Source: Verrucomicrobiota bacterium (GTDB lineage Bacteria; Verrucomicrobiota; Verrucomicrobiia; Verrucomicrobiales; Verrucomicrobiaceae). From it: DNA of 64,000 nucleotides. The stretch covers positions 124,001 through 188,000 of the forward strand of contig JAFLEI010000007.1 of the NCBI GenBank assembly GCA_017301975.1. The letters are read 5' to 3'. Below are positions 1 through 64,000 of the stretch, one piece after another. A program made the translations under genes and the position numbers. The notes under the pieces were generated by a model. The model was not told the origin of the DNA, did no database searches, and saw nothing but the letters and a program-made list of their open reading frames with translations. Positions within the stretch are counted from its first letter, which is position 1. Each line of letters starts with the position of its first letter.

Positions 1-356
1 GCATCCCGCATCATGATGGGATTGCTGGTGCCCCATTTGTTGCCGGTGAAGAGGCGGGTGGTGACGTAGTAAACGTCCGCCTTGAACGGGGACTCAAAGC
101 CGTACTTCCAGCCTTTGAGCGTGGAGAGGATGGGGATGTTTTCCGTGCTCAGCGTGTGCTTGCCGGGGCCGAAGGTGTCGCCGTATTCCCCGAGATACAC
201 AAACTGGGCGATCTGCGATTCGCGCACGATGAGCTGAGCGCCGCGCTTGATTTCCTTGTCCTCGTCCGGAAAGCGCCATGAGAGCGTGTCGCGTGAGTCG
301 TCCGTCCATTGGATGATTTCCAAGAACTGTCCTTTGAGGTAATCCATCAGGCCCAT
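1..356 (-). CDS. SPFH/virion-core-like protein, C-terminus cut by window edge
   Basis: The minus strand reads an open frame from an ATG at 356 to the window edge (118 codons, no stop). It begins MGLMDYLKGQFLEIIQW and continues with a stretch rich in beta-strand patterns that mentions a 'GEYGDTFGPGKHTLSTEN' segment. This is the usual start of the SPFH-domain 'virion core protein' family (YdjI-like), in which an N-terminal Band-7/SPFH domain is often followed by a zinc-ribbon tail. The tail lies outside the window. The family is thought to form membrane-associated assemblies; its exact role is not established. About 178 bases separate it from the next gene upstream, and nothing convincing lies there apart from a GC-rich palindrome at 502-518. 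Confidence 0.75.
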   Translation of the reverse strand, partial: MGLMDYLKGQFLEIIQWTDDSRDTLSWRFPDEDKEIKRGAQLIVRESQIAQFVYLGEYGDTFGPGKHTLSTENIPILSTLKGWKYGFESPFKADVYYVTTRLFTGNKWGTSNPIMMRD

Positions 357-534
357 GATCGTATGAAAGGTGAGTGTTTGCGGTGTGTCTGGCAGGGAAC
401 GAGGACGATACTAAAGAGCGTCTTTCCTTTTGGCGAGTGCAATTCTGCGCCTCCGTTTGTAAAGCTCGCCTTCCGAACGTCTGACAGAAACCGTTTCGTT
501 GGCCGCCGGTGCGGCGGCTCGCCGCAGCGTCTCA

Positions 535-1122
535 TCATCCATCCACAACCTTAAGATCGATTTTCTCGCCATCTGGATCATCGCGAATCTGCCGCGCCAG
601 GTCTGCATGAAAGCGAATGACCTGGTCGGCATGCACAGGCTTCAGTGAAGTGCCTGCACCGGACTCCTTGAAAACAAAGGGTGGATATGCCAGCAACAGC
701 TGGCCGGGCTGCATGGCATGCTCCAAACCGATGTTGAGAAATCCCTCAATATCCTCACCGATCCGCTCAAAAAAATCATCGAGGCTGTCTGCGAGCAGTT
801 CCACGTCTCCGGTCTCCGCCGACAATCTAAAAACCCTCTCCTCCCGAAGCAGAAACTGGTCTCCGAGCTGATCCTCCGCAAATGGGATGTCCGTGACACG
901 AACGACCTCATAAAGAGTATGAAACGCATTTGGTCCATCCATTGCCTCCCGAAACGAATGCCACCCGGGCTTAAACACAGCGCCTCGCACGTGAAGCGCG
1001 CCGTTGTGAAGAATAAAGCCGTTGCTTTCAGTGAGAACACGTAAAAGAGCCGGAGGCAGTTCTCCCAAGATCTCCTCATCGTCCACGTTTTCGCCTCGGT
1101 AAGTGATGCCAGAAATGTTCAT
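535..1122 (-). CDS. SUKH/SMI1-KNR4-like protein
   Basis: A 195-residue protein whose pattern resembles the SMI1/KNR4 (SUKH) superfamily: an early 'ELPPALLRVLTESNGF' stretch, a central Trp/Phe-rich region, and an acidic C-terminal half with 'ADSLDDFFERI'. SUKH proteins are commonly immunity proteins against secreted nuclease or deaminase toxins, but no toxin gene is seen beside it, so that role is not supported here. I placed the start at the ATG at 1122 because the 17 residues added by the ATG at 1173 do not look like the family. Neither start has a ribosome binding site. The family call is by eye from the overall pattern and is moderate. Confidence 0.6.
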   Translation of the reverse strand: MNISGITYRGENVDDEEILGELPPALLRVLTESNGFILHNGALHVRGAVFKPGWHSFREAMDGPNAFHTLYEVVRVTDIPFAEDQLGDQFLLREERVFRLSAETGDVELLADSLDDFFERIGEDIEGFLNIGLEHAMQPGQLLLAYPPFVFKESGAGTSLKPVHADQVIRFHADLARQIRDDPDGEKIDLKVVDG

Positions 1123-1233
1123 GCGCTCAAAAGTTACCTGACAGGTATATCGAAAAAGTAAAGCATCCCTCATTGCTCGCTGAGCGCTTTGCCGATTGAT
1201 TCCTTAAATCACTGGTTCAAATTGATATTTCAT

Positions 1234-3201
1234 ATGTCCCTTGCCGATCAACTCCAAGCCGCCGCCTCTTCCGGGCAACTCCTCGCCGCCAGCTATGACA
1301 ACATCCGCGCCTTGCTCGCGGCCAGCGATAATCCGCTCTACCGCGCCAGCATCGAGGAACTCGCCACCGCAGGCCAGTGGGCGGAGCTGAACGACCGTTT
1401 CTTCCAGGCGCTCAAATTTGGCACCGGCGGTCTGCGCGGCCGCACGGTGGGCAAGATCGTCACGAAGGCGGAGCGCGGCAGCGCCCCTGAAGACCAGCGC
1501 CCGGAGCACCCCTGCGTGGGCACGAACGCGATGAACTTCTACAACGTCAGCCGCGCCACCCGCGGGCTGGTGACCTACCTGAAAAACTTCCGCGCCAATG
1601 CGAAGCTCAGCGGCAAGCCGAGCCTGGTCTTTGCGCACGACACCCGCCACTTCTCGGCGGAGTTCGCGAAGTTCTGCGCGCAGATCGCCATGGATCATGG
1701 GGCGAATGTGTACCTCTTTGACTACTGCCGCGCCACCCCTGAGATGTCCTTTGCCGTGCGTCAGCTCCGTGCGGATGCCGGGGTGATGATCACTGCCTCG
1801 CACAACCCGGCGCATGACAACGGCTACAAGGTGAATTTCAACGACGGCGCCGGCATCGTGGAGCCCCACGCCACCGGCATCATCAAAGAAGTGAACGCCA
1901 TCAAGGGCGAGGAATACACCGCGCTGCCGGAGGCCGAGCGCGGCACGCTCACCACCCTGGCCGATGACATGGACCAGCAGTATCTCGCCCGCGTGGAAAC
2001 CATGATGCTGCAGCCCGAACTGCTGAAGAAGGAGGAGGCGAAGAAGCTCAAAATCGTCTTCACCGCCCTGCACGGCGCTGGTGGCGTCCTCGTCCCCGTG
2101 CTGCTGAAAAAGCTGGGCTTCAATTTCCTCACCGTGCCCGAGCAGGACGTGCGGGACGGCCGCTTCCCCACCGTGAAGTCCCCGAATCCGGAAAACGCCT
2201 CCGCCCTGCAGATGGCGGTGGATCTGGCGAACAAGGAAGGCGCGGACATCATCATCGGCACGGACCCCGACTGCGACCGCATGGGCGTGGGTGTGCGCAA
2301 TGCCGCTGGCGAAATGGTGCTGCTCACTGGCAATCAGGTCGGCTCCCTCATGGCCTGGTACCGCACCAAGACGATGTTTGACCTCGGCATCCTCACCGCT
2401 GAAAACAAGAGCCATGCCGTGCTGCTGAAGACCTTCGTCACCAGCCCGCTGCAGGACGCGATCGCCGCGAAGTTTGGCATCAACTGCGTCAACACGCTCA
2501 CCGGTTTCAAATGGATCAGCGCCAAGCTTTCCAAATACGAAGCCGCGCTGCCTGCGGACATCCAGGCCCGCTACCGCGACCTGAACAACGTGGAGAGCCG
2601 CAACGCACGCCTGAAGCACAGCAAGTTCCTCGTCTTCGGCGGGGAGGAAAGCTACGGCTACATGGGCGATGACTTCAGCCGCGACAAAGACGGCAACGGC
2701 GCCGTGGTCATGTTTGCCGAACTCGCCGCCTACGCCGCCAGCCTGGGTCTCACCGTCGCCGGTTTGCTGGACCAGGTGTACTGCGAAGTGGGCTACTTCC
2801 TGGAGCGCAACGAGAGCAAGGTCTTCGAAGGCGCCAGCGGTGCCGCGCAGATCGCCAAGCTGGCCGACAGCTACGGCAGCAATCCGCCGAAGGAGGTGGA
2901 TGGCTCCGCCGTCATCAAGGTGCGCGATTTCCGCAAGGATGAGATCACCGACGAAGAAGGCGACGTGGTGCTGAAGGAGAAGATGCTCTTTGTGGACCTG
3001 GCCGATGGCCGCAGCTTTGCCGTGCGCCCCTCCGGCACGGAGCCGAAGATCAAGTACTACATGTTTGGCCGCAGCGTCCCTGCTGCAGGCCAGACTCTCA
3101 GCGCCGAAGAACTCACCGCTGCGAAGGCCAAGGTCACCGCAGGCCTCGCCAGCATGTGGTCCTGGCTGGACAAGGACATCGACGCGCGTCTGGCCTCATA
3201 A
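1234..3201 (+). CDS. phospho-sugar mutase (phosphoglucomutase/phosphomannomutase)
   Basis: A 655-residue enzyme of the alpha-D-phosphohexomutase family, which moves a phosphate between the 1 and 6 positions of a hexose (glucose-1-P to glucose-6-P or the mannose equivalents). All four signature regions are present: the phosphoserine loop TASHNP near residues 187-192, the metal loop DPDCDR near 344, the sugar-binding loop GGEESYG near 469, and the phosphate-binding loop RPSGTEPK near 599. The length matches the long PgcA-like subgroup. The ATG at 1234 is preferred over the upstream TTG at 1189, since the extra residues do not fit the family. No Shine-Dalgarno sequence is visible. It stands alone and is followed by a 12-bp hairpin at 3236-3264. 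Confidence 0.9.
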   Translation: MSLADQLQAAASSGQLLAASYDNIRALLAASDNPLYRASIEELATAGQWAELNDRFFQALKFGTGGLRGRTVGKIVTKAERGSAPEDQRPEHPCVGTNAMNFYNVSRATRGLVTYLKNFRANAKLSGKPSLVFAHDTRHFSAEFAKFCAQIAMDHGANVYLFDYCRATPEMSFAVRQLRADAGVMITASHNPAHDNGYKVNFNDGAGIVEPHATGIIKEVNAIKGEEYTALPEAERGTLTTLADDMDQQYLARVETMMLQPELLKKEEAKKLKIVFTALHGAGGVLVPVLLKKLGFNFLTVPEQDVRDGRFPTVKSPNPENASALQMAVDLANKEGADIIIGTDPDCDRMGVGVRNAAGEMVLLTGNQVGSLMAWYRTKTMFDLGILTAENKSHAVLLKTFVTSPLQDAIAAKFGINCVNTLTGFKWISAKLSKYEAALPADIQARYRDLNNVESRNARLKHSKFLVFGGEESYGYMGDDFSRDKDGNGAVVMFAELAAYAASLGLTVAGLLDQVYCEVGYFLERNESKVFEGASGAAQIAKLADSYGSNPPKEVDGSAVIKVRDFRKDEITDEEGDVVLKEKMLFVDLADGRSFAVRPSGTEPKIKYYMFGRSVPAAGQTLSAEELTAAKAKVTAGLASMWSWLDKDIDARLAS

Positions 3202-3235
3202 AGGGCGGAGTGCACGACAGATTCGAAGAAATGGC

Positions 3236-3264
3236 AATGCGGCTGAACAAACTTCAGCCGCATT
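3236..3264 (+). terminator. hairpin after the mutase gene
   Basis: Perfect 12-bp stem AATGCGGCTGAA / TTCAGCCGCATT with a 5-base loop, 34 bases after the stop codon. There is no clear U-tract, so it may end transcription only weakly or protect the 3' end. Confidence 0.5.
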
Positions 3265-3348
3265 CGTCTATCCAGTTGCGATCTCATTCCAGAGAGATGG
3301 AGGGCCGGAAATTGCGGCTTGAAGTTCTCAGGAAGTTAAGAACTATTA

Positions 3349-4332
3349 ATGATTATGAATTCTCGAACCACTCACAGGGGGCTTCTCCACTCATTTGGAT
3401 TGGGCTGGTATGCCGCCATCGTCATTGTTTCGACGGCTTCAGCGCAGGCGCAGCAGCAGCGCTACTATCCGCCTCCTCAGGGTTACCCGCAGCCGCAGGG
3501 TGGTTATCCGCAGCAGTATTCTGCTCCGCAGGGCTACCAGCAGGCACCGCAGGGCTATGGCTATCCACAGCAGCAGCCCCAGCCGCAGTATGAAAGCCCG
3601 CTGCAGTTTCTGCCGAAGTTTGGCCAGCGCATGAGTGAGATGGCCCGCCGCCTTTTCTACGGCAAGGACCCCACGGGCTACGACAACCCACCGCAGGGCT
3701 ACGGTCAAAACGGAGGCGGCTACAGCCTGGACTCCACGCCGCGCCCGCAGGCAGCTCCCACGTACCCGCAGCAGTCTCCGCAGGGCTACCCGATGCCTGG
3801 CTCGGGCTATGCCCAGCCGCAGCCCGGCTATCAATACCCTCCGCAGCAGCAGCAACAGCCCCAGAGCCAGCCGCGCTACAACTACCCACCGCAGCAGACC
3901 GCCCCGCAGGGCACGCAGCAGCCAGCGCCTGCGCCTTCCAGCAAAGGCAAGACTCCCGCGCCGCAGCCGCAGAGCAAATCCTCCGGCAGCACGCACAAAT
4001 ACACCCCGCCCAAGGTCGAGGATTCTCCTCCGTCTCCGAAGAAGTCGTCCAAGACCGCCACGGTGACGCCCAAAAAGGAATCCAAGCCGGACGCACCGCC
4101 GCCCACGCAGGCGCCGACCACCCGGCGGTCTGAAACCACGCCCAAGGAATTTCCCAGCACCACCTCCAGCAGCAGCGGCGCATCGGGGTCGTTTCTGAAA
4201 GGCAAGAAAACTGCCAAGCCCGGGCGTGTGATCAGTCCGTATCCGCCGTACAAGGAGCTCGACATCACCGGGCTCGAAAGCGGCTCGCTGGCGCTGGATC
4301 CCACCACCCAGAAGGTCTTCGAAGTACCTTGA
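3349..4332 (+). CDS. Pro/Gln/Tyr-rich exported low-complexity protein
   Basis: A 327-residue protein with a probable signal peptide (hydrophobic run 'WYAAIVIVSTASA', cleavage near residue 34). From there to about residue 190 it is made of short Gly-Tyr-Pro-Gln-Gln type units, then a Lys/Pro/Ser/Thr-rich segment, and it ends with a more ordinary sequence, 'YPPYKELDITGLESGSLA'. I do not recognise a family. The low-complexity body suggests a cell-envelope linker, matrix or surface protein. The ending looks conserved in kind and may be the functional part. It precedes rpoN in the same direction, but a strong hairpin at 4364-4394 separates them, so they are probably not one operon. Confidence 0.75.
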   Translation: MIMNSRTTHRGLLHSFGLGWYAAIVIVSTASAQAQQQRYYPPPQGYPQPQGGYPQQYSAPQGYQQAPQGYGYPQQQPQPQYESPLQFLPKFGQRMSEMARRLFYGKDPTGYDNPPQGYGQNGGGYSLDSTPRPQAAPTYPQQSPQGYPMPGSGYAQPQPGYQYPPQQQQQPQSQPRYNYPPQQTAPQGTQQPAPAPSSKGKTPAPQPQSKSSGSTHKYTPPKVEDSPPSPKKSSKTATVTPKKESKPDAPPPTQAPTTRRSETTPKEFPSTTSSSSGASGSFLKGKKTAKPGRVISPYPPYKELDITGLESGSLALDPTTQKVFEVP

Positions 4333-4363
4333 GGTTTTAAGGCGCTTCCCCGGCTGCTCCTGG

Positions 4364-4394
4364 AAATCCCGGTAACAACCGGGATTTCTGTTTC
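4364..4394 (+). terminator. rho-independent-like terminator
   Basis: Perfect 10-bp stem AAATCCCGGT / ACCGGGATTT with an AACA tetraloop, followed by CTGTTTC. It lies 31 bases after the stop of the Pro/Gln-rich gene and about 110 bases before rpoN. Confidence 0.7.
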
Positions 4395-4500
4395 TATGCC
4401 AGCAGCGGCTCTTTTGCCGATTTTGAAAATAAATGGCATGATGGCCTGATGTTTGCTTGCTAAAAGGTATGGACGGCGCTTGGCTGTCTTCCAACCATTC

Positions 4501-5919
4501 ATGGCCGACCACGGACTCCAGCAGTTACAGACTCAAAAGCTCGCCATCGGGCCTCAGATGCAGCAGAGCTTGCAGATCTTGCAAGCCCCCACCCTGGAGC
4601 TGAGGCAGATCATCCAGCAGGAGGTCGAAATCAACCCGGTGCTCGAACTCGAAGCGCCGGAGACTTCCCTCCAGGACGCCATCCCGGATGATCCCGACGA
4701 CCGCAGCGTGGATGACAGCGACATCGACGCCCTGACCCAGATGGACGACGAATGGCGCGAGTACTGGCAGCAGAGCCGCCAGCAGACCGCCACCCGCCGC
4801 AGCGACGACCAGGAGCGCTGGCAGTTCCTCATGGACTCCATCGTGGCGCCCACCACGCTGCAGGAGCATCTGCTCTCCCAGCTTCACACCTCAGACGCCA
4901 AGGCCTCCCTCGCCCCGCAGGTGGAGTTCCTCATTGGCAATCTGGATGATCGCGGCTTTCTCAACACCCGCATCGATGATCTGAGCCTGAACCATGGCAT
5001 CCCCATCGACACCCTGATCACCGCCAAAAAGCTGCTGCAGAGCTTTGACCCCGTGGGCGTCGGCTCAGAAGACCTGCGCGAATGCCTGCTGGTGCAGCTC
5101 GAGCGCCTTGGCAAAAAGCAGAGCCTCGCATGGCGGCTGGTCGATCAATACATCGACGACCTCGCCAACAAGCGTTACCCCATTCTCGCCCGCAAGCTCG
5201 GCGTGCCGCTGGAGCAGATCTCACGCGCCGCAGACTTCATCAGCACGCTCGATCCGCGCCCCGCGCAACGCTTTGCCGTTTCCTCCAACAACTACGTCAC
5301 GCCGGATGTCGTGGTCGAACGCCAGGGCCGCGAATGGGTGGCCGTCATGACCAATGACGACCTGCCGCACCTGCGCATCAGCAACACCTACAAGGACCTG
5401 CTCAGCGCGCCCGGCAACAACGGCGAGGTGCGCAACTACGTGCGCGACAAGATCCGCAGCGGCAAGTTCCTCATCCGCTCCATCCACCAGCGCCAGCAGA
5501 CGATCCACCGCATCGCCACGCAGATCCTCAAGTATCAGCGCGAGTTTTTGGAGAAGGGCACCAACTTCCTGCGCCCGCTCAACATGGCCACCGTGGCGGA
5601 TGAAGTCGGGGTGCACGAGACCACCGTCAGCCGCGCCATCGCCGGCAAGTACATCGCCACGCCGCATGGCGTGTTTGACATGAAGTTCTTCTTCTCCCAC
5701 GGCGTGAAGACCGAGTCCGGTGATGACCTCAGCAACACCAGCGTCAAGAACGCCATCGCCGAACTCGTGAAAAACGAGCCCAAGCACAAGCCGCTGAGCG
5801 ACGACAAACTAGCCAAGCTCCTCGACGGCCAGGGCATCAAGGTGGCACGGAGAACGGTGGCGAAATACCGCGAAGCGCTGAACATCCTGCCAAGCCATTT
5901 GCGGAAGTCGTTTTCGTGA
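4501..5919 (+). CDS. rpoN: RNA polymerase sigma-54 factor
   Basis: A 472-residue sigma-54 factor. Region I is Gln/Leu-rich (about residues 1-50, 'QKLAIGPQMQQSLQILQ'), followed by an acidic region II, the core-binding domain, the helix-turn-helix with 'VADEVGVHETTVSRAI', and the C-terminal RpoN box ARRTVAKYRE that contacts the -24 promoter element. Sigma-54 holds RNA polymerase in a closed complex until an AAA+ activator opens it. The start ATG at 4501 begins region I directly; the longer frame adds 16 residues that do not fit. Sigma-54-type promoter sequences precede both ammonium transporter genes in this window, so this factor has visible likely targets. No ribosome binding site is seen. 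Confidence 0.95.
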   Translation: MADHGLQQLQTQKLAIGPQMQQSLQILQAPTLELRQIIQQEVEINPVLELEAPETSLQDAIPDDPDDRSVDDSDIDALTQMDDEWREYWQQSRQQTATRRSDDQERWQFLMDSIVAPTTLQEHLLSQLHTSDAKASLAPQVEFLIGNLDDRGFLNTRIDDLSLNHGIPIDTLITAKKLLQSFDPVGVGSEDLRECLLVQLERLGKKQSLAWRLVDQYIDDLANKRYPILARKLGVPLEQISRAADFISTLDPRPAQRFAVSSNNYVTPDVVVERQGREWVAVMTNDDLPHLRISNTYKDLLSAPGNNGEVRNYVRDKIRSGKFLIRSIHQRQQTIHRIATQILKYQREFLEKGTNFLRPLNMATVADEVGVHETTVSRAIAGKYIATPHGVFDMKFFFSHGVKTESGDDLSNTSVKNAIAELVKNEPKHKPLSDDKLAKLLDGQGIKVARRTVAKYREALNILPSHLRKSFS

Positions 5920-5980
5920 GCCGCTGCGCTCCACCGCTAACAAACCTGGCACCAAGGACCTCTCGCCGTCCCACCCTTTA

Positions 5981-6092
5981 TCGATGGCGGAGCCATCCCA
6001 GCCTGTAGCGAGGGGTTGAGCGAAGCGACACCCCTCGTAAGCACGCAGATCAATCCCTCTCAGGCCCATGCATCGCGTAGCGATGCCAGCAC
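5981..6092. repeat. left REP-like element, three palindromes
   Basis: A 112-bp element holding three palindromes in a row: GATGGC-n3-GCCATC (5984-5998), GAGGGGT...ACCCCTC (6010-6036) and CATCGC-GTA-GCGATG (6071-6085). An inverted, imperfect copy lies at 6701-6809 on the other side of the transposase gene. Stems are kept between copies, whereas the loop of the first palindrome differs. Confidence 0.85.
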
Positions 6093-6189
6093 TTGCGTCC
6101 CAATCCCGCCCTTCTCCATCTGTGGCGAAAGCTTGAGCACACGATGCGTCCATGTATCCTTTTCGGAACCACCACGGAGGCGGCACGCC

Positions 6190-6636
6190 ATGCCCAACAC
6201 CTACACCAGCCTGCATTACCACATCGTGTTCTCAACGAAAAACCGTACGCCGTGGATCTCGCGCGAATGGCGGCCGCGTTTGTTTGAATACCTCGGCGGC
6301 ACCTTGCGCGGCTTGGACGCGCATTCACACGAAGTTGGCGGAATGGCGGACCATGTGCATCTCGTCGTTTCGCTCAAGCCCACGCACACAATTTCCAAAG
6401 TGCTCCAGGAGTTGAAGAAGTCCTCCTCCGTATGGGCGCACGAAGAAATGCGTGTGCCGGACTTTGCCTGGCAGGACGGCTACGCGGCCTTCACGGTCAG
6501 CGCCTCGGTGCTCCCGGAGGTGATCGCATATGTGCATGATCAAGAAGAGCACCACCGTACGCGCAGCTTCCGGGAGGAGCTGGAAATCATGCTCAAAAAG
6601 TCCGACGTGAGTTTCGATCCAAAGTACTTGGATTGA
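6190..6636 (+). CDS. REP-associated tyrosine transposase (IS200-type Y1)
   Basis: A 148-residue HUH-superfamily Y1 transposase. The metal-binding HxH motif is at residues 55-57 (ADHVHLVV), and the probable catalytic tyrosine is Y114 in 'VIAYVHDQEEHH'. The length and the N-terminus 'LHYHIVFSTKNR' match the IS200/RAYT group. Such proteins nick and join single-stranded DNA at hairpins. The gene sits between two inverted 110-bp elements, each made of three palindromes, which is the usual layout for a domesticated RAYT and its REP/BIME sequences. The ATG at 6190 gives the standard N-terminus. It appears intact, since both motifs and full length are present. Confidence 0.9.
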   Translation: MPNTYTSLHYHIVFSTKNRTPWISREWRPRLFEYLGGTLRGLDAHSHEVGGMADHVHLVVSLKPTHTISKVLQELKKSSSVWAHEEMRVPDFAWQDGYAAFTVSASVLPEVIAYVHDQEEHHRTRSFREELEIMLKKSDVSFDPKYLD

Positions 6637-6700
6637 TGCGACGCTCAGAGCATGCAGGGGTTTGCGAACTGCGGGCCGTCATGGAGCGTTGGTATGCTTG

Positions 6701-6809
6701 TGCTGGCATCGCTACGCGATGCGAGGTATGAGGGGGATTTGTGCACGCTTACGAGGGGTGTCGCTTCGCTCAACCCCTCGCTACAAGCTGTGATGGCTAA
6801 CGCCATCGA
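6701..6809. repeat. right REP-like element, inverted copy
   Basis: Inverted copy of the element at 5981-6092. Read on the minus strand it gives the same series of palindromes: GATGGC-GTTA-GCCATC, GAGGGGT...ACCCCTC and CATCGC-GTA-GCGATG. The central 40 bases are identical between the copies, while the spacers have drifted. The region 6637-6919 otherwise holds no gene that I can support. Confidence 0.85.
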
Positions 6810-6919
6810 CCAGTGATCACTGCATAATCCACCGCGAAAGCACGATGCGCTGATCCCTGACCGCTCAGTGCGACCTTCACCTTCGGCTCCTGCCCAAGGC
6901 ACCGTCACCTTCCCTTTCC

Positions 6920-8056
6920 TCACACAAACCGCCGAGCGATCTCCGTGTAAAGCGCCAGCGCTTTTTCCACCTCGGCGCAGTCGACGTACTCCACTGCCGC
7001 GTGCGCTTGATCGATGCTGCCGGGGCCGAACAAAATCGTCGGGATGCCGAGGCGTGAGAACTTGCTGGCATCGCTGCCGAAGGGGACGCCGCTGACGCCG
7101 TTCTCGCGGCCCATCTCGTCGAGCAGGGTGCGGGCGAGCTGGACCACGGGCGCGTTTTCGTCCGTTTGAAACGGCCAGTCCTGCAGCATCGGCGTTTCCA
7201 TTTCAGCGAGCACATCGGGGTGCCGCTTCATCAGCGCATCCAGCAGCACCTGATAATGCGCCAGCACGTCCGGCACCTCCTCGCCGGGGAGCAGGCGGCG
7301 GTCGATCTCGATGACTGCTTCATCGGGAACAAAATTCACCTGCACGCCGCCGTGGATCACGCCCACATTGCAGGTGCCAGGCCCGAGCAGCGGATGCGTC
7401 ACCGCCTGCATGCGCTCATGGTCTTCGTTCAAGGCCAGCACGATGCGTGACATGGCGGTGATCGCATTGATTCCCAGATGCGGCTTGGAGCTGTGCGCCG
7501 CCTTGCCCTTGGTGCGGATGCGCCAGCGCAGCACGCCCTTGCTCGCGATCACGCATTTGAACTCCGTCGGCTCAGCCACCACGGCGGCGTCGGCCTTAAG
7601 CTCTTCGCAGAGTTTGACGACGCCGCGAAACGAATACTCCTCGTCCACCACCGCCGCCAGCCACACCTCGCAGGGGGGGCGGTCACCACTGGCGTGAATG
7701 TCCGCCACTGCATGCATCATCGCCGCCAGCCCCGCCTTGTCATCCACCGAGCCGCGCCCATGCAGCCTGCCGTCCTTCACCACCGGATCAAAAGGATCAA
7801 TCGTCATGCCCTTGATCGAGACGGTGTCCATGTGAGCTTCAAAGACGATCCGCCGCGAGGAGTCGCGCCCCGGCACGCGGGCGATCACATTGTTGCGCCC
7901 TGGAAACACCTCCTGTTCCCACACTTCCATGCCACGCTGTTCAAAGAAACGCCGCACGTAGGCCGCCACCTCCGCCTCGCCGGGACCGCCCTCATAGGAG
8001 GTGTTGATGCTGTTGATGCGGACGAGGTCGGCCAAGGTTTGCAGAACGGGAGACAT
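6920..8056 (-). CDS. M20 family metallopeptidase (ArgE/DapE-like)
   Basis: A 378-residue M20 peptidase or deacylase with two zinc sites. The ligands and catalytic residues are visible: HMDTV with H75 and D77, 'GRGSVDDKAGL' with bridging D105, and 'VDEEYS' with the base E139 and ligand E140. A late His lies in 'SIDQAHAAVEYVD'. The family includes acetylornithine deacetylase, succinyl-diaminopimelate desuccinylase and carboxypeptidases, and the exact substrate cannot be told from the sequence. No arginine or lysine biosynthesis genes lie beside it, which leaves a peptide or N-acyl amino-acid hydrolase open. It is read away from the next gene, with 68 bases between the two starts. Confidence 0.85.
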   Translation of the reverse strand: MSPVLQTLADLVRINSINTSYEGGPGEAEVAAYVRRFFEQRGMEVWEQEVFPGRNNVIARVPGRDSSRRIVFEAHMDTVSIKGMTIDPFDPVVKDGRLHGRGSVDDKAGLAAMMHAVADIHASGDRPPCEVWLAAVVDEEYSFRGVVKLCEELKADAAVVAEPTEFKCVIASKGVLRWRIRTKGKAAHSSKPHLGINAITAMSRIVLALNEDHERMQAVTHPLLGPGTCNVGVIHGGVQVNFVPDEAVIEIDRRLLPGEEVPDVLAHYQVLLDALMKRHPDVLAEMETPMLQDWPFQTDENAPVVQLARTLLDEMGRENGVSGVPFGSDASKFSRLGIPTILFGPGSIDQAHAAVEYVDCAEVEKALALYTEIARRFV

Positions 8057-8124
8057 CCCCCAAACTAGACGACTTCAATCCCACGGCAAGAAGGGCCGTC
8101 TTCTGGCCGTACTTTTGCTGTCTC

Positions 8125-10935
8125 ATGAAGCCCTCCCTTTCCATCGCCCTGGCCTTGGCGCTGCACACCGGCAGCGTGGCGCTGGCCGCGCCTGCGGATG
8201 ACGCCAAGCTGGCCTTCTTCGAAAAGAACGTCCGCCCCATCCTCATCAAGCGCTGCTACGAGTGCCACTCGGTCGAGTCCGGCAAGGGCAAGGGCGGCCT
8301 TTTCATCGACTCACGCGACGCCATCCTCAAAGGCGGCGACAGCGGTCCGGCCCTCGTCGCGGGCAATCCCGACAAGAGCCACATCATCGAGTCCATCCGT
8401 TATCAAAACCAGGACCTGCAGATGCCGCCCAAAGGGGCCATGCCTGCGGCGGAAGTGAAGACGCTGGAAGAGTGGGTCAAAATGGGCGCGCCTGATCCAC
8501 GTGAGGCCGTCGCCACTGGAAAGCCAAGCGCACCGCGCGTTATTGATCTCAAAGAAGGCGCCAAGCACTGGGCCTTTCGCCCGATCTCCAATCCTGCCGT
8601 CCCCAAGGCGGACGCCGCCAATCCCATCGACGCTTTTATCAGCGAAAAACTCGCTGAAAAAGGACTCAAGCTCGCGGCACCCGCTGACAAACGCACGCTG
8701 ATCCGCCGTGCCACCTTCGATCTCACCGGCCTGCCGCCGAGCCCGCAGGAAGTGGACGCCTTCCTCGCAGACAACTCTCCTGATGCGTTTGCCAAAGTGG
8801 TGGACCGCCTGCTGCGCTCGCCGCAATACGGTGAAAAATGGGGACGCCACTGGCTGGACGTCGCCCGTTATTCAGACTCGAACGGCCTCGATGAAAACAT
8901 CGCGCTGGGCACCGCCTGGCGTTACCGCGACTACGTGGTGCAGTCCATCAATGCCGACAAGCCCTTCGATCAATTCCTCACCGAGCAGATCGCAGGCGAT
9001 CTGCTGGAGGCGAAGGACCTGGCCACGCGCAAAGAACAGGTCACCGCCACCGCCTTCCTCAATCTCGGCGCCAAGGTCCTTGCCGAGCCGGACAAGGAGA
9101 AGCTCGCCATGGATGTCATCGATGAGCAGATTGACGTCATGGGTCGCGCCTTCATGGGCCTCACTCTTGGCTGCGCACGCTGTCATGATCACAAGTTCGA
9201 CCCCGTCCCGACCGCTGACTACTACTCACTCGCCGCCATCTTCAAGAGCACGCAAAGCTTCAGCGTGGACCGCATCGGCGCGCTGAGCACGGCGTATGAA
9301 GCGCCCATGGGCTCGCTGGAAGATTTTGCCGCCGTCAAATCCTCCGAGCGCATCCTTAAAGAGCAAAGAGCCGCCGTCTCCAAGGCTGAGAGCAGCGCCA
9401 TCACCGCGCTGCGCAAGGAGGTGCGCGAGCATGCGGTCGATTACCTCATGGCCGCAGCCAGGCTGCCCGCGACGCCTACCTTGAGCCAGGTGCGCCCGGT
9501 GGCAGAGCCTCTCGGGCTGCGTGCGCATGTGCTGCTCAATTGCCGTGTGTATCTCGCCGCGAATGAAACCCTGCCCTTCTTCAAGCCCTGGCAGGATGCG
9601 CTGAAAAGCACAGGAGATGTGCAGCCGCTGCGTGGCTACTACAGCGCCATCTTCGCCGCTGCGGAAAAGATCAAGCCGGCTCCTCCAGCCAAATCCAAGG
9701 CGAAGGCCAAAGCCGGGCCCGTGGATGAATCCGAAGACTCGCTGCTGCATCAGGCGCGTGCCGCCCTGGATGCGCCCGCAGGCTTCCTGGCCCTGCCGCC
9801 GGAGCCCATGGTCCTCTTCCCCAAAGACGTCGCCGAAAAAGTGCGCGCCTTGAAGGACACCATGATGACCACGGAGAGCAATCTCCCCGACCTGCCCACC
9901 ACGCTTGCCGTGGCTGAAGCACCGAAGATCATCAAGGAACTGCCCATCCACATTCGCGGCAGCCACCTCGCGCTCGGCAAGCCCGTGCCACGCGGCTTCA
10001 TCCAGGTCGCGCAGCAGGCATCGCTCAAATCCAAGCCGGAGTTCCCGGCGAATCAAAGCGGCCGCTTGGAGCTTGCCCGCTGGCTGGCCAGCGCGGATCA
10101 TCCGCTCACCTCGCGCGTCATGGTGAACCGCATCTGGTCCTGGCATTTCCGCCAGGGCATCGTCCCCACGACGGACAACTTCGGGCTCCTCGGCCAGCAG
10201 CCCACGCATCCTGAGCTGCTCGACTGGCTGGCCCGCTGGTTCACCAGCAACGGCTGGAGCCTCAAGGACATGCACCGCCTCATCATGGGCTCGCGCACCT
10301 ATCAGCAGAGCTCCGCCACCTCCGCCCAAGCTTACGCAGCTGATCCCGAAGACCTCCTGCTGCACCACTTCCCCGTGCGTCGGCTGGAAGCCGAAGAAAT
10401 CCGCGATGCGCTGCTCAGCGTCGCCGGCAGCCTCGACAACACCATCGGCGGCAAGACCATTCCACGCCGCAATCGCGAGTTCGTCTTCAATCACACGTCC
10501 AAGGACTTTACTTCCTACGGCAGCACTCGGCGGGCGCTGTACATGCCCATCATTCGCAACAATCTCTACGACCTCTTCCAGCAGTTCGACTATCCCGATC
10601 CCTCCACCAGCACCGGCCTGCGTTACAGCTCCGTCGTCTCGCCGCAGGCCCTGCTTCTGATGAACAGCGACCTCGCCACCAGCGCCGCACACGACTTCGC
10701 CGCCCGCGTGTTCAAGCTCTCCGCCGACAAGGAAGCGCGCCTCCGCGCCGCCTACCGCCTCGCCTTCGCCCGCGAAGCCACTGCGGAAGATCTGCGCCGC
10801 GCCGAGAACTATCTCACCGCTGCCGATGCCTCCCTCAATTCCAGCCAGCAGGACTCCACCAAACGCGAGCTGCAGGCCTGGACGCTGCTCTGCCAGGCGC
10901 TGATGATGAGCAACGAGTTCATCTATTTGAGGTAG
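8125..10935 (+). CDS. DUF1549/DUF1553 protein with Planctomycetes-type cytochrome c motif
   Basis: A 936-residue exported protein. A signal peptide (cleavage near residue 22) is followed by a Planctomycetes-type cytochrome c domain with heme motif CYECH (C44, C47, H48). DUF1549 follows at roughly 190-400 and includes 'CARCHDHKFDPVPTADYY', and DUF1553 lies at roughly 640-900 ('HPLTSRVMVNRIW'). A Lys/Ala/Pro linker near 510-535 breaks the middle. These proteins are hallmarks of Planctomycetes and Verrucomicrobia and are often paired with a DUF1501 sulfatase-like protein; no such partner is present here. The function is not established; periplasmic redox or polysaccharide processing is a common guess. 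Confidence 0.9.
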   Translation: MKPSLSIALALALHTGSVALAAPADDAKLAFFEKNVRPILIKRCYECHSVESGKGKGGLFIDSRDAILKGGDSGPALVAGNPDKSHIIESIRYQNQDLQMPPKGAMPAAEVKTLEEWVKMGAPDPREAVATGKPSAPRVIDLKEGAKHWAFRPISNPAVPKADAANPIDAFISEKLAEKGLKLAAPADKRTLIRRATFDLTGLPPSPQEVDAFLADNSPDAFAKVVDRLLRSPQYGEKWGRHWLDVARYSDSNGLDENIALGTAWRYRDYVVQSINADKPFDQFLTEQIAGDLLEAKDLATRKEQVTATAFLNLGAKVLAEPDKEKLAMDVIDEQIDVMGRAFMGLTLGCARCHDHKFDPVPTADYYSLAAIFKSTQSFSVDRIGALSTAYEAPMGSLEDFAAVKSSERILKEQRAAVSKAESSAITALRKEVREHAVDYLMAAARLPATPTLSQVRPVAEPLGLRAHVLLNCRVYLAANETLPFFKPWQDALKSTGDVQPLRGYYSAIFAAAEKIKPAPPAKSKAKAKAGPVDESEDSLLHQARAALDAPAGFLALPPEPMVLFPKDVAEKVRALKDTMMTTESNLPDLPTTLAVAEAPKIIKELPIHIRGSHLALGKPVPRGFIQVAQQASLKSKPEFPANQSGRLELARWLASADHPLTSRVMVNRIWSWHFRQGIVPTTDNFGLLGQQPTHPELLDWLARWFTSNGWSLKDMHRLIMGSRTYQQSSATSAQAYAADPEDLLLHHFPVRRLEAEEIRDALLSVAGSLDNTIGGKTIPRRNREFVFNHTSKDFTSYGSTRRALYMPIIRNNLYDLFQQFDYPDPSTSTGLRYSSVVSPQALLLMNSDLATSAAHDFAARVFKLSADKEARLRAAYRLAFAREATAEDLRRAENYLTAADASLNSSQQDSTKRELQAWTLLCQALMMSNEFIYLR

Positions 10936-10983
10936 TTTGCAGAAGTCGTCGCTTGACCACCCGCCGCTTTCGGGGACTAGCTT

Positions 10984-11310
10984 ATGGCTGCCGTGGACCT
11001 CAAGCTCATCAACCGCGAAATCCTGCTCTCCTTCTGGAAGGTGCATGTGCTGCACCATGCGGCCGAGGGCGAGGTGATCGGCCAGTGGATGCTCAGGGAA
11101 CTCAGCCACCACGGCTACGAGGTCAGTCCCGGCACGCTCTATCCCCTGCTCAAGCGCATGGAAAAAAACGGCTGGCTCACCTCCAAGGCGGACACCTCGC
11201 GCGGCCCCAAGGCCCCTCGCTCCTACACCATCACCAAGGATGGCCGCGCCGTGCTCAAGATCGTGCGCAAGCAGCTCAAGGAACTGGGCGTGGAAGTGGG
11301 CAGGCACTGA
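10984..11310 (+). CDS. PadR family transcriptional regulator
   Basis: A 108-residue winged-helix protein with the PadR pattern: a first helix pair 'EILLSFWKVHVLHHAAEGEV', the recognition segment 'HGYEVSPGTLYPLLKRME' and the wing 'KAPRSYTITKDGRAVL'. PadR proteins are usually repressors that release DNA on binding a small aromatic or drug-like ligand, and they often control efflux genes nearby. Here a bestrophin-like gene and an RND efflux operon follow in the same direction. Control of either is an inference only, because no operator was identified. Confidence 0.9.
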   Translation: MAAVDLKLINREILLSFWKVHVLHHAAEGEVIGQWMLRELSHHGYEVSPGTLYPLLKRMEKNGWLTSKADTSRGPKAPRSYTITKDGRAVLKIVRKQLKELGVEVGRH

Positions 11311-11490
11311 CGTCTTCGGGCATGGACCACTTCGCCTGCAATCTCAGCCTGAGGGAATGCTGCAAAAATTGATCGCGCAGCCCGCGTCTGCCATCGTATA
11401 GACCGCCCCGTCGGCAGGCGCCGTCTGGCATGCGGCGTGCTATCTTCCGCCCCCTTCTCAGCATCACCCTCCCACCCGCATCAGCGCATC

Positions 11491-12480
11491 ATGTACGTCG
11501 GCAAAGACTTCCGTTTGATCCACCTCTGGCACTTCGCACGTGCAAACTTCATCGAGTCCCTCTTCATCAGCGCCCTCGCGGTGGTTCTCTACCGTTTCGC
11601 CGGCCTGCACTGGATTGCCATTCCCTTCCTGCCCATCGGGACCATCGGCACCGCCGTGGCGTTCTTTGTCGGCTTCAAGAACAATCAGGCCTTCGACCGC
11701 CTGTGGGAGGCCCGCCGCCTGTGGGGTGGCATCACCAATGCCTCCCGCAGCTTCGTCGCCCATCTGAAGGCCAGCCTTCCCGCCGAATCCGAGGTGCGCG
11801 AGGCAGCCTACCGGCACCTTGCCTTCATCAACATTCTCCGTCTGCAGCTCCGCCGCACCATCCCCTGGGCCACCAGCAAACAAAACCTCCACAAGACCTT
11901 CGCTGGAGAGCGCCATGAACTGGAGGAGTTTGAGAAAGGTCTCGGGCGCATCCTCGGGGAGCACGACAAGATGCAATATTTCGACCACCTCAAGAGCCTC
12001 AATAATCCCGCCTGCATGCTGCTGAAGGTACATGCCGAGCACCTTGCCCGGCTGAAGCGCGAGGGCGCGCTTGACGCCTTCGAGCACATCGAACTCATGC
12101 GCCTCGTCAATGAGTTCCACAATCTCCAGGGCGGGTGCGAGCGCATCAAGTCCACCCCGCTCTTCCGCCAGTACAGCATCTTCAGCCGCATCTTTGTGCA
12201 GATCTTCATCCTGCTGCTGCCTTTTGGCCTGCTGAAGGATCTCAGCGCCATCGTCGGCGGCCCCGGCGTCTGGCTCACCATTCCCTTTTCGGTCCTCATT
12301 TCCTGGATCTTCTACACCATGGAGCAGACCGGCGAGTTCAGCGAAAACCCCTTCGACAACTCCATCAACGACACCCCCATTTCCACCATCTGCCGCAACA
12401 TCGAGATCGATGTCCGCGAGATCCTTGGAGAGAAAAAGCTGCCTCCGAAGCTGCAGCCCGAGAAACACGTCCTTCTCTGA
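11491..12480 (+). CDS. bestrophin-like channel
   Basis: A 329-residue membrane protein of the bestrophin/UPF0187 (YneE-like) family. The N-terminal pair of helices (about 20-65) carries the family segment 'GFKNNQAFDRLWEARRLWGG', and a second hydrophobic pair lies near 235-280. The late stretch 'NPFDNSINDTPISTICRNIEIDVRE' is typical: it matches the C-terminal FDNxxxDxP region that wraps around the pentamer. Bacterial members are homopentameric ion channels, some cation selective. The ATG at 11491 gives the family N-terminus. The 244 bases after it hold no gene that I can support. Confidence 0.85.
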   Translation: MYVGKDFRLIHLWHFARANFIESLFISALAVVLYRFAGLHWIAIPFLPIGTIGTAVAFFVGFKNNQAFDRLWEARRLWGGITNASRSFVAHLKASLPAESEVREAAYRHLAFINILRLQLRRTIPWATSKQNLHKTFAGERHELEEFEKGLGRILGEHDKMQYFDHLKSLNNPACMLLKVHAEHLARLKREGALDAFEHIELMRLVNEFHNLQGGCERIKSTPLFRQYSIFSRIFVQIFILLLPFGLLKDLSAIVGGPGVWLTIPFSVLISWIFYTMEQTGEFSENPFDNSINDTPISTICRNIEIDVREILGEKKLPPKLQPEKHVLL

Positions 12481-12724
12481 CGGCCGGAGCGGCAAAACTG
12501 GACACACCGCCCACTCTTCAAACTCCCCCCCCCGGTCCGCGCAAGCGCCATCGGCGGGAGAACGCCAGCTCATGGCGGCACCGCAGCCCACCGTCCGCGA
12601 TGTTGAGGGAGGCCGCGTGGCCTGATGGTTAAAAATGCGCTTTTTTAGGGAAAGAAGTTGTCCGACCTCCGTTTACGGTGCCCGTAATCGCCAGCCGAAC
12701 TCATCTGTCATTCTCACCCCCCGC

Positions 12725-15700
12725 ATGTCCCTCGCCCGCTTCGCCCTCCGCCATCCCTGGTCTGTTTTGGTTGCCGTGGTGGCGGTCTGCCTCGGGGCCT
12801 GGCTCGGACTCCAGCGCATGACGCGCGACATCTTCCCGCCGCTGGGCATTCCGACGATCTACGTGGCGCAGCCCTTTGGCGGCATGGACCCGCTGCAGAT
12901 GGAAGGCTACCTGACCTACCGCTACGAGTACCACTTTCTCTACATCTCCAACATCGAGCACGTGGAGTCGAAGTCCATCCAGGGCGCCTCCATCATGAAA
13001 CTGCAGTTTCATCCCGGCACGGACATGAGCCAGGCGATGTCCGAAACCGTGGCGCAGGTGAACCGCGCGCGCGCCTTCATGCCTCCGGGCACAGTTGCCC
13101 CCTTCATCATGCGCTTTGATGCCGGCAGCGTGGCCGTGGGGCATCTGGTCTTCTCCACGGATGATCCCAACATCACGCTGAACCAGATGCAGGATCAGGC
13201 GCTGAACAAGGTGCGCCCGGCCTTCGCCACGCTCCCCGGCGTGTCCGCGCCGCCACCCTTCGGCGGCAGCTCACGCGCCATCGTGGTGAATGTGAACCCG
13301 GACCGCATGCGCAGCTACGGACTCTCCCCGGATGAGATCGTGGGCGCCATCGCCCGTGGCAATCCCATCAGCCCCTCGGGCAACATGAACCTCGACGGCA
13401 AGTATCCCATCGTGCCGACCAACGCGATCGTGACGAACATCAAGGATCTCGAAGCCATCCCGCTGCGCCGAACGGACAAGGGCGCCGTCTTCATCCGCGA
13501 TGTCGCAGCCGTTTCCGACTCCGCCGATGTGACCACCTCCTACGCGCTCGCGAACGGCATCCGCACGGTTTACCTGCCCGTCACCAAACGCGCGGAGGCC
13601 TCCACGCTCGAAGTTGTCAAAACCGTGCGTGCAGCCATCCCGGAGTTCCAAAAACTGCTGCCCGAAGGAATCAAGGTAAGCTTTGAATTCGACCAGACGC
13701 CCGTGGTCAATCGCAGCATTCGAGATCTGCTCAAGGAAGGCGGCCTGGGCGCCGTGCTGACTGGTCTCATGGTGCTGCTCTTCCTGCGGGATCTGCGCAC
13801 CGCCTTCATCGTCGTCATCAACATCCCGCTCTCGCTGCTGGCCTCTGCCTTCGGCTTGTGGATCACCGGAGAAAACATTCACCTCATGACCCTCGGCGGA
13901 ATGGCTCTCTCGGTCGGCATCCTTGTCGATGAAGCCACCGTGACGGTGGAGAACATCCACACCCATCTCGCCCGTGGCAAACCGCTGGCCCGTGCGGCGC
14001 TGGACGGCACGCTGGAAACGACACTGCCGCGACTGCTGGCGATGCTCTGCATCCTCGCCGTGTTCATCCCCGCCTTCTTCATGGTCGGCGCAGCCAAGGC
14101 TCTCTTCGTGCCGCTCGCGCTGGCGGTTGGCTTTGCGATGTTCGCCTCCTTCATCCTCTCCAGCACGCTCGTGCCAGTGCTCTCGGTGTGGCTGCTGCCG
14201 AAGAAGCAGACGCTGCATGAGGAGAAGCCCGGCGTCTTTGCCCGCAGCTATCAGGGGCTTGTCAAAGCCGCGGTGACCATGCGCTTCATTCTCGTCCCCG
14301 CCTATCTCGGCGGTGCGGCATTGATCATCCTCACCTTTGGCCCCTTCCTCGGCTCTGAGATCTTCCCCGCGACAGACTCCGGGCAGTTCGCGCTGCGTTT
14401 CCGAGCCCCCAGCGGCACGCAGGTCGCGCGCACCGAGGCCATCGCCCAGCGCATCCTGAAAATCATTGGCGAGGAAGCGGGCATTGAGTTTTCCATCGGC
14501 ATGGTTGGCGTTCATAATTCCAGCTTCCCGGTCAATCTGGTCCATCTCTGGAATGGCGGCCCGGAGGAAGGCTGGCTGGCCGTTCAGCTCCGCCCCGGCT
14601 GGGACAGCGTGGAGACATTGCAGGAAAAGCTGCGCGATATCATCGGACGCGAGCTTCCCGAAGTGCGCCTGTCCTTTGAGCCCAATGACATCGTCAGCCG
14701 CGTGATGAGCTTTGGCTCTTCCACACCGCTGGAGATTGTCGTCAGCGGCCCCAGCCTGCCGGACAGCAAGGCGCATGCGGAAAAGCTGCTCGCCAAATTC
14801 GGCGAACTCAAGTTCCTGCGCGATGCCCAGATTTCCCAGACGCTTGATGCGCCGGCGGTCAATGTGCAGATCGACCGCGAGCGCGCCGGACTGCTGGGTG
14901 TGGATGTCGAGGACGTCACACGCAGCCTTGTGACCGCGACCACGTCGAGCAAATTCACCACACCGGTCTATTGGGCCGACCCCAAGACAGGCATCAGCTT
15001 CAACATCGCCGTGCAGATTCCCGAAGACCGCACGCAGACCCTTGAAGACCTGGGCAACATCCCCGTCGCCAGCAAGAACGGCGGTGCGGTGCTGATGCGC
15101 AACCTCGCCAAGATCGAGAAAGGCACCACCATCGGCACTTACGAGCGCTACAACCTCGTCCGCGTCGTCAGCATCACCGCGAACATTCACGACATCGACT
15201 TCGGCAGCGCCATCGCGAAAATCCGCCAAGTCATCGCCGAAGTAGGCCCCGCAGCGGATGGCAAAACGAAGGTGGATGTGCGCGGGCAGGTCGTGCCATT
15301 TGAGCAGCTCTACTCCGGCTTCAGCAGTGGCCTCCTCATCGCCATGATCGTCATCTTCCTGCTGCTGTGTGCGAACTTCCAGTCGCTGCGCCTCGCAATC
15401 GCCGTCATCTCCACGATGCCTGCGGTCATTGCGGGCGTGGTGCTCGCGCTGTTCTTCACCGGCACCACCATCAACATCCAGTCCGCCATGGGAGCCATCA
15501 TGGCAGTTGGGGTCGCTGTCGCAAATGCCATCCTGCTCGTCACCTTTGCCGATCGCGCACGTCTGAGCAGCGGCGGAGACCGTCGCGCAGCCGCCATCAC
15601 AGGCTCAGTCAGCCGCCTGCGTCCCATCGTGATGACCAGCTTCGCCATGATCGCCGGCATGCTGCCACTCGCGCTGGGTTCAGGCCAGACGGCACCGCTT

Positions 15701-15853
15701 GGCACCGCCGTCGTCGGCGGCCTGGCGCTCGCCACAGTCGCCACCCTGTTCTTCCTGCCCGCCGTTTTCGCCCTGCTGGCCAGCACCAAAGCCACCTCGG
15801 CCTCGCTTGATCCTGATGACGATCAAAGCGCACTGTTTGAACCTTCCCGCTGA
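12725..15853 (+). CDS. RND efflux pump, inner-membrane permease
   Basis: A 1042-residue resistance-nodulation-division transporter with the standard plan: first membrane helix at residues 12-30, a large periplasmic loop, helices 2-6, a second loop, and a final helix block. The proton-relay helix reads 'GILVDEATVTVEN' around residues 398-410, so the Asp-Asp pair of AcrB is Asp-Glu here. It is the first gene of a three-gene operon with adaptor and outer-membrane channel, spacing 8 bases. Substrate is unknown; drugs, metals and lipophilic compounds are all possible. The start at 12725 is taken because the extra upstream residues do not belong to the family. Confidence 0.92.
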   Translation: MSLARFALRHPWSVLVAVVAVCLGAWLGLQRMTRDIFPPLGIPTIYVAQPFGGMDPLQMEGYLTYRYEYHFLYISNIEHVESKSIQGASIMKLQFHPGTDMSQAMSETVAQVNRARAFMPPGTVAPFIMRFDAGSVAVGHLVFSTDDPNITLNQMQDQALNKVRPAFATLPGVSAPPPFGGSSRAIVVNVNPDRMRSYGLSPDEIVGAIARGNPISPSGNMNLDGKYPIVPTNAIVTNIKDLEAIPLRRTDKGAVFIRDVAAVSDSADVTTSYALANGIRTVYLPVTKRAEASTLEVVKTVRAAIPEFQKLLPEGIKVSFEFDQTPVVNRSIRDLLKEGGLGAVLTGLMVLLFLRDLRTAFIVVINIPLSLLASAFGLWITGENIHLMTLGGMALSVGILVDEATVTVENIHTHLARGKPLARAALDGTLETTLPRLLAMLCILAVFIPAFFMVGAAKALFVPLALAVGFAMFASFILSSTLVPVLSVWLLPKKQTLHEEKPGVFARSYQGLVKAAVTMRFILVPAYLGGAALIILTFGPFLGSEIFPATDSGQFALRFRAPSGTQVARTEAIAQRILKIIGEEAGIEFSIGMVGVHNSSFPVNLVHLWNGGPEEGWLAVQLRPGWDSVETLQEKLRDIIGRELPEVRLSFEPNDIVSRVMSFGSSTPLEIVVSGPSLPDSKAHAEKLLAKFGELKFLRDAQISQTLDAPAVNVQIDRERAGLLGVDVEDVTRSLVTATTSSKFTTPVYWADPKTGISFNIAVQIPEDRTQTLEDLGNIPVASKNGGAVLMRNLAKIEKGTTIGTYERYNLVRVVSITANIHDIDFGSAIAKIRQVIAEVGPAADGKTKVDVRGQVVPFEQLYSGFSSGLLIAMIVIFLLLCANFQSLRLAIAVISTMPAVIAGVVLALFFTGTTINIQSAMGAIMAVGVAVANAILLVTFADRARLSSGGDRRAAAITGSVSRLRPIVMTSFAMIAGMLPLALGSGQTAPLGTAVVGGLALATVATLFFLPAVFALLASTKATSASLDPDDDQSALFEPSR

Positions 15854-15861
15854 TATCCGCC

Positions 15862-16848
15862 ATGACCAAGCCCTTGCTCCTCATTCTCTGCCTGAGCACT
15901 TTCGCGAGTGCGCTCGACCTTCCCGCCACGAAGCCGCAAACGGGCACCATCCACCGCTGGATCAGCCTGCCAGCGGGCTTTGCGCCCTGGCAGCAGGTGG
16001 AGCTGAAAGCGCGTGTGGCAGGCTACATTCAGAAGATCACCGTGGACAAGGGAGACCTCGTCACGGCAGGCCAGAAGCTCATCGAAATCGCCGTGCCAGA
16101 GCTCGAAGCCGACCTCATCGGCCATCGCGCCCAGATCAACGCCGCGCAGGTCGAAGTGAAGCGCCTGCACGAAGCCCGATCCAAATCCCCCGACCTCATC
16201 CTGCCGCAGTCCGTCGATGATGCCGAGGCCAAGCTCGCCATCGCCAAGGCCGGGATGGAGCGCGCCAACGCACTGCTACAATTTGCGCAGATCACCTCCC
16301 CCTTCTCCGGCACCATCACTGACCGCCGCGTGGATCCGGGCGGCTTCGCAGCAGCGGGTGGCGGCACCTTGCTGCAGCTCACCGATGTCAGCACGCTGCG
16401 CCTGCAGGTGCCGGTCATCGAAATCGAGACCTCCTTTCTCAAAGTCGGCCAGCAGGTGGAGGCGAAAGTCGATGCGCTCGGCGGTGCCGTGGTCAAAGGC
16501 ACGATCTCCCGCATCACCGGCACGCTAGATCCCGCCACGCGCACCATGCTCATCGAGGCCGATTTCAAAAACGACGACGGCAAACTTCGCCCCGGCATGT
16601 TTGCTACCGCACGCATCGCCGTCGAACAGCATGACAACGCCACGGTCATCCCCGTCGCCGGACTCGTGATGGAAAAGACCAATGCCTTCGTCTTCAAGCA
16701 TGTCGACGGCAAAGCCATGAAGACCGCCGTGAAACTCGGCTTTAATGACGGCACGAAGGTCGAGATACCCGAACTCAAAGCCGACGACGTGATCCTGCTT
16801 CCAGGGACGACGCCCCTCGCGGACAAGCAGCCGGTCACGGTGAAATGA
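15862..16848 (+). CDS. RND efflux periplasmic adaptor (HlyD/MFP family)
   Basis: A 328-residue membrane fusion protein. The signal peptide ends near residue 17 (FASA). The barrel-sandwich segment 'ELKARVAGYIQKITVDKGDLV' is followed by a short helical hairpin, the matching lipoyl half 'ITSPFSGTITDRRVDPGG', and a beta-barrel domain. It joins the inner-membrane pump to the outer-membrane channel. It is 8 bases after the pump gene, and its last codons overlap the start of the channel gene by 4 bases (ATGA), which indicates translational coupling. Confidence 0.92.
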   Translation: MTKPLLLILCLSTFASALDLPATKPQTGTIHRWISLPAGFAPWQQVELKARVAGYIQKITVDKGDLVTAGQKLIEIAVPELEADLIGHRAQINAAQVEVKRLHEARSKSPDLILPQSVDDAEAKLAIAKAGMERANALLQFAQITSPFSGTITDRRVDPGGFAAAGGGTLLQLTDVSTLRLQVPVIEIETSFLKVGQQVEAKVDALGGAVVKGTISRITGTLDPATRTMLIEADFKNDDGKLRPGMFATARIAVEQHDNATVIPVAGLVMEKTNAFVFKHVDGKAMKTAVKLGFNDGTKVEIPELKADDVILLPGTTPLADKQPVTVK

Positions 16849-18182
16849 CAAACCACGAACTCCTTCTCCCGCACGCCATGATTTCCTGCATCCGTCATTC
16901 CGCATTCGTCCTTCTCCTCGCGAGCTCCCTCCTCTGCGCCGCCGAGCCCGCCTACGTCGATCTGCGCACCGTCATGCGCCTCGCAGGCGCGAACAACGAC
17001 GAGATCCAGCTCGCACGCACGAAGCATGATGAAGCGATCGCGGAATCCAAACAGGCATGGCAGCGCTTCTGGCCCTCCCTGAGTCTCGGAGCGGGTTATC
17101 GCGGTCATGAAGGCCGCTTGCAGGACATTGCAGGCAACGTCTTCAACGCGAACAAGCAGCAGTACACAGTCGGCACCACCGTGATGATCGACTGGTCCCC
17201 GGGGGACATTTATTATTCCGCGCTGGCCGCGAAGCAGCGTGCGCTCGCCGCCGAACACCTCGCTGAAAAGGCGCGCATCGACATCGTGACTCAGTCCGTG
17301 GAACGCTACTACGATCTCCTCGCTGCCGAGGCGATGCTCACCATCATCGAAGACGATCTGCAGCTCACGGAAGATTATGGCAAACAGCTCAATGGGGCCG
17401 TCACCGCAGGTACCGCCTTCCGCGCCGACCTGCTTCGCGTGAAGTCCCAGATCAGCCGCGCCAAGCTAGCGATTCGCCAGGGAGAGGAGCAGCGCGATCT
17501 CGCCGTGGCCCGTCTCGCTGAAATCCTCCGCCTCACACCCGATGCCGTACTGCGCCCCGCGAAGGCAGATCTTGTTCCCGTGAAAATGATGTCCGGCAGA
17601 GGAGTCGCCACGATGATTTCACTCGCGCAGCAGCACCGGCCGGAGATCCACGCCGCGCAGGCCATCCACAGTTCCATGGATGCCGAAAAGGACCGCGCCC
17701 ATGTCGCGCCCTTGATCCCCAGTGTGCAGGCCGGCTACACCGCCGGTGGCCTGGGCGGTGGTCGCAACGTGGGCAATCAATGGGGCAACTTCGGCAGCCA
17801 GCAGGATTACTACCTCGGCGTGGGTTGGAAGATCGGCCCCGGCGGGTTGTTTGACCGCCAGCGTCAAAAGCTGGCGGATGCCCGTGAAGAAAGCGCCTCG
17901 CTGCAAACCAGTCAGGTCAAGGCCGCCGTCGGTCGCGAAGTGGTCGAAGCCGCCACCCGTTCACAGTCCGCCAACGACCAGATCAAGATCAACGACGAAG
18001 CCGTGGCTGCCGCCGAAGAAATGACCAAGCTGGCCAAGGAACGTCAGGCCAGCCAGGTGGGCGTGGTGCTGGAGTACCTGCTCGCCCGCGAAGAACTCAC
18101 TCGCGCCCGCCAGAGTCGCGTCGTCGCCGTCACCGATTTCAACAAGGCTCAGCATGCGTTGAAACGAGCGGTGGGAAAATAG
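16845..18182 (+). CDS. TolC family outer-membrane efflux channel
   Basis: A 445-residue TolC-like protein with a signal peptide (the hydrophobic run ends at 'SSLLCAAEP') and two repeats of long helical and outer-membrane strand segments, as in the OEP family. It forms the trimeric exit duct for the preceding pump and adaptor. The start overlaps the adaptor stop in an ATGA; an ATG 33 bases further on (16878) would also keep the signal peptide. The last 22 bases of the gene (18161-18182) recur as an almost exact direct copy at 18698-18719, downstream of the next gene. Confidence 0.9.
   Translation: MTNHELLLPHAMISCIRHSAFVLLLASSLLCAAEPAYVDLRTVMRLAGANNDEIQLARTKHDEAIAESKQAWQRFWPSLSLGAGYRGHEGRLQDIAGNVFNANKQQYTVGTTVMIDWSPGDIYYSALAAKQRALAAEHLAEKARIDIVTQSVERYYDLLAAEAMLTIIEDDLQLTEDYGKQLNGAVTAGTAFRADLLRVKSQISRAKLAIRQGEEQRDLAVARLAEILRLTPDAVLRPAKADLVPVKMMSGRGVATMISLAQQHRPEIHAAQAIHSSMDAEKDRAHVAPLIPSVQAGYTAGGLGGGRNVGNQWGNFGSQQDYYLGVGWKIGPGGLFDRQRQKLADAREESASLQTSQVKAAVGREVVEAATRSQSANDQIKINDEAVAAAEEMTKLAKERQASQVGVVLEYLLAREELTRARQSRVVAVTDFNKAQHALKRAVGK
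18161..18182 (+). repeat. 22-bp direct repeat, copy 1 (tolC-like 3' end)
   Basis: Last 22 bases of the channel gene, GAAACGAGCGGTGGGAAAATAG minus wording beyond 20 bases: the shared core is CGAGCGGTGGGAAAATAG. It matches copy 2 at 18698-18719 with one mismatch. Confidence 0.85.
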
Positions 18183-18209
18183 TGTCCGAACCTCATTACA
18201 TACCATTCC

Positions 18210-18665
18210 ATGCACCTGCGACATTTCCTTCAGCTTGCCGGAGCAACCGCCATCGCAAGCTGCTCAACTTCATCGCCGGACAAAAAAACAGCTCCGCAAC
18301 CCTTTGCCTCATTGCCGGAAACAGATCAGGAAGTGTATGACGCCGTTTTTCGTTACCAAATTTCTCGATGGGCGGGCTCTTCGTACAAACAATGGTACTT
18401 GAAGCTATTGGGAGATGATGCCCCACAGGACCTCATCCAGCGCTATAGGGCCGAGGGCCTGGAGGTGTATCCCCGCTCTTCATACATCGAGGGGAATGGA
18501 GTTGTCTTTAGCATCAGTCGCATCGTCTCGCTCACCACATCGCACGCTGAACTAGCCGGAGGATATGCCTACGGCTCACTTGCCGCTGCATTCGGAAAAT
18601 ATCATCTCGTTAAAAAGCAAGGCCGCTGGATTGTGGCGTCATTCACAGTCGAGATATGCGCCTAA
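18210..18665 (+). CDS. small lipoprotein of unknown function
   Basis: A 151-residue protein with a lipoprotein signal: a short hydrophobic run then 'AIASC' as lipobox, with Cys18 as the lipidated residue. The mature part carries no motif I recognise. Base use is visibly more AT-rich than in the flanking genes, with codons such as TTT, AAA and ATT common. The gene lies between two copies of the channel gene's last 22 bases, which suggests that a segment of about 515 bp was inserted or duplicated here. It could be an acquired cassette. Confidence 0.65.
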   Translation: MHLRHFLQLAGATAIASCSTSSPDKKTAPQPFASLPETDQEVYDAVFRYQISRWAGSSYKQWYLKLLGDDAPQDLIQRYRAEGLEVYPRSSYIEGNGVVFSISRIVSLTTSHAELAGGYAYGSLAAAFGKYHLVKKQGRWIVASFTVEICA

Positions 18666-18697
18666 ATTGAATGCATCGAAGCGGTGAGTCCGGCACC

Positions 18698-18719
18698 GAA
18701 GCGAGCGGTGGGAAAATAG
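18698..18719 (+). repeat. 22-bp direct repeat, copy 2
   Basis: Matches 18161-18182 at 21 of 22 positions, including the TAG that is the stop of the channel gene in copy 1. Here it is not inside any gene. Together the copies bracket the lipoprotein gene. Confidence 0.85.
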
Positions 18720-18726
18720 CCCAGCC

Positions 18727-19161
18727 TCAGTCTCGCAGCACTTCGTCCGGCAGTTCGTTGACATCGCTTTTCAGACGGGGAAAATGGGCTGCAAGCGCCT
18801 GCCCGATGTCTTCAATCAGACGCACGAGCGACGCGGTGTAATCCCCCGCCTTGAAGCCTTCGGACAACTGATGGGCGAGTTGGTTCCAGAACGCTTCTTT
18901 GCAGAAGCGATGAATGCCCTCATCGGCCACGATCGCAAACTTGCGCGCCTGGGGGGCCACGAAGATGAGCACGGCATTGCGCTGAGAGGTGTCCTGCATC
19001 TTCAGACGGGCGAAGGTTTTCCATGCCTCTGAAATGGAATCCTCGACCGGTTTGTCCGTCACAAAGACGCGCAGTTCTCCACTGGAGCGCGCTTCCACAG
19101 ATTGGATCGCCCGGGTCACCTGCTCATCCACAATCGTGGCGATGAATTGGTTCGCGTTCAT
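18727..19161 (-). CDS. cytoplasmic TPM-domain protein
   Basis: A 144-residue TPM (YgcG/Psb32-like) domain without a signal peptide or membrane span. The pattern 'SSGELRVFVTDKP', 'RNAVLIFVAPQARKFAIVADEGIH' and 'FKAGDYTASLVRLIEDIG' fits the fold. It is the third gene of a lemA operon: the exported TPM gene ends 2 bases before its start. TPM domains bind metals in some members and have been linked to photosystem repair and weak phosphatase activity; the cellular role in this setting is unknown. Confidence 0.85.
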   Translation of the reverse strand: MNANQFIATIVDEQVTRAIQSVEARSSGELRVFVTDKPVEDSISEAWKTFARLKMQDTSQRNAVLIFVAPQARKFAIVADEGIHRFCKEAFWNQLAHQLSEGFKAGDYTASLVRLIEDIGQALAAHFPRLKSDVNELPDEVLRD

Positions 19162-19163
19162 GG

Positions 19164-19985
19164 TTACCACCCTCCGCTGGCGCCTCCTCCGCCTGTGCTG
19201 CCACCGCCACCGGAGAAAGAAGAACCGCCACCTCCCCCGCCTCCACCGCTCCATCCTCCGCCTCCGCTGGTCCAGCTACCGCTGCTGCTCCAGCTCCTGT
19301 TGAACCAAGGCTGGCCGCCCGTCACGCGGCGCCGGCCCTTCGCATCATAGAGATGGTCGCCCCGGAGTTTATAATATAATTGAAGCCCAACGGTGAACAG
19401 GATGAAAATAAAGAAAAGGATCATCACCCACGCCTGTGGATCGACATGCGACTCGGCCAAGGTCTTGCCGGTGCCTTGGTATTCGCCCTTTGTCGCCTCG
19501 ATCATTGCGGCCACCGCGAAGCTGGCTCCGCCTGTGTAGTCTTTGGCTCGAAAAAACGGCTTCATGCCCTCGATGATGCGAAAGCACTCCGCATCCGTCA
19601 GGCTGGCCTCCAAGCCGTAGCCGGTCTGAATGCGCATCTTGTGATCTTCAATGAAGACGAAGAGCACCGCGCCATTGTCACGATCGGCACGACCCACGCC
19701 CCATTTTTCAAAAGCACGCGTGCAGTAGTCCTCCAGACTCGAATCTGAGAGCATGTGGGAATAAAAGACCACCACCAGCTGGTTCGAGCTTTCACGCTCA
19801 TAGGCCGCCAGGCGTTCGTTCAGGCTGTCTCCCACCTCACGAGTCACGACACCCGTGTAATCATTGAAAAATCGCGCGGGCTTTTCCGGAAGCTGCTCAG
19901 CCGCCAGCACCGCCGTGACGGCAAGCGCCAGCATGAAGGGCACCAGCCGCAGCGAGCCGAAGCAGGATGAGACGCGTGCACTCAC
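19164..19985 (-). CDS. exported membrane TPM-domain protein (YgcG-like)
   Basis: A 273-residue protein with a signal peptide (cleavage near 'VLAAEQ'), a TPM domain at about 35-170 ('RDNGAVLFVFIEDHKMRIQTG'), one membrane helix near 185-205 and a Gly/Ser-rich tail ending in GGGGASGGW. This is the classic YgcG layout. Its start overlaps the lemA stop by 4 bases, so the two are co-translated. LemA with one or two TPM proteins is a conserved gene neighbourhood across bacteria, but the shared function has not been settled. Confidence 0.9.
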   Translation of the reverse strand: MSARVSSCFGSLRLVPFMLALAVTAVLAAEQLPEKPARFFNDYTGVVTREVGDSLNERLAAYERESSNQLVVVFYSHMLSDSSLEDYCTRAFEKWGVGRADRDNGAVLFVFIEDHKMRIQTGYGLEASLTDAECFRIIEGMKPFFRAKDYTGGASFAVAAMIEATKGEYQGTGKTLAESHVDPQAWVMILFFIFILFTVGLQLYYKLRGDHLYDAKGRRRVTGGQPWFNRSWSSSGSWTSGGGGWSGGGGGGGGSSFSGGGGSTGGGGASGGW

Positions 19986-20593
19986 GGCTGTTTGGGGGCA
20001 GCGCTGCCACCAAAGTTAAAATCCACTTTGGGCGGCTCCTCAGCTCCCGGCTTTGCCTGAAAGTAGGGACGCTCCTTGAAGCCGAGTGCCGAGGCATAAA
20101 ACACGGCGGGAATGCTTTTGATCTTTGTGTTGTAGCCCTGCACCACTTCATTGAAGCGCCCGCGCTCGACCGAGATGCGGTTCTCCGTGCCTTCCAGCTG
20201 AGACTGCAGAGCCAGGAAACCCGCATTCGCCTTGAGGTCCGGATAGCGCTCCGCCACCACGAGCAGACGACTCAGCGCGCCGCTGAGGGCGCCCTGGGCT
20301 TTTTCGAACGCTTCAAACTGCGCCGGGTCGGAGGGGGCGTTGTTGAACTGAACCTTGCCAACCGATGCACGGGCCTCGGTGATCTCCGTGAGGGTGCTCT
20401 TCTCAAAATTTGCCGCGCCTTCCACTGTTTTCACCAAATTCGGAATGAGGTCGGCCCGGCGCTGATACACGTTCTGCACCTGCGCCCACTGTGCCTCGAC
20501 AGCTTGGCTGCGCGAAACAAGACCGTTGTAACCGGTCATGACCGTCAGGACGATGACCGCAACAACACCAAGACCAATCAGGAGTGATTTCAT
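19982..20593 (-). CDS. lemA: LemA family protein
   Basis: A 203-residue LemA protein: an N-terminal membrane helix (residues 4-25), then a long helical bundle with the family stretch 'QVQNVYQRRADLIPNLVKTVE' shortened here to its RRADLIPNL core. The ATG at 20593 begins the helix; the longer frame from 20671 adds residues with no family match. It is the first gene of a three-gene operon with two TPM proteins, overlapping the next gene by 4 bases. LemA proteins are thought to act as membrane scaffolds. Confidence 0.92.
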   Translation of the reverse strand: MKSLLIGLGVVAVIVLTVMTGYNGLVSRSQAVEAQWAQVQNVYQRRADLIPNLVKTVEGAANFEKSTLTEITEARASVGKVQFNNAPSDPAQFEAFEKAQGALSGALSRLLVVAERYPDLKANAGFLALQSQLEGTENRISVERGRFNEVVQGYNTKIKSIPAVFYASALGFKERPYFQAKPGAEEPPKVDFNFGGSAAPKQP

Positions 20594-20738
20594 AAGTCCG
20601 ACGATAGGGATCAGTCTATCGAAACGCGATGAATAAATGGCCGCTTTTTTGTAAAGCACCTGAACCTGCATTCACCTGGCAAAATCTTTGATGCCAATAC
20701 GACGCCTTCTGCCACAATCGCACGAACTCATCACATCC

Positions 20739-21746
20739 ATGCACCCCACCCCTGATCACATCCTGCATACTGGCCTCGCCTTCTGGAGCTCCAAGACGCT
20801 GCTCAGCGCCGTCGAGATGGAAATCTTCACCGAACTGGCGAAACACCCGGGCGATCTCGCCACGCTGCAAGGCCGTTTGGGCCTGCACCCACGCGGTGCG
20901 CGGGACTTCCTTGATGCCCTGGTGGCGCTGGGATTTCTCGTTCGCGGAGATGACGGCATTTACCGCAACACCCCGGACTCCGAGGTCTTTCTGGACAAGG
21001 CCAAGCCCTCCTACATCGGCGGCATCCTGGAGATGGCGAATCACCGGCTCTATCCCTTCTGGGGCAGCCTGACGGCAGCCGTGCGCACGGGTGAATCCCA
21101 AAACGAATCCAAGGGCGGGCTGGATCCCTTTGCAGCTCTTTACGCAGACCCTGCGAAACTGAAAGAGTTCCTGCGTGCCATGTCAGGCGTGAGCCGTGGG
21201 GCCAACATGGCCATCGCGCAGAAGTTCCCCTGGGGTGAATATCGGAGCTGTGCAGACATCGGCACCGCTCAGGGAGATCTGGTGACGCAGATCACTCTCG
21301 CGCAGCCGCATCTCCAAGGCATTGGTTTTGATCTGCCTGAAGTGGGGCCCATCTTTGAAGATTATATCTTATCCAACGGTCTGGATTCCCGCGTGCGCTT
21401 TGCAGGCGGCAGCTTCTTCACCGATGAACTGCCTCAGGCCGATGTGCTGCTCTTCGGCCACATCCTGCATGACTGGGATCTGGAAACCAAGCGCATGCTG
21501 CTCCGCAAGGCCTATGCCGCGCTGCCCACCGGAGGTGCCGTGGTGGTGTATGATTCGATCATCGACGATGCGCGCAAAGAAAATGCCTTTGGCCTGCTCA
21601 TGAGCCTGAACATGCTCATCGAAACCCCGGGCGGATTTGACTACACCGGCGCAGACTGCATCGGCTGGATGCAGGAAGCCGGATTTACCAATTGCCGCGT
21701 GGAGCACTTGGTGGGCCCGGATTCGATGGTAATCGGCATCAAGTGA
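20739..21746 (+). CDS. SAM-dependent O-methyltransferase (ASMT/CrtF-like)
   Basis: A 335-residue class I methyltransferase of the acetylserotonin/hydroxyneurosporene O-methyltransferase group. The N-terminal half is a winged-helix dimerisation domain ('LFWSS' region onwards, then '[19 protein letters not shown]'). The SAM loop is '[10 protein letters not shown]' near 172-180, and 'HILHDWD' near 241-247 matches the conserved catalytic HDW region. The substrate is unknown: no pigment or secondary-metabolite genes lie nearby. The start at 20739 is preferred to 20688 on family length. It is divergent from lemA. Confidence 0.85.
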
Positions 21747-21757
21747 GCCCCCGCAGC

Positions 21758-22219
21758 TCAGCGCTCCAGCAAGCCTCTTTTACGCGGCACAAACACCCAG
21801 GGCTGTAAAAAGCCCGCGGGATTGTCGGGCCAGTAGGCGCCGTCTTCGATCCATTCATAGAGGATGTCCACCTCTGAGCCCGAAAGCATCGGGCCGCCGT
21901 GGTTTCCTGGGTGGCTGCCGCCTTGGGCCACCGAGGTCAGCAGCCTGCTGGCGCCGGGATCTCCAGGAACGACGAACGCACGCCCGTACCTCCGTGGCGC
22001 ATACAGACTGCTGCGCTGCACCAGCGAAAGTCCCGCAGGAGGATGGCTGCCCTGATGGCAGGGCAGGCAGTGCGTTTCGAGCACCGGCTTGACGTACTGC
22101 ATGAAGTACCCGTGGCCCGCCACAGCCTCAAACGGATGCTCAGGATCTGTCTTGTGGGTGCAGGCAGCCATCCATGCAAGACTCAGGATAAGGCATAAAA
22201 GGATAACAAGGCGATTCAT
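21758..22219 (-). CDS. lipoprotein with cytochrome c heme motif
   Basis: A 153-residue lipoprotein: hydrophobic start, lipobox 'WMAAC' with Cys20, and a heme motif CLPCH in 'VLETHCLPCHQGSHPPAG'. The surrounding pattern, with 'LVVPGDP'-like 'FVVPGDPGASRLL' and 'MLSGSEVDILYEWIEDGA', matches the Planctomycetes cytochrome c domain PSCyt1. It would be an electron-transfer protein on the periplasmic face. It stops 11 bases from the convergent methyltransferase stop, and no terminator is visible between them. Confidence 0.8.
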   Translation of the reverse strand: MNRLVILLCLILSLAWMAACTHKTDPEHPFEAVAGHGYFMQYVKPVLETHCLPCHQGSHPPAGLSLVQRSSLYAPRRYGRAFVVPGDPGASRLLTSVAQGGSHPGNHGGPMLSGSEVDILYEWIEDGAYWPDNPAGFLQPWVFVPRKRGLLER

Positions 22220-22295
22220 CGCGCAATGCTAGCCCTGTGCCTGAGATCTGTGACGTCGAATATGCCTCAGAAATGCTGGTCCAGCCGCTCAGTTC

Positions 22296-22577
22296 TTAAT
22301 AAACCGGGCCTTTGACCGCCCAGCGCTTCAGAACAAAACCCGGACCTTTGGCACGCCATTTGGCCACATGCGGAGTGGTGTAATGCTGGTCAAACGCAGC
22401 CTGGTCCACATAGCTCTCGCTAAGCGCAAAGAGATTGGACTGTTCATTGTCCCGGCTGACTTCAAAGCGAAGGCATCCCGACTCCAGACGAGAAGCAGCG
22501 GCGTTTTCGAGGATGACTTCAAGAAATTCATCGATCTTCTGCGGATCGATCTCGAGGATGACAATGACGTTGACCAT
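22296..22577 (-). CDS. antibiotic biosynthesis monooxygenase (ABM) domain protein
   Basis: A 93-residue protein with the dimeric ferredoxin-like ABM fold: strand 'VNVIVILEI', helix 'KIDEFLEVILENAAASR', 'GCLRFEVSRD', then 'FALSESYVDQAAFDQHYTTPHVAKW'. Members include quinol monooxygenases and heme-degrading enzymes, as well as non-enzymatic proteins, so the activity is open. I use the ATG at 22577; an ATG at 22610 preceded by a weak AGG would add 11 residues. It is divergent from the LRR gene. Confidence 0.8.
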   Translation of the reverse strand: MVNVIVILEIDPQKIDEFLEVILENAAASRLESGCLRFEVSRDNEQSNLFALSESYVDQAAFDQHYTTPHVAKWRAKGPGFVLKRWAVKGPVY

Positions 22578-22654
22578 GACATCAAGAGAGAGGCGATTTT
22601 TGCTGAACATGCAACCTGCGTTCTACGTATCATGGCCTTAACATTTCCCCAGCC

Positions 22655-23815
22655 ATGAAACTTCGACTCGTCCTCCCCACGCTGATCGCCTTCAGTCTTC
22701 ACGCCCAAGACACCAAGCCAGCAACAGCCCCTGCGCCGGCAGCGACGACACCTCCCGCGGCAGCCCCCAAGGCCGAGACGAAACCCGCCCCCGCAGCTCC
22801 AGCCAAGGTGGAACCGAAACCAGCGTCAGCACCGGTCACACCTCCGACCAAAACGGATGCCAAACCCACGCCCGCCCCTGCCAAGCCCGCAACTCCTGCT
22901 CCGGCCCCCGCCAAGCCTGTGACTGCGCCTGCGAAGCCTGCAACTCCGGCGCCAGCCCCCGCCAAACCGACCCCGCCTCCGGCAAAGCCTGCGACATCTC
23001 CGGCCAAGCCAGCAACTCCTACCCCAGCAGCGGCCAAACCAGCGCCGCCGAAGCCTGTGGCTATTTTCCCTGACAAGGCGCTGGAGGCAGCGGTGCGCAA
23101 GCAGGTGTTCGCGAAGCGCGACACTCAGGAGGTGATCACGGCAGAAGATGTCGCGACCGTTTCCATCATCGAAGGCAAAAAGGCGGGCATCAAGGACCTG
23201 ACCGGTCTTGAGAAATGCAAATCCCTGGCTTCCCTGACGCTGCCGGAAAATCAGATCACCAACCTCGCGCCGATCAAAGGTCTGGAGCGCCTGCAGTTCC
23301 TCGATGTCTCCAACAACCAGATCAGCGACATCACGCCTCTGGCCGCGTGCAAGGCGCTGCAGTACGTCGAACTCACGGGCAACAAGGTGACGGATGTCTC
23401 CGCGCTTGGCGGGATTCAGGCCCTCACCTCGCTCTATCTGGCCAACAATCAGATTAAAGACGCCACGCCGCTGTTCAAGCTGCCCAAGGTGTGGACGCTG
23501 TATCTTGAAGGCAATCAGGTGACTGACATCACGGGCATCGGCGGGATGAAGTGGCTTTCCATGCTTTCGCTCAAAAGCAATGGAGTGAAGGACATCTCAC
23601 CCTTGGAGCCCCTCACGGAGCTGCAGTTCCTCTTCCTCGAAAACAACCAGATCACGGATCTCTCACCCTTGCACCGCATGTGGAAAAAGGACAATGATGG
23701 TCCGCGCGAATGGGCTCCTTACTGCCAGATTTTCATCGAAGGGAATGCCATCGACGAGGCTTCCAAGAAATTCGTGGAGGAGATGAAGAAGGCCGGGGCG
23801 CGCATTACGCCGTAA
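22655..23815 (+). CDS. exported leucine-rich repeat protein with Pro/Ala-rich stalk
   Basis: A 386-residue protein. A signal peptide (cleavage near 'SLHAQD') is followed by a Pro/Ala/Lys-rich stalk from about residue 20 to 130, with repeated AKPATPAPAPAKP-like units. A cap region ('FPDKALEAAVRKQVF') comes next, then about seven 22-residue leucine-rich repeats of the internalin type (consensus LxxLxLxxNQIxDITPL, about residues 180-370). LRR proteins of this type bind other proteins. The layout suggests a surface or periplasmic binding protein held off the membrane by the stalk. Confidence 0.85.
   Translation: MKLRLVLPTLIAFSLHAQDTKPATAPAPAATTPPAAAPKAETKPAPAAPAKVEPKPASAPVTPPTKTDAKPTPAPAKPATPAPAPAKPVTAPAKPATPAPAPAKPTPPPAKPATSPAKPATPTPAAAKPAPPKPVAIFPDKALEAAVRKQVFAKRDTQEVITAEDVATVSIIEGKKAGIKDLTGLEKCKSLASLTLPENQITNLAPIKGLERLQFLDVSNNQISDITPLAACKALQYVELTGNKVTDVSALGGIQALTSLYLANNQIKDATPLFKLPKVWTLYLEGNQVTDITGIGGMKWLSMLSLKSNGVKDISPLEPLTELQFLFLENNQITDLSPLHRMWKKDNDGPREWAPYCQIFIEGNAIDEASKKFVEEMKKAGARITP
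22870..23060 (+). repeat. Pro/Ala/Lys codon repeats in the LRR gene
   Basis: Imperfect tandem repeats of a unit encoding A-K-P-A-T-P-A-P, in the stalk of the LRR gene. Repeats of this sort can change length by slippage. Confidence 0.6.
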
Positions 23816-23878
23816 GGCTTGCCGGTCCCAGCATGCAAAGTGCTTGCCGTCACCTTGGCGTGCGGCTTAGCATGGGGC

Positions 23879-24889
23879 ATGCCCACGTTCCTTCGTTACC
23901 TCGCCCTCGGCCTGCTGCTCTCCGGAGTGCAGGCTGCTGAACCGCCACGCCAGTGGACTTCCAGCGATGGCAAATCGAAGTTCATGGGCAACTTGATCGA
24001 GTTCACTGACAAGGAGGTCAAAATTCGTCGCAGCACCGACTTCAACCAGTACCGTCTGGCGCTGGACAAGCTCTCCAAGGAAGATCAGGACTATATCCGC
24101 GGCCTGCTGCGCGAGAAGCACCGCGATGCGGGGCTCAAGGAAGGCGTGTACGCAGCGAAGATCACCGGGCAGTTTGTCAAAGGCGTGTCCAAGCAGGGCC
24201 TGAACTACCAGCTTTGGGGAAGTCCCTCCATGGATGGAACCCAGCGTTATCCTCTGGTCATCTGGCTGCATGGTTCCGGCCAGAGCGGCACCGACAACGA
24301 ATCGCAGCTCGGCGGAGCACCGAAAATCTGGACGAACGAAGAGAACCTGGCCAAGCAGCCCTGCTTTCTGCTGGCTCCGCAGTGCCCATCTGCAGACATC
24401 GGCTGGAAGAATCAGGTGGCGGACAACCTGCTCGCCCTCATTGCCGATCTCACGGAGCATCTGCCCATCGACCAAAACCGCTTGTACCTCACAGGATCAT
24501 CCATGGGCGGCTTTGGCACTTTCAGCATCGCCGCCAAATATCCACAGGTGTTTGCAGCCTGCGTGCCGCTCTGCGGCGGGGGCGATGTCAAAAATGCGGA
24601 GATCCTCAAGCCCATTCCGTTCTGGGTCTTTCATGGCGACAAAGATGACATGGTTCCCGTGGAGCGATCACGCGCCATTGTGGCGGCAGTCAAGCAGGCG
24701 GGTGGCGAACGCATGAAATACACCGAACTGGAAGGGGCAGGCCACGGCATCACAGGCATCGTATATCCTCGTGCCGACCTGCATGAATGGTTGTTTCAGC
24801 AGAAAAAACAGTCCATGTCAGCCCTTAAACAGCACCCAAGCCCCCGCGATGCTCCACCACCACCATTCCGCCACCTGCCAGCATCATGA
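23879..24889 (+). CDS. exported esterase/peptidase with SHD1-like N-terminal domain
   Basis: A 336-residue protein. The signal peptide is followed by a short SHD1-like domain ('RQWTSSDGKSKFMGNLIEF' through 'LDKLSKEDQDYI', about residues 20-75), common at the start of Planctomycetes and Verrucomicrobia enzymes. Then comes an alpha/beta hydrolase of the PHB-depolymerase/prolyl-oligopeptidase type. Catalytic residues in sight are Ser in GSSMGGFG, Asp in 'HGDKDDMVP' and His in 'GAGHGI', plus the oxyanion 'WLHGSGQSG'. The ATG at 23879 gives a clean signal peptide. The last 41 bases overlap the Fur-family gene in another frame. Confidence 0.82.
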   Translation: MPTFLRYLALGLLLSGVQAAEPPRQWTSSDGKSKFMGNLIEFTDKEVKIRRSTDFNQYRLALDKLSKEDQDYIRGLLREKHRDAGLKEGVYAAKITGQFVKGVSKQGLNYQLWGSPSMDGTQRYPLVIWLHGSGQSGTDNESQLGGAPKIWTNEENLAKQPCFLLAPQCPSADIGWKNQVADNLLALIADLTEHLPIDQNRLYLTGSSMGGFGTFSIAAKYPQVFAACVPLCGGGDVKNAEILKPIPFWVFHGDKDDMVPVERSRAIVAAVKQAGGERMKYTELEGAGHGITGIVYPRADLHEWLFQQKKQSMSALKQHPSPRDAPPPPFRHLPAS

Positions 24890-25334
24890 TGCAGACTCTG
24901 CACGCGAACTGGCGGCCACAATGATGGAGCGCGCGCGTGAAGCCGGTCTGCGGCGCACCAAGGCGCTGGAGAACGTCCTTTCCATTCTCGTTCATTCCCA
25001 CCAGCCACTCTCACTGGCGGACATCGCGGAATCGCCCGATCTCACCAGCGGCGCAGACAAGGCGACGGTTTACCGTGTGCTGGTCAAGCTGGAGGAACTG
25101 GGACTGATCCGGCGGCTGGGGCTGCATGACCGCAGCGCGTATTACACCCTCCTGCAGCCCGGGCATCATGATGACTACCTTATCTGCACGCAATGCGGCC
25201 GCATTCAGCGGCTGGATATTGCGTGCCCGGCGGAGACCTTGGAAAAGCAGATCGAAAGAGAGTCCGGCTTCCAGAAGCTCTACCATGAGCTGGAGTTCTA
25301 CGGCCTGTGCCCGAAGTGCGTGGCCAAAGCCTGA
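24849..25334 (+). CDS. Fur family metal-dependent regulator
   Basis: A 161-residue Fur/Zur/PerR-type protein. The N-terminus is unusually His-rich ('MLHHHHSATCQHHD'). The winged helix covers about 30-100 ('LSLADIAESPDLTSGADKATVYRVLVKLEELGLI' region), and the C-terminal dimer domain has two CxxC zinc motifs, CTQC and CPKC. It lacks clear clues to iron, zinc or peroxide specificity. The gene starts 41 bases inside the end of the esterase gene, which would couple their translation. An ATG at 24771 is also open but adds non-family residues. Confidence 0.85.
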   Translation: MLHHHHSATCQHHDADSARELAATMMERAREAGLRRTKALENVLSILVHSHQPLSLADIAESPDLTSGADKATVYRVLVKLEELGLIRRLGLHDRSAYYTLLQPGHHDDYLICTQCGRIQRLDIACPAETLEKQIERESGFQKLYHELEFYGLCPKCVAKA

Positions 25335-25380
25335 CCACGACCCATGGTCTGACGGCGGTTCTTCAAGCAGCGCCCGAGCA

Positions 25381-25416
25381 TAAAAAATCCCGCACCGGAA
25401 GCTCCAGTGCGGGATT
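25381..25416 (-). terminator. strong terminator for the Thr-rich gene, minus strand
   Basis: A stem AATCCCGCAC...GTGCGGGATT with one internal mismatch (13 bp in all), followed on the minus strand by a run of six T. It lies 20 bases beyond the stop of the minus-strand gene at 25437. The same hairpin could also serve the Fur gene on the plus strand, but the T-run faces the other way. Confidence 0.85.
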
Positions 25417-25436
25417 GAGATGAATCCAGACTCGAA

Positions 25437-27011
25437 TTACGGCGATGTGGCAGCTGTGCTGATCGTGTTGGTCACGTTGGCGCTTGTCGAGCCGTTGCCG
25501 CTCGGCGAAGGCGAGCTGCCGCCAGCGAGGTTGCCATCGCCGTTTGTGGTGGTGGTGTTGGTCGTGCTGGTGGTCGTGTTAGTGCCGTCAGCCGTGGTGG
25601 TGGTGTTGCCGTTGGCATCCGTTGAGGTCTGATTCACCGTGGTGGTGGTGGTGCCATCGGGTGCCTTGGTTTCAGTGACAGCGGTTGTGACGACGGTTCC
25701 AGTGGTTGTATCCACGGTCCGAGACTCGCTGGTGGTCACCACCGTACCATCAGACTGCGTGGTGACAGTCACAGTTGAAGTACCGGTGGTGGTGGTCGAA
25801 CTGATGGGGGTGGCACCAGGGGCTGTCGGATCAACGCCCGCCGCAAAGGTCTGGGTGACGACCACGGTGGTGTCACTGCTGGTGGCTGTGCCTTGGGCAA
25901 TCATCTGGCCGGCATTCTCCGGGGTCACATTGCTGGTGGCCGCACCAGCGCCATGTGCATCACCCACGGTCACGGTCACCACGGTCTTCGTGCCATCGGC
26001 GTTGGTGACGATCACGGTGTTGGTCGTAACGATGTTGACCACATTACCTTCTGCCGCGCCCGTGCATTGGAAATCCGGTGGATTGAACTCCGGCTCCCAG
26101 CGCAGCGCCAAGTAGCGCGTCTTGACCGCCTTGGCGGGCTTGGCTTTCAGAGTCCCCGTGCCCCGCGTATCTTCAGCCACGGCGACCGGTGCCACGTTGC
26201 CAAAGTCACTTGGGTCAAAGGCCATGCGACCGCGCCAGTCTTCTTTTTCCGGAAGATTGTCGAAGGCGAACACTTCAAAGCGCACCGGCCGGGGTGAGTG
26301 AACCGAGGCGAACTCGTTCAGAATGCGCAGCTGACCGAAGTCATAGATGATGGTACGATATTTTTCGTCAGACTCGGGGAAGGCAAATTTGTTGTAGGTG
26401 ATGGCGGTATCGAGGCCGTTGGCAGGTTTTGGTGCCGCATACACCACGCGTGCTCCACCCAGACCGTTGATGAGATCGGCAGGCTTGCCACCTTTGCCAT
26501 CCGCAGACTGCTTCACCGCATATCCCTTGTCGGTCGCTGCACCAAAGAACTGCAGGGACCGAATGATGCCGCCCTTGGACAGCGCCAGCTCGAGCTTGAC
26601 GAATTTGGCCTGCATCCCGGCAAACTTAAATTCCACCGTGCGATCCGCCGCGGAAAAGACTTTTTCTTCGAGAACCGCCCAGCCGTTTTTGTCCGCGCTG
26701 GCAGAGAGCGTTGCGCGCCCTTCGATGCCGTCATTCACAAACGAGGAGGACGAGATGAGCACAGGCTTGCCCAAGTTGATGAGAACAAAGCTCTTCCCGG
26801 CGGAAACCGTGGAGGACGCCGTGATGTCGCTCGAAAGAATGGAATCAGCGCGACCAATGCCTGAAGAACTGTCGAGCAAAGCATTGCTGGCAGGACCACT
26901 GATCGTGTTCACCGGCTTTTCCTTGATGATAGGAATTCGCGACCATTTGGCCTGGATGGAACCGGCAGTCAACAGACTGCCGAGAATGACGATGGTAGGG
27001 GCGAGCTTCAT
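25437..27011 (-). CDS. exported protein with Thr-rich C-terminal tail
   Basis: A 524-residue protein with a signal peptide (cleavage near 'GSIQAK'). The first 320 residues or so contain two beta-rich modules: 'SFVLINLGKPVLISSSSFVNDG' and 'TVEFKFAGMQAKFVKLELAL' resemble F5/8-type (discoidin) domains, and 'RTIIYDFGQLRILNEFASVHSPRP' looks like a second. From about residue 330 to the end the protein is almost only Thr, Val, Ser, Asn and Gly. I do not recognise a named family. A surface-displayed binding protein is possible; the Thr-rich tail could be glycosylated. A strong terminator follows it. Confidence 0.75.
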   Translation of the reverse strand: MKLAPTIVILGSLLTAGSIQAKWSRIPIIKEKPVNTISGPASNALLDSSSGIGRADSILSSDITASSTVSAGKSFVLINLGKPVLISSSSFVNDGIEGRATLSASADKNGWAVLEEKVFSAADRTVEFKFAGMQAKFVKLELALSKGGIIRSLQFFGAATDKGYAVKQSADGKGGKPADLINGLGGARVVYAAPKPANGLDTAITYNKFAFPESDEKYRTIIYDFGQLRILNEFASVHSPRPVRFEVFAFDNLPEKEDWRGRMAFDPSDFGNVAPVAVAEDTRGTGTLKAKPAKAVKTRYLALRWEPEFNPPDFQCTGAAEGNVVNIVTTNTVIVTNADGTKTVVTVTVGDAHGAGAATSNVTPENAGQMIAQGTATSSDTTVVVTQTFAAGVDPTAPGATPISSTTTTGTSTVTVTTQSDGTVVTTSESRTVDTTTGTVVTTAVTETKAPDGTTTTTVNQTSTDANGNTTTTADGTNTTTSTTNTTTTNGDGNLAGGSSPSPSGNGSTSANVTNTISTAATSP

Positions 27012-27198
27012 GATCAGTTGATGGAAAATTGAGCGTTGAATTCGGAGTTTGAAAGCCGGAAAAAATCAGCGTTCGTTTTTTTATTATTGAATCAACTTCT
27101 AGTTACACCACAAAGGGCCACCTGTGTAAACATTTTTTCTGTGTCAGGACTGATGAAAAAGGACTTGATTAATTGTAGTTTCCATATATTTTATAAAC

Positions 27199-27852
27199 AT
27201 GAAATGTCCACGCTGCCAAGCAAGCGTAAGGGCGGAGCAGACCTCCTGCTCTGCCTGCGGATTTTCTGCGACATTGCTGCATAATTACCTTGGAAATCAA
27301 TGGGTTAGACTGGAGAGGATCACCGATGCCGCCCACTGTCTCCGATTGGAGGACGCACGCCGTCTTGAGATCATTCTCGACGATTTTGAACGCACCTATC
27401 CACAAGCTTTTTTTGCGGTTTACTTAGGCACTCTACCCACTAACTTGAACGTTGCGGAGCTGGGCTTCTGGTTGCTCAATCAAGGGGCCTTCAACACTCA
27501 CTCGGTCAGCCGCCGCAATGATTTTGGCATTGTTTTGGTCGTGGATCCCTCGACGAAAACGGCCTGCATCACTCTGGGCTACGCCATCGAGAACTGTTTC
27601 CCCCCCAAAATCATCAACCGCATGATGCAGGCCGTGGGCGGCCATCTGCGCAAGGGTGCCTTTGGCATGGCGATGGAAGCCTGCTGCATCCGCGTCGGCG
27701 AGGTGCTGCGAAAACACGCCCGCCACATGCAATGGCAGCCCGATTCACCTGCCATCGCTGACTCCATTTCAGATATCGGCCTGCAGCCTCTCCGGGGCGG
27801 GCACCGCTCCGCCTCCCGGCCCTTGGCAGAATTCCCCGTTCCCAAAACATGA
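27199..27852 (+). CDS. zinc-ribbon TPM-domain protein
   Basis: A 217-residue protein with an N-terminal zinc ribbon (C3, C6, C17, C20) followed by a TPM domain at about 60-175: 'FFAVYLGTLP', 'RNDFGIVLVVDPSTKTACITLG' and 'GGHLRKGAFGMAMEACCIRVGEVL' fit the fold. There is no signal peptide, so it should be cytoplasmic. Its stop overlaps the next start by 4 bases, which links it tightly to the membrane protein that follows. No ribosome binding site is seen; AT-rich sequence runs right up to the ATG. The TPM match is moderate. Confidence 0.78.
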   Translation: MKCPRCQASVRAEQTSCSACGFSATLLHNYLGNQWVRLERITDAAHCLRLEDARRLEIILDDFERTYPQAFFAVYLGTLPTNLNVAELGFWLLNQGAFNTHSVSRRNDFGIVLVVDPSTKTACITLGYAIENCFPPKIINRMMQAVGGHLRKGAFGMAMEACCIRVGEVLRKHARHMQWQPDSPAIADSISDIGLQPLRGGHRSASRPLAEFPVPKT

Positions 27853-29030
27853 ACAGGCCTTCCTCAAGATCCATGGCAGCCAGAGAGCAGAAGGCCAGAG
27901 GGGCTCCACTGGTGCTGCTTTTTGCACTGTTCTTCGCGGGGGGAGCGTCGGCCGAGGTTGGCCACCCTGCTGATGCCGAGGAACCTGGACTGCCGCTGCC
28001 GCGCTGGAGTGAGCAGGAGCTCAAACGATTTCGCGACAGCCTGCCGGGGGGCGGCAGCCCCGGAGTGCTTCCGCCAAAAAGTGGCGGGTCAGCGTCTGAC
28101 ATCAACGAACTTATCAATACCCCCTTGTCCAGCGGCCCGCGGCTGGATCAATTTTTCAACAAATCCGAACCCACTCTCCCCTCGCGGCTGCAGGCCGAGG
28201 ACATGCGCCTCTTTCTACCGGAGGCGATTCTAGGACTGCCATCGCAAGGCGAGCCCAGCCCGGTGCAGCTGCCCACGCCGCTCGCTTCTCTCAAGGAGGT
28301 GTCTCCGGAGTTCCTCGCCGCCTGCGCGCAGAGTCTGCCCAAGGAGTACCTCATTGATCCAGACCAGCTTGTTCCTGAAATTCAAAATCATGACATGACG
28401 CGCCTTCTTGGCTTTCACGCCCAGGACGCACGCATCAAGCTGTATGTTTTGATGCTCGGCCACGACCAGAAGCTCCCTGGAAGCGCTGACCTGGAGAAAA
28501 TCGCTTCCGGCAGCCTGCTGCAATCCGATGCCTGCCTGGTGGTTTACCCTCTGGGAGAGCCTTGGCGGACCCGCTTGTTTGTCAGCCGGTCCGTCCACAA
28601 CCAAATCTCCACTGATTTCCTCAGTGAGACGATCCAGGCATGCTTGAACGAAGCTCTCCAAACCAGCAATGTGCACGATCAGCTGCGCCGCTACACCATC
28701 CACCTTTCGACACGGCTTTTCTGGGTGCAAAAAGCACTGGTCCCGGACCGCGAGGACCTCACGGTCAAAGGCCATGCGCTGGCGGAATTCAGCTCCGAAT
28801 CGAAAGCGCCAACCGTCGTTTCACCCCTCCCCACCCTCACCTCTACCCTGATTTGGGGATCAGGGAGCCTGCTAGTGCTGGGGCTGGCGGGCATCTCCTG
28901 TCGGCGAATGGTCCGCCACCTGAAGCATCAAAAGCGCCGTCGTGTGTGGATGCTGGCCGAGGCAGAAACGGTCCCCCGGCTAGGCGGAGCTTTTACGGGA
29001 GGCGGCGGAGGAATGATCCGATATGGCTGA
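27849..29030 (+). CDS. membrane protein with divergent TPM-like ectodomain
   Basis: A 393-residue protein: signal peptide ending near 'GGASAEVG', an ectodomain, one membrane helix near 328-347 ('LIWGSGSLLVLGLAGIS'), and a basic cytoplasmic tail ending in GGAFTGGGGGMIRYG. Residues about 185-310 ('DARIKLYVLMLGHDQKLPG', 'SDACLVVYPLGEPWRTRLFVS') resemble a divergent TPM domain, and the Gly-rich end recalls YgcG proteins. The likeness to TPM is by eye and weak. It overlaps the zinc-ribbon TPM gene by 4 bases, so the two products probably work together at the membrane. Confidence 0.72.
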   Translation: MNRPSSRSMAAREQKARGAPLVLLFALFFAGGASAEVGHPADAEEPGLPLPRWSEQELKRFRDSLPGGGSPGVLPPKSGGSASDINELINTPLSSGPRLDQFFNKSEPTLPSRLQAEDMRLFLPEAILGLPSQGEPSPVQLPTPLASLKEVSPEFLAACAQSLPKEYLIDPDQLVPEIQNHDMTRLLGFHAQDARIKLYVLMLGHDQKLPGSADLEKIASGSLLQSDACLVVYPLGEPWRTRLFVSRSVHNQISTDFLSETIQACLNEALQTSNVHDQLRRYTIHLSTRLFWVQKALVPDREDLTVKGHALAEFSSESKAPTVVSPLPTLTSTLIWGSGSLLVLGLAGISCRRMVRHLKHQKRRRVWMLAEAETVPRLGGAFTGGGGGMIRYG

Positions 29031-29139
29031 TTTTCAAGGATTCGGTTCCATTAAGATGTCAGACAGTTTTCCAACTTCAATTTGTCAAAACCAATCCTTG
29101 AATGATAATTAATGAAATTGGCCATAATAATTTAATGTA

Positions 29140-31245
29140 ATGAACCCGGACACGATCCAGTTCCAATGCGGCTTCTGCCGCACAATCCTGACGGTACCTG
29201 CGCAGATGGCGGGCGTCACAGGTCCGTGCCCGAGTTGCGGACAAACCGTCACTTCACCAACCCCTGCACCCGCAGAGTCACCGCTACAGTCTTGGTCTCC
29301 GCCCCCTGCGCCAGCCCAGGCACCTGGTCCCGCCTGGCCTCCAGCACCGCAGTCGTCCATGCTCGGCGAGATGCCAGGGGCTGGCATACCTGCCGCAAAC
29401 TTCAACACGGGGCTGAACCTAAACACCGGTCTCCCACCGAAGCGCGCTCCGGGACAGCCGCCCCTCAGCAGCACGCTCAATGTCCCGGCCGGCCAGCCCC
29501 CGTGGGCGTCACCTCCCGCATCCCCACCGCCGATGTCACCTCTGGCTTCGCCTGAGATGCCAGCCGGGTTTCCCGGGAATGGACTGCCCAATCAATCACG
29601 CTTCATTCCTGGCTCACCAGCTCTGCCAAACATGACACCCATGGGCGGAGGAGGTGCGGGCGGCATGCCGGGCATGCTGCACAACCTGCAAGGCTCATCA
29701 CTTCTCGGCAGAGACGTTTCCCCTGCGCCATCATCCCCCGTCACCCAGCCCCTGCATCCCGTTGGCTCCCCTTCGCTCAGCTTGGGCGGGCATGAAACGG
29801 CCTCAGCGTCACCCATGGCACCGCTTCCAGCAGGAAGGAACATCGCCAGTCTGAGAGCGCCGCGCGGAACGAATTTCATCAGGCTCGCATTCGCAGCCCT
29901 CTTTCTTCTCGGGTTCCTTGGTCTCGTTGGCTACCTGCTGAAAGACTACTTCCCAGGCCTGATTCCCAGCCTGACTGGCCATGATGGAATCGAAGAAAGC
30001 TCCAAGGAAGATCCCGGGATTCCGCAGCTTCCTTCCACTCCCGGCACGGGAACGCCTTCCAAACCCGCCGACGCAATCGCGGATAAGACAGATCCGCTTC
30101 CTTCTTCATCCTCAGAAAGCCGGCCCAAAACGCCCTCCGTCACGGTCGGATTTGATCCTCAGGAGCCAACGCCCCCGAAGCCGGACTCAAGCGCTGCCAA
30201 GGAGCATGTCGTCACGGCACTCGCACCCAGCCCGCCTGCGGCTGCAAACGCAGGCCCCATGGCCGCCCCGCCCGTGCCCCCTGCCCCGCAGGCATCAAGC
30301 ACGCTTCTCGAAGTGCCCGGCAAGACCATGAACGCGGAGTCCGTCGGCGCCCCGGCTGCCTCGCCATCCAGTCTTTCACAACCTCACGCCATCGAGGAAG
30401 ATGACGTGCCGGCCGCGGCCAAGCCTGCTGTCGAGGCGCTCAAAAAATTCCTTCTCGCCAATTCCCTCGAAGAACGGCTCAAATACACCCTCGGAGCCGA
30501 GATGATGAAGCCCCACATGGAGCGCTATTACACGCATGCGCCGGACGGCCCCATCTTGGTGGACCGCATTCAGTTTGTCCGCATGGATCCCAATCCCGAG
30601 CTCGGCTCCGGCAAACACTGCATCCTGAGCCTGGAAAACAAAACCTGGGAGTATTCAGTTCCGGTGATGCTGGAGGAGAAGAATGACGGCTTCAAGGTGG
30701 ACTGGGTCGCCTTTGTGGAATTCAAGGACCGCATGCTGGAGAAATTCTTTCAAACGTACATGACCGGCAAGGCATGCTTCCATGTGGGAATCATCCGCCA
30801 GCATTTCTTCGAAGACGGCGTGCCCAACCTGGAGCGCAAAGATGCGTTCCGCGTCAGCCCTGCCCCGCCCAATTCCTTCCAAGCCTCGGTCTTCCTCGAC
30901 AAAGATTCGCCTCTCGCCCAGGAACTGCGCACCCGCATGCCATGGGAAACCCATGTGTGGGCGGTCGTGGAACTGGAATGGAAAAAGCTCGGCTCACAGC
31001 AGTGGGTTGAGCTCAGCGCTGTCCCGCAGATGCACTGGTACTCCCTGCCCATGGTGCCCAAAGCCAGTCCACCGCCGCCAAAAACCGCTGAGGCAGATGA
31101 ACTGCCGCCGGGCATTTCTAAAAATGGCAGCCGTGGCAAATCCATCACTCAACCCGGCAGCAACATCCCGCCGCCAGGCATTCGCAAATCCGCCCCCGCC
31201 CTGCCCGACACGATCAGACGGCCCACGCTTCCCGCAGGGCGCTGA
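29140..31245 (+). CDS. zinc-ribbon, Pro-rich single-span membrane protein
   Basis: A 701-residue protein of unknown function. It opens with a zinc ribbon (C10, C13, C30, C33), then a Pro/Gly/Ser-rich cytoplasmic stretch to about residue 240, a single membrane helix near 247-267 ('LAFAALFLLGFLGLVGYLL'), a second Pro/Ser-rich stretch to about 425, and a folded C-terminal domain to about 640 ('VEALKKFLLANSLEERLKYTL', 'VWAVVELEWKKLGSQQW'). The tail again is Pro-rich. It starts 109 bases after the TPM-like pair and has the same zinc-ribbon beginning as the TPM gene, so a functional link is possible. It meets the convergent DUF1552 gene 2 bases after its stop. Confidence 0.72.
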   Translation: MNPDTIQFQCGFCRTILTVPAQMAGVTGPCPSCGQTVTSPTPAPAESPLQSWSPPPAPAQAPGPAWPPAPQSSMLGEMPGAGIPAANFNTGLNLNTGLPPKRAPGQPPLSSTLNVPAGQPPWASPPASPPPMSPLASPEMPAGFPGNGLPNQSRFIPGSPALPNMTPMGGGGAGGMPGMLHNLQGSSLLGRDVSPAPSSPVTQPLHPVGSPSLSLGGHETASASPMAPLPAGRNIASLRAPRGTNFIRLAFAALFLLGFLGLVGYLLKDYFPGLIPSLTGHDGIEESSKEDPGIPQLPSTPGTGTPSKPADAIADKTDPLPSSSSESRPKTPSVTVGFDPQEPTPPKPDSSAAKEHVVTALAPSPPAAANAGPMAAPPVPPAPQASSTLLEVPGKTMNAESVGAPAASPSSLSQPHAIEEDDVPAAAKPAVEALKKFLLANSLEERLKYTLGAEMMKPHMERYYTHAPDGPILVDRIQFVRMDPNPELGSGKHCILSLENKTWEYSVPVMLEEKNDGFKVDWVAFVEFKDRMLEKFFQTYMTGKACFHVGIIRQHFFEDGVPNLERKDAFRVSPAPPNSFQASVFLDKDSPLAQELRTRMPWETHVWAVVELEWKKLGSQQWVELSAVPQMHWYSLPMVPKASPPPPKTAEADELPPGISKNGSRGKSITQPGSNIPPPGIRKSAPALPDTIRRPTLPAGR

Positions 31246-31247
31246 AC

Positions 31248-32612
31248 TTAGCTGACTTCCAGCTTGCCGGTGCTGTCTCCCACCTTTTCTGCAGGCACGC
31301 CGAGGCGGTCCAGCAGGGAAAGATAAAGATTTGTCATCGGAGTTTCCCCCGGCAGCACCATGCGCCGGCCCGGTGTCAGCGTACCACCCGCACGCCCTGC
31401 CAGCAGGATGGGCAGATTGTCGTGGTTGTGGCGGTTGCCATCGCCGATGCCACCGCCAAACACGATCATCGAATTGTCCAGCAGCGTGCTGTCGCCTTCC
31501 TTCACCGATTTCATCTTGTCGAGGAAATAGCCGAACTGGCGCAGATAGAACTGGTCGATCTTGGCAATCTTGGCCAGCTTTTGCGGATCGCTCTGGTGGT
31601 GGGACAGGGAATGATGCGCGTCCGGCACCCCCAGCTCTGGGAAGCTGCGATTGCTGCCGTCATGCGCGAGCATGAAGGTCGAGAGGCGCGTCGTGTCAGT
31701 CTGGAACGCCAGCACCATCAGGTCAAACATGGTGCGGATGTGCTCCTCGTAGGAATCCGGAATGCCCTCCGGAATTTTCACATCCGGCATCTGTGAGGAA
31801 AACTTCTCCGCACGCTCGATGCGCAGCTCAATATCCCGCACGGCTGAAAAATATTCGTCGAGCTTGCGGCGGTCTCCCGCATTCACCTTGCCCTGCAGGC
31901 TTTTCGCCTCATCCAGCACCGTGTCGAGAATGCTTTTCTGCATCCGCTTGGCACGTGCGGCTTCCGGCCCCTTGCCCGCAGTGGCACCGAGGCCAAACAT
32001 GCGCTCAAACACCAGACGCGGGTCCATCTCAGGAGCCATCGGCATCGTCTCATTTTTCCATGCCAGATTGAACTGATAGGCGCAGGAATAGCCTGAGTCA
32101 CACTTGCCCGAGCTGCGCTGCCCATCGGTGCTCAGTTCCAGCGAGGGCAGCCGCGTGAGATGGCCGATTTTTTGCGCCGCGATCTGGTCCACCGAGATGC
32201 CCAGATGGATGTCCGCACCCGCCGTTTTTTTCGGCATGCATCCCGTGAGGAAAGTGGCCGTCGCGCGCGCATGGTCACCGCCGCCATTGCCGTGGCTGCG
32301 TGCGAAATCCTGCATCAGCCCCGAAACCACCATGAAATCATTGCGATGCTGCTCGATCTGCTTCAGCGAAGGCGAAAGCTGGTAGTTCACTCCTTCGCCC
32401 GTGGGCATCCATTCGTTCACGTTCACCCCGTTGGGAATGTACATCCATGCGGCACGGATGGGCTTGGCCGCCGGTTTGGATGCAGCAAAGGCACGTGCCC
32501 CGAACGATTCTAGCAAGGGCAGTGAAATCATCGATCCCAGCCCCCGCAGAACCTGGCGGCGGCTGAGCGAATGGGCGGCTAGGGACGTTTCGCGAAACTC
32601 GTTCATATACAT
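31248..32612 (-). CDS. DUF1552 protein
   Basis: A 454-residue protein of the DUF1552 family, with a twin-arginine-like leader ('SRRQVLRGLGSMISLPLLES') that suggests Tat export. The body keeps family segments such as 'WMYIPNGVNVNEWMPTGEG', 'SGLMQDFARSHGNGGGDHARA' and the late 'DNSMIVFGGGIGDGNRHNHDNLPILLAG'. These proteins are found with DUF1587/1588/1592/1595 cytochrome proteins in Planctomycetes and Verrucomicrobia, but no such partner lies beside this one. Two ATGs fit (32612 and 32606); I took the first. Confidence 0.9.
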   Translation of the reverse strand: MYMNEFRETSLAAHSLSRRQVLRGLGSMISLPLLESFGARAFAASKPAAKPIRAAWMYIPNGVNVNEWMPTGEGVNYQLSPSLKQIEQHRNDFMVVSGLMQDFARSHGNGGGDHARATATFLTGCMPKKTAGADIHLGISVDQIAAQKIGHLTRLPSLELSTDGQRSSGKCDSGYSCAYQFNLAWKNETMPMAPEMDPRLVFERMFGLGATAGKGPEAARAKRMQKSILDTVLDEAKSLQGKVNAGDRRKLDEYFSAVRDIELRIERAEKFSSQMPDVKIPEGIPDSYEEHIRTMFDLMVLAFQTDTTRLSTFMLAHDGSNRSFPELGVPDAHHSLSHHQSDPQKLAKIAKIDQFYLRQFGYFLDKMKSVKEGDSTLLDNSMIVFGGGIGDGNRHNHDNLPILLAGRAGGTLTPGRRMVLPGETPMTNLYLSLLDRLGVPAEKVGDSTGKLEVS

Positions 32613-32750
32613 GGTACTTACGCCTGAGGCGGCAGAAACTATCGTGCCACAGTGCCGCGCATTCCAGCCCGAACTGCCACGAAAGTAGTTGAAATTCCGC
32701 GACGACAAGGCCCGATTAAGCTTTCCCCGCCAATTCCCCCCAAAAAAAAC

Positions 32751-33218
32751 ATGAAGCACACCCGCCTCCTACTCCTTGCCGTCACCACCTTCGCGCTCTC
32801 CGGCCTCGCCCAGGACGCCAGCGTCGCCACCATCGAACTCAAGCCGGACTCCAAGAATCCGCTTGGGTATGACAAAACCGAGCTCAGCGTCACCGCAGGT
32901 CAGAAAGTGAAGCTCACGCTGAACAACACCGGAAGCATCGCCCCGCAGCCGCACAACTTTCTTTTGCTGAAGCCCGGCAAACTGGATGCTGTCGGTGCAC
33001 TGGCGAACGCCATGCTGGCAGATCCTCAGGGCATGGCCAAAAGCTACATTCCAGATGCAGCCAAGCCTGACATCGTGGCCAACACGAAGCTCGTCATGCC
33101 GAACCAGAGCGAAACCATCGAGTTCACCGCGCCCGCCGAAGCAGGTGACTATCCCTACATGTGCACCTTCCCCGGCCACTGGATGCTGATGCGCGGTGTG
33201 ATGCACGTCACCAAGTAA
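32751..33218 (+). CDS. azurin-like blue copper protein
   Basis: A 155-residue exported copper protein. The signal peptide ends near 'LSGLAQD'. The type-1 copper ligands are all visible: His69 in 'PQPHNF', then Cys138, His143 and Met147 in the C-terminal loop CTFPGHWMLMRG, which matches azurin. It carries electrons in the periplasm, for example between a cytochrome and a terminal reductase or dehydrogenase. No redox partner gene is adjacent. The ATG directly follows an A-run with no Shine-Dalgarno sequence. The neighbouring 33244 gene may be co-transcribed (25-base gap). Confidence 0.92.
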   Translation: MKHTRLLLLAVTTFALSGLAQDASVATIELKPDSKNPLGYDKTELSVTAGQKVKLTLNNTGSIAPQPHNFLLLKPGKLDAVGALANAMLADPQGMAKSYIPDAAKPDIVANTKLVMPNQSETIEFTAPAEAGDYPYMCTFPGHWMLMRGVMHVTK

Positions 33219-33243
33219 TTTTTAGTCTCCACCAGCCACACTC

Positions 33244-33771
33244 ATGAAGTACCTCCTCATCCCCACGTTCATCGCCCTGATCTCACTCACTTCCGTCGTT
33301 CGTGGCGAGGAGGGCAAGCTCGAAGTCAACGGGCTCACCTTCAAGTTCGCCTCACCTTGGGCGGAAATCCAAAGCACCGGCATGTTTCGCGCAGGCACGC
33401 TGGCTGCCAAAGTGGACGGCGCCGAAAAGCCTGTTGAAGCCGTGTTTTACAGCTTCCCAGGCCCCGGCGGCGGTGGCGACACCGAAGCCAACGTCAAACG
33501 CTGGCTGGGGCAGTTTCAGGGCACTCCTGAGTCCAAGCGTGAAGAACTCGCTGCTGGAGACAAAAAGATCACCCTGGTGACAGCCACCGGCACCTACAAC
33601 GACGGCCCTCCCATGGGAGCCAAAACGCCACGTGAGAACTACAGCCTCATCGCAGCGATTGTCCCAGCCGGAGAATCGAACATCTTTGTGAAACTTACCG
33701 GGCCCAAAGATGCCATCGCCAAGCTGGCGGACGATTTCAAAAAAATCGTCCTCAGCCCCTTCGCCAAGTAA
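33244..33771 (+). CDS. exported protein of unknown function
   Basis: A 175-residue protein with a signal peptide (cleavage near 'VVRGEE') and a compact alpha/beta mature part: 'VNGLTFKFASPWAEIQ' and 'NIFVKLTGPKDAIAKLADDFKKIV'. No named family is recognised by eye. Proteins of this shape are common exported hypotheticals in Verrucomicrobia and Planctomycetes. It follows the azurin gene by 25 bases in the same direction, which makes co-transcription likely, and a strong terminator ends the pair. Confidence 0.7.
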   Translation: MKYLLIPTFIALISLTSVVRGEEGKLEVNGLTFKFASPWAEIQSTGMFRAGTLAAKVDGAEKPVEAVFYSFPGPGGGGDTEANVKRWLGQFQGTPESKREELAAGDKKITLVTATGTYNDGPPMGAKTPRENYSLIAAIVPAGESNIFVKLTGPKDAIAKLADDFKKIVLSPFAK

Positions 33772-33807
33772 CCGGGACTTCGGAAACAGATTATTTCTCA
33801 CACCAAG

Positions 33808-33836
33808 AGCGGACGGGACATCCCGTCCGCTTTTTT
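33808..33836 (+). terminator. rho-independent terminator
   Basis: Perfect 11-bp stem AGCGGACGGGA / TCCCGTCCGCT with a 2-base loop, running into a T-tract (TTTTTT). It ends the azurin/33244 unit and isolates the amt gene that follows. Confidence 0.9.
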
Positions 33837-33923
33837 GTGCCCGTTTCCCTCGTGAAACACCTGCTGCCATCGGCCTATTTCACAGCAGCGGAGACCGCTA
33901 CCCAGCGGAAACTATGCCAGAGT

Positions 33924-33939
33924 TGGCACGCGCAATGCT
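33924..33939 (+). promoter_or_regulatory. sigma-54-type promoter upstream of first amt
   Basis: TGGCACG-N4-ATGCT with GG at 33925-33926 and GC at 33937-33938, the exact spacing of a -24/-12 promoter. One base of the -12 element differs from TTGC. A start near 33950 would leave a leader of about 27 bases before the ATG at 33977, which also supports that start codon. Confidence 0.65.
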
Positions 33940-33976
33940 GAGCACTCGGATCGGAGTTCAATCCAATCACCGACTT

Positions 33977-35440
33977 ATGCTCAAACACACACCCACACGA
34001 ATCTGGAGCGGTCTTGCCATCACGGCAATGGCTGCCGTCACCTCACTCGCATTCAGCCTCGGCGAAGTCCGTGCTCAGGATGCTGCACCACCGGCTCCGG
34101 CCCCTGCCGCAGCAGCACCGGCTCCCGCTCCGGCACCGGCCCCTGCCGCAGCAGCACCGGCTGCAGCCGCGGAGGCCGCCCCAGCTGCTCCAGCCGGCCC
34201 ATCGGTGGAACTCTTCACCACCAACAACCTTTGGATGATGATCGCCGCCGCCCTGGTGTTTATCATGCATCTTGGTTTCGCCTGTGTTGAGTCCGGCCTG
34301 ACCCAGTCCAAGAACACGGTGAACATCCTGTTCAAGAACACGTTGATCCCCTGCATCGGCCTCCTCACCTACGCGCTGTGCGGCTTCAATCTCATGTATC
34401 CTGGATTCGCAGACGGGGACGCCCAGTTCTGGTTTAAGTTTTCCGGCTTCGGCATCGTCCCCGGCGAAGGCGGCCTCACCTCCGCCTACAACGTGGGCTA
34501 CACCTATTGGACGGACTTCCTCTTCCAGGCCATGTTCGCCGCGACTGCCGCCACCATCGTCTCCGGCGCTGTGGCCGAGCGTGTGAAACTCAGCACCTTC
34601 ATGGTGTTCTCCGTTCTTTTCGTGGCGATTGCCTACCCGATCGCAGGCAGCTGGAAGTGGGGCAATGGCTGGTTGAACCGCCTCGAAACTCCTTTCTATG
34701 ACTTCGCAGGCTCCACCCTCGTCCACTCCGTGGGCGGCTGGGGTGCGCTCGCTGGCATTCTGCTCCTCGGGCCACGTCTCGGCAAATACCTCCCTGGTGG
34801 CAAAACCAAGCCTATCCTTGGTCACAGCATGCCCCTGGCCACCATCGGTGTGTTCCTTCTCTGGCTCGGCTGGTTCGGGTTCAACGGCGGTTCTGTCCTT
34901 TCGGCGGATCCAGCCCTCGTTTCCCTGACCTTGGTGACCACCTGCCTCGCCGCTGCTGCTGGCGGCGTTTCCGCCGCCCTTGCCTCGGTCATCTTGCTCA
35001 AGAAGCCTGACCTCTCCATGGCCCTCAACGGCATCCTCGCCGGCCTCGTCGGCATCACCGCTGGCGCAGACCAGATGGCCGCCGCCAGCTCCATCTACAT
35101 CGGCGCGATCGCCGGTGTGCTTGTGGTGGTCTCGGTTCTGTTCTTTGACAAGATCAAGATCGACGATCCAGTGGGCGCCGTGTCCGTGCACCTTGTCTGC
35201 GGCATCTGGGGCACTCTGGCTGTCGGCATCTTCGGCGCCAAGGCTGGCATGCCTCAGCTGATGAGCCAGCTCAAAGGTGTCGCCGCCTACGGCGTGTTCA
35301 CCTTCGTGTTCGCCTTCGTCCTGCTCCTGATCCTGAAGATCATCATGGGACTTCGCGTCAGCCCTGAAGAAGAAACCGAAGGTCTCGACATTGGGGAACA
35401 CGGCAACGTGGCCTACCCGGACTTCCAGGCCAATCACTAA
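33977..35440 (+). CDS. amt: ammonium transporter, first copy
   Basis: A 487-residue Amt/MEP/Rh transporter. After a signal-like segment (ending 'GEVRAQD') comes an Ala/Pro-rich linker of about 45 residues, then the eleven-helix core. The twin-His pore residues lie in 'TLVHSVGGWGAL' and 'VSVHLVCGIWGTL', and 'GFACVESGLTQSKN' is the family's first-helix signature. It conducts ammonium or ammonia. A near-consensus sigma-54 promoter lies 38 bases before the start, and a terminator follows, so it is transcribed alone. No glnK gene is adjacent, which is unusual for amtB. Confidence 0.93.
   Translation: MLKHTPTRIWSGLAITAMAAVTSLAFSLGEVRAQDAAPPAPAPAAAAPAPAPAPAPAAAAPAAAAEAAPAAPAGPSVELFTTNNLWMMIAAALVFIMHLGFACVESGLTQSKNTVNILFKNTLIPCIGLLTYALCGFNLMYPGFADGDAQFWFKFSGFGIVPGEGGLTSAYNVGYTYWTDFLFQAMFAATAATIVSGAVAERVKLSTFMVFSVLFVAIAYPIAGSWKWGNGWLNRLETPFYDFAGSTLVHSVGGWGALAGILLLGPRLGKYLPGGKTKPILGHSMPLATIGVFLLWLGWFGFNGGSVLSADPALVSLTLVTTCLAAAAGGVSAALASVILLKKPDLSMALNGILAGLVGITAGADQMAAASSIYIGAIAGVLVVVSVLFFDKIKIDDPVGAVSVHLVCGIWGTLAVGIFGAKAGMPQLMSQLKGVAAYGVFTFVFAFVLLLILKIIMGLRVSPEEETEGLDIGEHGNVAYPDFQANH
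34099..34162 (+). repeat. 25-bp direct repeat in the amt linker
   Basis: Two perfect 25-base copies at 34099-34123 and 34138-34162, encoding part of the Ala/Pro linker. The arrangement could lengthen or shorten the linker by slippage. Confidence 0.8.
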
Positions 35441-35478
35441 TCCTGGGCCCGCCCAGAACGGTCAAATCAACTCCCAAG

Positions 35479-35514
35479 CTCCCCGGCACGCTTTGCGGCC
35501 GGGGAGTTTTTTTT
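35479..35514 (+). terminator. rho-independent terminator after first amt
   Basis: Perfect 9-bp GC-rich stem CTCCCCGGC / GCCGGGGAG, 10-base loop, followed by TTTTTTTT. The second amt gene's promoter begins 6 bases later. Confidence 0.92.
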
Positions 35515-35519
35515 GATAT

Positions 35520-35535
35520 TGGCACAGCATTTGCT
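35520..35535 (+). promoter_or_regulatory. sigma-54 promoter upstream of second amt
   Basis: TGGCAC-N5-TTGCT, a full match to the core -24/-12 consensus, with GG at 35521-35522 and GC at 35533-35534. A start near 35546 would give a leader of about 70 bases before the ATG at 35615. The site is squeezed between the upstream terminator and the gene, so any activator must bind within or beyond the terminator region. No clear activator palindrome was found. Confidence 0.85.
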
Positions 35536-35614
35536 TAGCTCCTTTTACCCACTCTAAAGCAACCGCTAGTCGGAGCCCAAAACGGGTAAATCACCACCAA
35601 CCAAACTCTAATCC

Positions 35615-37102
35615 ATGACTCGACACCTGTCCTCCTGGCGCACCCTTATGTGCGGCCTTCTCGCTTCATCTGTTCTTTGCGGCGGAGATCTCACCGCCCA
35701 GGAAACCACGCCTGCTCCGGCCGCTGCTGCGGCTGCGCCCGCCCCGGCCGCACCAGCCGGACCGACCATGGAACAACGTGTGTTTGACCTTGAGAAATAT
35801 GTCACCAACGGCAAACCCGGCGTGGATGGCGACAAGGAATGGAAATCAGCCATCGCGGGCCCTGGCCCAGGTCACAATGCCTGGCAGATGGTCAGCACGG
35901 CACTCGTGATCTTCATGACACTGCCGGGTCTTGCCCTGTTCTACGGCGGCCTGGTCCGCAAAAAAAATGTGCTCTCCGTGATCGCCCAGTGCATGGGCAT
36001 CGCCGGTCTCGTCACCATTCTGTGGTGGGCCTGCGGTTACAGCCTGTCTTTTGGCGCTGGCAATGCCTTCATTGGAGATCGTTCCATGATGATGCTCGAA
36101 GGCGTGTCTCCTTACGCCTCAGGCGCCGGCTTCTGGTGGATCTCTGACGCCATGTGGTGCATGTTCCAGCTCAGCTTCGCCATCATCACTCCTGCGCTGA
36201 TTGTCGGTGCCATCGCCGAACGCATGAAGTTCATCGCCGTGCTGATCTTCGTCACCCTCTGGATGTTCGCGGTTTACTTCCCCTTCGCCCACATGGTGTG
36301 GAGCGGCACTGGCTTCATGTCCGGGATCCTCAACACCGCCGGCACTGGCGCCACCATCAAGGCCATCGACTTCGCCGGTGGCACGGTTGTTCACATGACC
36401 TCCGGCTGGAGCGCACTGGTGCTTTGCATCCTGCTTGGCAAACGCAAGGGCCACGGCAAAGAACCCATGTCTCCGCACAGCATGGTGCTTTGCGCCGTTG
36501 GCACCGGCATGCTCTGGGTCGGCTGGTATGGTTTCAATGCCGGTTCCGCTCTTGGTGCTGACGGCATTGCCTCCAACGCCTTTATGACCACCACGCTGGC
36601 TGCCGCCACCGCCGGTTTCGTCTGGGCCGTCACTGAATGGCTCCTCAAAGGCAAGCCTTCCGTCCTCGGTTTCTGCTCTGGCATTGTTGCCGGCTTGGTC
36701 GTCATCACCCCGGCTGCAGGTTTCGTCACCGCCAATTCGGCCATGATCATGGGTGTGGCTGCCGGCATCGTTCCCTTCCTTGCAGTCGCCTACCTGAAGA
36801 ACATGATCGGCTATGACGACGCTCTCGACACCTTTGGTGTCCACGGCGTCGGCGGCACAATGGGGGCCATTCTCACAGGCGTGTTTGCCAGCAAGGAAGC
36901 CAATCCTGGCATCGAAGGCCTGCTTCCGGGCCTGCTCGGTGAGCAGCTCAAGGCCGTCGGCCTCACCATCGTCTGGAGCGTCGCCGCCACTCTGGTGATC
37001 ACCATCATCGTCAAGCTGGTCGTGGGTCTTCGTCCTGAAGCTGAGGTGGAAAGCCTGGGTCTTGACCTCGCCGAACATGGCGAAGCAGGCTACGAACATT
37101 GA
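35615..37102 (+). CDS. amt: ammonium transporter, second copy
   Basis: A 495-residue Amt/MEP/Rh transporter with a signal-like start, an Ala/Pro-rich linker (about residues 30-50), then an extra segment 'QRVFDLEKYVTNGKPGVDGD' before the core. The pore residues lie in 'TVVHMTSGWSALV' and 'DTFGVHGVGGTMGAI', and 'LALFYGGLVRKKNVLSV' is the classic AmtB first-helix signature, closer to standard AmtB than the first copy. A consensus sigma-54 promoter precedes it and a strong terminator follows. The two copies differ enough that this is not a recent duplication. Confidence 0.95.
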   Translation: MTRHLSSWRTLMCGLLASSVLCGGDLTAQETTPAPAAAAAAPAPAAPAGPTMEQRVFDLEKYVTNGKPGVDGDKEWKSAIAGPGPGHNAWQMVSTALVIFMTLPGLALFYGGLVRKKNVLSVIAQCMGIAGLVTILWWACGYSLSFGAGNAFIGDRSMMMLEGVSPYASGAGFWWISDAMWCMFQLSFAIITPALIVGAIAERMKFIAVLIFVTLWMFAVYFPFAHMVWSGTGFMSGILNTAGTGATIKAIDFAGGTVVHMTSGWSALVLCILLGKRKGHGKEPMSPHSMVLCAVGTGMLWVGWYGFNAGSALGADGIASNAFMTTTLAAATAGFVWAVTEWLLKGKPSVLGFCSGIVAGLVVITPAAGFVTANSAMIMGVAAGIVPFLAVAYLKNMIGYDDALDTFGVHGVGGTMGAILTGVFASKEANPGIEGLLPGLLGEQLKAVGLTIVWSVAATLVITIIVKLVVGLRPEAEVESLGLDLAEHGEAGYEH

Positions 37103-37139
37103 TCAAAGGCAGGACGAGCTCCTGTTTTCTGTTTTACCC

Positions 37140-37171
37140 AAACCGGGCTGAGCAATCAGCCCGGTTTTTTT
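37140..37171 (+). terminator. rho-independent terminator after second amt
   Basis: Perfect 11-bp stem AACCGGGCTGA / TCAGCCCGGTT with a GCAA tetraloop and a T-tract. It also separates amt from the convergent CPBP gene. Confidence 0.92.
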
Positions 37172-37199
37172 GTGCCTGTTGCCACCGCCCGATTTGATC

Positions 37200-38564
37200 T
37201 CACCACAGCAGCAGCATCGCCACGCACATAAGGCCGTTGTTCAGCGCATGTGCCGTCATCGGCGCGATCAAGCTCTGCCGCCACAGGCGCAGAAGACAGA
37301 AGGTGCCCGCCAGCACCATGATAGCCGGCACACCCGCCCAGCCTTGCGGATGGATCACGGCAAACACAAACGCGCTCAGCACCATACCGCCCACCCAGCG
37401 TGCCCACGCGGACAATCCGGGAAAGAGCAGTCCGCGAAACATCATCTCTTCCGAGATCGGCGCCCAGACGACCGCCAGCAGGATCGCACCCAATTTCGCC
37501 CAGCCGTTGCCCGCAAAAACCTCCACAATCGGATGAGACGGAAATTCTCCTGTGAGCTTCATGATCCACGATGCCGCGATCATTCCCAGCACCAGCAGCG
37601 GCAGCGAGGCCAGCCAGCCCAGCACGCCCGCCCCCATCTCGCGCCACAGCCCCCGCCCACGATGGAGGCCCAGCGCCTCACGCCACTGCGGCCGCTGCAT
37701 GCCACGCAGCAGCGGCCACGTCAGGCCGATGAACAGAGCGATCAAGGCGGGCCCATAAGCAGCCCAGCCCGGCAACAGAACTGACATCTGCCGCAGCAGC
37801 CAGGGGGGAAACAAAAACAACGCCAGAAAAATCGCAAATCCCTCCAGCATCAGCCCTCCCTCCGCACGACTGCGCAGAGACAGGCTCAGGTATAGTTTTC
37901 CTCTGCGCCAGCGCATGATGCCCAAAATTAAGACGACCAGGCCGCCCACTGCCGCACACATCCCCAGGAAGCTAACGCCGATCAAAACCACCGCTGTCTT
38001 CATGCCCTGCTGCGCCACGGCCTGCCTCGCCCCTTCATTTGATGTTTGCGCAAGGGCGAGCTCGGCGATCCAGCCATGCCGTGCACGGAATTTGTTCCAG
38101 GCCTCTGCGTGCACCTCGCCGTGCATCGCCTTCAGCTGGCGCAGCGTCGCCACATCCTCCTGCAGGCCCGCATTTTTTGCCTCCATGGCATCGAGTTCTG
38201 CCTCAGCAGGCCATGCATCCGTCAGCCATCCCTTCAAAACCAACAGCCGCAGCGCGTCCTCGTCCGTGCGGGAAAACTTGGCCATGTCCTGCTGCACCGT
38301 CTGCATCAGCGCTGCATCCGGTTGCTTCGTGCTCCGCAGCAGCTCCTTCACCCCTACGGTATAGCGTGCCATCAGCTCCAGCATGCGATTCGGACGCACC
38401 TCCGCGCCACCACCCGGTCGATGTGCCGACTGCATGTGCAGGACAAACACCACGCAGAGCACGATCACACACACCGCCAGCACTGCCCCCATGAGCGAAA
38501 AACGTGGGGACAGCACCGGCTTCGATGCAGGCAGCGGCAGCGGGACGTCTGTGGGGTGGTTCAT
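37200..38564 (-). CDS. CPBP family intramembrane metalloprotease
   Basis: A 454-residue membrane protein. The C-terminal CPBP (CAAX prenyl protease 2-like, Abi) domain has the two-Glu motif EEMMFRG, the His motif in 'FAVIHPQGW' and the final 'TAHALNNGLM'. The N-terminal half has a membrane helix near 25-45 and a large domain of unknown role, with further helices between. Bacterial CPBP proteins cleave membrane substrates or give immunity to bacteriocins; the substrate here is unknown. The ATG at 38564 fits; the longer frame from 38654 adds 30 residues of no clear kind. It is divergent from the CE15-like gene. Confidence 0.85.
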   Translation of the reverse strand: MNHPTDVPLPLPASKPVLSPRFSLMGAVLAVCVIVLCVVFVLHMQSAHRPGGGAEVRPNRMLELMARYTVGVKELLRSTKQPDAALMQTVQQDMAKFSRTDEDALRLLVLKGWLTDAWPAEAELDAMEAKNAGLQEDVATLRQLKAMHGEVHAEAWNKFRARHGWIAELALAQTSNEGARQAVAQQGMKTAVVLIGVSFLGMCAAVGGLVVLILGIMRWRRGKLYLSLSLRSRAEGGLMLEGFAIFLALFLFPPWLLRQMSVLLPGWAAYGPALIALFIGLTWPLLRGMQRPQWREALGLHRGRGLWREMGAGVLGWLASLPLLVLGMIAASWIMKLTGEFPSHPIVEVFAGNGWAKLGAILLAVVWAPISEEMMFRGLLFPGLSAWARWVGGMVLSAFVFAVIHPQGWAGVPAIMVLAGTFCLLRLWRQSLIAPMTAHALNNGLMCVAMLLLW

Positions 38565-38643
38565 AATTCGGTGATCAAACATCGCCTTCCCGGCAATGGC
38601 ACGCATAATTCGGTGCTCCCGCCTCGTTCTGTCTTCTCCAACC

Positions 38644-39894
38644 ATGCGCACCACCCTGTTTTTTCTGCTCGCCGCCTCCGCCCTGGCTCAGACTCCACGT
38701 CCCGGAGTGAACTATGACGAAGCCAAAGTCGGCAACGATCCGCTGCCAGATTTGAAGCTGACCACCGCCGAAGACTGGGCTCAAAAACGCCGGCCCGAGA
38801 TTCTCAAGCTCTTTGAAGATCACGTCTATGGCAAAACACCCGCCGGCCTCGGCACGCCCAAGTTTGAAGTCACCGCAACGAAAGCGGATGCGCTCGGCGG
38901 CCTCGCCACGCGTAAATTCATCCACATCTCCCTGCCCAGCCATCCCGCATGGCCCGGCATGGATGTGATGCTTTACACTCCCAATGCCGTCAAGTCAGCC
39001 CCCTGCTTTGTCGGGCTCAGCTTCGGCGGCAATCATGCCGTCAGCACGGAGGCTGATGTCCCGCTCAGCACCCGCTGGATGCGCGAGAGCAAGGAGAAGA
39101 ACATCGTCGATCATCACGCCACCGAGGCCACCCGCGGCACCGAAAGCAGCCGCTGGCCGCTGGAAATGATTCTCAAACGCGGATTCGCCGTCGCCACCGC
39201 CTATTACGGCGACATCGAACCCGACCACGCCGAAGGCTGGAAGGAGGGGCTACGCGCCGCCGTCAGCAAAGATGGGGCGAAAACTGTCTGGAAAGACGGC
39301 GAATGGGGTGCCATCGGCGCTTGGTCCTGGGGACTGAGTCGCATTGCCGACTACCTCCAGACGGACTCGCAAGTGGATGGCAAACACCTCGCGGTGATCG
39401 GACACTCACGCCTCGGCAAGACCTCCCTTTGGGCTGGTGCGCAGGATGAACGCTTCGGCATCGTCATTTCCAATGATTCCGGTGAAGGCGGCGCCGCCCT
39501 CATGCGACGCGACTTCGGCGAAACCACCGCCATCATCACGAAAGCTTTTCCGCACTGGTTCACGCCCAACTATAAAAACTACGCCGGCAACGCCGTCGCC
39601 TGCCCGGTGGACATGCACATGCTCATCGCCCTTGCCGCGCCACGGCCCATCTACATCGCCAGCGCCGCTGAAGACCACTGGGCCGATCAAAAAGGCGAGT
39701 TCCTCTCCGGCAAATTTGCCAGCCCCGTGTATGCCCTCTTCGGCAAACGCGGTGTCGTTGTGGATGAACATCCGGCCATCGACACCCCTGTCGGAGATTT
39801 CATCGGCTACCACCTCCGCACCGGCAAACATGACGTCACCGATTTCGACTGGACGCAGTACCTCAATTTTGCCGCAAGGCATTGGGCAAAGTAA
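38644..39894 (+). CDS. CE15-like glucuronoyl esterase (alpha/beta hydrolase)
   Basis: A 416-residue exported hydrolase. The signal peptide is short ('LFFLLAASALAQ'). The nucleophile motif GHSRLGK matches the CE15 signature GCSRxGK except that Cys is His. The late 'AAEDHWADQKGEF' and 'YHLRTGKHD' carry the expected acid and His positions. CE15 enzymes cut the ester between lignin alcohols and glucuronoxylan. The acidic residue and Cys-to-His change suggest a related but not identical substrate. It stands alone, 72 bases before the ROK gene. Confidence 0.8.
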   Translation: MRTTLFFLLAASALAQTPRPGVNYDEAKVGNDPLPDLKLTTAEDWAQKRRPEILKLFEDHVYGKTPAGLGTPKFEVTATKADALGGLATRKFIHISLPSHPAWPGMDVMLYTPNAVKSAPCFVGLSFGGNHAVSTEADVPLSTRWMRESKEKNIVDHHATEATRGTESSRWPLEMILKRGFAVATAYYGDIEPDHAEGWKEGLRAAVSKDGAKTVWKDGEWGAIGAWSWGLSRIADYLQTDSQVDGKHLAVIGHSRLGKTSLWAGAQDERFGIVISNDSGEGGAALMRRDFGETTAIITKAFPHWFTPNYKNYAGNAVACPVDMHMLIALAAPRPIYIASAAEDHWADQKGEFLSGKFASPVYALFGKRGVVVDEHPAIDTPVGDFIGYHLRTGKHDVTDFDWTQYLNFAARHWAK

Positions 39895-39966
39895 GAGGAC
39901 TCACGATCACATTGTCACTTGCTGCTTCCGAAAGTCCGTGTGTCTTGGGACAGTCATTCCCACGCC

Positions 39967-40992
39967 ATGCCCGCCAAAAAAGCGAAAACCAAATCCGCGC
40001 CCAAGCAGCCGACCAAAAAACTTCGCACCCTGCCCTTCTGGATCGGCTTTGATCTCGGCGGCACGAAGATGATGGCATCCGTTCTGGATGCGAACTACAA
40101 TGTTCTTGGCTCCGCGCGAAAATCCACCAACGGCTCCGACGGCGCCGCCAAAGGACGCAACAAGATCATCAAAGCCATTCAGGAGGCCATCATAGAGGCC
40201 GGCGTCGATCCCAAAGGCCTGCAAGGCATTGGCATCGGCTGCCCCGGCCTGGTGAATCCCGAGAAAGGCATTCTCATCTTCGCACCGAATCTGGGCTGGA
40301 CGAACATGGCGCTGCGCAAACTGCTGCAAAACCAGTTCAAATGCCCCATCGTGGTGCTGAATGATGTCGATGCCGGGACCTACGGCGAGTATGTCCTCGG
40401 CGCGGGCAAAGGGGCACGCTCGCTGCTGGGCGTTTTCCCCGGCACCGGCGTGGGCTCCGGATTCGTCTATAACGGCCAGCTGGTCATGGGCCGCGCCATC
40501 TCGGCCATGGAGCTGGGCAATCTGCTGCTGCCCGGCACCCACATCGGCAGCCCCGTGTTTGGCACGGTGACACTCGAAGACCTCACCAGCCGCCTCGCGC
40601 TCGCCTCACAGGCGGGGCTGGCCTGCTATCGCGGCCAGCTTGCCGACCTTGATAAGAAAACTCAGGGCTCTCTGCGCAACATCCGCAGCAAAGCGCTCGC
40701 CAATGCATTCCGCAGCGGCGAAAACGCGGCCATGGTGATGTTTCGCAATTCCATCCGCTATCTCGGCATGGGCGTCGCCACAGTCGTCAACCTGCTGGCC
40801 CCTGACCGCATCACGCTCGGAGGTGGTCTGGTCGAAGAGCTGCCGGACCTCTACTTGAACCTGCTCAAAGAGGAGGTCGAACATTACGCCATTCCAGAGC
40901 TTGCCCGCGGAATCCGATATTCTCTCGCCAAACTTGGCGGACAGGCCGTGGCGGCCGGCGCGGTGGCATGGATGCGGAATGCAGGAAAATAA
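39967..40992 (+). CDS. ROK family protein, atypical
   Basis: A 341-residue ROK-family protein (sugar kinase fold). The phosphate-1 loop 'GFDLGGTKMMAS' and catalytic Asp in 'NDVDAGTYGEY' are present, as is the phosphate-2 loop 'FPGTGVGSGFVYNG'. However, the zinc motif CxCGxxGC is absent, and the sugar-binding ExGH is replaced by 'AMELGN'. It lacks a DNA-binding domain, so it should be a kinase or a kinase-like protein rather than a NagC-type regulator. A Lys-rich N-terminal tail of about 25 residues precedes the fold. Confidence 0.85.
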   Translation: MPAKKAKTKSAPKQPTKKLRTLPFWIGFDLGGTKMMASVLDANYNVLGSARKSTNGSDGAAKGRNKIIKAIQEAIIEAGVDPKGLQGIGIGCPGLVNPEKGILIFAPNLGWTNMALRKLLQNQFKCPIVVLNDVDAGTYGEYVLGAGKGARSLLGVFPGTGVGSGFVYNGQLVMGRAISAMELGNLLLPGTHIGSPVFGTVTLEDLTSRLALASQAGLACYRGQLADLDKKTQGSLRNIRSKALANAFRSGENAAMVMFRNSIRYLGMGVATVVNLLAPDRITLGGGLVEELPDLYLNLLKEEVEHYAIPELARGIRYSLAKLGGQAVAAGAVAWMRNAGK

Positions 40993-41025
40993 CATCGGCG
41001 GCATGCTTCATCACGTATCCATTTC

Positions 41026-42582
41026 ATGAGTGACGAGACCCCACCTGTCCCGCCCAAACTGCCCCCGGAGCACGCCGTCATTTACGTTGGCGCGGCTTCG
41101 GTTTCTCTCGTCATCGGCAGGAAGGATGACAAGGGCCAGTTCATCAGCATCGAAAGCCTGGACCGCCCCCTTCCCGTCGCCCGCGATATTTTCCGCGCCC
41201 GCAGCATCTCACGCAACACCGTCGATCAAGCAGCGTCCATTCTCCGCGATTACCTTCAGACGATGCGCGAGTATGGCATTCCGTCCTCACAGTTGCGGCT
41301 GTTCACCTCCAACATCCTTGCGGAGGCCGTCAATCACGAGATTTTCCTCAACCGCCTGCAGGTTCACAGTGGTGTCGTCCCAAGCCTCATCGATGACGGC
41401 AACATGACGCGGCTCGTCTATCAGATCGCCCAGCGCATGCTGCTGAAGAATCCGCTGCTCGCCAAGGGCAACACCTTTGTCTCCCACATCGGCCCCGGGA
41501 ACACCCGCGCGATCTATTTCCAGCAAGGCCGCCTCGCCGCCTACAGCAACTACCGCCTCGGCATCTTCCGCGCGCGCGAAGCCATCGCCTCCCCCGATGA
41601 CGAGGCCCGCCAGCAGATGGTGCATCTGGAGGAGCATATCCGTGGCGTCGTAGATCACCTCGCGCAGGACTATTCCGACGTGAAAATCGACCATCACGTC
41701 GCCATCGGCGCGGAGATTCAAAGCGTCGCCCCACGCCTCGGCAAGGCGCGCCATGGCGCCCATCGCGTGCTGGAGAACGATCTCGCACGCCTCACCGACA
41801 AACTCGCACGCCTCAATCCTGATGAACTGGTGCGTGAGCTTCATGTGCACTACACCGGCGGCGAAGGCATCATCCCGGCGCTGCAGACCAATCTCGCGCT
41901 CGCCCGTCGTTTTGGCGATGACTCGCTCTGGGTGCCTGAAGGAGACTTCCAGCTCGAACTCATGCTCGACCTGATGACCTCGGGCTCGCGCACCGCGATT
42001 TTCCAGGAGGAAGTGATGCAGGCGGCCTGTGAAATCGGCCTGCGTTACAAGACGGATCGCAAGCACGCCGACCACGTGGCCAATTTCTCCCGCCAGCTCT
42101 TCCGTGAGCTGCAGCATCTGCATGGCCTGGACGCCAAATATGAACTCGTGCTCCGCATCGCCGCCACGCTGCATGAGGTCGGCATGTTCATCAGCCCGCG
42201 CGAGCATCACAAGCACAGCCTCTACATCCTCATGCACACGGAGATCTTCGGTCTCAGTTCGCATGACCGCGTGATGGTCGCTCTGCTGGCCCGCTATCAT
42301 CGTCGTTACAATCCGGAGCCCAATCACCCGCACTTCTCCGATCTCTCGCGCGAAGAACGCATGATCGTGCTCAAGCTCGCCGCGCTGCTGCGTCTCGCGG
42401 ACGCCCTGGATCGCAGCCATGCGCAGCGCATCAAATCCATCCAGCTCCGCCCCGAAGGCACCCGGCTCACCGTCATGACTCAGGGAGCGGACGACACCAC
42501 AGTTGAACAGATCGCCATTGACATGAAATGCGATCTCTTCCGCGAAATCTACGGTTATGACATCATCCTCGCCAAATCCTGA
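41026..42582 (+). CDS. Ppx/GppA-like protein with altered catalytic sites, HD-domain C-terminus
   Basis: A 518-residue protein of the exopolyphosphatase/guanosine pentaphosphatase lineage. The first phosphate loop reads 'YVGAASVSLVIG' where the family has D-x-GSNS; the catalytic Glu region reads 'DDGNMTRLVY' rather than a Glu-rich loop; and the DxGGGS loop is 'HIGPGNTRA'. The C-terminal HD-type domain has 'LHEVGMFI', so HD is HE, followed by the family's HHKHSLYIL. Catalysis is probably lost or changed. It is followed by ppk1, which overlaps it by 26 bases, so the two are translationally linked. A polyphosphate sensor or regulator of PPK is possible. Confidence 0.82.
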   Translation: MSDETPPVPPKLPPEHAVIYVGAASVSLVIGRKDDKGQFISIESLDRPLPVARDIFRARSISRNTVDQAASILRDYLQTMREYGIPSSQLRLFTSNILAEAVNHEIFLNRLQVHSGVVPSLIDDGNMTRLVYQIAQRMLLKNPLLAKGNTFVSHIGPGNTRAIYFQQGRLAAYSNYRLGIFRAREAIASPDDEARQQMVHLEEHIRGVVDHLAQDYSDVKIDHHVAIGAEIQSVAPRLGKARHGAHRVLENDLARLTDKLARLNPDELVRELHVHYTGGEGIIPALQTNLALARRFGDDSLWVPEGDFQLELMLDLMTSGSRTAIFQEEVMQAACEIGLRYKTDRKHADHVANFSRQLFRELQHLHGLDAKYELVLRIAATLHEVGMFISPREHHKHSLYILMHTEIFGLSSHDRVMVALLARYHRRYNPEPNHPHFSDLSREERMIVLKLAALLRLADALDRSHAQRIKSIQLRPEGTRLTVMTQGADDTTVEQIAIDMKCDLFREIYGYDIILAKS

Positions 42583-44710
42583 ATCACCACCCGCACCGCC
42601 GCAGCTGCGCCTGACCGAGGATCATTTCATCAACCGCGAGCTGAGCTGGCTCGCCTTCAATTCGCGTGTTCTGGACGAAGTGGCACGCGCTGACCTGCCC
42701 GTACTCGAGCGCGTGAAGTTTCTCGCCATCACCGCCTCGAACCTCGATGAATTCTTCATGGTCCGCATCGGCGCCCTGCAGTTTCTGCGCGAGCAGGGCC
42801 TGCGCGTGCGCGACAACGCCGGCCTCACCCCCACGCAGCAATGGGAGCAGGTGCATCAGCAGGCCGCCGTCTTTGTGGCTCGGCAGTATGACATCCTCCA
42901 GCAGCAGCTCGTTCCCTTGATGAAGGAGAAGGGCATCCGCCGCCTCCATAATACCGACCTCACCCCCGCCCAGCGCACCCTGCTGCGCGAATACTTCGAC
43001 GAGCACATTTTTCCGGTTCTGTCTCCGGTCGTGGTCGATGACACCGGGGCCCGCGCAGCCATCCCGGCGCTCAACATCATCCTGCTCTGCACCGTGTCCG
43101 GCGGTGACACGGGTCACATGGAAAAGCGCCATGTCCTGCTGCCGCTTCCCGCCAATCTGCCGCGCCATGTTCTCGTGCCTGATCCCGAAGGCGGCCAGCA
43201 TCTCTATGTGAACCTGGAAGATGTCGTCGCGCTGTTCATCGGCGAGTTTTTCCCGGCGGAGAAAGTCTCCGCCCCGGCGCGCTTTCGCGTCAGCCGCAAC
43301 ACGGACATCACGGTCGACGACGAGGGTGCCTTCGACCTCGCCAGCGAGATGGAGCAGGTGCTCGAAAAGCGTTTGAAGAGCCCCGCCATCCGCATCGAAA
43401 TCGAAGCCGGTGCCTCGCGTGAGCACACACGCATCATCCGCGATCTTTGCGGCGCACGCACCGCGCAGATCTATGACATCCCAGGAGAGCTCGACCTGCG
43501 CGCCTATTTTCAAATCGCCGGCATCTCAGGATTCGAAGAGCTGAAGGTGGATCCCTGGGACAGCGTCCCCACCACGGCCATCACTCCCGGGGAAAGCATC
43601 TTTGATGCGATCAAACGCGGGGACATTCTGCTGCATCATCCGTATGAGAGCTTCGATCCCATCCTCTCGCTGGTGGAAGAGGCCGCGGCTGATCCGAACG
43701 TCATCGCCATCAAGCAGATCCTCTACCGCACCGCCAAGAACAGCCGCATCATCTCCGCCCTCATCCGCGCCGCGCAGGCCGGCAAGCACGTCACCGTGCT
43801 CGTGGAGCTCAAGGCCCGCTTCGATGAAGCCCGCAATCTTGAACGTGCCGCCGACCTCATCAATGCAGGCGCGCAGATCATTTACGGCGTCGCCGGCTTG
43901 AAGACGCATGCCAAGGTCTGCCTCGTCATGCGCCGCGAATCCGGCCACATGACGCGCTACATGCACTTCGGCACCGGCAATTACAATGAGGCCACCTCCA
44001 AGCTCTACACCGACATCAGCCTGCTCACCTGCCGCGCTGATTTTGGCGCTGACGCCTCCGCGTTTTTCAACACCGTCACCGGCCGTTCACGTTTCGTGCA
44101 TTTCAGCAAGCTCAGCATGGCACCCTACGGCCTGCGCGAGCGACTGGTCTCCATGATCCGCAGCGAAACCGAACGTGCCCGCCAGGGCGAAGCCGCCGAG
44201 ATCATGCTCAAGATGAACGCCCTCGAAGACCGCCAGATGATCGCAGCGCTCTACGAAGCCTCCCAGGCGGGCGTTAAGATCCGTCTCAACGTGCGTGGCA
44301 TCTGCTGCCTTCGCCCGGGGATCAAGGGCATCAGTGAAAACATCAGCGTCATCAGCATCATCGACCGCTATCTGGAGCACGCCCGCATCTTCTGGTTCCG
44401 CCAAGGTGGCAAGCCCGCCGTCTTCATCGCCAGCGCGGACTTCATGAACCGCAACCTTTCCAAGCGCGTCGAGCTCCTTACCCCCGTCGAAGACCGGGAG
44501 GCGCGCAAACGCCTGCAGCATATCCTCGAAGTCCACTTCGCCGACACCGCCCGTGGCCGCGTCCTCAAGGCCGACGGGACCTGGCACCTGCCCCAAATCA
44601 CCGCCGCCAAGGCGCGCCGCTCCCAGGAGCAGTTTGCCCGCGAAATGACCAAGCGTGCACGACAGGCCAATGAATCACCCGACGTGCTCGTGCCGCATAC
44701 GCCGAAGTGA
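42557..44710 (+). CDS. ppk1: polyphosphate kinase 1
   Basis: A 717-residue PPK1, which polymerises the terminal phosphate of ATP into polyphosphate. The N-domain starts 'INRELSWLAFNSRVL', and the catalytic region contains 'GLKTHAKVCLV' with the autophosphorylated His and 'YMHFGTGNYNE', then 'YLEHARIFWF' with the second His. All look intact. The length is standard. Its start lies inside the end of the Ppx-like gene (26-base overlap), so the pair forms one translational unit. It stops 9 bases before the convergent kinase-like gene. Confidence 0.95.
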   Translation: MTSSSPNPESPPAPPQLRLTEDHFINRELSWLAFNSRVLDEVARADLPVLERVKFLAITASNLDEFFMVRIGALQFLREQGLRVRDNAGLTPTQQWEQVHQQAAVFVARQYDILQQQLVPLMKEKGIRRLHNTDLTPAQRTLLREYFDEHIFPVLSPVVVDDTGARAAIPALNIILLCTVSGGDTGHMEKRHVLLPLPANLPRHVLVPDPEGGQHLYVNLEDVVALFIGEFFPAEKVSAPARFRVSRNTDITVDDEGAFDLASEMEQVLEKRLKSPAIRIEIEAGASREHTRIIRDLCGARTAQIYDIPGELDLRAYFQIAGISGFEELKVDPWDSVPTTAITPGESIFDAIKRGDILLHHPYESFDPILSLVEEAAADPNVIAIKQILYRTAKNSRIISALIRAAQAGKHVTVLVELKARFDEARNLERAADLINAGAQIIYGVAGLKTHAKVCLVMRRESGHMTRYMHFGTGNYNEATSKLYTDISLLTCRADFGADASAFFNTVTGRSRFVHFSKLSMAPYGLRERLVSMIRSETERARQGEAAEIMLKMNALEDRQMIAALYEASQAGVKIRLNVRGICCLRPGIKGISENISVISIIDRYLEHARIFWFRQGGKPAVFIASADFMNRNLSKRVELLTPVEDREARKRLQHILEVHFADTARGRVLKADGTWHLPQITAAKARRSQEQFAREMTKRARQANESPDVLVPHTPK

Positions 44711-44719
44711 TTTTCTGAG

Positions 44720-45241
44720 TTATGCATTCTGCGGCGTAAAATCATCGGGCTCGAGCATGGCGGGGACATCAATCGCGGTCATGTCGCCATCAAGTGTCAC
44801 AAGAATATTGCCTCCATGCGTATCTGCGCAGATCACGCGGTCAGCCTCTCGAAACCAGACACTTTTGCCATGCCAGGTGCAGTGCTGAAAGCTTCGCTGG
44901 CTGAAAAACAATTCAATTTCTTCAATCTCGGCAGGTCTTCCTTGGATTGCCTGCTGTGATGTAATGACTCGCATCAATGCAAAGCTCGGCTCGATGTCAT
45001 CCCCAAAAATTTGGTTCTGCAGCCTCAGTCGATCAAGATAGCCGACGGGGGTTGCTTCAGTGCCATTAGGCAAGACCCCGAATGAATTGTCGTAAGTCGC
45101 CTTCAGCACACGCGGGTTCTCATCTCTCGAATTGGAAAACCACACCTCGTGTTCGTAGCCAAACGCGTCTGGAGGTCTGCTCAGATTTTCAAAGCGACGG
45201 GTGACTCCGCAGCTTTCAGCCCATCGTCGGAGGGCCTCCAT
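44720..45241 (-). CDS. polyvalent-kinase-like protein
   Basis: A 173-residue protein with two segments that recall the putative polyvalent protein kinase domain: 'GYEHEVWFSNSRDENPRVLK' and, later, 'ADTHGGNILVTLDGDMTAID', which has a D-x-H-x-x-N pattern and a following Asp. Such domains are known from phage polyvalent proteins and from small mobile cassettes. Codon use is more AT-rich at third positions than in the neighbours. The frame is open up to 45379, but a second frame with better codon bias overlaps there, so I start at the internal ATG at 45241. The family call is moderate. Confidence 0.6.
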   Translation of the reverse strand: MEALRRWAESCGVTRRFENLSRPPDAFGYEHEVWFSNSRDENPRVLKATYDNSFGVLPNGTEATPVGYLDRLRLQNQIFGDDIEPSFALMRVITSQQAIQGRPAEIEEIELFFSQRSFQHCTWHGKSVWFREADRVICADTHGGNILVTLDGDMTAIDVPAMLEPDDFTPQNA

Positions 45242-45372
45242 TTCGGCTGCAAGGCGTGTCGCTGCAAATAAACCTCCACCACGGAGAATTGCTTCAGCGC
45301 CTCTTCGCGTGTTTTCAAGGGCGACTTCAAGCGTGCTTGGCGCATCTGTTCTGCAAATTGCTTCGGGGTCAT
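45181..45372 (-). CDS. possible 63-residue protein in front of the kinase-like gene
   Basis: A 63-residue frame from an ATG at 45372 ('MTPKQFAEQMRQARLK' onward) that overlaps the kinase-like frame. Its third-codon G+C, counted by hand, is about 68%, compared with about 42% for the other frame across the same bases, and it reads like a normal soluble helical protein. No family is recognised. If real, the kinase-like gene begins inside it, 61 bases before its stop. A toxin-antitoxin-like or cassette pair is a possibility but is not shown. Confidence 0.4.
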   Translation of the reverse strand: MTPKQFAEQMRQARLKSPLKTREEALKQFSVVEVYLQRHALQPKWRPSDDGLKAAESPVALKI

Positions 45373-45441
45373 TGTGCATCCTCCGATGGATTGCTTGAAA
45401 ATTAACTGAGCCAATCTCGAGTGCAAGCTCCTATGAACGCA

Positions 45442-46173
45442 TTACGCCGCCCACAGCGCCTTGTATACCAGCGCTCCGAAGATCCCGCCGATGATCGGAC
45501 CCACGACGGGAATCCACGAATAGCCCCAGTCGGAACCGCCCTTGCCGGGAATCGGCAGAATGAAATGTGCGAGGCGGGGGCCCAGATCCCGCGCTGGATT
45601 GATCGCATAGCCCGTGGGACCGCCAAGAGAGAGACCGATCGCACCCACGAGCATCCCGACGATCGCGGGGGCGAATCCTTTGTCCCAGCCAGAGTTGGGC
45701 AGCAGATTGGCGGGAGACAAAATCGCTAGCAATCCGAACATCAGCATGGCGGTGCCAAGGGCCTCACAGATCAGATTGCTAACGGTATGCCGGATCGCGG
45801 GGCCGGTGCTGAAGACACCCAGTTTGTCGCCTGCCGAAGTCGTGACTGGCCAGTGCGGCAAATAGGTCAGATAGACCAGCACGCCCCCGAGAAATCCGCC
45901 CGCCATCTGTGCCGCGATGTATCCCGGCACCAGTCCCCATCCGAATTTACCGATGGAGGCCAGTCCCAGCGTCACGGCGGGATTGAGATGCGCCCCGCTG
46001 ATGGCATTCGTGCAGTACACGGCGATCGCCACCGCAAGCCCCCACCCTGCAGTGATGACAATCCAGCCTCCATTGTTCCCTTTCGTTTGTTTCAGAAGGA
46101 CGTTCGCCACGACGCCATCGCCGAGGAAGACCAGGATCATTGTACCGAGAAGTTCTGCGAGATAGGCTGACAT
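45442..46173 (-). CDS. glpF: aquaglyceroporin (MIP family)
   Basis: A 243-residue MIP channel with six helices and both NPA motifs: 'SGAHLNPAVTLG' and 'GYAINPARDLGPRL'. The Asp after the second NPAR is the marker of glycerol-conducting members, so glycerol or other small polyols are the likely solutes. The ATG at 46173 gives the family N-terminus. No glpK or glpD lies nearby. It follows the MlaE-type gene by 88 bases on the same strand. Confidence 0.92.
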   Translation of the reverse strand: MSAYLAELLGTMILVFLGDGVVANVLLKQTKGNNGGWIVITAGWGLAVAIAVYCTNAISGAHLNPAVTLGLASIGKFGWGLVPGYIAAQMAGGFLGGVLVYLTYLPHWPVTTSAGDKLGVFSTGPAIRHTVSNLICEALGTAMLMFGLLAILSPANLLPNSGWDKGFAPAIVGMLVGAIGLSLGGPTGYAINPARDLGPRLAHFILPIPGKGGSDWGYSWIPVVGPIIGGIFGALVYKALWAA

Positions 46174-46261
46174 GGCGGTGGTTGGATTAGTTGAATTTCC
46201 GCGCAGGCTATCGGGCAGGGCCAAAAAGAGCAAGCTTGGAGATTTTGCCCCAGCGCCTCCC

Positions 46262-47086
46262 TCACGATGCCGAGCCCATCGGCGACACATAGTTCAGCGC
46301 GATTGTCAGGAAAAAATTCGAAACCAGCATCGTCAGTGAAGAGTACACCACCGAACGTGTGGTGCCTTTCCCAACACCCACGGCGCCATCCTCCGCCATG
46401 AGTCCCTGATGGCAGCTGATCAGCGTGATGATGATGCCAAACACCAGGCCCTTGAACATGCCGATGCCCACGTCCAGCACCTCCGTATGGTCCAAGGTAT
46501 GCTGCCAGAACCAACCGCCCGGCACGCCAAAGCCATAGACGATAAGCGCATAGGAAGCCATCAAACCAAAGGCGATGCTTTCCGCCACCAGCAGCGGCAT
46601 GGACACGCACATCGCCAGAAAGCGTGGCAACACCAGATAGTCGACCGGATGCACCCCCATGACTCGCAGGGCATCGATCTGCTCGGTGACTTTCATCGTG
46701 CCAATGTCCGCCGCCATGGCGGCACCGACACGTCCGGACACCATCAATCCCGCCAGCACCGGCCCCAGCTCACGGCAGAGCGCCACCGAGACTATGGCCC
46801 CCACCGTGGATTCAATTCCAAACTCCTTGAACTTCGCATACGACTGAAACGCAAACACCGCGCCGGTGAAGGCCCCGGTCACCACCACGACAAGCTGTGA
46901 TCCGTAACCAATCGCCAAGATCTGGTGCGCCACCAGTTTCAGCCGCCACCTTCCGCTCTTCAGTCCGATCATCAGCTCGCCAGTCAATGCGGCGATCTGC
47001 CCCAGCCACGACAGCACGCCAAGAAAACTCCGACCCACAAAGGCCAGCCAGTCCATGCATCGCAGTGATTCCATGCCCTCATGCAT
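46262..47086 (-). CDS. MlaE family lipid ABC permease
   Basis: A 274-residue membrane protein of the MlaE/YrbE family, the permease of phospholipid (Mla/Mce) transporters. The family core 'VSVALCRELGPVLAGLMVSGRVGAAMAADIGTMKVTEQIDAL' region is unmistakable. It needs an MlaF-type ATPase and an MlaD-type substrate-binding protein; neither gene is in this neighbourhood, and an aquaporin gene follows instead. The frame extends to a GTG at 47140, but the ATG at 47086 is preferred. No ribosome binding site is visible. Confidence 0.9.
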   Translation of the reverse strand: MHEGMESLRCMDWLAFVGRSFLGVLSWLGQIAALTGELMIGLKSGRWRLKLVAHQILAIGYGSQLVVVVTGAFTGAVFAFQSYAKFKEFGIESTVGAIVSVALCRELGPVLAGLMVSGRVGAAMAADIGTMKVTEQIDALRVMGVHPVDYLVLPRFLAMCVSMPLLVAESIAFGLMASYALIVYGFGVPGGWFWQHTLDHTEVLDVGIGMFKGLVFGIIITLISCHQGLMAEDGAVGVGKGTTRSVVYSSLTMLVSNFFLTIALNYVSPMGSAS

Positions 47087-47268
47087 GCCGAATCCGCAGG
47101 CATCGTGAAGCCACGCCCTTGTGCCTTTTTCGTCACGCACTTGCCTGCATCAAACCATCCCCGGTGACACCTTTTGAAATGACACAGGCCAGCAGGCGTT
47201 ATAACGGTCTCAACCCATGCTGCACTCAGCAAAGTGAGTGACCAAAAACAAACACCCGGCCTGCCCTT

Positions 47269-48042
47269 ATGAAAACGATTCCCGCGCTCATCCTTTTCTT
47301 GTCATCCATGCATGCGCTTGCTGCCATCCATGCACAAGAGGCTCAGGAGAAAGTGGTGCCGGAATTAGTGCCTCTCCAGGCGGATTATGATTCGAAATCA
47401 AAAGCACAGATCATGCAGCCTTATGAAAATGCGATGGCTGATTTGAACGCCAAGTATTTGGCGACCCTGGAAAACTCACGTGCTTCAGCCCAGAAGACAG
47501 GGAAACTGGATGATGCACTTGCCTATAAGGCGGAAATCGAATCCGTCGTCGCCTCGAAGTCCGTGCCCTCGACGGATGATGCTGACACTCAGGACGGCTT
47601 GAAAAAACTGCGTTCGGCTTATCGCACAGCGGCGGGGAAACTGTCTCAGGAAAAAGGTCGAAAGCTGCAGCCATTGAAAGATGCTTATTCCAGGGTTTTG
47701 GACCCGCTGGTAATTCGGCTGACCAAAGAAGGCCGTCTTGAGGAGGCTCAGATTGTCAAAGCCAGGCAGGACCGTCTCAAGCCGCTTCCTTCTGGCCCGC
47801 TCAAGATCGTTGGCAAATGGAACACCACGCAAAGCAACGACCTCAAAATGGAAATGACCTTCAACAAGGACTACACCTACAACTACTGGAAAGACACGGG
47901 CAAATTCAGCTACAAAGGCGGCAAATACCTTCTCGTTCACACCTGGGATTGGGAGATCAAACTGACGGATGATGACACTTTCGATGGAGTATGCACCCGC
48001 GGTGAAGTCGGAGTGAAAATCCACGGAGAACGAATGCCTTGA
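47269..48042 (+). CDS. exported coiled-coil protein of unknown function
   Basis: A 257-residue protein with a signal peptide (ends near 'HALAAIHAQE'). Residues about 35-175 are Lys/Glu/Ala-rich with heptad-like spacing, which suggests a long coiled coil ('YENAMADLNAKYLATLENSR', 'AAGKLSQEKGRKLQPLKDAY'). The C-terminal 75 residues form a small beta-rich domain ('KIVGKWNTTQSNDLKMEMTFN' start, then 'WEIKLTDDDTFDGV'), similar in kind to a lipocalin-like or META-like barrel. I do not recognise a named family. The protein resembles other exported hypotheticals of Verrucomicrobia. Confidence 0.75.
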   Translation: MKTIPALILFLSSMHALAAIHAQEAQEKVVPELVPLQADYDSKSKAQIMQPYENAMADLNAKYLATLENSRASAQKTGKLDDALAYKAEIESVVASKSVPSTDDADTQDGLKKLRSAYRTAAGKLSQEKGRKLQPLKDAYSRVLDPLVIRLTKEGRLEEAQIVKARQDRLKPLPSGPLKIVGKWNTTQSNDLKMEMTFNKDYTYNYWKDTGKFSYKGGKYLLVHTWDWEIKLTDDDTFDGVCTRGEVGVKIHGERMP

Positions 48043-48046
48043 TAGC

Positions 48047-48064
48047 GTGCGAGTGCCCTCGCAC
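48047..48064. terminator. hairpin between convergent genes
   Basis: 7-bp stem GTGCGAG / CTCGCAC with a 4-base loop, between two genes that read towards each other. No T-tract, so weak. Confidence 0.4.
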
Positions 48065-48084
48065 GGTTGTCAGAATGACGCTCA

Positions 48085-49578
48085 CTACTCCACCCGCGCC
48101 GTCTTCAACCGCTCGTCATCCAGATCGAGCCGATACATGATCTGGTTGTAGTCATAGCGCGGCGTTGCAACGAGATTGCCGGAAAACGTTTCGGCGTAAG
48201 TGCCTTGAAAATAGATCAGGCGTCCCTCCTGCTGGTCAAAAAACGCATGATGGCTGGGATTGTAGAAACTGTACTTCGGATGCGTGGCGATCTTCACCGC
48301 CTTGCGCCAGGGGCCTTCAATCTGCTTCGCCTCCACGTACCAGACCTCCCCGAGATAAGAGACTCCACCACCTTCCTGCACCGCGATCATGACCCACCGT
48401 TCGCGTTGTTTGTTCCAGTGCACACTGCCTGCATGCAGATGCACCGGCTTGCCCGTCTGCGCATCCACCACCTGCATGCGCGCTTTGTCCTCAGGCATCT
48501 TCTTTTCAGCGATGAGGCTTCTCTCATCCTTCTGCGTTGTCGGAGGCCGTGCCTTCTGCCAAACATGCTCGCCATGCTCCTCCGACCATGCCAGGGACTC
48601 ATAGGCCGAAGTGTTCAGCACCGATTCATAAGCCGCTTTCACCCGGGTGCGACAGAAGGGCGTGGAAAAGTAAATCCAGTCCCCGTCCGCTCCTTTGACC
48701 CGCACGGCATTGCCCTGAGGATGCTGCCAGTCAAACTCATCTCCCAGAACCGTGGTACGCTGAAAGCGTCCGCTTGATTCATCCAGCTCGGCCAGCCCAT
48801 GCTCCAGCCGTTTGCCCAGATCTCGCCAGCGTGAATAATGCGCCATGAGATGCTCCTTGTTTGCGGCATCCATCACGGTGTGCATGCCAAACAACCACAC
48901 TGCACCCGGCTCCTCCACCGGCAGCATCTTGGCCACCGCCCCGTTTTCATCGGTGATGTATTCAAAGTGAATGCCGTGCTCGGGATCGAGGCCGCCTTTG
49001 TCCGGCGTATCGCTCCATGCTGCCGTGGAATGAAAATTGCCCAATGGGTAGTTAGGGCGGTTCGTATCTCCAAAAATCCAGAAATAGCGCCCTTTCCACG
49101 GCACCACCTGCACCGAGTCCTGCCCCATGACATCCGCAAACAAGTTCGGGCTCGGCAAAGGTGGCTCATGCCCCAGCAAGGTGCTGTCGCGATAAATCCC
49201 CTGCCCTGTCAGCCGGCACAAACGCTCCGCAATGTTGGTGCGCAGCACCTTCACCTCCACCGACTTCCCTGCCACGGGTTTCAGCCTCACACCGACAAAA
49301 CCAAATCCATCCTTTGGCAGCGAATAGCCCGGACACTCCACGCCAAAATACACCTGGCGGTTCATCAATCCCGGCTCGTTGAAGGCGATCCAGCCCGCGC
49401 TGTCCGTCGTCAGCGCGATGTGGTTGGTTGTTTTCAGTGTGACCAGCGGCACACCGCGCCCCGTGCTTTCATCGATCACATGGATGCCGAAATACTCTTC
49501 CGGCGCAGCACCCAGCAGCGCTGGCAGACATGCCAAAACCAGAAGCAGCCGGCGGAAAAACATGTGCAGGTTTACCAT
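48085..49578 (-). CDS. exported beta-propeller-like protein (DUF4185-type pattern)
   Basis: A 497-residue protein with a signal peptide (ends near 'ALLGAAPE') and an N-terminal domain with 'GIHVIDESTGRGVPLVTLKT', as in carboxypeptidase-like regulatory domains. The middle and C-terminal parts contain repeated beta segments, with 'RYFWIFGDTNRPNYPLGNF' recalling DUF4185 and glycoside-hydrolase propellers ('WIYFSTPFCRTRVK', 'RLIYFQGTYAETF'). Carbohydrate binding or hydrolysis is a reasonable guess, but no catalytic residues were assigned. An ATG 15 bases further on (49563) would also keep the signal peptide. Confidence 0.7.
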   Translation of the reverse strand: MVNLHMFFRRLLLVLACLPALLGAAPEEYFGIHVIDESTGRGVPLVTLKTTNHIALTTDSAGWIAFNEPGLMNRQVYFGVECPGYSLPKDGFGFVGVRLKPVAGKSVEVKVLRTNIAERLCRLTGQGIYRDSTLLGHEPPLPSPNLFADVMGQDSVQVVPWKGRYFWIFGDTNRPNYPLGNFHSTAAWSDTPDKGGLDPEHGIHFEYITDENGAVAKMLPVEEPGAVWLFGMHTVMDAANKEHLMAHYSRWRDLGKRLEHGLAELDESSGRFQRTTVLGDEFDWQHPQGNAVRVKGADGDWIYFSTPFCRTRVKAAYESVLNTSAYESLAWSEEHGEHVWQKARPPTTQKDERSLIAEKKMPEDKARMQVVDAQTGKPVHLHAGSVHWNKQRERWVMIAVQEGGGVSYLGEVWYVEAKQIEGPWRKAVKIATHPKYSFYNPSHHAFFDQQEGRLIYFQGTYAETFSGNLVATPRYDYNQIMYRLDLDDERLKTARVE

Positions 49579-49650
49579 GAATGGGCCGCGTCAGGAAAGG
49601 ACTAATTCCCGACGCTTGACACCCGGTTCACAGATGCGAAGTCGCCGGGC

Positions 49651-50442
49651 ATGTTTTTCGACACGCACACCCACCTTGGCAGCAAACAATTTGACGGCGA
49701 CCTGCCCGCCGTGCTGGCACGTGCGCGTGCTGCCGGCGTCACACGCATGGTGGCGCCCGCCACGGATCTCGAAAACGCCCGCAAACTCCTCGCCATCGCC
49801 GAAAACGAATCGGATGTGCGTGTGGCGGTGGGCATACATCCGTGCGATTCGGATTCGGTCACCGGAGATGATTGGATCCACGAACTGCGGGATCTGGCGC
49901 GGCATCCCAAGGTCTGCGCCATCGGCGAGATCGGTCTCGATTACTTCCATGCTCCACCGGAGGGTTTCTCCCTTGCAGACTGGAAGGCCCATCAGGCCAG
50001 GGTGCTTACGGCACAGCTTGAACTCGCGGCCGAGTTGAAGCTGAACGTGATCCTGCACAATCGCGAAAGCTGGGAAGATCTCACCGCGCTCGTCCTGCCG
50101 TTCAGTGACCGGCTTCGCGGCGTTTTCCACTGCTTCACCGGAACATTGGAGCAGGCACAGCCGCTACTGGAGCACGGCCACCTCATTTCCTTCACCGGCA
50201 TCGTGAGTTTCAAAAACGCCGGCATCATTGCCAAAACGGCGCGCCTGGTGCCTGCGGGCAGCTACATGATCGAGACCGATGCCCCCTACCTCGCGCCGGT
50301 GCCGCATCGCGGCAAACGCTGCGAAGCCGCCTATGTGGCAGACACCGCTCGCGCCATCGCCGCCCTGCGCGGGGAAGCCGTTGAAAAAGTCGCCGCCGAC
50401 ACGACCCAGACCGCGCTTCAATTCTTCCGCGGCTGGGATTGA
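49651..50442 (+). CDS. tatD: TatD family metal-dependent hydrolase
   Basis: A 263-residue TIM-barrel hydrolase of the TatD family. Metal ligands are visible: 'FFDTHTHLG' (first His pair), 'AIGEIGLDYFHA' with the Glu, 'VILHNRES' and 'VFHCFTGT' with His, and 'IETDAPYLAPVPHRGKRCEA' with the Asp. TatD proteins act as 3'-exonucleases on DNA and RNA ends and are linked with DNA repair. Despite the name they are not part of the Tat export machinery. It is followed by a DUF6807 gene 47 bases later, and the two share no obvious function. Confidence 0.92.
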   Translation: MFFDTHTHLGSKQFDGDLPAVLARARAAGVTRMVAPATDLENARKLLAIAENESDVRVAVGIHPCDSDSVTGDDWIHELRDLARHPKVCAIGEIGLDYFHAPPEGFSLADWKAHQARVLTAQLELAAELKLNVILHNRESWEDLTALVLPFSDRLRGVFHCFTGTLEQAQPLLEHGHLISFTGIVSFKNAGIIAKTARLVPAGSYMIETDAPYLAPVPHRGKRCEAAYVADTARAIAALRGEAVEKVAADTTQTALQFFRGWD

Positions 50443-50489
50443 TCTCCGCCGAAAGCATTCCAATCTCTCCCACGTTCACTGCCACAACC

Positions 50490-51464
50490 ATGAAACTGCT
50501 ACTCGCCGCATCACTCCTGCTCGCATCCCTTGCCAGCGCCGCCCAATTCACCGTCGAAAAAACTGCCTCGGGCGGTGCCATCGTGAAAGTCGATGGTCAG
50601 GTCTTCGCCGAATACATCGTGGATCAGGCCAACAAGCCCTATCTCGCACCGGTCTTTGGCCCCACGGGCAAACAGATGACGCGCAACTACCCGATGAAGA
50701 CCATCGAAGGTGAACAGCATGATCATCCCCACCATCGTGGCATCTGTTTTGGCAGCGAAGGCATCAACGGCGTGGAATCCTGGGCCGAACGGCTCACCTT
50801 CGGCGACTCGCCCAAGAGTGCCGAGCGCACCACCCACCTTGGCAGCGAAAAACACCGCGAGTACAAGACCCTGGAGGCCAAGCCTGACTCTGCGGTCATT
50901 GTCTCCATCATTGATTACCTTGATCCTGCTGGAAAAAAATATCTCGAAGAAGAGCGCACCATGATCTTCCGCGCCGGCCAAGACAGCCGCAGCATCGAGA
51001 TGAAGCAGATCCTCACCGCCACCGAAGGACTGGCTCATTTCGAAGACAAAAAAGACGCCGGCCTCAGCATCCGAGTTCCCACTGAGATGGCTGTCGAGAT
51101 GGGTAAGAATCAAAAAGGCAGCGGCCACATCATCACCAGCGAAGGCCTCACTGATGCTGCAGCCTGGGGCAAACGCGCCAAATGGTGTGACTACTACGGC
51201 GTCGTCGGTGGTGAGCACGTCGGCGTTGCCATGCTGAATCATCCTTCCAGCTTCCGCTTTCCCACACCATGGCATGTCCGCACCTATGGCCTCTTCACCG
51301 CCAATCCTTTCGGCACCAAGTCACTCGACAAGGATGCACCTGATGGCGCTTACGATCTCAAGAAGGGTGAATACACCTTCCTGCGCCACCTCTTCCTCTT
51401 CCACAAGGGCGATGAAAAGGAAGGCAAGGTCGCTGAAGCCTACGAGGCATTCGCGAAAGAATAA
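50490..51464 (+). CDS. DUF6807 (PmoA-like) exported protein
   Basis: A 324-residue exported protein of the DUF6807/PmoA-like family. Signal peptide ends near 'LASAAQF'. Family segments include 'GEQHDHPHHRGICFG' (a His cluster that may bind metal) and 'WCDYYGVVGGEHVGVAMLNHPSS'. The family is common in sugar-degrading Planctomycetes, Verrucomicrobia and Bacteroidetes, often near dehydrogenases or isomerases, but its activity is unknown. The ATG at 50490 gives the signal peptide. It is followed by a long inverted repeat at 51487-51535. Confidence 0.88.
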   Translation: MKLLLAASLLLASLASAAQFTVEKTASGGAIVKVDGQVFAEYIVDQANKPYLAPVFGPTGKQMTRNYPMKTIEGEQHDHPHHRGICFGSEGINGVESWAERLTFGDSPKSAERTTHLGSEKHREYKTLEAKPDSAVIVSIIDYLDPAGKKYLEEERTMIFRAGQDSRSIEMKQILTATEGLAHFEDKKDAGLSIRVPTEMAVEMGKNQKGSGHIITSEGLTDAAAWGKRAKWCDYYGVVGGEHVGVAMLNHPSSFRFPTPWHVRTYGLFTANPFGTKSLDKDAPDGAYDLKKGEYTFLRHLFLFHKGDEKEGKVAEAYEAFAKE

Positions 51465-51486
51465 GCAACTCGGATAGACCGCACGC

Positions 51487-51535
51487 GGGGCGAAAAAAGG
51501 ATGCAAGGTGACCTCACCTGCTCTTTTTTCGCCCC
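51487..51535. terminator. long inverted repeat abutting a start codon
   Basis: Perfect 13-base arms GGGGCGAAAAAAG / CTTTTTTCGCCCC, with an inner palindrome AGGTGA-CC-TCACCT. The structure spans 49 bases, and its last base touches the ATG of the FAD oxidoreductase gene at 51536. Its T-run would act as a terminator for the DUF6807 gene upstream, but the placement also puts it in the leader of the gene downstream. Confidence 0.8.
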
Positions 51536-53569
51536 ATGTCTTTTTATCGCTCGATCCTTTTTCTCGGCCTTGCCGCCTCTCTCCCCGCCGCTGAATTTGA
51601 CCTCGTCATTTACGGTGGAACTCCTGCTGGATTGAGCGCTGGTATCGTCGCCGCGCGTGAAGGTGCATCCGTGGTGGTCATCGAGCCCACAAAATGGATC
51701 GGCGGCATGGTCACGGGTGGCCTCTGCCGCTCGGATGTGGGCAAGGAGGAGACCATCGGCGGCTTCCCGCGTGAGTTCTTCGCCCGCGCCGCCGCCGCAA
51801 AGCCGGACACGCCGATGTGGTATGCGGAGCCACGTGAAAACATGGCCGCCTTTCAGGCCATGCTCAAGGAGGCAGGCGTGAAAGTAGTCACGGCCCAGGC
51901 GCTCAAGAAGATCACGAAAAAAGGAGCGCGCCTCACCAGCCTGACCACAAGCGACGGCACCAGCTACGGCGGCAAGGAATTCATCGACGCCACCTATGAA
52001 GGTGATCTCATGGCGGCCGCAAAGGTCAGCTACATCGTCGGCCGTGAAAGCACCGCGCAGTATGGCGAACCGCTCGCCGGCTACCACCCCATGCCCATCC
52101 GTCCTCGCACCATCGAAGTGATGGAGAGCGATTGCCCCAGCATCGGCGGCACAGGCCCAAGCTACATTCACGGTACGCCCTCGAGCATTTCCGGAGTGGA
52201 TGCCCAGGGCAAACCCATCTTCGGCGTCTTTCCTGATCCCAAACTCGCCCCCGGCAGCGCGGACAAACTCACCCAGAGCTACAACTTCCGCATCTGCGTC
52301 ACGCAGCGCAAAGACATCTTTGTTCCCTTCCCCAAGCCCGCAAACTACGACGCCACCAAATACGAACTGCTGCTCCGCCTGATCCAGGCCTTCCCGGGCA
52401 TTCGCTTCGGCCGCTTGTTCCACCTTGGCAATATCGCCAATGGCAAATATGACCTCAATGCCCAGGGCCTTTTTTCCACGGACTACCCCGGCGCAAACTT
52501 CGACTACCCCGATGGCGATGCAGCCACACGCGCACGCATCTGGCAGGATCACACCGACTTCATCCAGGGCATGCTTTGGTTCCTCGGTCATGATGAACGC
52601 GTGCCGCAAAGCCTGCGCGAACAGACGAATTCCTGGGGCCTTTGCAAAGACGAGTTCGCCGACAACGCCCACTGGCCCTATGCGCTGTATGTGCGCGAAG
52701 GCCGCCGCATGATCGGCGAATACGTCATGGTGCAGAAGGATCTGCAGACCGATATTTTCAAGGACGACTCCATCGGCATGGGCTCCTTCCTCATCGATTG
52801 CCACATCGTCCAGCGCATCCTCGCGGATGACGGCACCGTGCGCGACGAGGGCAGCTTTCAAGACACCCCGGCGCTTCCTTATCAGATCCCCTATCGCAGC
52901 CTGACCCCCAAACGCGCCGAGTGCGAAAACCTGCTCGTGCCTGTCTGCCTCTCCGCCAGCCACATCGCCTGCTGCTCGCTGCGAATGGAGCCCGTGTACA
53001 TGGCTCTTGGCCATGCCTCCGGCCTTGCCGCAGTGATGGCGATCCATGCGAAAACCCCGGTGCAAAACATCGACGTGTCCGCCTTGCGGAAAAAGCTGCT
53101 CGAACAAAAAGCCGTGCTCGAACTCGCCGCGCTCGCCCACATGGTGCGCTCCGCCAAACTGCCCGGCATTGTCATGAGCGAGCAGGAAGCCGAGCAAACC
53201 GGTCACTGGACGGGCAGCTCGTATGGCAGCCCGGTGGACGGCTCCAGCATCCATGACGCAAACGCCGACAAAGGCTCCAAGAGCGTCATCTATCGGATGA
53301 AAATTCCGGCCTCAGGCAAATACGAAGTCCGCGTGTCCTATGCCGCCGCACCGAACCGTGCCAGCAATGTACCTGTGACCATTCAAGGTGCTGAAGGCAC
53401 GCAGACGGTTCTCGTGAATCAACGCAAGGCTCCGCCCATCGATCAGCTCTTTGTCAGCCTCGGTGTTTTTGCCTTCACTTCGGACAAACCTGCCGTCATC
53501 ACCATCAGCAATAAAAACACAGACGGCATCGTCGGGGCCGATGCCGTCCAGTTGATCCAGTCCAAATAA
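51536..53569 (+). CDS. exported FAD-dependent oxidoreductase with C-terminal binding domain
   Basis: A 677-residue protein. A short signal peptide is followed at once by the FAD-binding fold ('DLVIYGGTPAGLSAGIVAAREG', a GxxxxG variant) of the FAD_oxidored family (PF12831 type). The second FAD contact is 'NLLVPVCLSASHIACCSLRMEP'. The C-terminal 130 residues ('GHWTGSSYGSPVDGSS', 'GKYEVRVSYAAAPNRASNVPV') resemble a golvesin/xanthan-lyase C-terminal-like carbohydrate-binding domain. It may oxidise sugars. The start is forced by the signal peptide, and its ATG directly follows the 49-base hairpin. No Shine-Dalgarno sequence is possible outside the hairpin. Confidence 0.85.
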   Translation: MSFYRSILFLGLAASLPAAEFDLVIYGGTPAGLSAGIVAAREGASVVVIEPTKWIGGMVTGGLCRSDVGKEETIGGFPREFFARAAAAKPDTPMWYAEPRENMAAFQAMLKEAGVKVVTAQALKKITKKGARLTSLTTSDGTSYGGKEFIDATYEGDLMAAAKVSYIVGRESTAQYGEPLAGYHPMPIRPRTIEVMESDCPSIGGTGPSYIHGTPSSISGVDAQGKPIFGVFPDPKLAPGSADKLTQSYNFRICVTQRKDIFVPFPKPANYDATKYELLLRLIQAFPGIRFGRLFHLGNIANGKYDLNAQGLFSTDYPGANFDYPDGDAATRARIWQDHTDFIQGMLWFLGHDERVPQSLREQTNSWGLCKDEFADNAHWPYALYVREGRRMIGEYVMVQKDLQTDIFKDDSIGMGSFLIDCHIVQRILADDGTVRDEGSFQDTPALPYQIPYRSLTPKRAECENLLVPVCLSASHIACCSLRMEPVYMALGHASGLAAVMAIHAKTPVQNIDVSALRKKLLEQKAVLELAALAHMVRSAKLPGIVMSEQEAEQTGHWTGSSYGSPVDGSSIHDANADKGSKSVIYRMKIPASGKYEVRVSYAAAPNRASNVPVTIQGAEGTQTVLVNQRKAPPIDQLFVSLGVFAFTSDKPAVITISNKNTDGIVGADAVQLIQSK

Positions 53570-53631
53570 GCGGGACCATACAACCGCGGAGCGGATTCAG
53601 CCGATTTATGGGATAGAAAGCCTCTATTCCA

Positions 53632-53910
53632 ATGAAAACAATTCTTCAGTTGATCGGTCTTGGTCTGTTTGTCGCAACATTGTCCAGCTGCTCCGTCGGT
53701 GGTGCTGGCTACGTGGGCGCAGGCCCTTCATACGGTCATTATCACAACGGAAATTACCCGAACGGATACAACAACACCCGGCACTACAGCCGCAATCAGC
53801 CGCCGCATCATCCCGGCCATTACTCCCGGAATGCTGGAGCCAATGCACGCGTGAATGCTCGTGTGGCACCTTTGAATGTCTCCAGTTCCACGGGGCTCCG
53901 CCTCTTCTGA
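53632..53910 (+). CDS. small Tyr/His/Asn-rich lipoprotein
   Basis: A 92-residue protein with a lipoprotein signal: the hydrophobic N-terminus runs to 'ATLSSC', with Cys20 as the lipidated residue. The mature part is Gly, Tyr, His, Asn and Pro rich and looks disordered. I do not recognise a family. A small hairpin (53608-53628 region, GGGATAGA / TCTATTCC) lies just before the ATG. A strong terminator ends the gene. Confidence 0.7.
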   Translation: MKTILQLIGLGLFVATLSSCSVGGAGYVGAGPSYGHYHNGNYPNGYNNTRHYSRNQPPHHPGHYSRNAGANARVNARVAPLNVSSSTGLRLF

Positions 53911-53927
53911 TTTTCCTGGCCATTGGC

Positions 53928-53966
53928 ACGTGGCGGATGACTCGCTCATCCGCCACGTAATTTTTT
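53928..53966 (+). terminator. rho-independent terminator
   Basis: Perfect 13-bp stem ACGTGGCGGATGA / TCATCCGCCACGT with a 5-base loop, followed by AA and six T. It also sits between the convergent lipoprotein and Tat-exported genes. Confidence 0.92.
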
Positions 53967-53985
53967 CAGGGGATAATTTTTTGCT

Positions 53986-55533
53986 TTATGCCCCCAGCAG
54001 TTGTCGAGCCTCCGCCTGCCCGGGCGCCGGACGCCCGAACTCGCTCGCAGTCACACGCGCAAGCGCCGTCAACTGGCGCCAGCGGAAAGCAGGCCGTGTG
54101 CGGTGAAATTCGTCCCAGGTGGTCTGGAAATACTTCTCCGCATGCAGAGCGCCATCTTCGCTGACGGCATAGTGCAGCAAGGTCTTGAACACGGCCTCCG
54201 GATCCATTCCCAGCATGCCGCAGCGGTGCACCACACCCGCCGCATGGGCTTGGAGATTCTGCCGGATGTGTCCGTCGAGTTCCGTGAGCAGTTTTGCCTG
54301 GTCCGTTCCCTGGCTGATGTATCTCTTCAGCGGCATGGGCTCCCATTCGAGGAAATGCTGGCCGGTGGCCGCCCCCCGATCATGCGCGACCTGCCAGGCA
54401 CCGAGAATGAGGCAGGCAAAGACGTTACGGCCCCGGCTGACCTGTGAGAGATTGCGCCATGCATGCACCGAGTCACTGGCATGCACGCCCACAGAGTCAC
54501 CGTGCACGCTGCCAGGCGGCTTGCCGGGGGCTTCCCACTCCGGCGGGCGGCCATGATCACGCAGTACGATCTGATTGGCTGCCAGCGAGATCGCCTCGCC
54601 GATTTCATGCGGATCAAATCCTTCCGCCAAAGCGGCAGCCACAGCACCAGCGGCGTCTGACGGCGTGCCGCTGAAAATGGTCATGCTGAGCTTTTCCACC
54701 GCGCTGTCTTCCATGGATCTGGTCCCGGGGGCACGCCCCATGAGCTTGTGCTCATCCATCAGCCGTGTCAGCGCCTTGCTGTTCTCATCCCACTCTGGCC
54801 TGCGATAATTTTCCGAGTTCAGGCAGTAGCGCAGCGACATGCGCAACAATGTCGTCGCATGCTCGCTGCCCACGACATCCAGCAAATCCCACGCGCGGTA
54901 CGGCAGCACGGTACGGTGCACCTCCGGATTGTCCTGCACACATTCGAGCAGCGCATTAAAACCGTCCTCCGCGCTGTTTTGCATCATCGTGGCAAAGGTT
55001 TTTTCCGCCCCCGCCGTGTCCTTGCGTTTCACCATCTCGTGCAACTGCGCTGCTGCCGGCTTGTCCGCGCCAGCGGCCACTGGATGCAGCACCTCTTCAC
55101 TGCGACCACCGTTTTCCTGCATGCGGTTGGTGTTGCGATAGAGCACCTTGAACACCGGCAGCGCCTGCTGCTGATCCGGCATGGAGCCGGACATTTTCAG
55201 TGCCGGGCTCAGGGCCATGAGCGTGTGAAAGCCGATGTAGTCCTCACCACCGAAGGTTCGTGCGTTTGCCAGCACACCCGCGGCCACAAGCTCCTTCAAT
55301 GACACACCTGCCTTGAGCTTCGCGGCAAGCGCAGGCTGCAGTTTCGACACAGGAGTCTCCTGCATGAAGCAGACCAGCGCCTCCATGTCACCAAAGTTCA
55401 GGGCGGCGGGAGCTTCCTCCGCGCAGGCGGAGGTGATGCCAAACTCAGCTGCGAGCGCAGGACCGATGGTGGCTAACAACGTTCCTTTGCTCACATCGGC
55501 AAGGAACTCACGGCGGGATTGCGGTTCATTCAT
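53986..55533 (-). CDS. Tat-exported protein of unknown function
   Basis: A 515-residue protein with a twin-arginine leader, 'SRREFLADVSKGTLLATIG', so it probably folds, perhaps with a cofactor, before export. The mature part is helical and contains conserved-looking stretches such as 'GGEDYIGFHTLMALSPAL' and 'NIVLRDHGRPPEW'-like 'QIVLRDHGRPPEWEAPGKP'. It may be related to questin-oxidase-like proteins, but the link is too weak to name. It has one of the few clear ribosome binding sites in the window, an AGGAGG at 55539-55544. Confidence 0.78.
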   Translation of the reverse strand: MNEPQSRREFLADVSKGTLLATIGPALAAEFGITSACAEEAPAALNFGDMEALVCFMQETPVSKLQPALAAKLKAGVSLKELVAAGVLANARTFGGEDYIGFHTLMALSPALKMSGSMPDQQQALPVFKVLYRNTNRMQENGGRSEEVLHPVAAGADKPAAAQLHEMVKRKDTAGAEKTFATMMQNSAEDGFNALLECVQDNPEVHRTVLPYRAWDLLDVVGSEHATTLLRMSLRYCLNSENYRRPEWDENSKALTRLMDEHKLMGRAPGTRSMEDSAVEKLSMTIFSGTPSDAAGAVAAALAEGFDPHEIGEAISLAANQIVLRDHGRPPEWEAPGKPPGSVHGDSVGVHASDSVHAWRNLSQVSRGRNVFACLILGAWQVAHDRGAATGQHFLEWEPMPLKRYISQGTDQAKLLTELDGHIRQNLQAHAAGVVHRCGMLGMDPEAVFKTLLHYAVSEDGALHAEKYFQTTWDEFHRTRPAFRWRQLTALARVTASEFGRPAPGQAEARQLLGA

Positions 55534-55538
55534 AATGA

Positions 55539-55544
55539 CCTCCT
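55539..55544 (-). promoter_or_regulatory. consensus Shine-Dalgarno AGGAGG
   Basis: AGGAGG followed by TCATT and the ATG at 55533, a 5-base spacer. It is notable because nearly all other starts in the window have none. Confidence 0.9.
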
Positions 55545-55615
55545 GGTTGGGATTGGATGGAGTCTCCTGATTTGCAGGAACAAGGTCAATGCCCGAGTTG
55601 GAGTCATTTGAAAGA

Positions 55616-56401
55616 TCACGGTCTGCGGACCTTCATCTCTGCAAACTCCGCCCAGCACGTTCGCGTCGGCGCCCATGAGGCGTCACCACCACCATGAAAG
55701 GTTTCAAAGTAGAAACCGTCCACGCCAAAGCTGTTCACCGTCCGCCATTCCATGTCGTTGCGCTCCACCATGAGCTTTTCATCAATCCATACGCGCAACG
55801 AGCCATCGCGTTTGCCCACGGTGTTCATGTCCACGCAGATCCTCACCTGGATGGGCGTCTCCGTGGGAAAATGGAAATCAGCAGGAAAGGCAAAGCTGTC
55901 TCCATAGTCACCCTTTTGGTTCTTGTGGTACACATAGGCCTCCCCGCGTCCTTCTCTGCGCCACATCAGTCGAGCTGAGAAGCCGTTCGTCCCAGTGGCC
56001 CGGCGGCCACCACTGACATTGTCCGGCCCGCCGCACAGTCCGGGCAGCTTGCCGCCTTTGACGAAATCGAAATTCTCACTGAAGCGCAGCACGTAGCTCA
56101 GCTCCGCCGCCTCATTTTTGCCAATCGGCATGCGCCATCCCGCACCGCCTTCTTCGGGGCCGATCTTCCCGACGGCAAAGTTCACGCGCAGCCATTTCAA
56201 TGCATCGCTTTCCACGATGGCGACACGCCCCGGCGCGACGCCTCCTTCAAATTCACAGCCCGGCCAGTCATTCTTCCACCTCTTGAGCGTGTATGGCCCG
56301 GCCTCGCCCGCCAGAGAGATGCGGAGCGGCACCTCAGCCGCACCGGCGGAGACAAGCGCACCCAGCATCCCGAGGAATGTGAAGTAACGGAAAAGCTGCA
56401 T
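55616..56401 (-). CDS. exported PL14-like polysaccharide lyase
   Basis: A 261-residue protein with a signal peptide (ends near 'SAGAAEV'). The mature part resembles the PL14 alginate-lyase fold: 'KLPGLCGGPDNVSGGRRATGTNGFSARL' region, 'GEAYVYHKNQKGDYGDSF', and 'YFETFHGGGDASWAPTRTCWAEFAEMKV' near the end, which matches the family's last strands. It probably cuts acidic polysaccharides such as alginate or glucuronan. Substrate is not certain. It lies upstream of the Tat-exported gene on the same strand, with 82 bases between. Confidence 0.75.
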   Translation of the reverse strand: MQLFRYFTFLGMLGALVSAGAAEVPLRISLAGEAGPYTLKRWKNDWPGCEFEGGVAPGRVAIVESDALKWLRVNFAVGKIGPEEGGAGWRMPIGKNEAAELSYVLRFSENFDFVKGGKLPGLCGGPDNVSGGRRATGTNGFSARLMWRREGRGEAYVYHKNQKGDYGDSFAFPADFHFPTETPIQVRICVDMNTVGKRDGSLRVWIDEKLMVERNDMEWRTVNSFGVDGFYFETFHGGGDASWAPTRTCWAEFAEMKVRRP

Positions 56402-56567
56402 GCCCAGAATTAAACTCAGGACGGGGCACCCTTCACGGAGATAATTTCACCGTCGGCGGTGCCGGAGTGGCGGCTGCTCCTCCCAAAGAAAGACCCAAAT
56501 TCCATGAGCTCTGGAGTTCGCCGCCGCCCTGAATCCCTAAAAGTTTCCGGCTGAGGGCAAAACAAAC

Positions 56568-56595
56568 TTGCGCGAAGCCCAGACACGATTAAAAC
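56568..56595 (+). promoter_or_regulatory. possible promoter for tRNA-Lys
   Basis: TTGCGC and TAAAAC with a 16-base spacer, about 35 bases before the tRNA. Both boxes are only partial matches to the sigma-70 consensus. The 228 bases before the tRNA otherwise hold no gene. Confidence 0.3.
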
Positions 56596-56629
56596 TCCCT
56601 CCCTTCCAACGCTGTTTGGTTTCAAACAT

Positions 56630-56705
56630 GCCTCCGTAGCTCAGTTGGTAGAGCAGTTGACTCTTAATCAATTTGTCGTAGGTTCGAATCCTACCGGGGG
56701 TACCA
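56630..56705 (+). tRNA. tRNA-Lys (anticodon CUU)
   Basis: A 76-base tRNA with CCA encoded. The acceptor stem GCCTCCG / CGGGGGT has two GU pairs. The anticodon arm has loop CTCTTAA, giving anticodon CTT and so Lys (AAG codons). The D arm (AGCTCAGTTGG) and T arm (GTAGG-TTCGAAT-CCTAC) are standard. No integrase or attachment-site duplicate is seen next to it. Confidence 0.95.
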
Positions 56706-56728
56706 TTCTCAGGATGGTTGCGGGCGCT

Positions 56729-57418
56729 CTAGAACTCCGCATTCACCACCGGCCGCACGCTTTTAAAAGCCTCGGCATACCTGGCCCCGCAGGCCAGGCC
56801 TCGATAGCGGGAAAGCACGCTTTTCGTTTCCATGGCCGCATCCGTTTTGGTCGGGTCATAGTTCTCTTTGCGCACATAGGCCATCAGGCGGCCCAGCCAC
56901 TCGCTCGCGGCGGGCCATTCAGAGGAAACATCGACATAGGTGTCAGGCTCGAAGCCAATCGTATGCCCCGGGCCGTTGTCATACCAATAAACACGCGAGG
57001 GTGTCTTCACCTCTTCACGCCCTAGCAGGCGTGCGGGCTGGTACAAGGCGGCATGGCAGATGGCGCTGGCGGCTTCATGGTCAGGGTGGCGATCGCGCGG
57101 CCAGAGCATGAAGGCCGTGTCGGGCTTCACATCGGCCACCACTTCCGCCACAGCACGCTTGGTTTCGAGGGTCGGCTCAAAGCCCAGGCTCTTGAACGGC
57201 AGAAACCGCATTTCGATGCCGCGTTCGGCAGCCAGCTGTTTTGACAGCTCCAGCAGCCCCTGCTCACGCCCCTTGACCGGCGGCCAGTTGGTGTAATCAC
57301 CGATCAGGCTCAAAATCACAACACGCTGATGTTTCTGCACCGCCCGTAAAAGCGTTCCGGGGATGCCGAAAGGACAGTCGTCATAATGCGCGCCGATGGC
57401 AAGGATGCTGCGTGTCAT
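56729..57418 (-). CDS. PIG-L family deacetylase
   Basis: A 229-residue PIG-L/LmbE deacetylase. Zinc ligands lie in 'AIGAHYDDCPFG' (HxDD) and the second His in 'WPRDRHPDHEAAS'. Family members remove acetyl groups from N-acetylglucosamine-linked compounds such as mycothiol or bacillithiol precursors, chitooligosaccharides or antibiotics. No thiol biosynthesis genes are adjacent, so the substrate cannot be named. Its start is at 57418, and 246 bases of AT-rich sequence without a gene lie before the next gene, which reads away. Confidence 0.9.
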   Translation of the reverse strand: MTRSILAIGAHYDDCPFGIPGTLLRAVQKHQRVVILSLIGDYTNWPPVKGREQGLLELSKQLAAERGIEMRFLPFKSLGFEPTLETKRAVAEVVADVKPDTAFMLWPRDRHPDHEAASAICHAALYQPARLLGREEVKTPSRVYWYDNGPGHTIGFEPDTYVDVSSEWPAASEWLGRLMAYVRKENYDPTKTDAAMETKSVLSRYRGLACGARYAEAFKSVRPVVNAEF

Positions 57419-57664
57419 GGGACATGTATGGCCATGGGCAGCCCTCAGAGCAAGCGCCCATCCCTATTGATTGCTGAGAGCCAGTGGTTCAGAAGAAAAC
57501 ATCTTTATTTCGAAAACAACATTAGCTGTTCAAACCGTGTTTTTCAAATCTATCCCTAGAATATATAATTTCCATTGCATAAATGAGTCTCAATGATCAT
57601 ATTCAAGAACATGATCCCGCTCGCCGACTGTTTACTAAATTTTCCATATTCCCCCGCCTGAGTT

Positions 57665-60505
57665 ATGATTGAAGGGCCTCAACTCCTTGGATCCCTCTCC
57701 TTGGCCAGCCAGCGCAACGGCTCGCCAATCAAACTGCCGCGTGCCCAGGACGAAGTAGTCATGCTGGCGTTCGATCAGCGAAACAGCCGTTTGGTGGAAC
57801 TTCATATCTGCACCGGGAAAGCGGCACCGGCTCCGCCTCAAGAGCCTCCCGCACCCATGAGACGCTGGGTCAAGCCGATGAGCCGGCAGTCACGCCAAAA
57901 GTGGGGCCCTTCGCGGCGTGGCCGACCCAAATCCTCGCCCGGCGGCCGGCAACCTCTTCGAAAAGCGCGTGTTCAATCCAAGTACCTCCATCGCTTTTAC
58001 GAGCCCAAATTAACTTCGGAGCCCAGGGTGGCGACTCCAGAACTCGTCGATGAAGATCTCCAGTTCCGAACCTGCGAACTGCTGCGAGGAGCGACAGCGC
58101 TGCGCGGCCACTCCTTCATGACCATTCTGGAGGTTGGCGTGGACGACGGCCTCGCCTACTACGTCACCCACCTCAATGACGGGGAGTTCGTCCAGCAGTA
58201 TGTGCAGAGGCGCGGAGCCGTACCCACCGTCACAGCACTTGCCTTGGTGCATCAGCTTCTTCAGGATCTGGGCAGAGCCGAGGAACAAGGACAGCTACCT
58301 TCAACGGTGAGTCTGGAACGCGTGCTCGTTTCATCCCAGGAGGAGGAATATTTGCAGCTCCGTCTGTTTGACTATGGGCTGTCGCAGCCAAAGTCCGAAG
58401 CCTTCGGCCAGCACAGCTCCCGTCTTGTGCGCGAGGCCTGCTGCCTGCTGTTTTTGCTGATGACAGGCCAGTCCTATTCGGGCGGGAATCCTGACGACTC
58501 CGTCGTGATCGCTGAACTGCCGGCCAACCTTCGTTTCCTGATCAAATCAGCCCTGACCAGCCCGGCCGTTGATTCGATTTCAAGAAAGGCTCTGCGTGAT
58601 GAAGTGCGCGAGGCAATGTGCTCGTACGTCACTTTGGTTCAGGCACGGAATCCAAAGATGCTTCTGGTGGCCGAACCTTCCACCCTGCCCGTCTCCCATC
58701 TGCAGACGCTGCTGCTGGGAGACATCCCGCTGGAGACCCTGTTTGGAACAAGCTTCCGCATCCAAAATCCGGAACTTTCCGGCTGCCATCCATTCGCCAT
58801 TTCAGCAGTCAATGCATCCGCTGAAATGCCGGTCACGCTGCATCTTCTGCCTCCTGAACGCATCATCCGGCAGTCCGGCTTCACGACCTTTCCCCCGCAG
58901 GTATGGCGACAGGATCCGGCGAAGCAGGCCAACATCCTGCACCTGATGAGTCTGTGGAATGGCCCTGATTGGGCCTTCCTTTCCGAGGCGCGTGAACCTG
59001 GCATGGCCCTCAGCGCCCTCATGGCGAAACGCGGCACTCTCAATCCGGGAGAGGTGGTCACTCTGCTGAGGCAGATCCATGCCGGCGTGGAACAGGCGGC
59101 TGAAACCGGCATGCAGCGGGTGGATCTCGACCCGGCAAACATTCAGCTCTGTGTCGGTTATGACGGCCCCGTCCTGCCTCGTGACCTGGAGCGTCTGCAC
59201 CAGAAGCGGCTGGATGCCTGGCCCAAATTTGTGGTGAAGCTCCGTCTTCACAAAACGATGCGCAGCCTGTGCAAGCCGCGCCTGATCGATCTGAGCCCAT
59301 GGGGCCGCCTCCCCCATGAAGAAACGACCGGGAGCGCCGCCCGTGAGGAGTGCAATCGCTCCTTCATCTGTCTGGCGATCTATCTCATCACCGGAGTTGG
59401 TCAGATGAGCCAGATTACCGGCGTTCCCACCAGCATGCCTGAACTGGCGGCAGGCTACCTGCATGAATGCCTGCAGCAGGTGCTGTGCGGCGCCCCCGTT
59501 CCCTGCCCGCCCGAATTCACCGAAAAGCTTTCCTATCTCCTCACCGCAGCCAGCGCGGAGATGGACTCCATCGAGGACCCGCTTGCCTCACAGGAAATGG
59601 AAAGCGCAGGCTTCATCTCTGATTTTGAGGAAGACCGGGCCCCGGAGGAGCCCTCCATGGAACTGGCGCGAAAAACTCTCCTCCTCGCGCCGGTCAGCGC
59701 CGATCTCCAATCACTCGACCTCCATCGTTCCGCCCCCCCCCGGTTTGCCTTTCCCTGGCTCGCCCTTGCAGCCACGGCCGCCCTCCTCGGGGCGCTGGCT
59801 TGGATGATCTTTGGTGAAATGCCCGAAGCCCCCTCGCCGGTCCTCACGGAGGCTCCAAAATCATCGAAACACGAAGCAGCGCTCTTGCCGAAGGAGATCG
59901 CAGGGACCACTCCCGACACTGCGGTCAATCGACCCGCGCAGCCGCTGCCGCAGCCCATCATTCATAAAACCCCCGCACGGGTGGTCGAACCCCTCGCCCA
60001 GCCCTCACAGCCTCTCTTGGTGGCCGAAGTGACGGCACCCGCTTTGCAGAAGGACGCCCTCTCAAGCTCCATGCCAGCGGCTCCTGAAACGGCAGACTTC
60101 ACACCGGCCCTCAGTGCGCCGTCCCCATCCACCGAAAAAATGGCGGAGCCCCGCCTGCCAGAACCTCCGTTGATCTTGGCCGAAAAAACTGCGGCCAGCA
60201 TGCCCGCACCCGAGCCAGAACCCGTCATCCGCCGCGCCATCCTCGCGACGCCGGAAGTCGCCCAGTCTTCTCCACTCCCTCCAAAAGAGGTCGCCACCCT
60301 TCCCGCTCCGCCACAGACTCAACCTGCCCAGGCCGAGCCACCGGCACCCCAGCCTGCCGTAGCATCCATTGCCACCCCGCCGGCCCATGTCGCGAAATTG
60401 GAGGCAGTCACCATCCGCCACGCGATCGTCATGACACCCGAAGAAATCAACGAGGCACTCCGTGCACAAGCCAAAGCGCGGAAACGAAGCTCGAAAAGAC
60501 GCTGA
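57665..60505 (+). CDS. membrane protein with two degenerate protein-kinase-like domains
   Basis: A 946-residue protein that I cannot match to a named family. Residues about 145-330 look like a kinase domain: 'ILEVGVDDGLAYYVTHL' and 'LRLFDYGLSQ' (DYG in place of DFG, D236), but the HRD-x-x-x-x-N loop is gone ('STVSLERVLV'). Residues about 360-625 look like a second one: 'PVTLHLLPPERI' recalls the VxLKxLPPE strand with Lys changed to His393, 'RVDLDPANIQL' keeps D487 and N492, and 'LIDLSPWG' keeps D542. A membrane helix lies near 696-716, and the last 230 residues are Pro-rich and probably extracytoplasmic. It has no signal peptide. Likely a pseudokinase-type scaffold or sensor. Confidence 0.78.
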   Translation: MIEGPQLLGSLSLASQRNGSPIKLPRAQDEVVMLAFDQRNSRLVELHICTGKAAPAPPQEPPAPMRRWVKPMSRQSRQKWGPSRRGRPKSSPGGRQPLRKARVQSKYLHRFYEPKLTSEPRVATPELVDEDLQFRTCELLRGATALRGHSFMTILEVGVDDGLAYYVTHLNDGEFVQQYVQRRGAVPTVTALALVHQLLQDLGRAEEQGQLPSTVSLERVLVSSQEEEYLQLRLFDYGLSQPKSEAFGQHSSRLVREACCLLFLLMTGQSYSGGNPDDSVVIAELPANLRFLIKSALTSPAVDSISRKALRDEVREAMCSYVTLVQARNPKMLLVAEPSTLPVSHLQTLLLGDIPLETLFGTSFRIQNPELSGCHPFAISAVNASAEMPVTLHLLPPERIIRQSGFTTFPPQVWRQDPAKQANILHLMSLWNGPDWAFLSEAREPGMALSALMAKRGTLNPGEVVTLLRQIHAGVEQAAETGMQRVDLDPANIQLCVGYDGPVLPRDLERLHQKRLDAWPKFVVKLRLHKTMRSLCKPRLIDLSPWGRLPHEETTGSAAREECNRSFICLAIYLITGVGQMSQITGVPTSMPELAAGYLHECLQQVLCGAPVPCPPEFTEKLSYLLTAASAEMDSIEDPLASQEMESAGFISDFEEDRAPEEPSMELARKTLLLAPVSADLQSLDLHRSAPPRFAFPWLALAATAALLGALAWMIFGEMPEAPSPVLTEAPKSSKHEAALLPKEIAGTTPDTAVNRPAQPLPQPIIHKTPARVVEPLAQPSQPLLVAEVTAPALQKDALSSSMPAAPETADFTPALSAPSPSTEKMAEPRLPEPPLILAEKTAASMPAPEPEPVIRRAILATPEVAQSSPLPPKEVATLPAPPQTQPAQAEPPAPQPAVASIATPPAHVAKLEAVTIRHAIVMTPEEINEALRAQAKARKRSSKRR

Positions 60506-60628
60506 GTCTTCGGAGCGGCGTTTCACCATGCCGGCTCATTCATCGGTTGCATGCAACGGTGTGATTCGGCACGCTCATGGCCGCAACGCATCCGTTCCAA
60601 CCCGAACAGATCATTCAGCGACTGAGCC

Positions 60629-62131
60629 ATGAAACTTCACACCGCAGGAATCCTCCGTCATCTTTGCAGATCCCTCCTCCTCGGAGCAGCCGCCGCGATT
60701 GCCGTACGCGCAGCTCCTCCGGAGCAACTGGCGGCAATCAAGCAGCTTCAGATCACGGCCGGAAAAATCGTGCTCGCCGAGGAAATCAGCGCCAGTGCCG
60801 ACAAAAAGTTACCGCCACACACGGTGGTGCAGCTCATTCTTAACCCGGCCAAAGATTCCAACATCAACGTGGAAATTTGGCTGCCGGAAGCATCCGCATG
60901 GAACCACCGTTTCATCGGCTTGGGCAACGGTGGCGCGGCCGGTCGCATCAATTCAGGGAGCCTCGCGGGCCCCATGGCTCGCGGCTATGCCGTGGCCACC
61001 ACCGACATGGGCACCTCTCCGAACTCGGATTCCGGCATCGGCAAACCGGATGTCTGGAAGGATTTTGGCTATCGCGCCACTCATCTCATGACCCTCTGCG
61101 CCAAGCAGGTCATCACCGCCTATTACGGCGCTTCCCCCGAATACTCCTACTTCAACGGCGGTTCCACCGGAGGCCAGCAGGCGCTTCAGGAAGCCCAGCG
61201 CTATCCCGAAGATTACGACGGCATCGTGGCCAATGTCCCCGCTCACTGCCGCACACCTCTGCACGCTTATTTCCTCTGGAACGAGCAAATCTTCCACCAA
61301 TGCCCATTCACCGCCACGCAGGAGGAAAACATCATCGCCGCCGGCAACGAATACATGGCCTCACGAGAAATCCCGCAAACCGCCGGCAAGATGGTCTCCG
61401 ATCCACGCTGCGTCGATTACGACATCGAAGCCGTCATCGCCATTGCGCAGAAGAAGGACCCGACGCTGACGGAGAAGCATGCCGAAGCGCTGCGGAAACT
61501 TTTCGGCGGCCCCAACCACGCGATCACCGGAGAACGCATCTTCGACGGCATCCCCTTCGGCAGTTCCTTCAAGATCGCCCACGGCCACCTCTATCTTTTC
61601 CAGTGGGTCTTCGGGAAGGACAAGGACCTCCAAAGCCTCGACTTCGGCAAGGACATCGACACCTACACCGCTGCACTCGGCCCCTATCTCAACGCTGAAA
61701 ACCCCGACCTCACCCCGTTCGAAAAACGCGGCGGCAAACTGATCATGATCTCCGGCTCCGCCGACTCCTGCGTGCCTTATCACGCGACACTCGACTACTA
61801 CGAACGCGTCATCGAGCACTTCGGCTCTTTGGAAAAGGCCGCATCATTTTGCAAATTCTACATCGTTCCCGGCATGAGTCACGGCCCCGGCCCCGGCATC
61901 AACAAACTGCCCGACATGCTGAACTTGGTCATGAACTGGCGCGAAAAAGGCGACGCTCCTCACACCCTCAGCGCACAACGCATCGTTGATGGCAAAACCG
62001 AACTGGACATGCCACTGTATCCCTACCCGGAGAAAACGACCTGGGACTCCGGTGCCTTCAAGCCCGTGACCGGACCACGCGGTGGCGTGGACCGCGTCGC
62101 CGAACGTTTCCGGCCTCAGGCCGCTGAGTAA
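60629..62131 (+). CDS. tannase/feruloyl esterase family hydrolase
   Basis: A 500-residue exported alpha/beta hydrolase of the tannase/feruloyl esterase family. The signal peptide ends near 'IAVRAAPP'. The nucleophile lies in 'YFNGGSTGGQQALQEAQRYP' (GGSTGG), the acid in 'ISGSADSCVPY' and the His in 'VPGMSHGPGPG'. Family members split ferulic acid or gallic acid from plant polymers or break polyester-like bonds. It sits apart from other esterases and precedes the convergent rimO gene by 11 bases. Confidence 0.9.
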   Translation: MKLHTAGILRHLCRSLLLGAAAAIAVRAAPPEQLAAIKQLQITAGKIVLAEEISASADKKLPPHTVVQLILNPAKDSNINVEIWLPEASAWNHRFIGLGNGGAAGRINSGSLAGPMARGYAVATTDMGTSPNSDSGIGKPDVWKDFGYRATHLMTLCAKQVITAYYGASPEYSYFNGGSTGGQQALQEAQRYPEDYDGIVANVPAHCRTPLHAYFLWNEQIFHQCPFTATQEENIIAAGNEYMASREIPQTAGKMVSDPRCVDYDIEAVIAIAQKKDPTLTEKHAEALRKLFGGPNHAITGERIFDGIPFGSSFKIAHGHLYLFQWVFGKDKDLQSLDFGKDIDTYTAALGPYLNAENPDLTPFEKRGGKLIMISGSADSCVPYHATLDYYERVIEHFGSLEKAASFCKFYIVPGMSHGPGPGINKLPDMLNLVMNWREKGDAPHTLSAQRIVDGKTELDMPLYPYPEKTTWDSGAFKPVTGPRGGVDRVAERFRPQAAE

Positions 62132-62142
62132 TCGATTGTTGC

Positions 62143-63501
62143 TTAGGCAGCCACCAGATCATACCCGCGCCACTCCTTCACGGTCACATCCGCAAAGCTG
62201 CCCACGGGCAGCTTCTTGCTGACAAACACCGTCGTGTCGATGTCAGGCGCATCCATTTCGCTGCGGGCGACTCCGGGCTCCTCAACAAGCACACGCATTT
62301 TGCGTCCGACCTGCGTCGTATTGAAGCCTTCAATGCTGCGCTGGATGGCGCGCATGGCCTCGTTCCAGCGAGCCTTGCGGGTCATGTGGTGGATCTGATC
62401 CTCCATCTTCGCCGCACGGGTGTCCTCCTCGCGGGAGTAGTTGAAGACGCCGGCACGTTCAAACTTGGTGTCCTGGATGAACTGCAGGAGCTCGTTGAAG
62501 TCGGCCTCGGTTTCGCCGGGGAAGCCCACGATGAAGGTGGTGCGGATGGCGATGCCGGGAATGCCTGAGCGGATGCGCTTGATGAGGTCGCGGATGTAAG
62601 CGCCATCGGTCTCGCGCTTCATGAGGCCCAGCATGCGGTCGCTGATGTGCTGGAGCGGCATGTCGATGTAACGCGCCACCTTCGGGCTTTCGGCAATCGC
62701 CTGGATGAGATCATCGCTCCAATGCGCGGGATGCGTATAAAGAAGACGGATCCAGAAGTCACCTTCGATCTTGTTCAGCTCGCGGATGAGGGAGGAAAGG
62801 GATTCGCCCTTGGTGGAGTCCACACCACTGCGCGGCTTCGGGCGCTCTTCCGTCCACTTGTCCATGCCGAAGTAGGTGGTGTCCTGGGAGATGAGGTTGA
62901 TCTCCTTCACCCCGCTGGCGATGAGCTGCTGCGCCTCTTTGACGATGCTTTCCTGCGTGCGACTGCGGTGGCGCCCACGGATGCGTGGGATGATGCAGAA
63001 GGAGCAGGGATGATTGCAGCCTTCAGCGATCTTGATGTACGCCATGTGCTGCGGCGTGAGGCGGAAGCGCGGCGTGTCGTAATCCGGAATGTACTGCGGC
63101 TGGCGGGTCACCAGATTTTCCTGCTCGTGCTCCTTGGTGCCGACGAGCTTTTGGATGATGGGCGCCACCTGCGTGATCTGATCCAGTCCGATGAAGGCAT
63201 CCACCTCGGGCATGAGGCCCGGAAGCTCCGTGGAAAAACGCTGCGAGAGGCAGCCGGCAACGATGATCTTCTGCCGTGCGCGCTTTTTCGAGCCTGCTCT
63301 TTGGTCCACGGCGTCATGCACCGCGCCGACGCTTTCCTTCTTGGCCATGTCGATGAACGAGCATGTGTTCACGATGAGTACATCCGCGAGATCCGGCTCA
63401 GGCGTCATGACCATGCCCGCCTGCTGGAGGTGGCCGATCATGATTTCCGAGTCGATGAGATTCTTCGCGCAACCGAGAGAGACGAGGCCGACTTTAATCA
63501 T
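62143..63501 (-). CDS. rimO: ribosomal protein S12 methylthiotransferase
   Basis: A 452-residue radical-SAM enzyme that adds a methylthio group to an Asp of ribosomal protein S12. The N-terminal UPF0004 domain has three Cys for the first iron-sulfur cluster ('SLGCAKNLIDSE', 'VNTCSFID', 'VAGCLSQR'), the radical SAM core has 'CNHPCSFCIIP', and a C-terminal TRAM domain ends the protein. The RimO-type 'GCAKNLIDSE' separates it from MiaB. The ATG at 63501 fits the family; the longer frame adds 31 unrelated residues. Confidence 0.95.
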   Translation of the reverse strand: MIKVGLVSLGCAKNLIDSEIMIGHLQQAGMVMTPEPDLADVLIVNTCSFIDMAKKESVGAVHDAVDQRAGSKKRARQKIIVAGCLSQRFSTELPGLMPEVDAFIGLDQITQVAPIIQKLVGTKEHEQENLVTRQPQYIPDYDTPRFRLTPQHMAYIKIAEGCNHPCSFCIIPRIRGRHRSRTQESIVKEAQQLIASGVKEINLISQDTTYFGMDKWTEERPKPRSGVDSTKGESLSSLIRELNKIEGDFWIRLLYTHPAHWSDDLIQAIAESPKVARYIDMPLQHISDRMLGLMKRETDGAYIRDLIKRIRSGIPGIAIRTTFIVGFPGETEADFNELLQFIQDTKFERAGVFNYSREEDTRAAKMEDQIHHMTRKARWNEAMRAIQRSIEGFNTTQVGRKMRVLVEEPGVARSEMDAPDIDTTVFVSKKLPVGSFADVTVKEWRGYDLVAA

Positions 63502-63590
63502 GGGGCGCGGATGGTAGCGCCTTTGCGGCAATCGAAAAGGGGAAAGATGGTCGTCAGCAGCCGGTTTCTCCAGATCCGATCCCGCGGTCC

Positions 63591-64000
63591 TCAAGAAACG
63601 AGCACTGCGGGCTGCTGGGGCGTCCGGCTGCCGGTGAGCTCATAAGCAGGAGCCTCCCCCTGCGGTTTCTGCACGGCTTTGGCCAGCGCCTTGCTCAGCC
63701 CGTCCAGAGAGTAGGGTTTGAGCATGATGTCCACAGGGGGGGTCCGGCCCTGGCTGAGAAGGGTAAATTCATCAGGGTCGATAACAAAACCACTGCAAAC
63801 CACCACCGGCACATCGTTGCCGACAGCGCGCAGTTCCTTGAACGTGTCGCGACCGGAAAGCTTGGGCATGTAGATGTCGAGCAGGACGGCGTCCACCTTC
63901 TCCTGGGTGCGCAGGAGAATGTCGAGCGCCTGCTGGCCGTCACAGGCCTCAAGCGTACGGTAGCCGAGGAATCCGAGCATGTTCATGGCGATGGAGCGCA
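63591..64000 (-). CDS. receiver-domain protein, N-terminus cut by window edge
   Basis: The minus strand stays open from the window end at 64000 to the stop at 63591. It reads '...RSIAMNMLGFLGYRTLEACDG', 'VDAVLLDIYMPKLSGRDTF' with the phosphoacceptor Asp, 'VVVCSGF' and 'IMLKPYSLDGLSKAL' with the conserved Lys, which is a response-regulator receiver domain lacking only its first strand or so here. The ending 'GSRTPQQPAVLVS' is not a DNA-binding domain, so this is probably the C-terminal receiver of a hybrid sensor histidine kinase, or a single-domain regulator. Confidence 0.82.
   Translation of the reverse strand, partial: RSIAMNMLGFLGYRTLEACDGQQALDILLRTQEKVDAVLLDIYMPKLSGRDTFKELRAVGNDVPVVVCSGFVIDPDEFTLLSQGRTPPVDIMLKPYSLDGLSKALAKAVQKPQGEAPAYELTGSRTPQQPAVLVS

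Follow-up and report, generated by a model that had tools for sequence, protein, structure and literature searches.

Within a Verrucomicrobiaceae contig stretch of 64,000 nucleotides (the window), a gene for a zinc-ribbon TPM protein is followed by genes for two membrane proteins, and this layout raises the question of which of these genes belong together and what they do. An earlier note had seen in them a small unrecognized system with one half inside and one half outside the membrane, and all three ORFs do lie where it placed them. The features discussed below are as follows:

18727..20671, minus strand: lemA / membrane TPM / soluble TPM operon (by Pfam), the classical membrane-plus-soluble TPM layout
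25437..27011, minus strand: divergent neighbor, a secreted protein with two F5/8 type C (CBM32-like) domains (by fold and linkage)
27199..27852, plus strand: gene 1, zinc-ribbon TPM protein of 217 aa (ribbon aa 2-22, TPM aa 41-165)
27849..27852, plus strand: ATGA stop/start overlap of genes 1 and 2, read from the sequence
27849..29030, plus strand: gene 2, membrane partner of 393 aa (signal peptide, predicted TPM-fold ectodomain, TM segment, cytoplasmic Gly-rich tail)
28305..28739, plus strand: predicted TPM-fold ectodomain of gene 2, aa 153-297 (AF2 model and VIA-align)
28845..28901, plus strand: TM segment (aa 333-351) of gene 2, with a basic stretch after it (hydropathy)
28947..29027, plus strand: tail of gene 2, W-x-L-x-E-x-E-x-x-PRLGGxFxGGGG (invariant or nearly invariant columns)
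29140..31245, plus strand: gene 3, zinc ribbon, Pro-rich linker, TM segment and C-terminal domain; an independent family outside the system

Gene 1 is a TPM protein (PF04536), with a Pfam score of 37.1 bits (cut-off 22.1, E 3.7e-9), and all 17 aligned members of its family match Pfam TPM at an E value of 1 or better. The zinc ribbon (residues 2-22) matches Pfam below threshold, and its cysteines are invariant among the aligned members. Neither a TM segment nor a signal peptide was found by hydropathy, and the protein is predicted to be cytoplasmic, as had been proposed. The same genome holds a truncated match to a zinc-ribbon-TPM paralogue at a contig edge (G000:C18). The coupling of gene 1 to the membrane protein gene through the ATGA overlap was confirmed, and an NTGA overlap of the two genes is found in 21 of the 40 relatives examined.

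The Pfam scan of gene 2 gave no match above chance, and TPM (PF04536) was absent from the Pfam families matched by the 33 gene 2 members scanned. In two fused relatives, the half that corresponds to gene 2 gave borderline TPM matches (E about 5e-4, below the cut-off). The AF2 model of the ectodomain, with a pLDDT mostly above 90, has the order alpha1-beta1-alpha2-beta2-beta3-alpha-alpha found in TPM structures. Foldseek placed 3pvh (E 1.6e-4) and 3ptj at the top, and the nine best rows precede the first unrelated one (E 0.47). The VIA-align Z scores against TPM structures range from about 10.8 to 8, including about 8 for 6hwh_O and 8hcr_J from mycobacterial supercomplexes. The modeled ectodomain of gene 2 thus has the TPM fold. 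Profile comparison also places gene 2 in the lineage of TPM membrane proteins: hhalign of its family profile against five Pfam-TPM-positive membrane proteins gave a probability of 97 (E 9.4e-11, 202 columns), with homology that takes in the TM segment and the tail. The earlier likening of the ectodomain and Gly-rich end to a divergent TPM is borne out. Gene 1 and gene 2 gave no match when their profiles were compared directly; two other comparisons were set aside, one with members common to both alignments and another in which alignment A7 held two gene 2 relatives. Downstream of the zinc-ribbon TPM gene in three genomes (G548, G568, and G495), the gene is itself Pfam-TPM positive.

By hydropathy, gene 2 has an N-terminal hydrophobic segment at residues 19-37 in addition to its TM segment. 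Positive charge is greater on the C-terminal side of that TM segment in 39 of 40 relatives, and the tail is predicted to lie inside and the ectodomain outside the inner membrane. The C-terminus reads RLGGAFTGGGGGMIRYG; the tail motif was found by pattern in 35 of 40 relatives, and Pfam-TPM membrane proteins share this tail.

Genes 1 and 2 travel together. Gene 1 lies within 4 kb of gene 2 in 53 of the 55 family genomes having gene 2; in the remaining two (G008 and G051), gene 2 stands at a contig start, so that linkage is complete (53/53) where the upstream flank is visible. These counts leave out the window's own genome and weaker zinc-ribbon-TPM paralogues, and retain G064 (split match) and G016 (which ends inside the match). 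The pair is also linked in all 20 loci fetched from other families of the same order. Gene 2 is absent from 4 of 47 high-quality family genomes, and the pair is therefore not essential everywhere. In one related genus, seven fetched loci carry genes 1 and 2 fused into one unbroken ORF that spans 604-671 aa (in L221, a 624-aa stretch counted from the zinc ribbon onward), with an internal signal-like segment. Conversely, two genomes of another family (L214 and L224) have a minimal partner reduced to the TM segment and tail, the ectodomain being gone, which makes the RLGG cytoplasmic tail the constant part of the partner. The inside/outside unit of the earlier note stands for genes 1 and 2, a conserved pair with one TPM domain predicted on each side of the membrane whose two-sided architecture is well supported, and falls for the three-gene arrangement.

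Gene 3 does begin with a zinc ribbon and pass the membrane once, as first described: its N-terminal CxxC...CxxC ribbon is invariant in 12 aligned sequences, and hydropathy places one TM segment at 249-267. Its C-terminal domain had no PDB relative by profile search and only weak ribbon matches in Pfam. A system that includes gene 3, comparable to B. subtilis YdjG beside YdjH, would account for its adjoining the pair downstream (within 5.5 kb on the same contig) in 15 of the 51 genomes holding both, plus contig-edge cases. In this count, partial matches at contig ends (G042, G025, G023, and G050), a genome with gene 3 and the pair on two contigs (G037), and one that cannot be judged (G052) were all scored as "elsewhere", and weak matches (E about 1e-12 or poorer) were left out. 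However, most relatives have their member of the gene 3 family elsewhere than beside the pair, 1.4 and 2.6 Mb away in two single-contig genomes, and all 11 fetched unlinked gene 3 loci have neither gene 1 nor gene 2. A gap of 109 bp separates the pair from gene 3, with promoter-like matches no more frequent than expected by chance. The three-gene system is therefore rejected as a general arrangement and is extremely unlikely; gene 3 is an independent family found next to the pair only in a subclade, and could at most be a subclade association. The divergent F5/8 type C gene, which the earlier note did not include, is linked to the pair more often than gene 3 within the family. It adjoins the pair in 42 of 53 family genomes with both, and in 17 of 20 fetched family loci, which would fit a pair dedicated to secreting, anchoring, or regulating this surface protein. 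We consider this very improbable, as both are present but apart in 11 family genomes, seven others have the F5/8 type C gene without the pair, and an HMM search found no relative of it beside the pair in any of the 20 order-level loci; such a dedicated system is not general.

Regarding other neighbors, Hsp33 stands beside the pair in one Pfam-checked locus (L217), and HtrA-like proteases do so in L199 and L230 by Pfam. By clustering, HtrA-like neighbors occur in 6 of 20 order-level loci, with one of the six, plus L230, checked by Pfam. These protein-quality-control neighbors are confined to separate lineages, and none was seen among the family loci with genes listed. A role in anti-phage defense was rejected, as PADLOC models matched none of four proteins at E 0.1 (0 families). 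The region has no excess of promoter-like sites (2 versus 1.4 in shuffles) and an excess of terminator-like sites (12 versus 5.7), of which one alone is strong; it lies on the minus strand at 25386-25416, beyond the 3' end of the divergent gene.

The separate lemA/TPM/TPM operon that had been noticed in the window is confirmed by Pfam (LemA 189 bits, TPM 108 and 54 bits), and the count of at least three TPM proteins in the genome rises to at least four TPM-fold proteins with gene 2 included. The pair resembles such operons in having a signal-peptide TM TPM protein with a Gly-rich tail next to a soluble TPM protein. It differs in that lemA is not next to it (its flanks are the F5/8 type C gene and gene 3), the soluble partner has a zinc ribbon and is encoded first, and the membrane TPM, with its RLGG tail, has diverged below Pfam detection. 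Other known systems share less of this layout. Bacillus subtilis ydjFGHL-type PspA / zinc ribbon / TPM operons also combine a membrane TPM with zinc-ribbon proteins; there, as far as the portion of PMC11237479 drawn on here describes, separate proteins carry ribbon and TPM, in company with PspA and band-7 proteins, whereas in the pair the ribbon belongs to a second TPM protein, and no PspA gene was noticed next to it. Msmeg_4692 and CcoZ, TPM-fold accessory proteins of respiratory supercomplexes, are likewise membrane proteins bearing this fold, and the gene 2 model matches 6hwh_O and 8hcr_J of mycobacterial supercomplexes; unlike the pair, they are single proteins linked to oxidase genes, and the part of PMC8267372 used describes no cytoplasmic TPM partner. 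The photosystem II repair proteins TLP18.3 and Psb32 have their TPM domain outside the membrane, as predicted for gene 2 with its best Foldseek matches 3pvh and 3ptj, but their client is photosynthetic, and a paired cytoplasmic TPM is not described in the portion of PMC13089150 cited. The pair is best read as a diverged variant of the arrangement seen in lemA operons, where a membrane TPM is teamed with a soluble one. Our search of the literature on TPM domains (LemA, TLP18.3/MOLO-1, membrane/bacteria, zinc ribbon, and Verrucomicrobia/Akkermansia, the last being loosely matched and weak) found no description of the pair among the papers covered.

The pair probably has a part in building or mending some component of the membrane. 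The zinc-ribbon TPM protein may dock in the cytoplasm on the RLGG tail of gene 2, as the tail alone is retained when the partner is reduced to its minimal version; if so, the two TPM domains would hold or sense one membrane protein complex from both faces. TPM precedents (TLP18.3 with photosystem II; Msmeg_4692 and CcoZ with respiratory supercomplexes, as reported in parts of PMC11237479, PMC8267372, and PMC12419801) and the Hsp33/HtrA neighbors suggest that the likeliest job would be chaperone-like rather than that of a dedicated phosphatase. We thus tentatively propose, with slightly less than even confidence, a TPM module whose two parts flank the inner membrane on both sides and serve the assembly, repair, or quality control of an envelope or inner-membrane complex. 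The missing profile match between the two genes, the restriction of the Hsp33/HtrA-like neighbors to separate lineages, the four high-quality genomes without gene 2, and the phosphatase or ATPase activity reported in reference titles for TPM proteins all speak against this proposal.

Two other roles were weighed against it. The inside/outside layout, the single TM segment, the conserved cytoplasmic tail, and the invariant ribbon cysteines of gene 1 would also suit transmembrane signaling, in which the ectodomain would sense the envelope state and the tail would hold or release the zinc-ribbon TPM protein, whose ribbon would act inside on RNA, DNA, or protein. This seems unlikely: barring cleavage, the fusion in seven loci keeps the cytoplasmic half in one covalent chain with the membrane half and so speaks against a regulator that is set free, and in the ten loci with genes listed we noticed no regulator gene immediately next to the pair. 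The Pfam name of the family, TPM_phosphatase, and the phosphatase and ATPase activities that reference titles report for TLP18.3 and Bizionia TPM proteins would instead fit an enzyme pair, with the zinc-ribbon TPM as a metal-dependent phosphatase/ATPase and the membrane TPM as its pseudo-enzyme anchor. A GY-x-x-E stretch retained by gene 1 and absent from gene 2 might reflect such a division; however, two papers, in the parts drawn on here, argue against a phosphatase as the true role or call it into doubt, and we rate an enzyme pair as quite unlikely.

Beyond the assembly or repair role that we favor for this pair, it is possible, though on balance doubtful, that TPM proteins commonly act as inside-outside pairs. 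An ecto-TPM held in the inner membrane would recruit a cytoplasmic TPM through a short RLGG-type tail and form a transmembrane bracket around client complexes. On this view, one machine would take all of these forms: the zinc-ribbon pair, the fusions, the version with only the TM segment and tail, and the lemA operon. The role of TPM proteins, which are widespread, is disputed between phosphatase and assembly factor. A conserved two-sided pair, with a natural fusion that fixes its stoichiometry and a partner made of a TM segment plus tail, offers a direct test of TPM action across the membrane: whether docking takes place at the tail, and which complex breaks down without the pair.

The earlier note had proposed that a zinc-ribbon TPM (Pfam PF04536) protein, a TPM-like membrane protein and a zinc-ribbon membrane protein form a small three-gene system. 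Its description of these ORFs, and of a separate lemA/TPM/TPM operon, was found to be accurate by ORF, Pfam and transmembrane (TM) predictions. The genes considered are as follows (window positions).

27199-27852, + strand: gene 1, 217 aa, zinc ribbon and TPM domain, no TM
27849-29030, + strand: gene 2, 393 aa, signal-peptide-like segment, TM at 333-351, Gly-rich end
29140-31245: gene 3, 701 aa, N-terminal ribbon, one TM, conserved C-terminal domain
25437-27011, - strand: divergent secreted protein, two F5/8 type C-like domains, Thr/Ser-rich C-terminal half
18727-20671, - strand: lemA/TPM/TPM operon

The TPM domain of gene 1 scores 37.1 bits (Pfam cut-off 22.1), and the start of gene 2 sits within the gene 1 stop in an ATGA overlap. 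A gene 2 match was found in 56 of the 68 genomes of the window's family, Verrucomicrobiaceae. Leaving out the window's own genome, gene 1 lies within 4 kb of gene 2 in 53/55 family genomes; in the other two, gene 2 is at a contig start. Across the order Verrucomicrobiales, the gene 2 profile was matched by 163 of 239 genomes, and a zinc-ribbon TPM gene is directly upstream in all 20 loci examined from other families. A phylum sample gave 37 matching genomes out of 288, of which 36 belong to the order and the remaining one to another part of the class. Wherever a locus carries an organism name, the source is a MAG or strain of Verrucomicrobia type; examples are Brevifollis gellanilyticus and MAGs of Prosthecobacter. 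It should be noted that two MAG titles reading 'Akkermansia muciniphila' (L131, L158) look doubtful, their sequences being close to Prosthecobacter-type loci, and that one relative (G163:C12) has a stop inside the zinc-ribbon TPM match.

The proposal that the three genes travel together was thus borne out for genes 1 and 2 but not for gene 3. The gene 3 family occurs in 63/68 family genomes (E 0.001). Of the 51 genomes with both gene 2 and gene 3, only 15 have them no more than 5.5 kb apart, in addition to five contig-edge cases; eleven examined unlinked loci with gene 3 contain neither gene 1 nor gene 2. The gene at 25437-27011 adjoins the pair in 42/53 genomes with both, occurs without it in 7 genomes, and did not turn up next to it when the 20 order-level loci were searched. 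Its spread (61/68 family genomes, 47/47 high-quality ones) is wider than that of the pair, and a low-confidence model (mean pLDDT 62) matches F5/8 type C/CBM32 domains. Gene 3 is adjoined by a DUF1552 (HXXSHH) protein gene (31248-32759, - strand); further on (33710-37102, + strand) lie an ammonium transporter gene (33710-35440) and a transporter-like ORF, similar by eye.

No Pfam match was obtained for gene 2 of the window or for any other sequence in a 33-member alignment, nor did its profile match that of the gene 1 family. The AF2 model built from this alignment is confident at residues 141-297 (mostly pLDDT >90). Structure prediction upheld the suggested TPM-like ectodomain: the top nine Foldseek rows against the PDB were 3pvh, 3ptj, 7tbr, 2kw7, 5anp (two chains), 9h70, 2lt2 and 2kpt, followed by the first clearly unrelated row (E 0.47). 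VIA-align gave Z scores of 10.8-8.1 to the same group and to chains of mycobacterial supercomplexes; a small number of further structures of these kinds reach down to 7.6, and RecJ chains come at 6.4 or below. The entry title of 7tbr names TPM, and 9h70 is LMTP1; 2kw7, 2kpt and 5anp we take to be TPM proteins. TLP18.3 and BA42 are called TPM in papers or in the titles of their references (for TLP18.3, PMC13089150). In addition, the gene 2 profile matches, from ectodomain through tail, a set of five membrane proteins of other genomes that are Pfam-positive for TPM (probability 97, E 9.4e-11; no members common to both alignments). Because of the model fold and this profile match, gene 2 is predicted to be a diverged membrane TPM.

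The C-terminus of gene 2 reads W-x-L-x-E-x-E-x-x-PRLGGxFxGGGG, with many invariant columns, and this pattern was matched in 35/40 relatives. Net charge is more positive C-terminal to the TM in 39/40; therefore, the tail should be cytoplasmic, on the same side as the gene 1 protein, which would dock on it.

In a related genus (g12), the two genes form a single uninterrupted ORF of 604-671 aa in seven examined loci (for L221, the 624-aa stretch from the zinc ribbon onward was counted), and an eighth, L233, ends at a contig edge. The zinc-ribbon TPM comes first, and the part corresponding to gene 2 (domain, TM, tail) comes after it. Between the halves, 7/7 ORFs have a signal-peptide-like hydrophobic stretch preceded by basic residues, of modest hydropathy (1.22-1.94), as an inside/outside layout requires. 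Two genomes from a further family of the class have, after the zinc-ribbon TPM, a partner of 121 and ~138 aa that consists of a hydrophobic start, a TM and the tail and lacks a TPM domain. In G548, G568 and G495, Pfam itself recognizes a TPM domain in the downstream partner (29, 35 and 142 bits, respectively). From the fused, TM-tail-only and Pfam-positive forms, the constant core is therefore zinc ribbon-TPM plus TM-tail, the ectodomain being the variable part.

Other arrangements were also observed. In another family of the order (L236, L238, L241), a second paralogous operon beside a histidinol-dehydrogenase-type gene (Pfam-checked in L238) combines the gene of a zinc-ribbon TPM with that of a membrane partner, whose tail is of the RLxAP/RLGAP type, and with a small lipoprotein-like gene. 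Five loci (L229, L237, L239, L240, L242) have lone zinc-ribbon TPM proteins of ~190-220 aa without a membrane partner. Four (L212, L213, L215, L216) have stand-alone membrane TPM proteins whose tails are of the FPDVxVxxRLGAPxGGG type; the stretch examined around each gave no match to a zinc-ribbon TPM.

Both the TPM domain and the combination of one membrane and one soluble TPM, which the window's lemA operon also shows, are of known kinds. In the papers searched for TPM-domain proteins, we found no description of the zinc-ribbon form or its divergence, nor of the RLGG tail, the fusions or the TM-tail-only form.

Neighbors in two lineages point to protein quality control. In g12, an Hsp33-type gene precedes the pair (Pfam on L217, C-terminal part only; similar gene starts in L218, L219 and L222). 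Elsewhere in the order, clustering places HtrA-like trypsin-PDZ proteases after the pair in 6/20 loci (L199 checked with Pfam), with a further one at L230 (Pfam). TPM proteins accompany photosystem II (PMC13089150), a mycobacterial respiratory supercomplex and the Campylobacter cbb3 oxidase (PMC8267372). PspA analyses propose a chaperone-like role for TPM and doubt the phosphatase label (PMC11237479, PMC12419801). A signaling device seems unlikely to us and an enzyme somewhat more so; because of the quality-control neighbors, the TPM precedents and the doubts on the phosphatase label, we tentatively favor the reading that the pair may be a two-sided assembly or repair factor of an envelope complex.

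Follow-up and report, generated by a model that had tools for sequence, protein, structure and literature searches.

A tandem pseudokinase membrane protein of a Prosthecobacter-like bacterium: a probable non-catalytic scaffold whose closest paralogue is encoded beside bacterial tubulin genes

INTRODUCTION

What work can a membrane protein do with two kinase-like domains if neither holds a complete set of catalytic residues? This question is raised by a gene in a 64,000-nt stretch of DNA (here called the window) whose host is a Prosthecobacter-like bacterium. An earlier note, made from the letters of the window, had read its product as two kinase-like domains with complementary losses, followed by a membrane helix and a long Pro-rich tail, and had offered a scaffold, a sensor, or unusual nucleotide use as its role. 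Bacterial pseudokinases have been described in a 2025 review as largely unexplored by experiment (PMC12599244).

RESULTS

An intact gene under purifying selection

57541..57569, (+) strand: candidate sigma-70-like promoter, TTTTCA-17-TATAAT (10/12 matches, consensus scan only), with the ATG 95 bp on
57665..60505, (+) strand: whole gene, paralogue A of a tandem-pseudokinase family, a single ORF of 946 aa

The open reading frame had been correctly recognized as one frame, and it represents a real gene, since seven further genomes of the genus carry full-length orthologues (clade A) that are 51 to 69% identical by blastp. Among the closer A orthologues, the median pairwise dN/dS was lowest in the first N-lobe (0.05), followed by the membrane helix (0.10) and the two domain cores (0.16 each), and was higher in a basic insertion (0.38) and in the Pro-rich tail (0.41). 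The values for the N-lobe and the domain cores argue that the gene is not decaying and, by this measure, that both kinase-like domains are under purifying selection.

Both domains have a kinase fold

57677..57814, (+) strand: N-lobe of kinase-like domain 1 (residues 5–50), with the β3 motif VELH (AlphaFold2, hhalign, median dN/dS 0.05)
57803..57805, (+) strand: H47, the His at the β3 ATP-binding Lys position of domain 1 (His in 80/85 tandem relatives)
58040..58690, (+) strand: core of kinase-like domain 1 (residues 126–342), with P212-S213-T214 in the HRD columns and DYG at 236–238
58700..59560, (+) strand: kinase-like domain 2 (residues 346–632), with H393, the RVDLDPAN loop, an insertion at 498–521, and R527

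Scanned alone against Pfam up to E = 10, the window protein matched only Pkinase, at E = 0.29 and thus below the curated cut-off. Profiles built from 49 to 50 relatives reached PknB/Stk1-type kinases with domain 1 (E = 1.2e-12) and StkP with domain 2 (E = 3e-9); PknE was also reached by profiles of the kinase-like domains, and hhalign comparison with a profile made from the genome's own kinases gave probabilities of 98.6 to 99.3%. The AlphaFold2 models of the domains, built from 49 to 50 sequences of one order, are of the kinase type, with a mean pLDDT of 76 for domain 1 (including a disordered insertion) and 84 for domain 2. Specifically, the N-lobe of domain 1 is modelled as strands 28–35 and 40–47 (AlphaFold2 numbering) in a block with a pLDDT of 79 to 92. 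The best Foldseek matches among solved structures were protein kinases (E = 3.8e-9 and 3.4e-8), as were all of the 50 best solved structures listed, kinase-domain chimeras and complexes included, with moderate TM-scores of about 0.4 to 0.7 against known kinases.

Profile searches, AlphaFold2 models, and Foldseek thus all uphold the claim of two kinase-like domains, and structure prediction, which could have gone against it by returning some other fold, found the kinase fold in both. By bilobal fold and homology, the protein belongs to the protein kinase fold (Pfam Pkinase clan), and with at least one of VAIK, HRD, and DFG lost, it counts as a bacterial Ser/Thr pseudokinase. NCBIfam identities as a TOMM kinase-cyclase or a PASTA kinase scored far under their cut-offs and were rejected as reflecting the kinase fold alone.

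The catalytic losses of the two domains overlap

In domain 1, H47 aligns in register with the VALK/VVLK of intact homologous kinases, four of which carry the Lys at this position. HRD..N is replaced by PST..R, with P212-S213-T214 in the HRD columns, and the DYG with D236 is kept, which agrees with the earlier description of a domain with a DYG and without an HRD loop. H47 itself had been overlooked because the 73-aa basic insertion parts the first N-lobe from the rest of the domain.

The earlier description of domain 2 was correct in part. H393 does occupy the β3 Lys position, and the RVDLDPAN loop does retain D487 and N492, but the Asp that was taken for that of the DFG, D542, is probably not at this position. 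D542 falls 50 residues beyond N492; canonical kinases have about 13 residues from the loop Asn to the DFG Asp (PKA N171 to D184). The model shows β7 at 493–497, a 24-residue insertion at 498–521, and β8 at 522–526 ending at R527, and 83 of the 84 relatives that could be scored share this Arg, whereas D542 is variable. Given the modelled end of β8, the loop spacing, and the conservation of R527, the DFG position of domain 2 probably lies at about R527/L528.

The proposal of complementary losses therefore does not stand: the β3 Lys is gone from both domains, so the losses overlap rather than complement each other, and D542 is probably not a DFG residue. Neither domain has the β3 Lys of an active Hanks-type Ser/Thr kinase, and neither combines an HRD Asp with a DFG Asp, domain 1 having only the DYG and domain 2 only D487. 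Judged by these residues, both domains are probably without phosphotransfer chemistry.

The losses are shared by an old family restricted to one order

We gathered 86 tandem relatives from the order, with totals of 84 to 86 at individual sites according to the number of scorable sequences. All 86 are without Lys at β3 in both domains and without the HRD loop in domain 1; no domain in any of them has its catalytic residues complete. The homologue search that the earlier note had suggested, for relatives with the same residues lost, accordingly recovered these losses family-wide. D236 is Asp in 75 of the 86 sequences, among which G173 and E174 are invariant and R182 and W519 nearly so. Of the 36 members of clades A and B, 32 retain the HRD Asp of domain 2, and the remaining 4, which are among 28 close paralogues, have Glu or Ala instead; in clade C, this Asp is lost and so is the Gly of DxG in domain 1.

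The alignment is able to detect intact residues, since the VALK, HRD, and DFG of four single-domain relatives (L125, L126, L127, and L128) fall into the same columns. These four were rejected as tandem homologues with a full catalytic set because each has one intact kinase domain, with no recognizable second in three of them. They come from the same bacterial family and are close active homologues of domain 1, possibly of the ancestral type.

By profile search, 64 of the 68 genomes of the family encode tandem relatives, and every one of the 47 genomes that are ≥90% complete and ≤5% contaminated has at least one member. Tandem relatives are also present in other families of the order, and among 241 genomes sampled across the phylum, matches at E ≤ 1e-25 occurred in members of the family only. 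These double pseudokinases form an ancient family confined to one order. One distant tandem relative (L058, 7271 onward, a 1146-aa ORF) has apparent Sel1-type repeats past the membrane helix and no Pro-rich tail. In three genomes, the gene immediately before paralogue C encodes a 780-aa protein with no Pfam match (L041, 6453–8795), a possible partner of that paralogue.

A basic insertion, two conserved motifs, and a single membrane helix

57821..58039, (+) strand: basic insertion found in clade A only (residues 53–125), 73 aa, predicted to be disordered
59597..59635, (+) strand: acidic juxtamembrane motif MESAGFISDFEED (residues 645–657), consensus MESxGxVSDFxxD
59750..59812, (+) strand: single transmembrane helix (residues 696–716), hydropathy peak 2.02
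59813..60394, (+) strand: Pro/Ala-rich tail, a fast-evolving spacer (dN/dS 0.41)
60224..60256, (+) strand: second, weaker copy of the tail motif, VIRRAILATPE (residues 854–864), a weak profile match (E = 2.2)
60407..60454, (+) strand: C-terminal motif VTIRHAIVMTPEEINE (residues 915–930), conserved as IRxAIxxxxEE

The insertion within domain 1 contains 18 K/R, 3 D/E, and 14 P, with a pLDDT below 50 across model residues 53–123; it is missing from paralogue B and strongly basic and Pro-rich in all eight A proteins. Its composition recalls that of microtubule-associated proteins, but that of nucleic-acid or lipid binders as well. Conservation of the MESxGxVSDFxxD motif extends beyond clades A and B to relatives in other genera. 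Past domain 2, the analysis bore out the reported membrane helix and Pro-rich tail: one transmembrane segment at 696–716 is followed by 230 residues that include 43 P and 42 A. From a charge bias seen in both A and B, we infer that the N-terminal side of the helix, i.e., the kinase-like half, lies in the cytoplasm. The end motif IRxAIxxxxEE is common to A, B, and proteins encoded next to bacterial tubulin (btub) genes in other genera. Searching the genome of the window with this motif retrieved only A and B clearly, and a 1748-aa ORF (E = 0.07) was judged a chance match.

Genomic neighbours of the window gene

The window gene is surrounded by genes for a PIG-L deacetylase, a tannase/feruloyl esterase, RimO, and a response regulator, and of these only the tannase gene is still directly beside the most divergent A orthologue. 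All four were rejected as candidate partners, as retention of the tannase gene alone fits ordinary synteny. The earlier remark that no kinase or phosphatase partner is nearby is accurate for the window, since PF00069, PP2C_2, and FHA have no match on its contig, but it misses that the closest paralogue adjoins tubulin genes (see below). Genome-wide, no fewer than 28 kinases score above the Pfam cut-off, and there are 2 PP2C and 9 FHA matches; these proteins could supply phosphorylation partners. We took the sulfatases and other widespread genes found around B and C to be genomic background.

The closest paralogue lies upstream of bacterial tubulin genes

The closest paralogue of the window protein belongs to clade B and is 40% identical to it. 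In the phylogenetic tree, A (support 1.0) and B (0.99) form separate groups, and the proteins encoded next to btub in other genera branch beside them. On contig C5 of the same genome, B is encoded directly upstream of two tubulin genes and a gene for a TPR (kinesin-light-chain-like) protein (L040, 9110–11716 and following; contig C5, 103109–108726), and a further locus with B and btub is L047, 7030–13420. A btubA-btubB-bklc operon is known from Prosthecobacter (PMC5372463). In 26 genomes of six genera (19 of the genus of the window, including G021, in which the B tail alone remains at a contig end, and 7 of five other genera), B is on the same strand as btubA and about 250 bp upstream of it. 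B is thus encoded next to btubA-btubB-bklc, unlike the window gene; A occurs at a separate locus in eight genomes, seven of which have btub, the eighth not being counted as lacking it.

Among the 68 genomes of the family, with G021 counted, 40 have both B and btub, 21 have neither, 5 have B only (one cut at a contig edge and one 74% complete), and 2 have btub only (one cut at an edge). Co-occurrence was significant (Fisher p = 5e-10, computed before G021 [L176] was counted as having both), and a model of dependent gain and loss outperformed an independent one on the single-gene tree of paralogue C (p = 3.6e-6). However, because linkage lets one deletion remove both B and btub, these statistics overstate functional coupling, and part of the association is explained by physical linkage. 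In one subclade with btub elsewhere, B occurs without btub in three well-sampled genomes (G003, G010, and G025) and btub without B in one (G005). No btub genes adjoin the members of clades C and D, and the end motif is absent from the shorter relatives (L152 and L156) of g16, a genus lacking btub.

Several further observations concern these loci. In G010, one of the genomes without btub, the B copy (L036, contig C14) contains a TGA codon in frame, carries Ala in place of the loop Asp of domain 2, and is possibly decaying, and G018 has two btubA-btubB pairs on contig C9 (13216–16052 and 234034–236843). We also found btubA-btubB in six further genera of the family (G283, G289, G290, G291, G292, G296, G297, and G298). 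The flanks of btub have reportedly been walked before, by Pilhofer et al. in 2007. Bacterial btub has been stated to be confined to Prosthecobacter (PMC9871819); its range is apparently wider, although these genera may have been split from Prosthecobacter.

DISCUSSION

The earlier suggestion of a scaffold or sensor is best met by a scaffold: we put the probability that the window protein is a non-catalytic, single-pass inner-membrane scaffold built from two pseudokinase folds at roughly 70%. The argument for it is that both domains are kinase-shaped and without catalytic machinery throughout an order, in a protein that the computations show to have a transmembrane anchor, two conserved motifs, and domains under purifying selection. 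The scaffold function and its binding partners we infer as follows. In the cytoplasmic half, the two tandem kinase folds would bind protein partners without phosphotransfer, the MESxGxVSDFxxD motif may serve as a docking or phosphorylation site for an active Ser/Thr kinase of the same genome, and the Pro-rich tail would take the end motif to a periplasmic partner. Non-catalytic membrane pseudokinases have precedents in EssB/YukC and MviN (PMC12599244).

A pure scaffold would not require H47 and D236 to be kept as strictly as they are (His in 80 of 85 and Asp in 75 of 86 tandem members, despite the universal loss of HRD), and this conservation could mean a bound ligand. Domain 1 might then bind a nucleotide or metal non-canonically through H47 and D236 and signal through domain 2 and the helix, a possibility with which the N-lobe being the most constrained segment (dN/dS 0.05) is consistent and for which the DYD and DLHK pseudokinase families, modelled with non-canonically bound ATP despite a missing β3 Lys, offer a parallel (PMC12599244). 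Yet a Gly-rich loop is not recognizable in the alignment, the models are ligand-free, and clade C has lost the Gly of DxG as well, and we consider such a sensor unlikely. An active enzyme of an unusual kind, carrying out AMPylation or glutamylation as SelO or SidJ do, is less likely still: some motif-altered pseudokinases do catalyze other reactions, but SelO and SidJ keep their ATP- and metal-binding residues, Lys and D-x-G (tabulated in PMC12599244), whereas both β3 Lys residues are gone in all relatives here and domain 2 is without the DFG Asp. A decaying gene or chance similarity, which the single-sequence Pfam score under the cut-off might suggest, is refuted by the conserved full-length orthologues, the low dN/dS, and the strong profile and fold matches.

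A more specific form of the scaffold, whose likelihood overlaps with that of the scaffold in general, would be a microtubule adaptor. In this reading, B and, by descent, A would hold or regulate BtubA/B filaments at the membrane; Btub or Bklc would be bound in the cytoplasm by the pseudokinase domains, and the tail would attach the whole assembly to the cell wall or outer membrane. Btub is known to be tethered to membranes by Bklc (PMC5372463), and its tubes, most of them found in the stalk, lie parallel to the membrane (PMC3232192). The conserved position of B upstream of btubA, the co-occurrence and linked gain and loss of the two, the presence of btub in seven of the eight genomes with A, and the end motif, which btub-adjacent proteins have and the shorter relatives in g16 do not, all favor this adaptor. 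It has to be set against them that loss by a single deletion makes the correlation partly one of linkage, that B and btub occur without each other where btub lies elsewhere, that the family predates btub and extends beyond it, with clades C and D away from it, and that the window gene is itself not near btub. We regard the adaptor as a tentative proposal, and it is no less speculative that the double-His family supplies a missing fourth component of the bacterial microtubule system, with B and its duplicate A as a transmembrane anchor or regulator linking BtubA/B-Bklc filaments to the envelope of the prostheca and the tail motif holding on in the periplasm. The word kinase is absent from the btub papers PMC5372463 and PMC3232192; the adjacency and co-occurrence of B and btub are new here, and a link of the family to bacterial microtubules is our hypothesis.

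For the scaffold as such, an order-wide fixed loss combined with strong purifying selection offers a clear example from nature of a kinase fold retained for non-catalytic work. A sister gene next to microtubule genes suggests a testable role for a little-studied family, e.g., in cultured Prosthecobacter, and if the association with btub is functional, it would name an additional component of the bacterial microtubule system and suggest a way in which the filaments are held at the envelope.

We found no account of two pseudokinase domains in tandem that carry His in place of both ATP-binding lysines together with an almost invariant Arg at the DFG position of the second domain, and the window protein fits none of the bacterial pseudokinase families from PMC12599244 with which it was compared. 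The DYD and DLHK families likewise have the β3 Lys replaced, and DLHK keeps the HRD Asp and Asn, as does domain 2 of clades A and B; however, their β3 residue is Arg (DYD) or Thr (DLHK, AVLT) rather than His, they belong to other phyla, and DLHK is without transmembrane helices. With His at both β3 sites and a DYG in domain 1, the window protein also lacks the β3 Arg and DYD that define the DYD family. PknB, StkP, and PknE, the closest by profile and fold search, share the fold and the architecture of cytoplasmic kinase, transmembrane helix, and external part; the window protein differs in being tandem, in having no Lys/HRD/DFG set, and in having no PASTA domains. With the Prosthecobacter btubA-btubB-bklc operon, the point of contact is paralogue B immediately upstream, and the difference is that the window gene is unlinked.

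EssB/YukC resembles the window protein in its cytoplasmic N-terminal pseudokinase, single transmembrane helix, extracytoplasmic C-terminal part, and role as a non-catalytic scaffold (PMC12599244), but it has a single pseudokinase domain and is a type VIIb secretion component of Firmicutes. The Pfam scan to E = 10, with Pkinase as its sole match, gave no EssB/YukC match, and the neighbouring genes (PIG-L, tannase, rimO, and the response regulator) are not a type VIIb secretion locus. MviN (ActPs3) is likewise a pseudokinase in a membrane protein without VAIK, HRD, and DFG, and a phosphosite beside its pseudokinase domain recruits an FHA protein (PMC12599244). In comparison, its domain is single, with VALT at β3, in a flippase-like actinobacterial membrane protein, and whereas all three motifs are degraded in ActPs3, the DYG of domain 1 and D487/N492 of domain 2 remain here. 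By the tests made, the window protein belongs to neither family, and by analogy it would work as EssB/YukC or the pseudokinase domain of MviN does.
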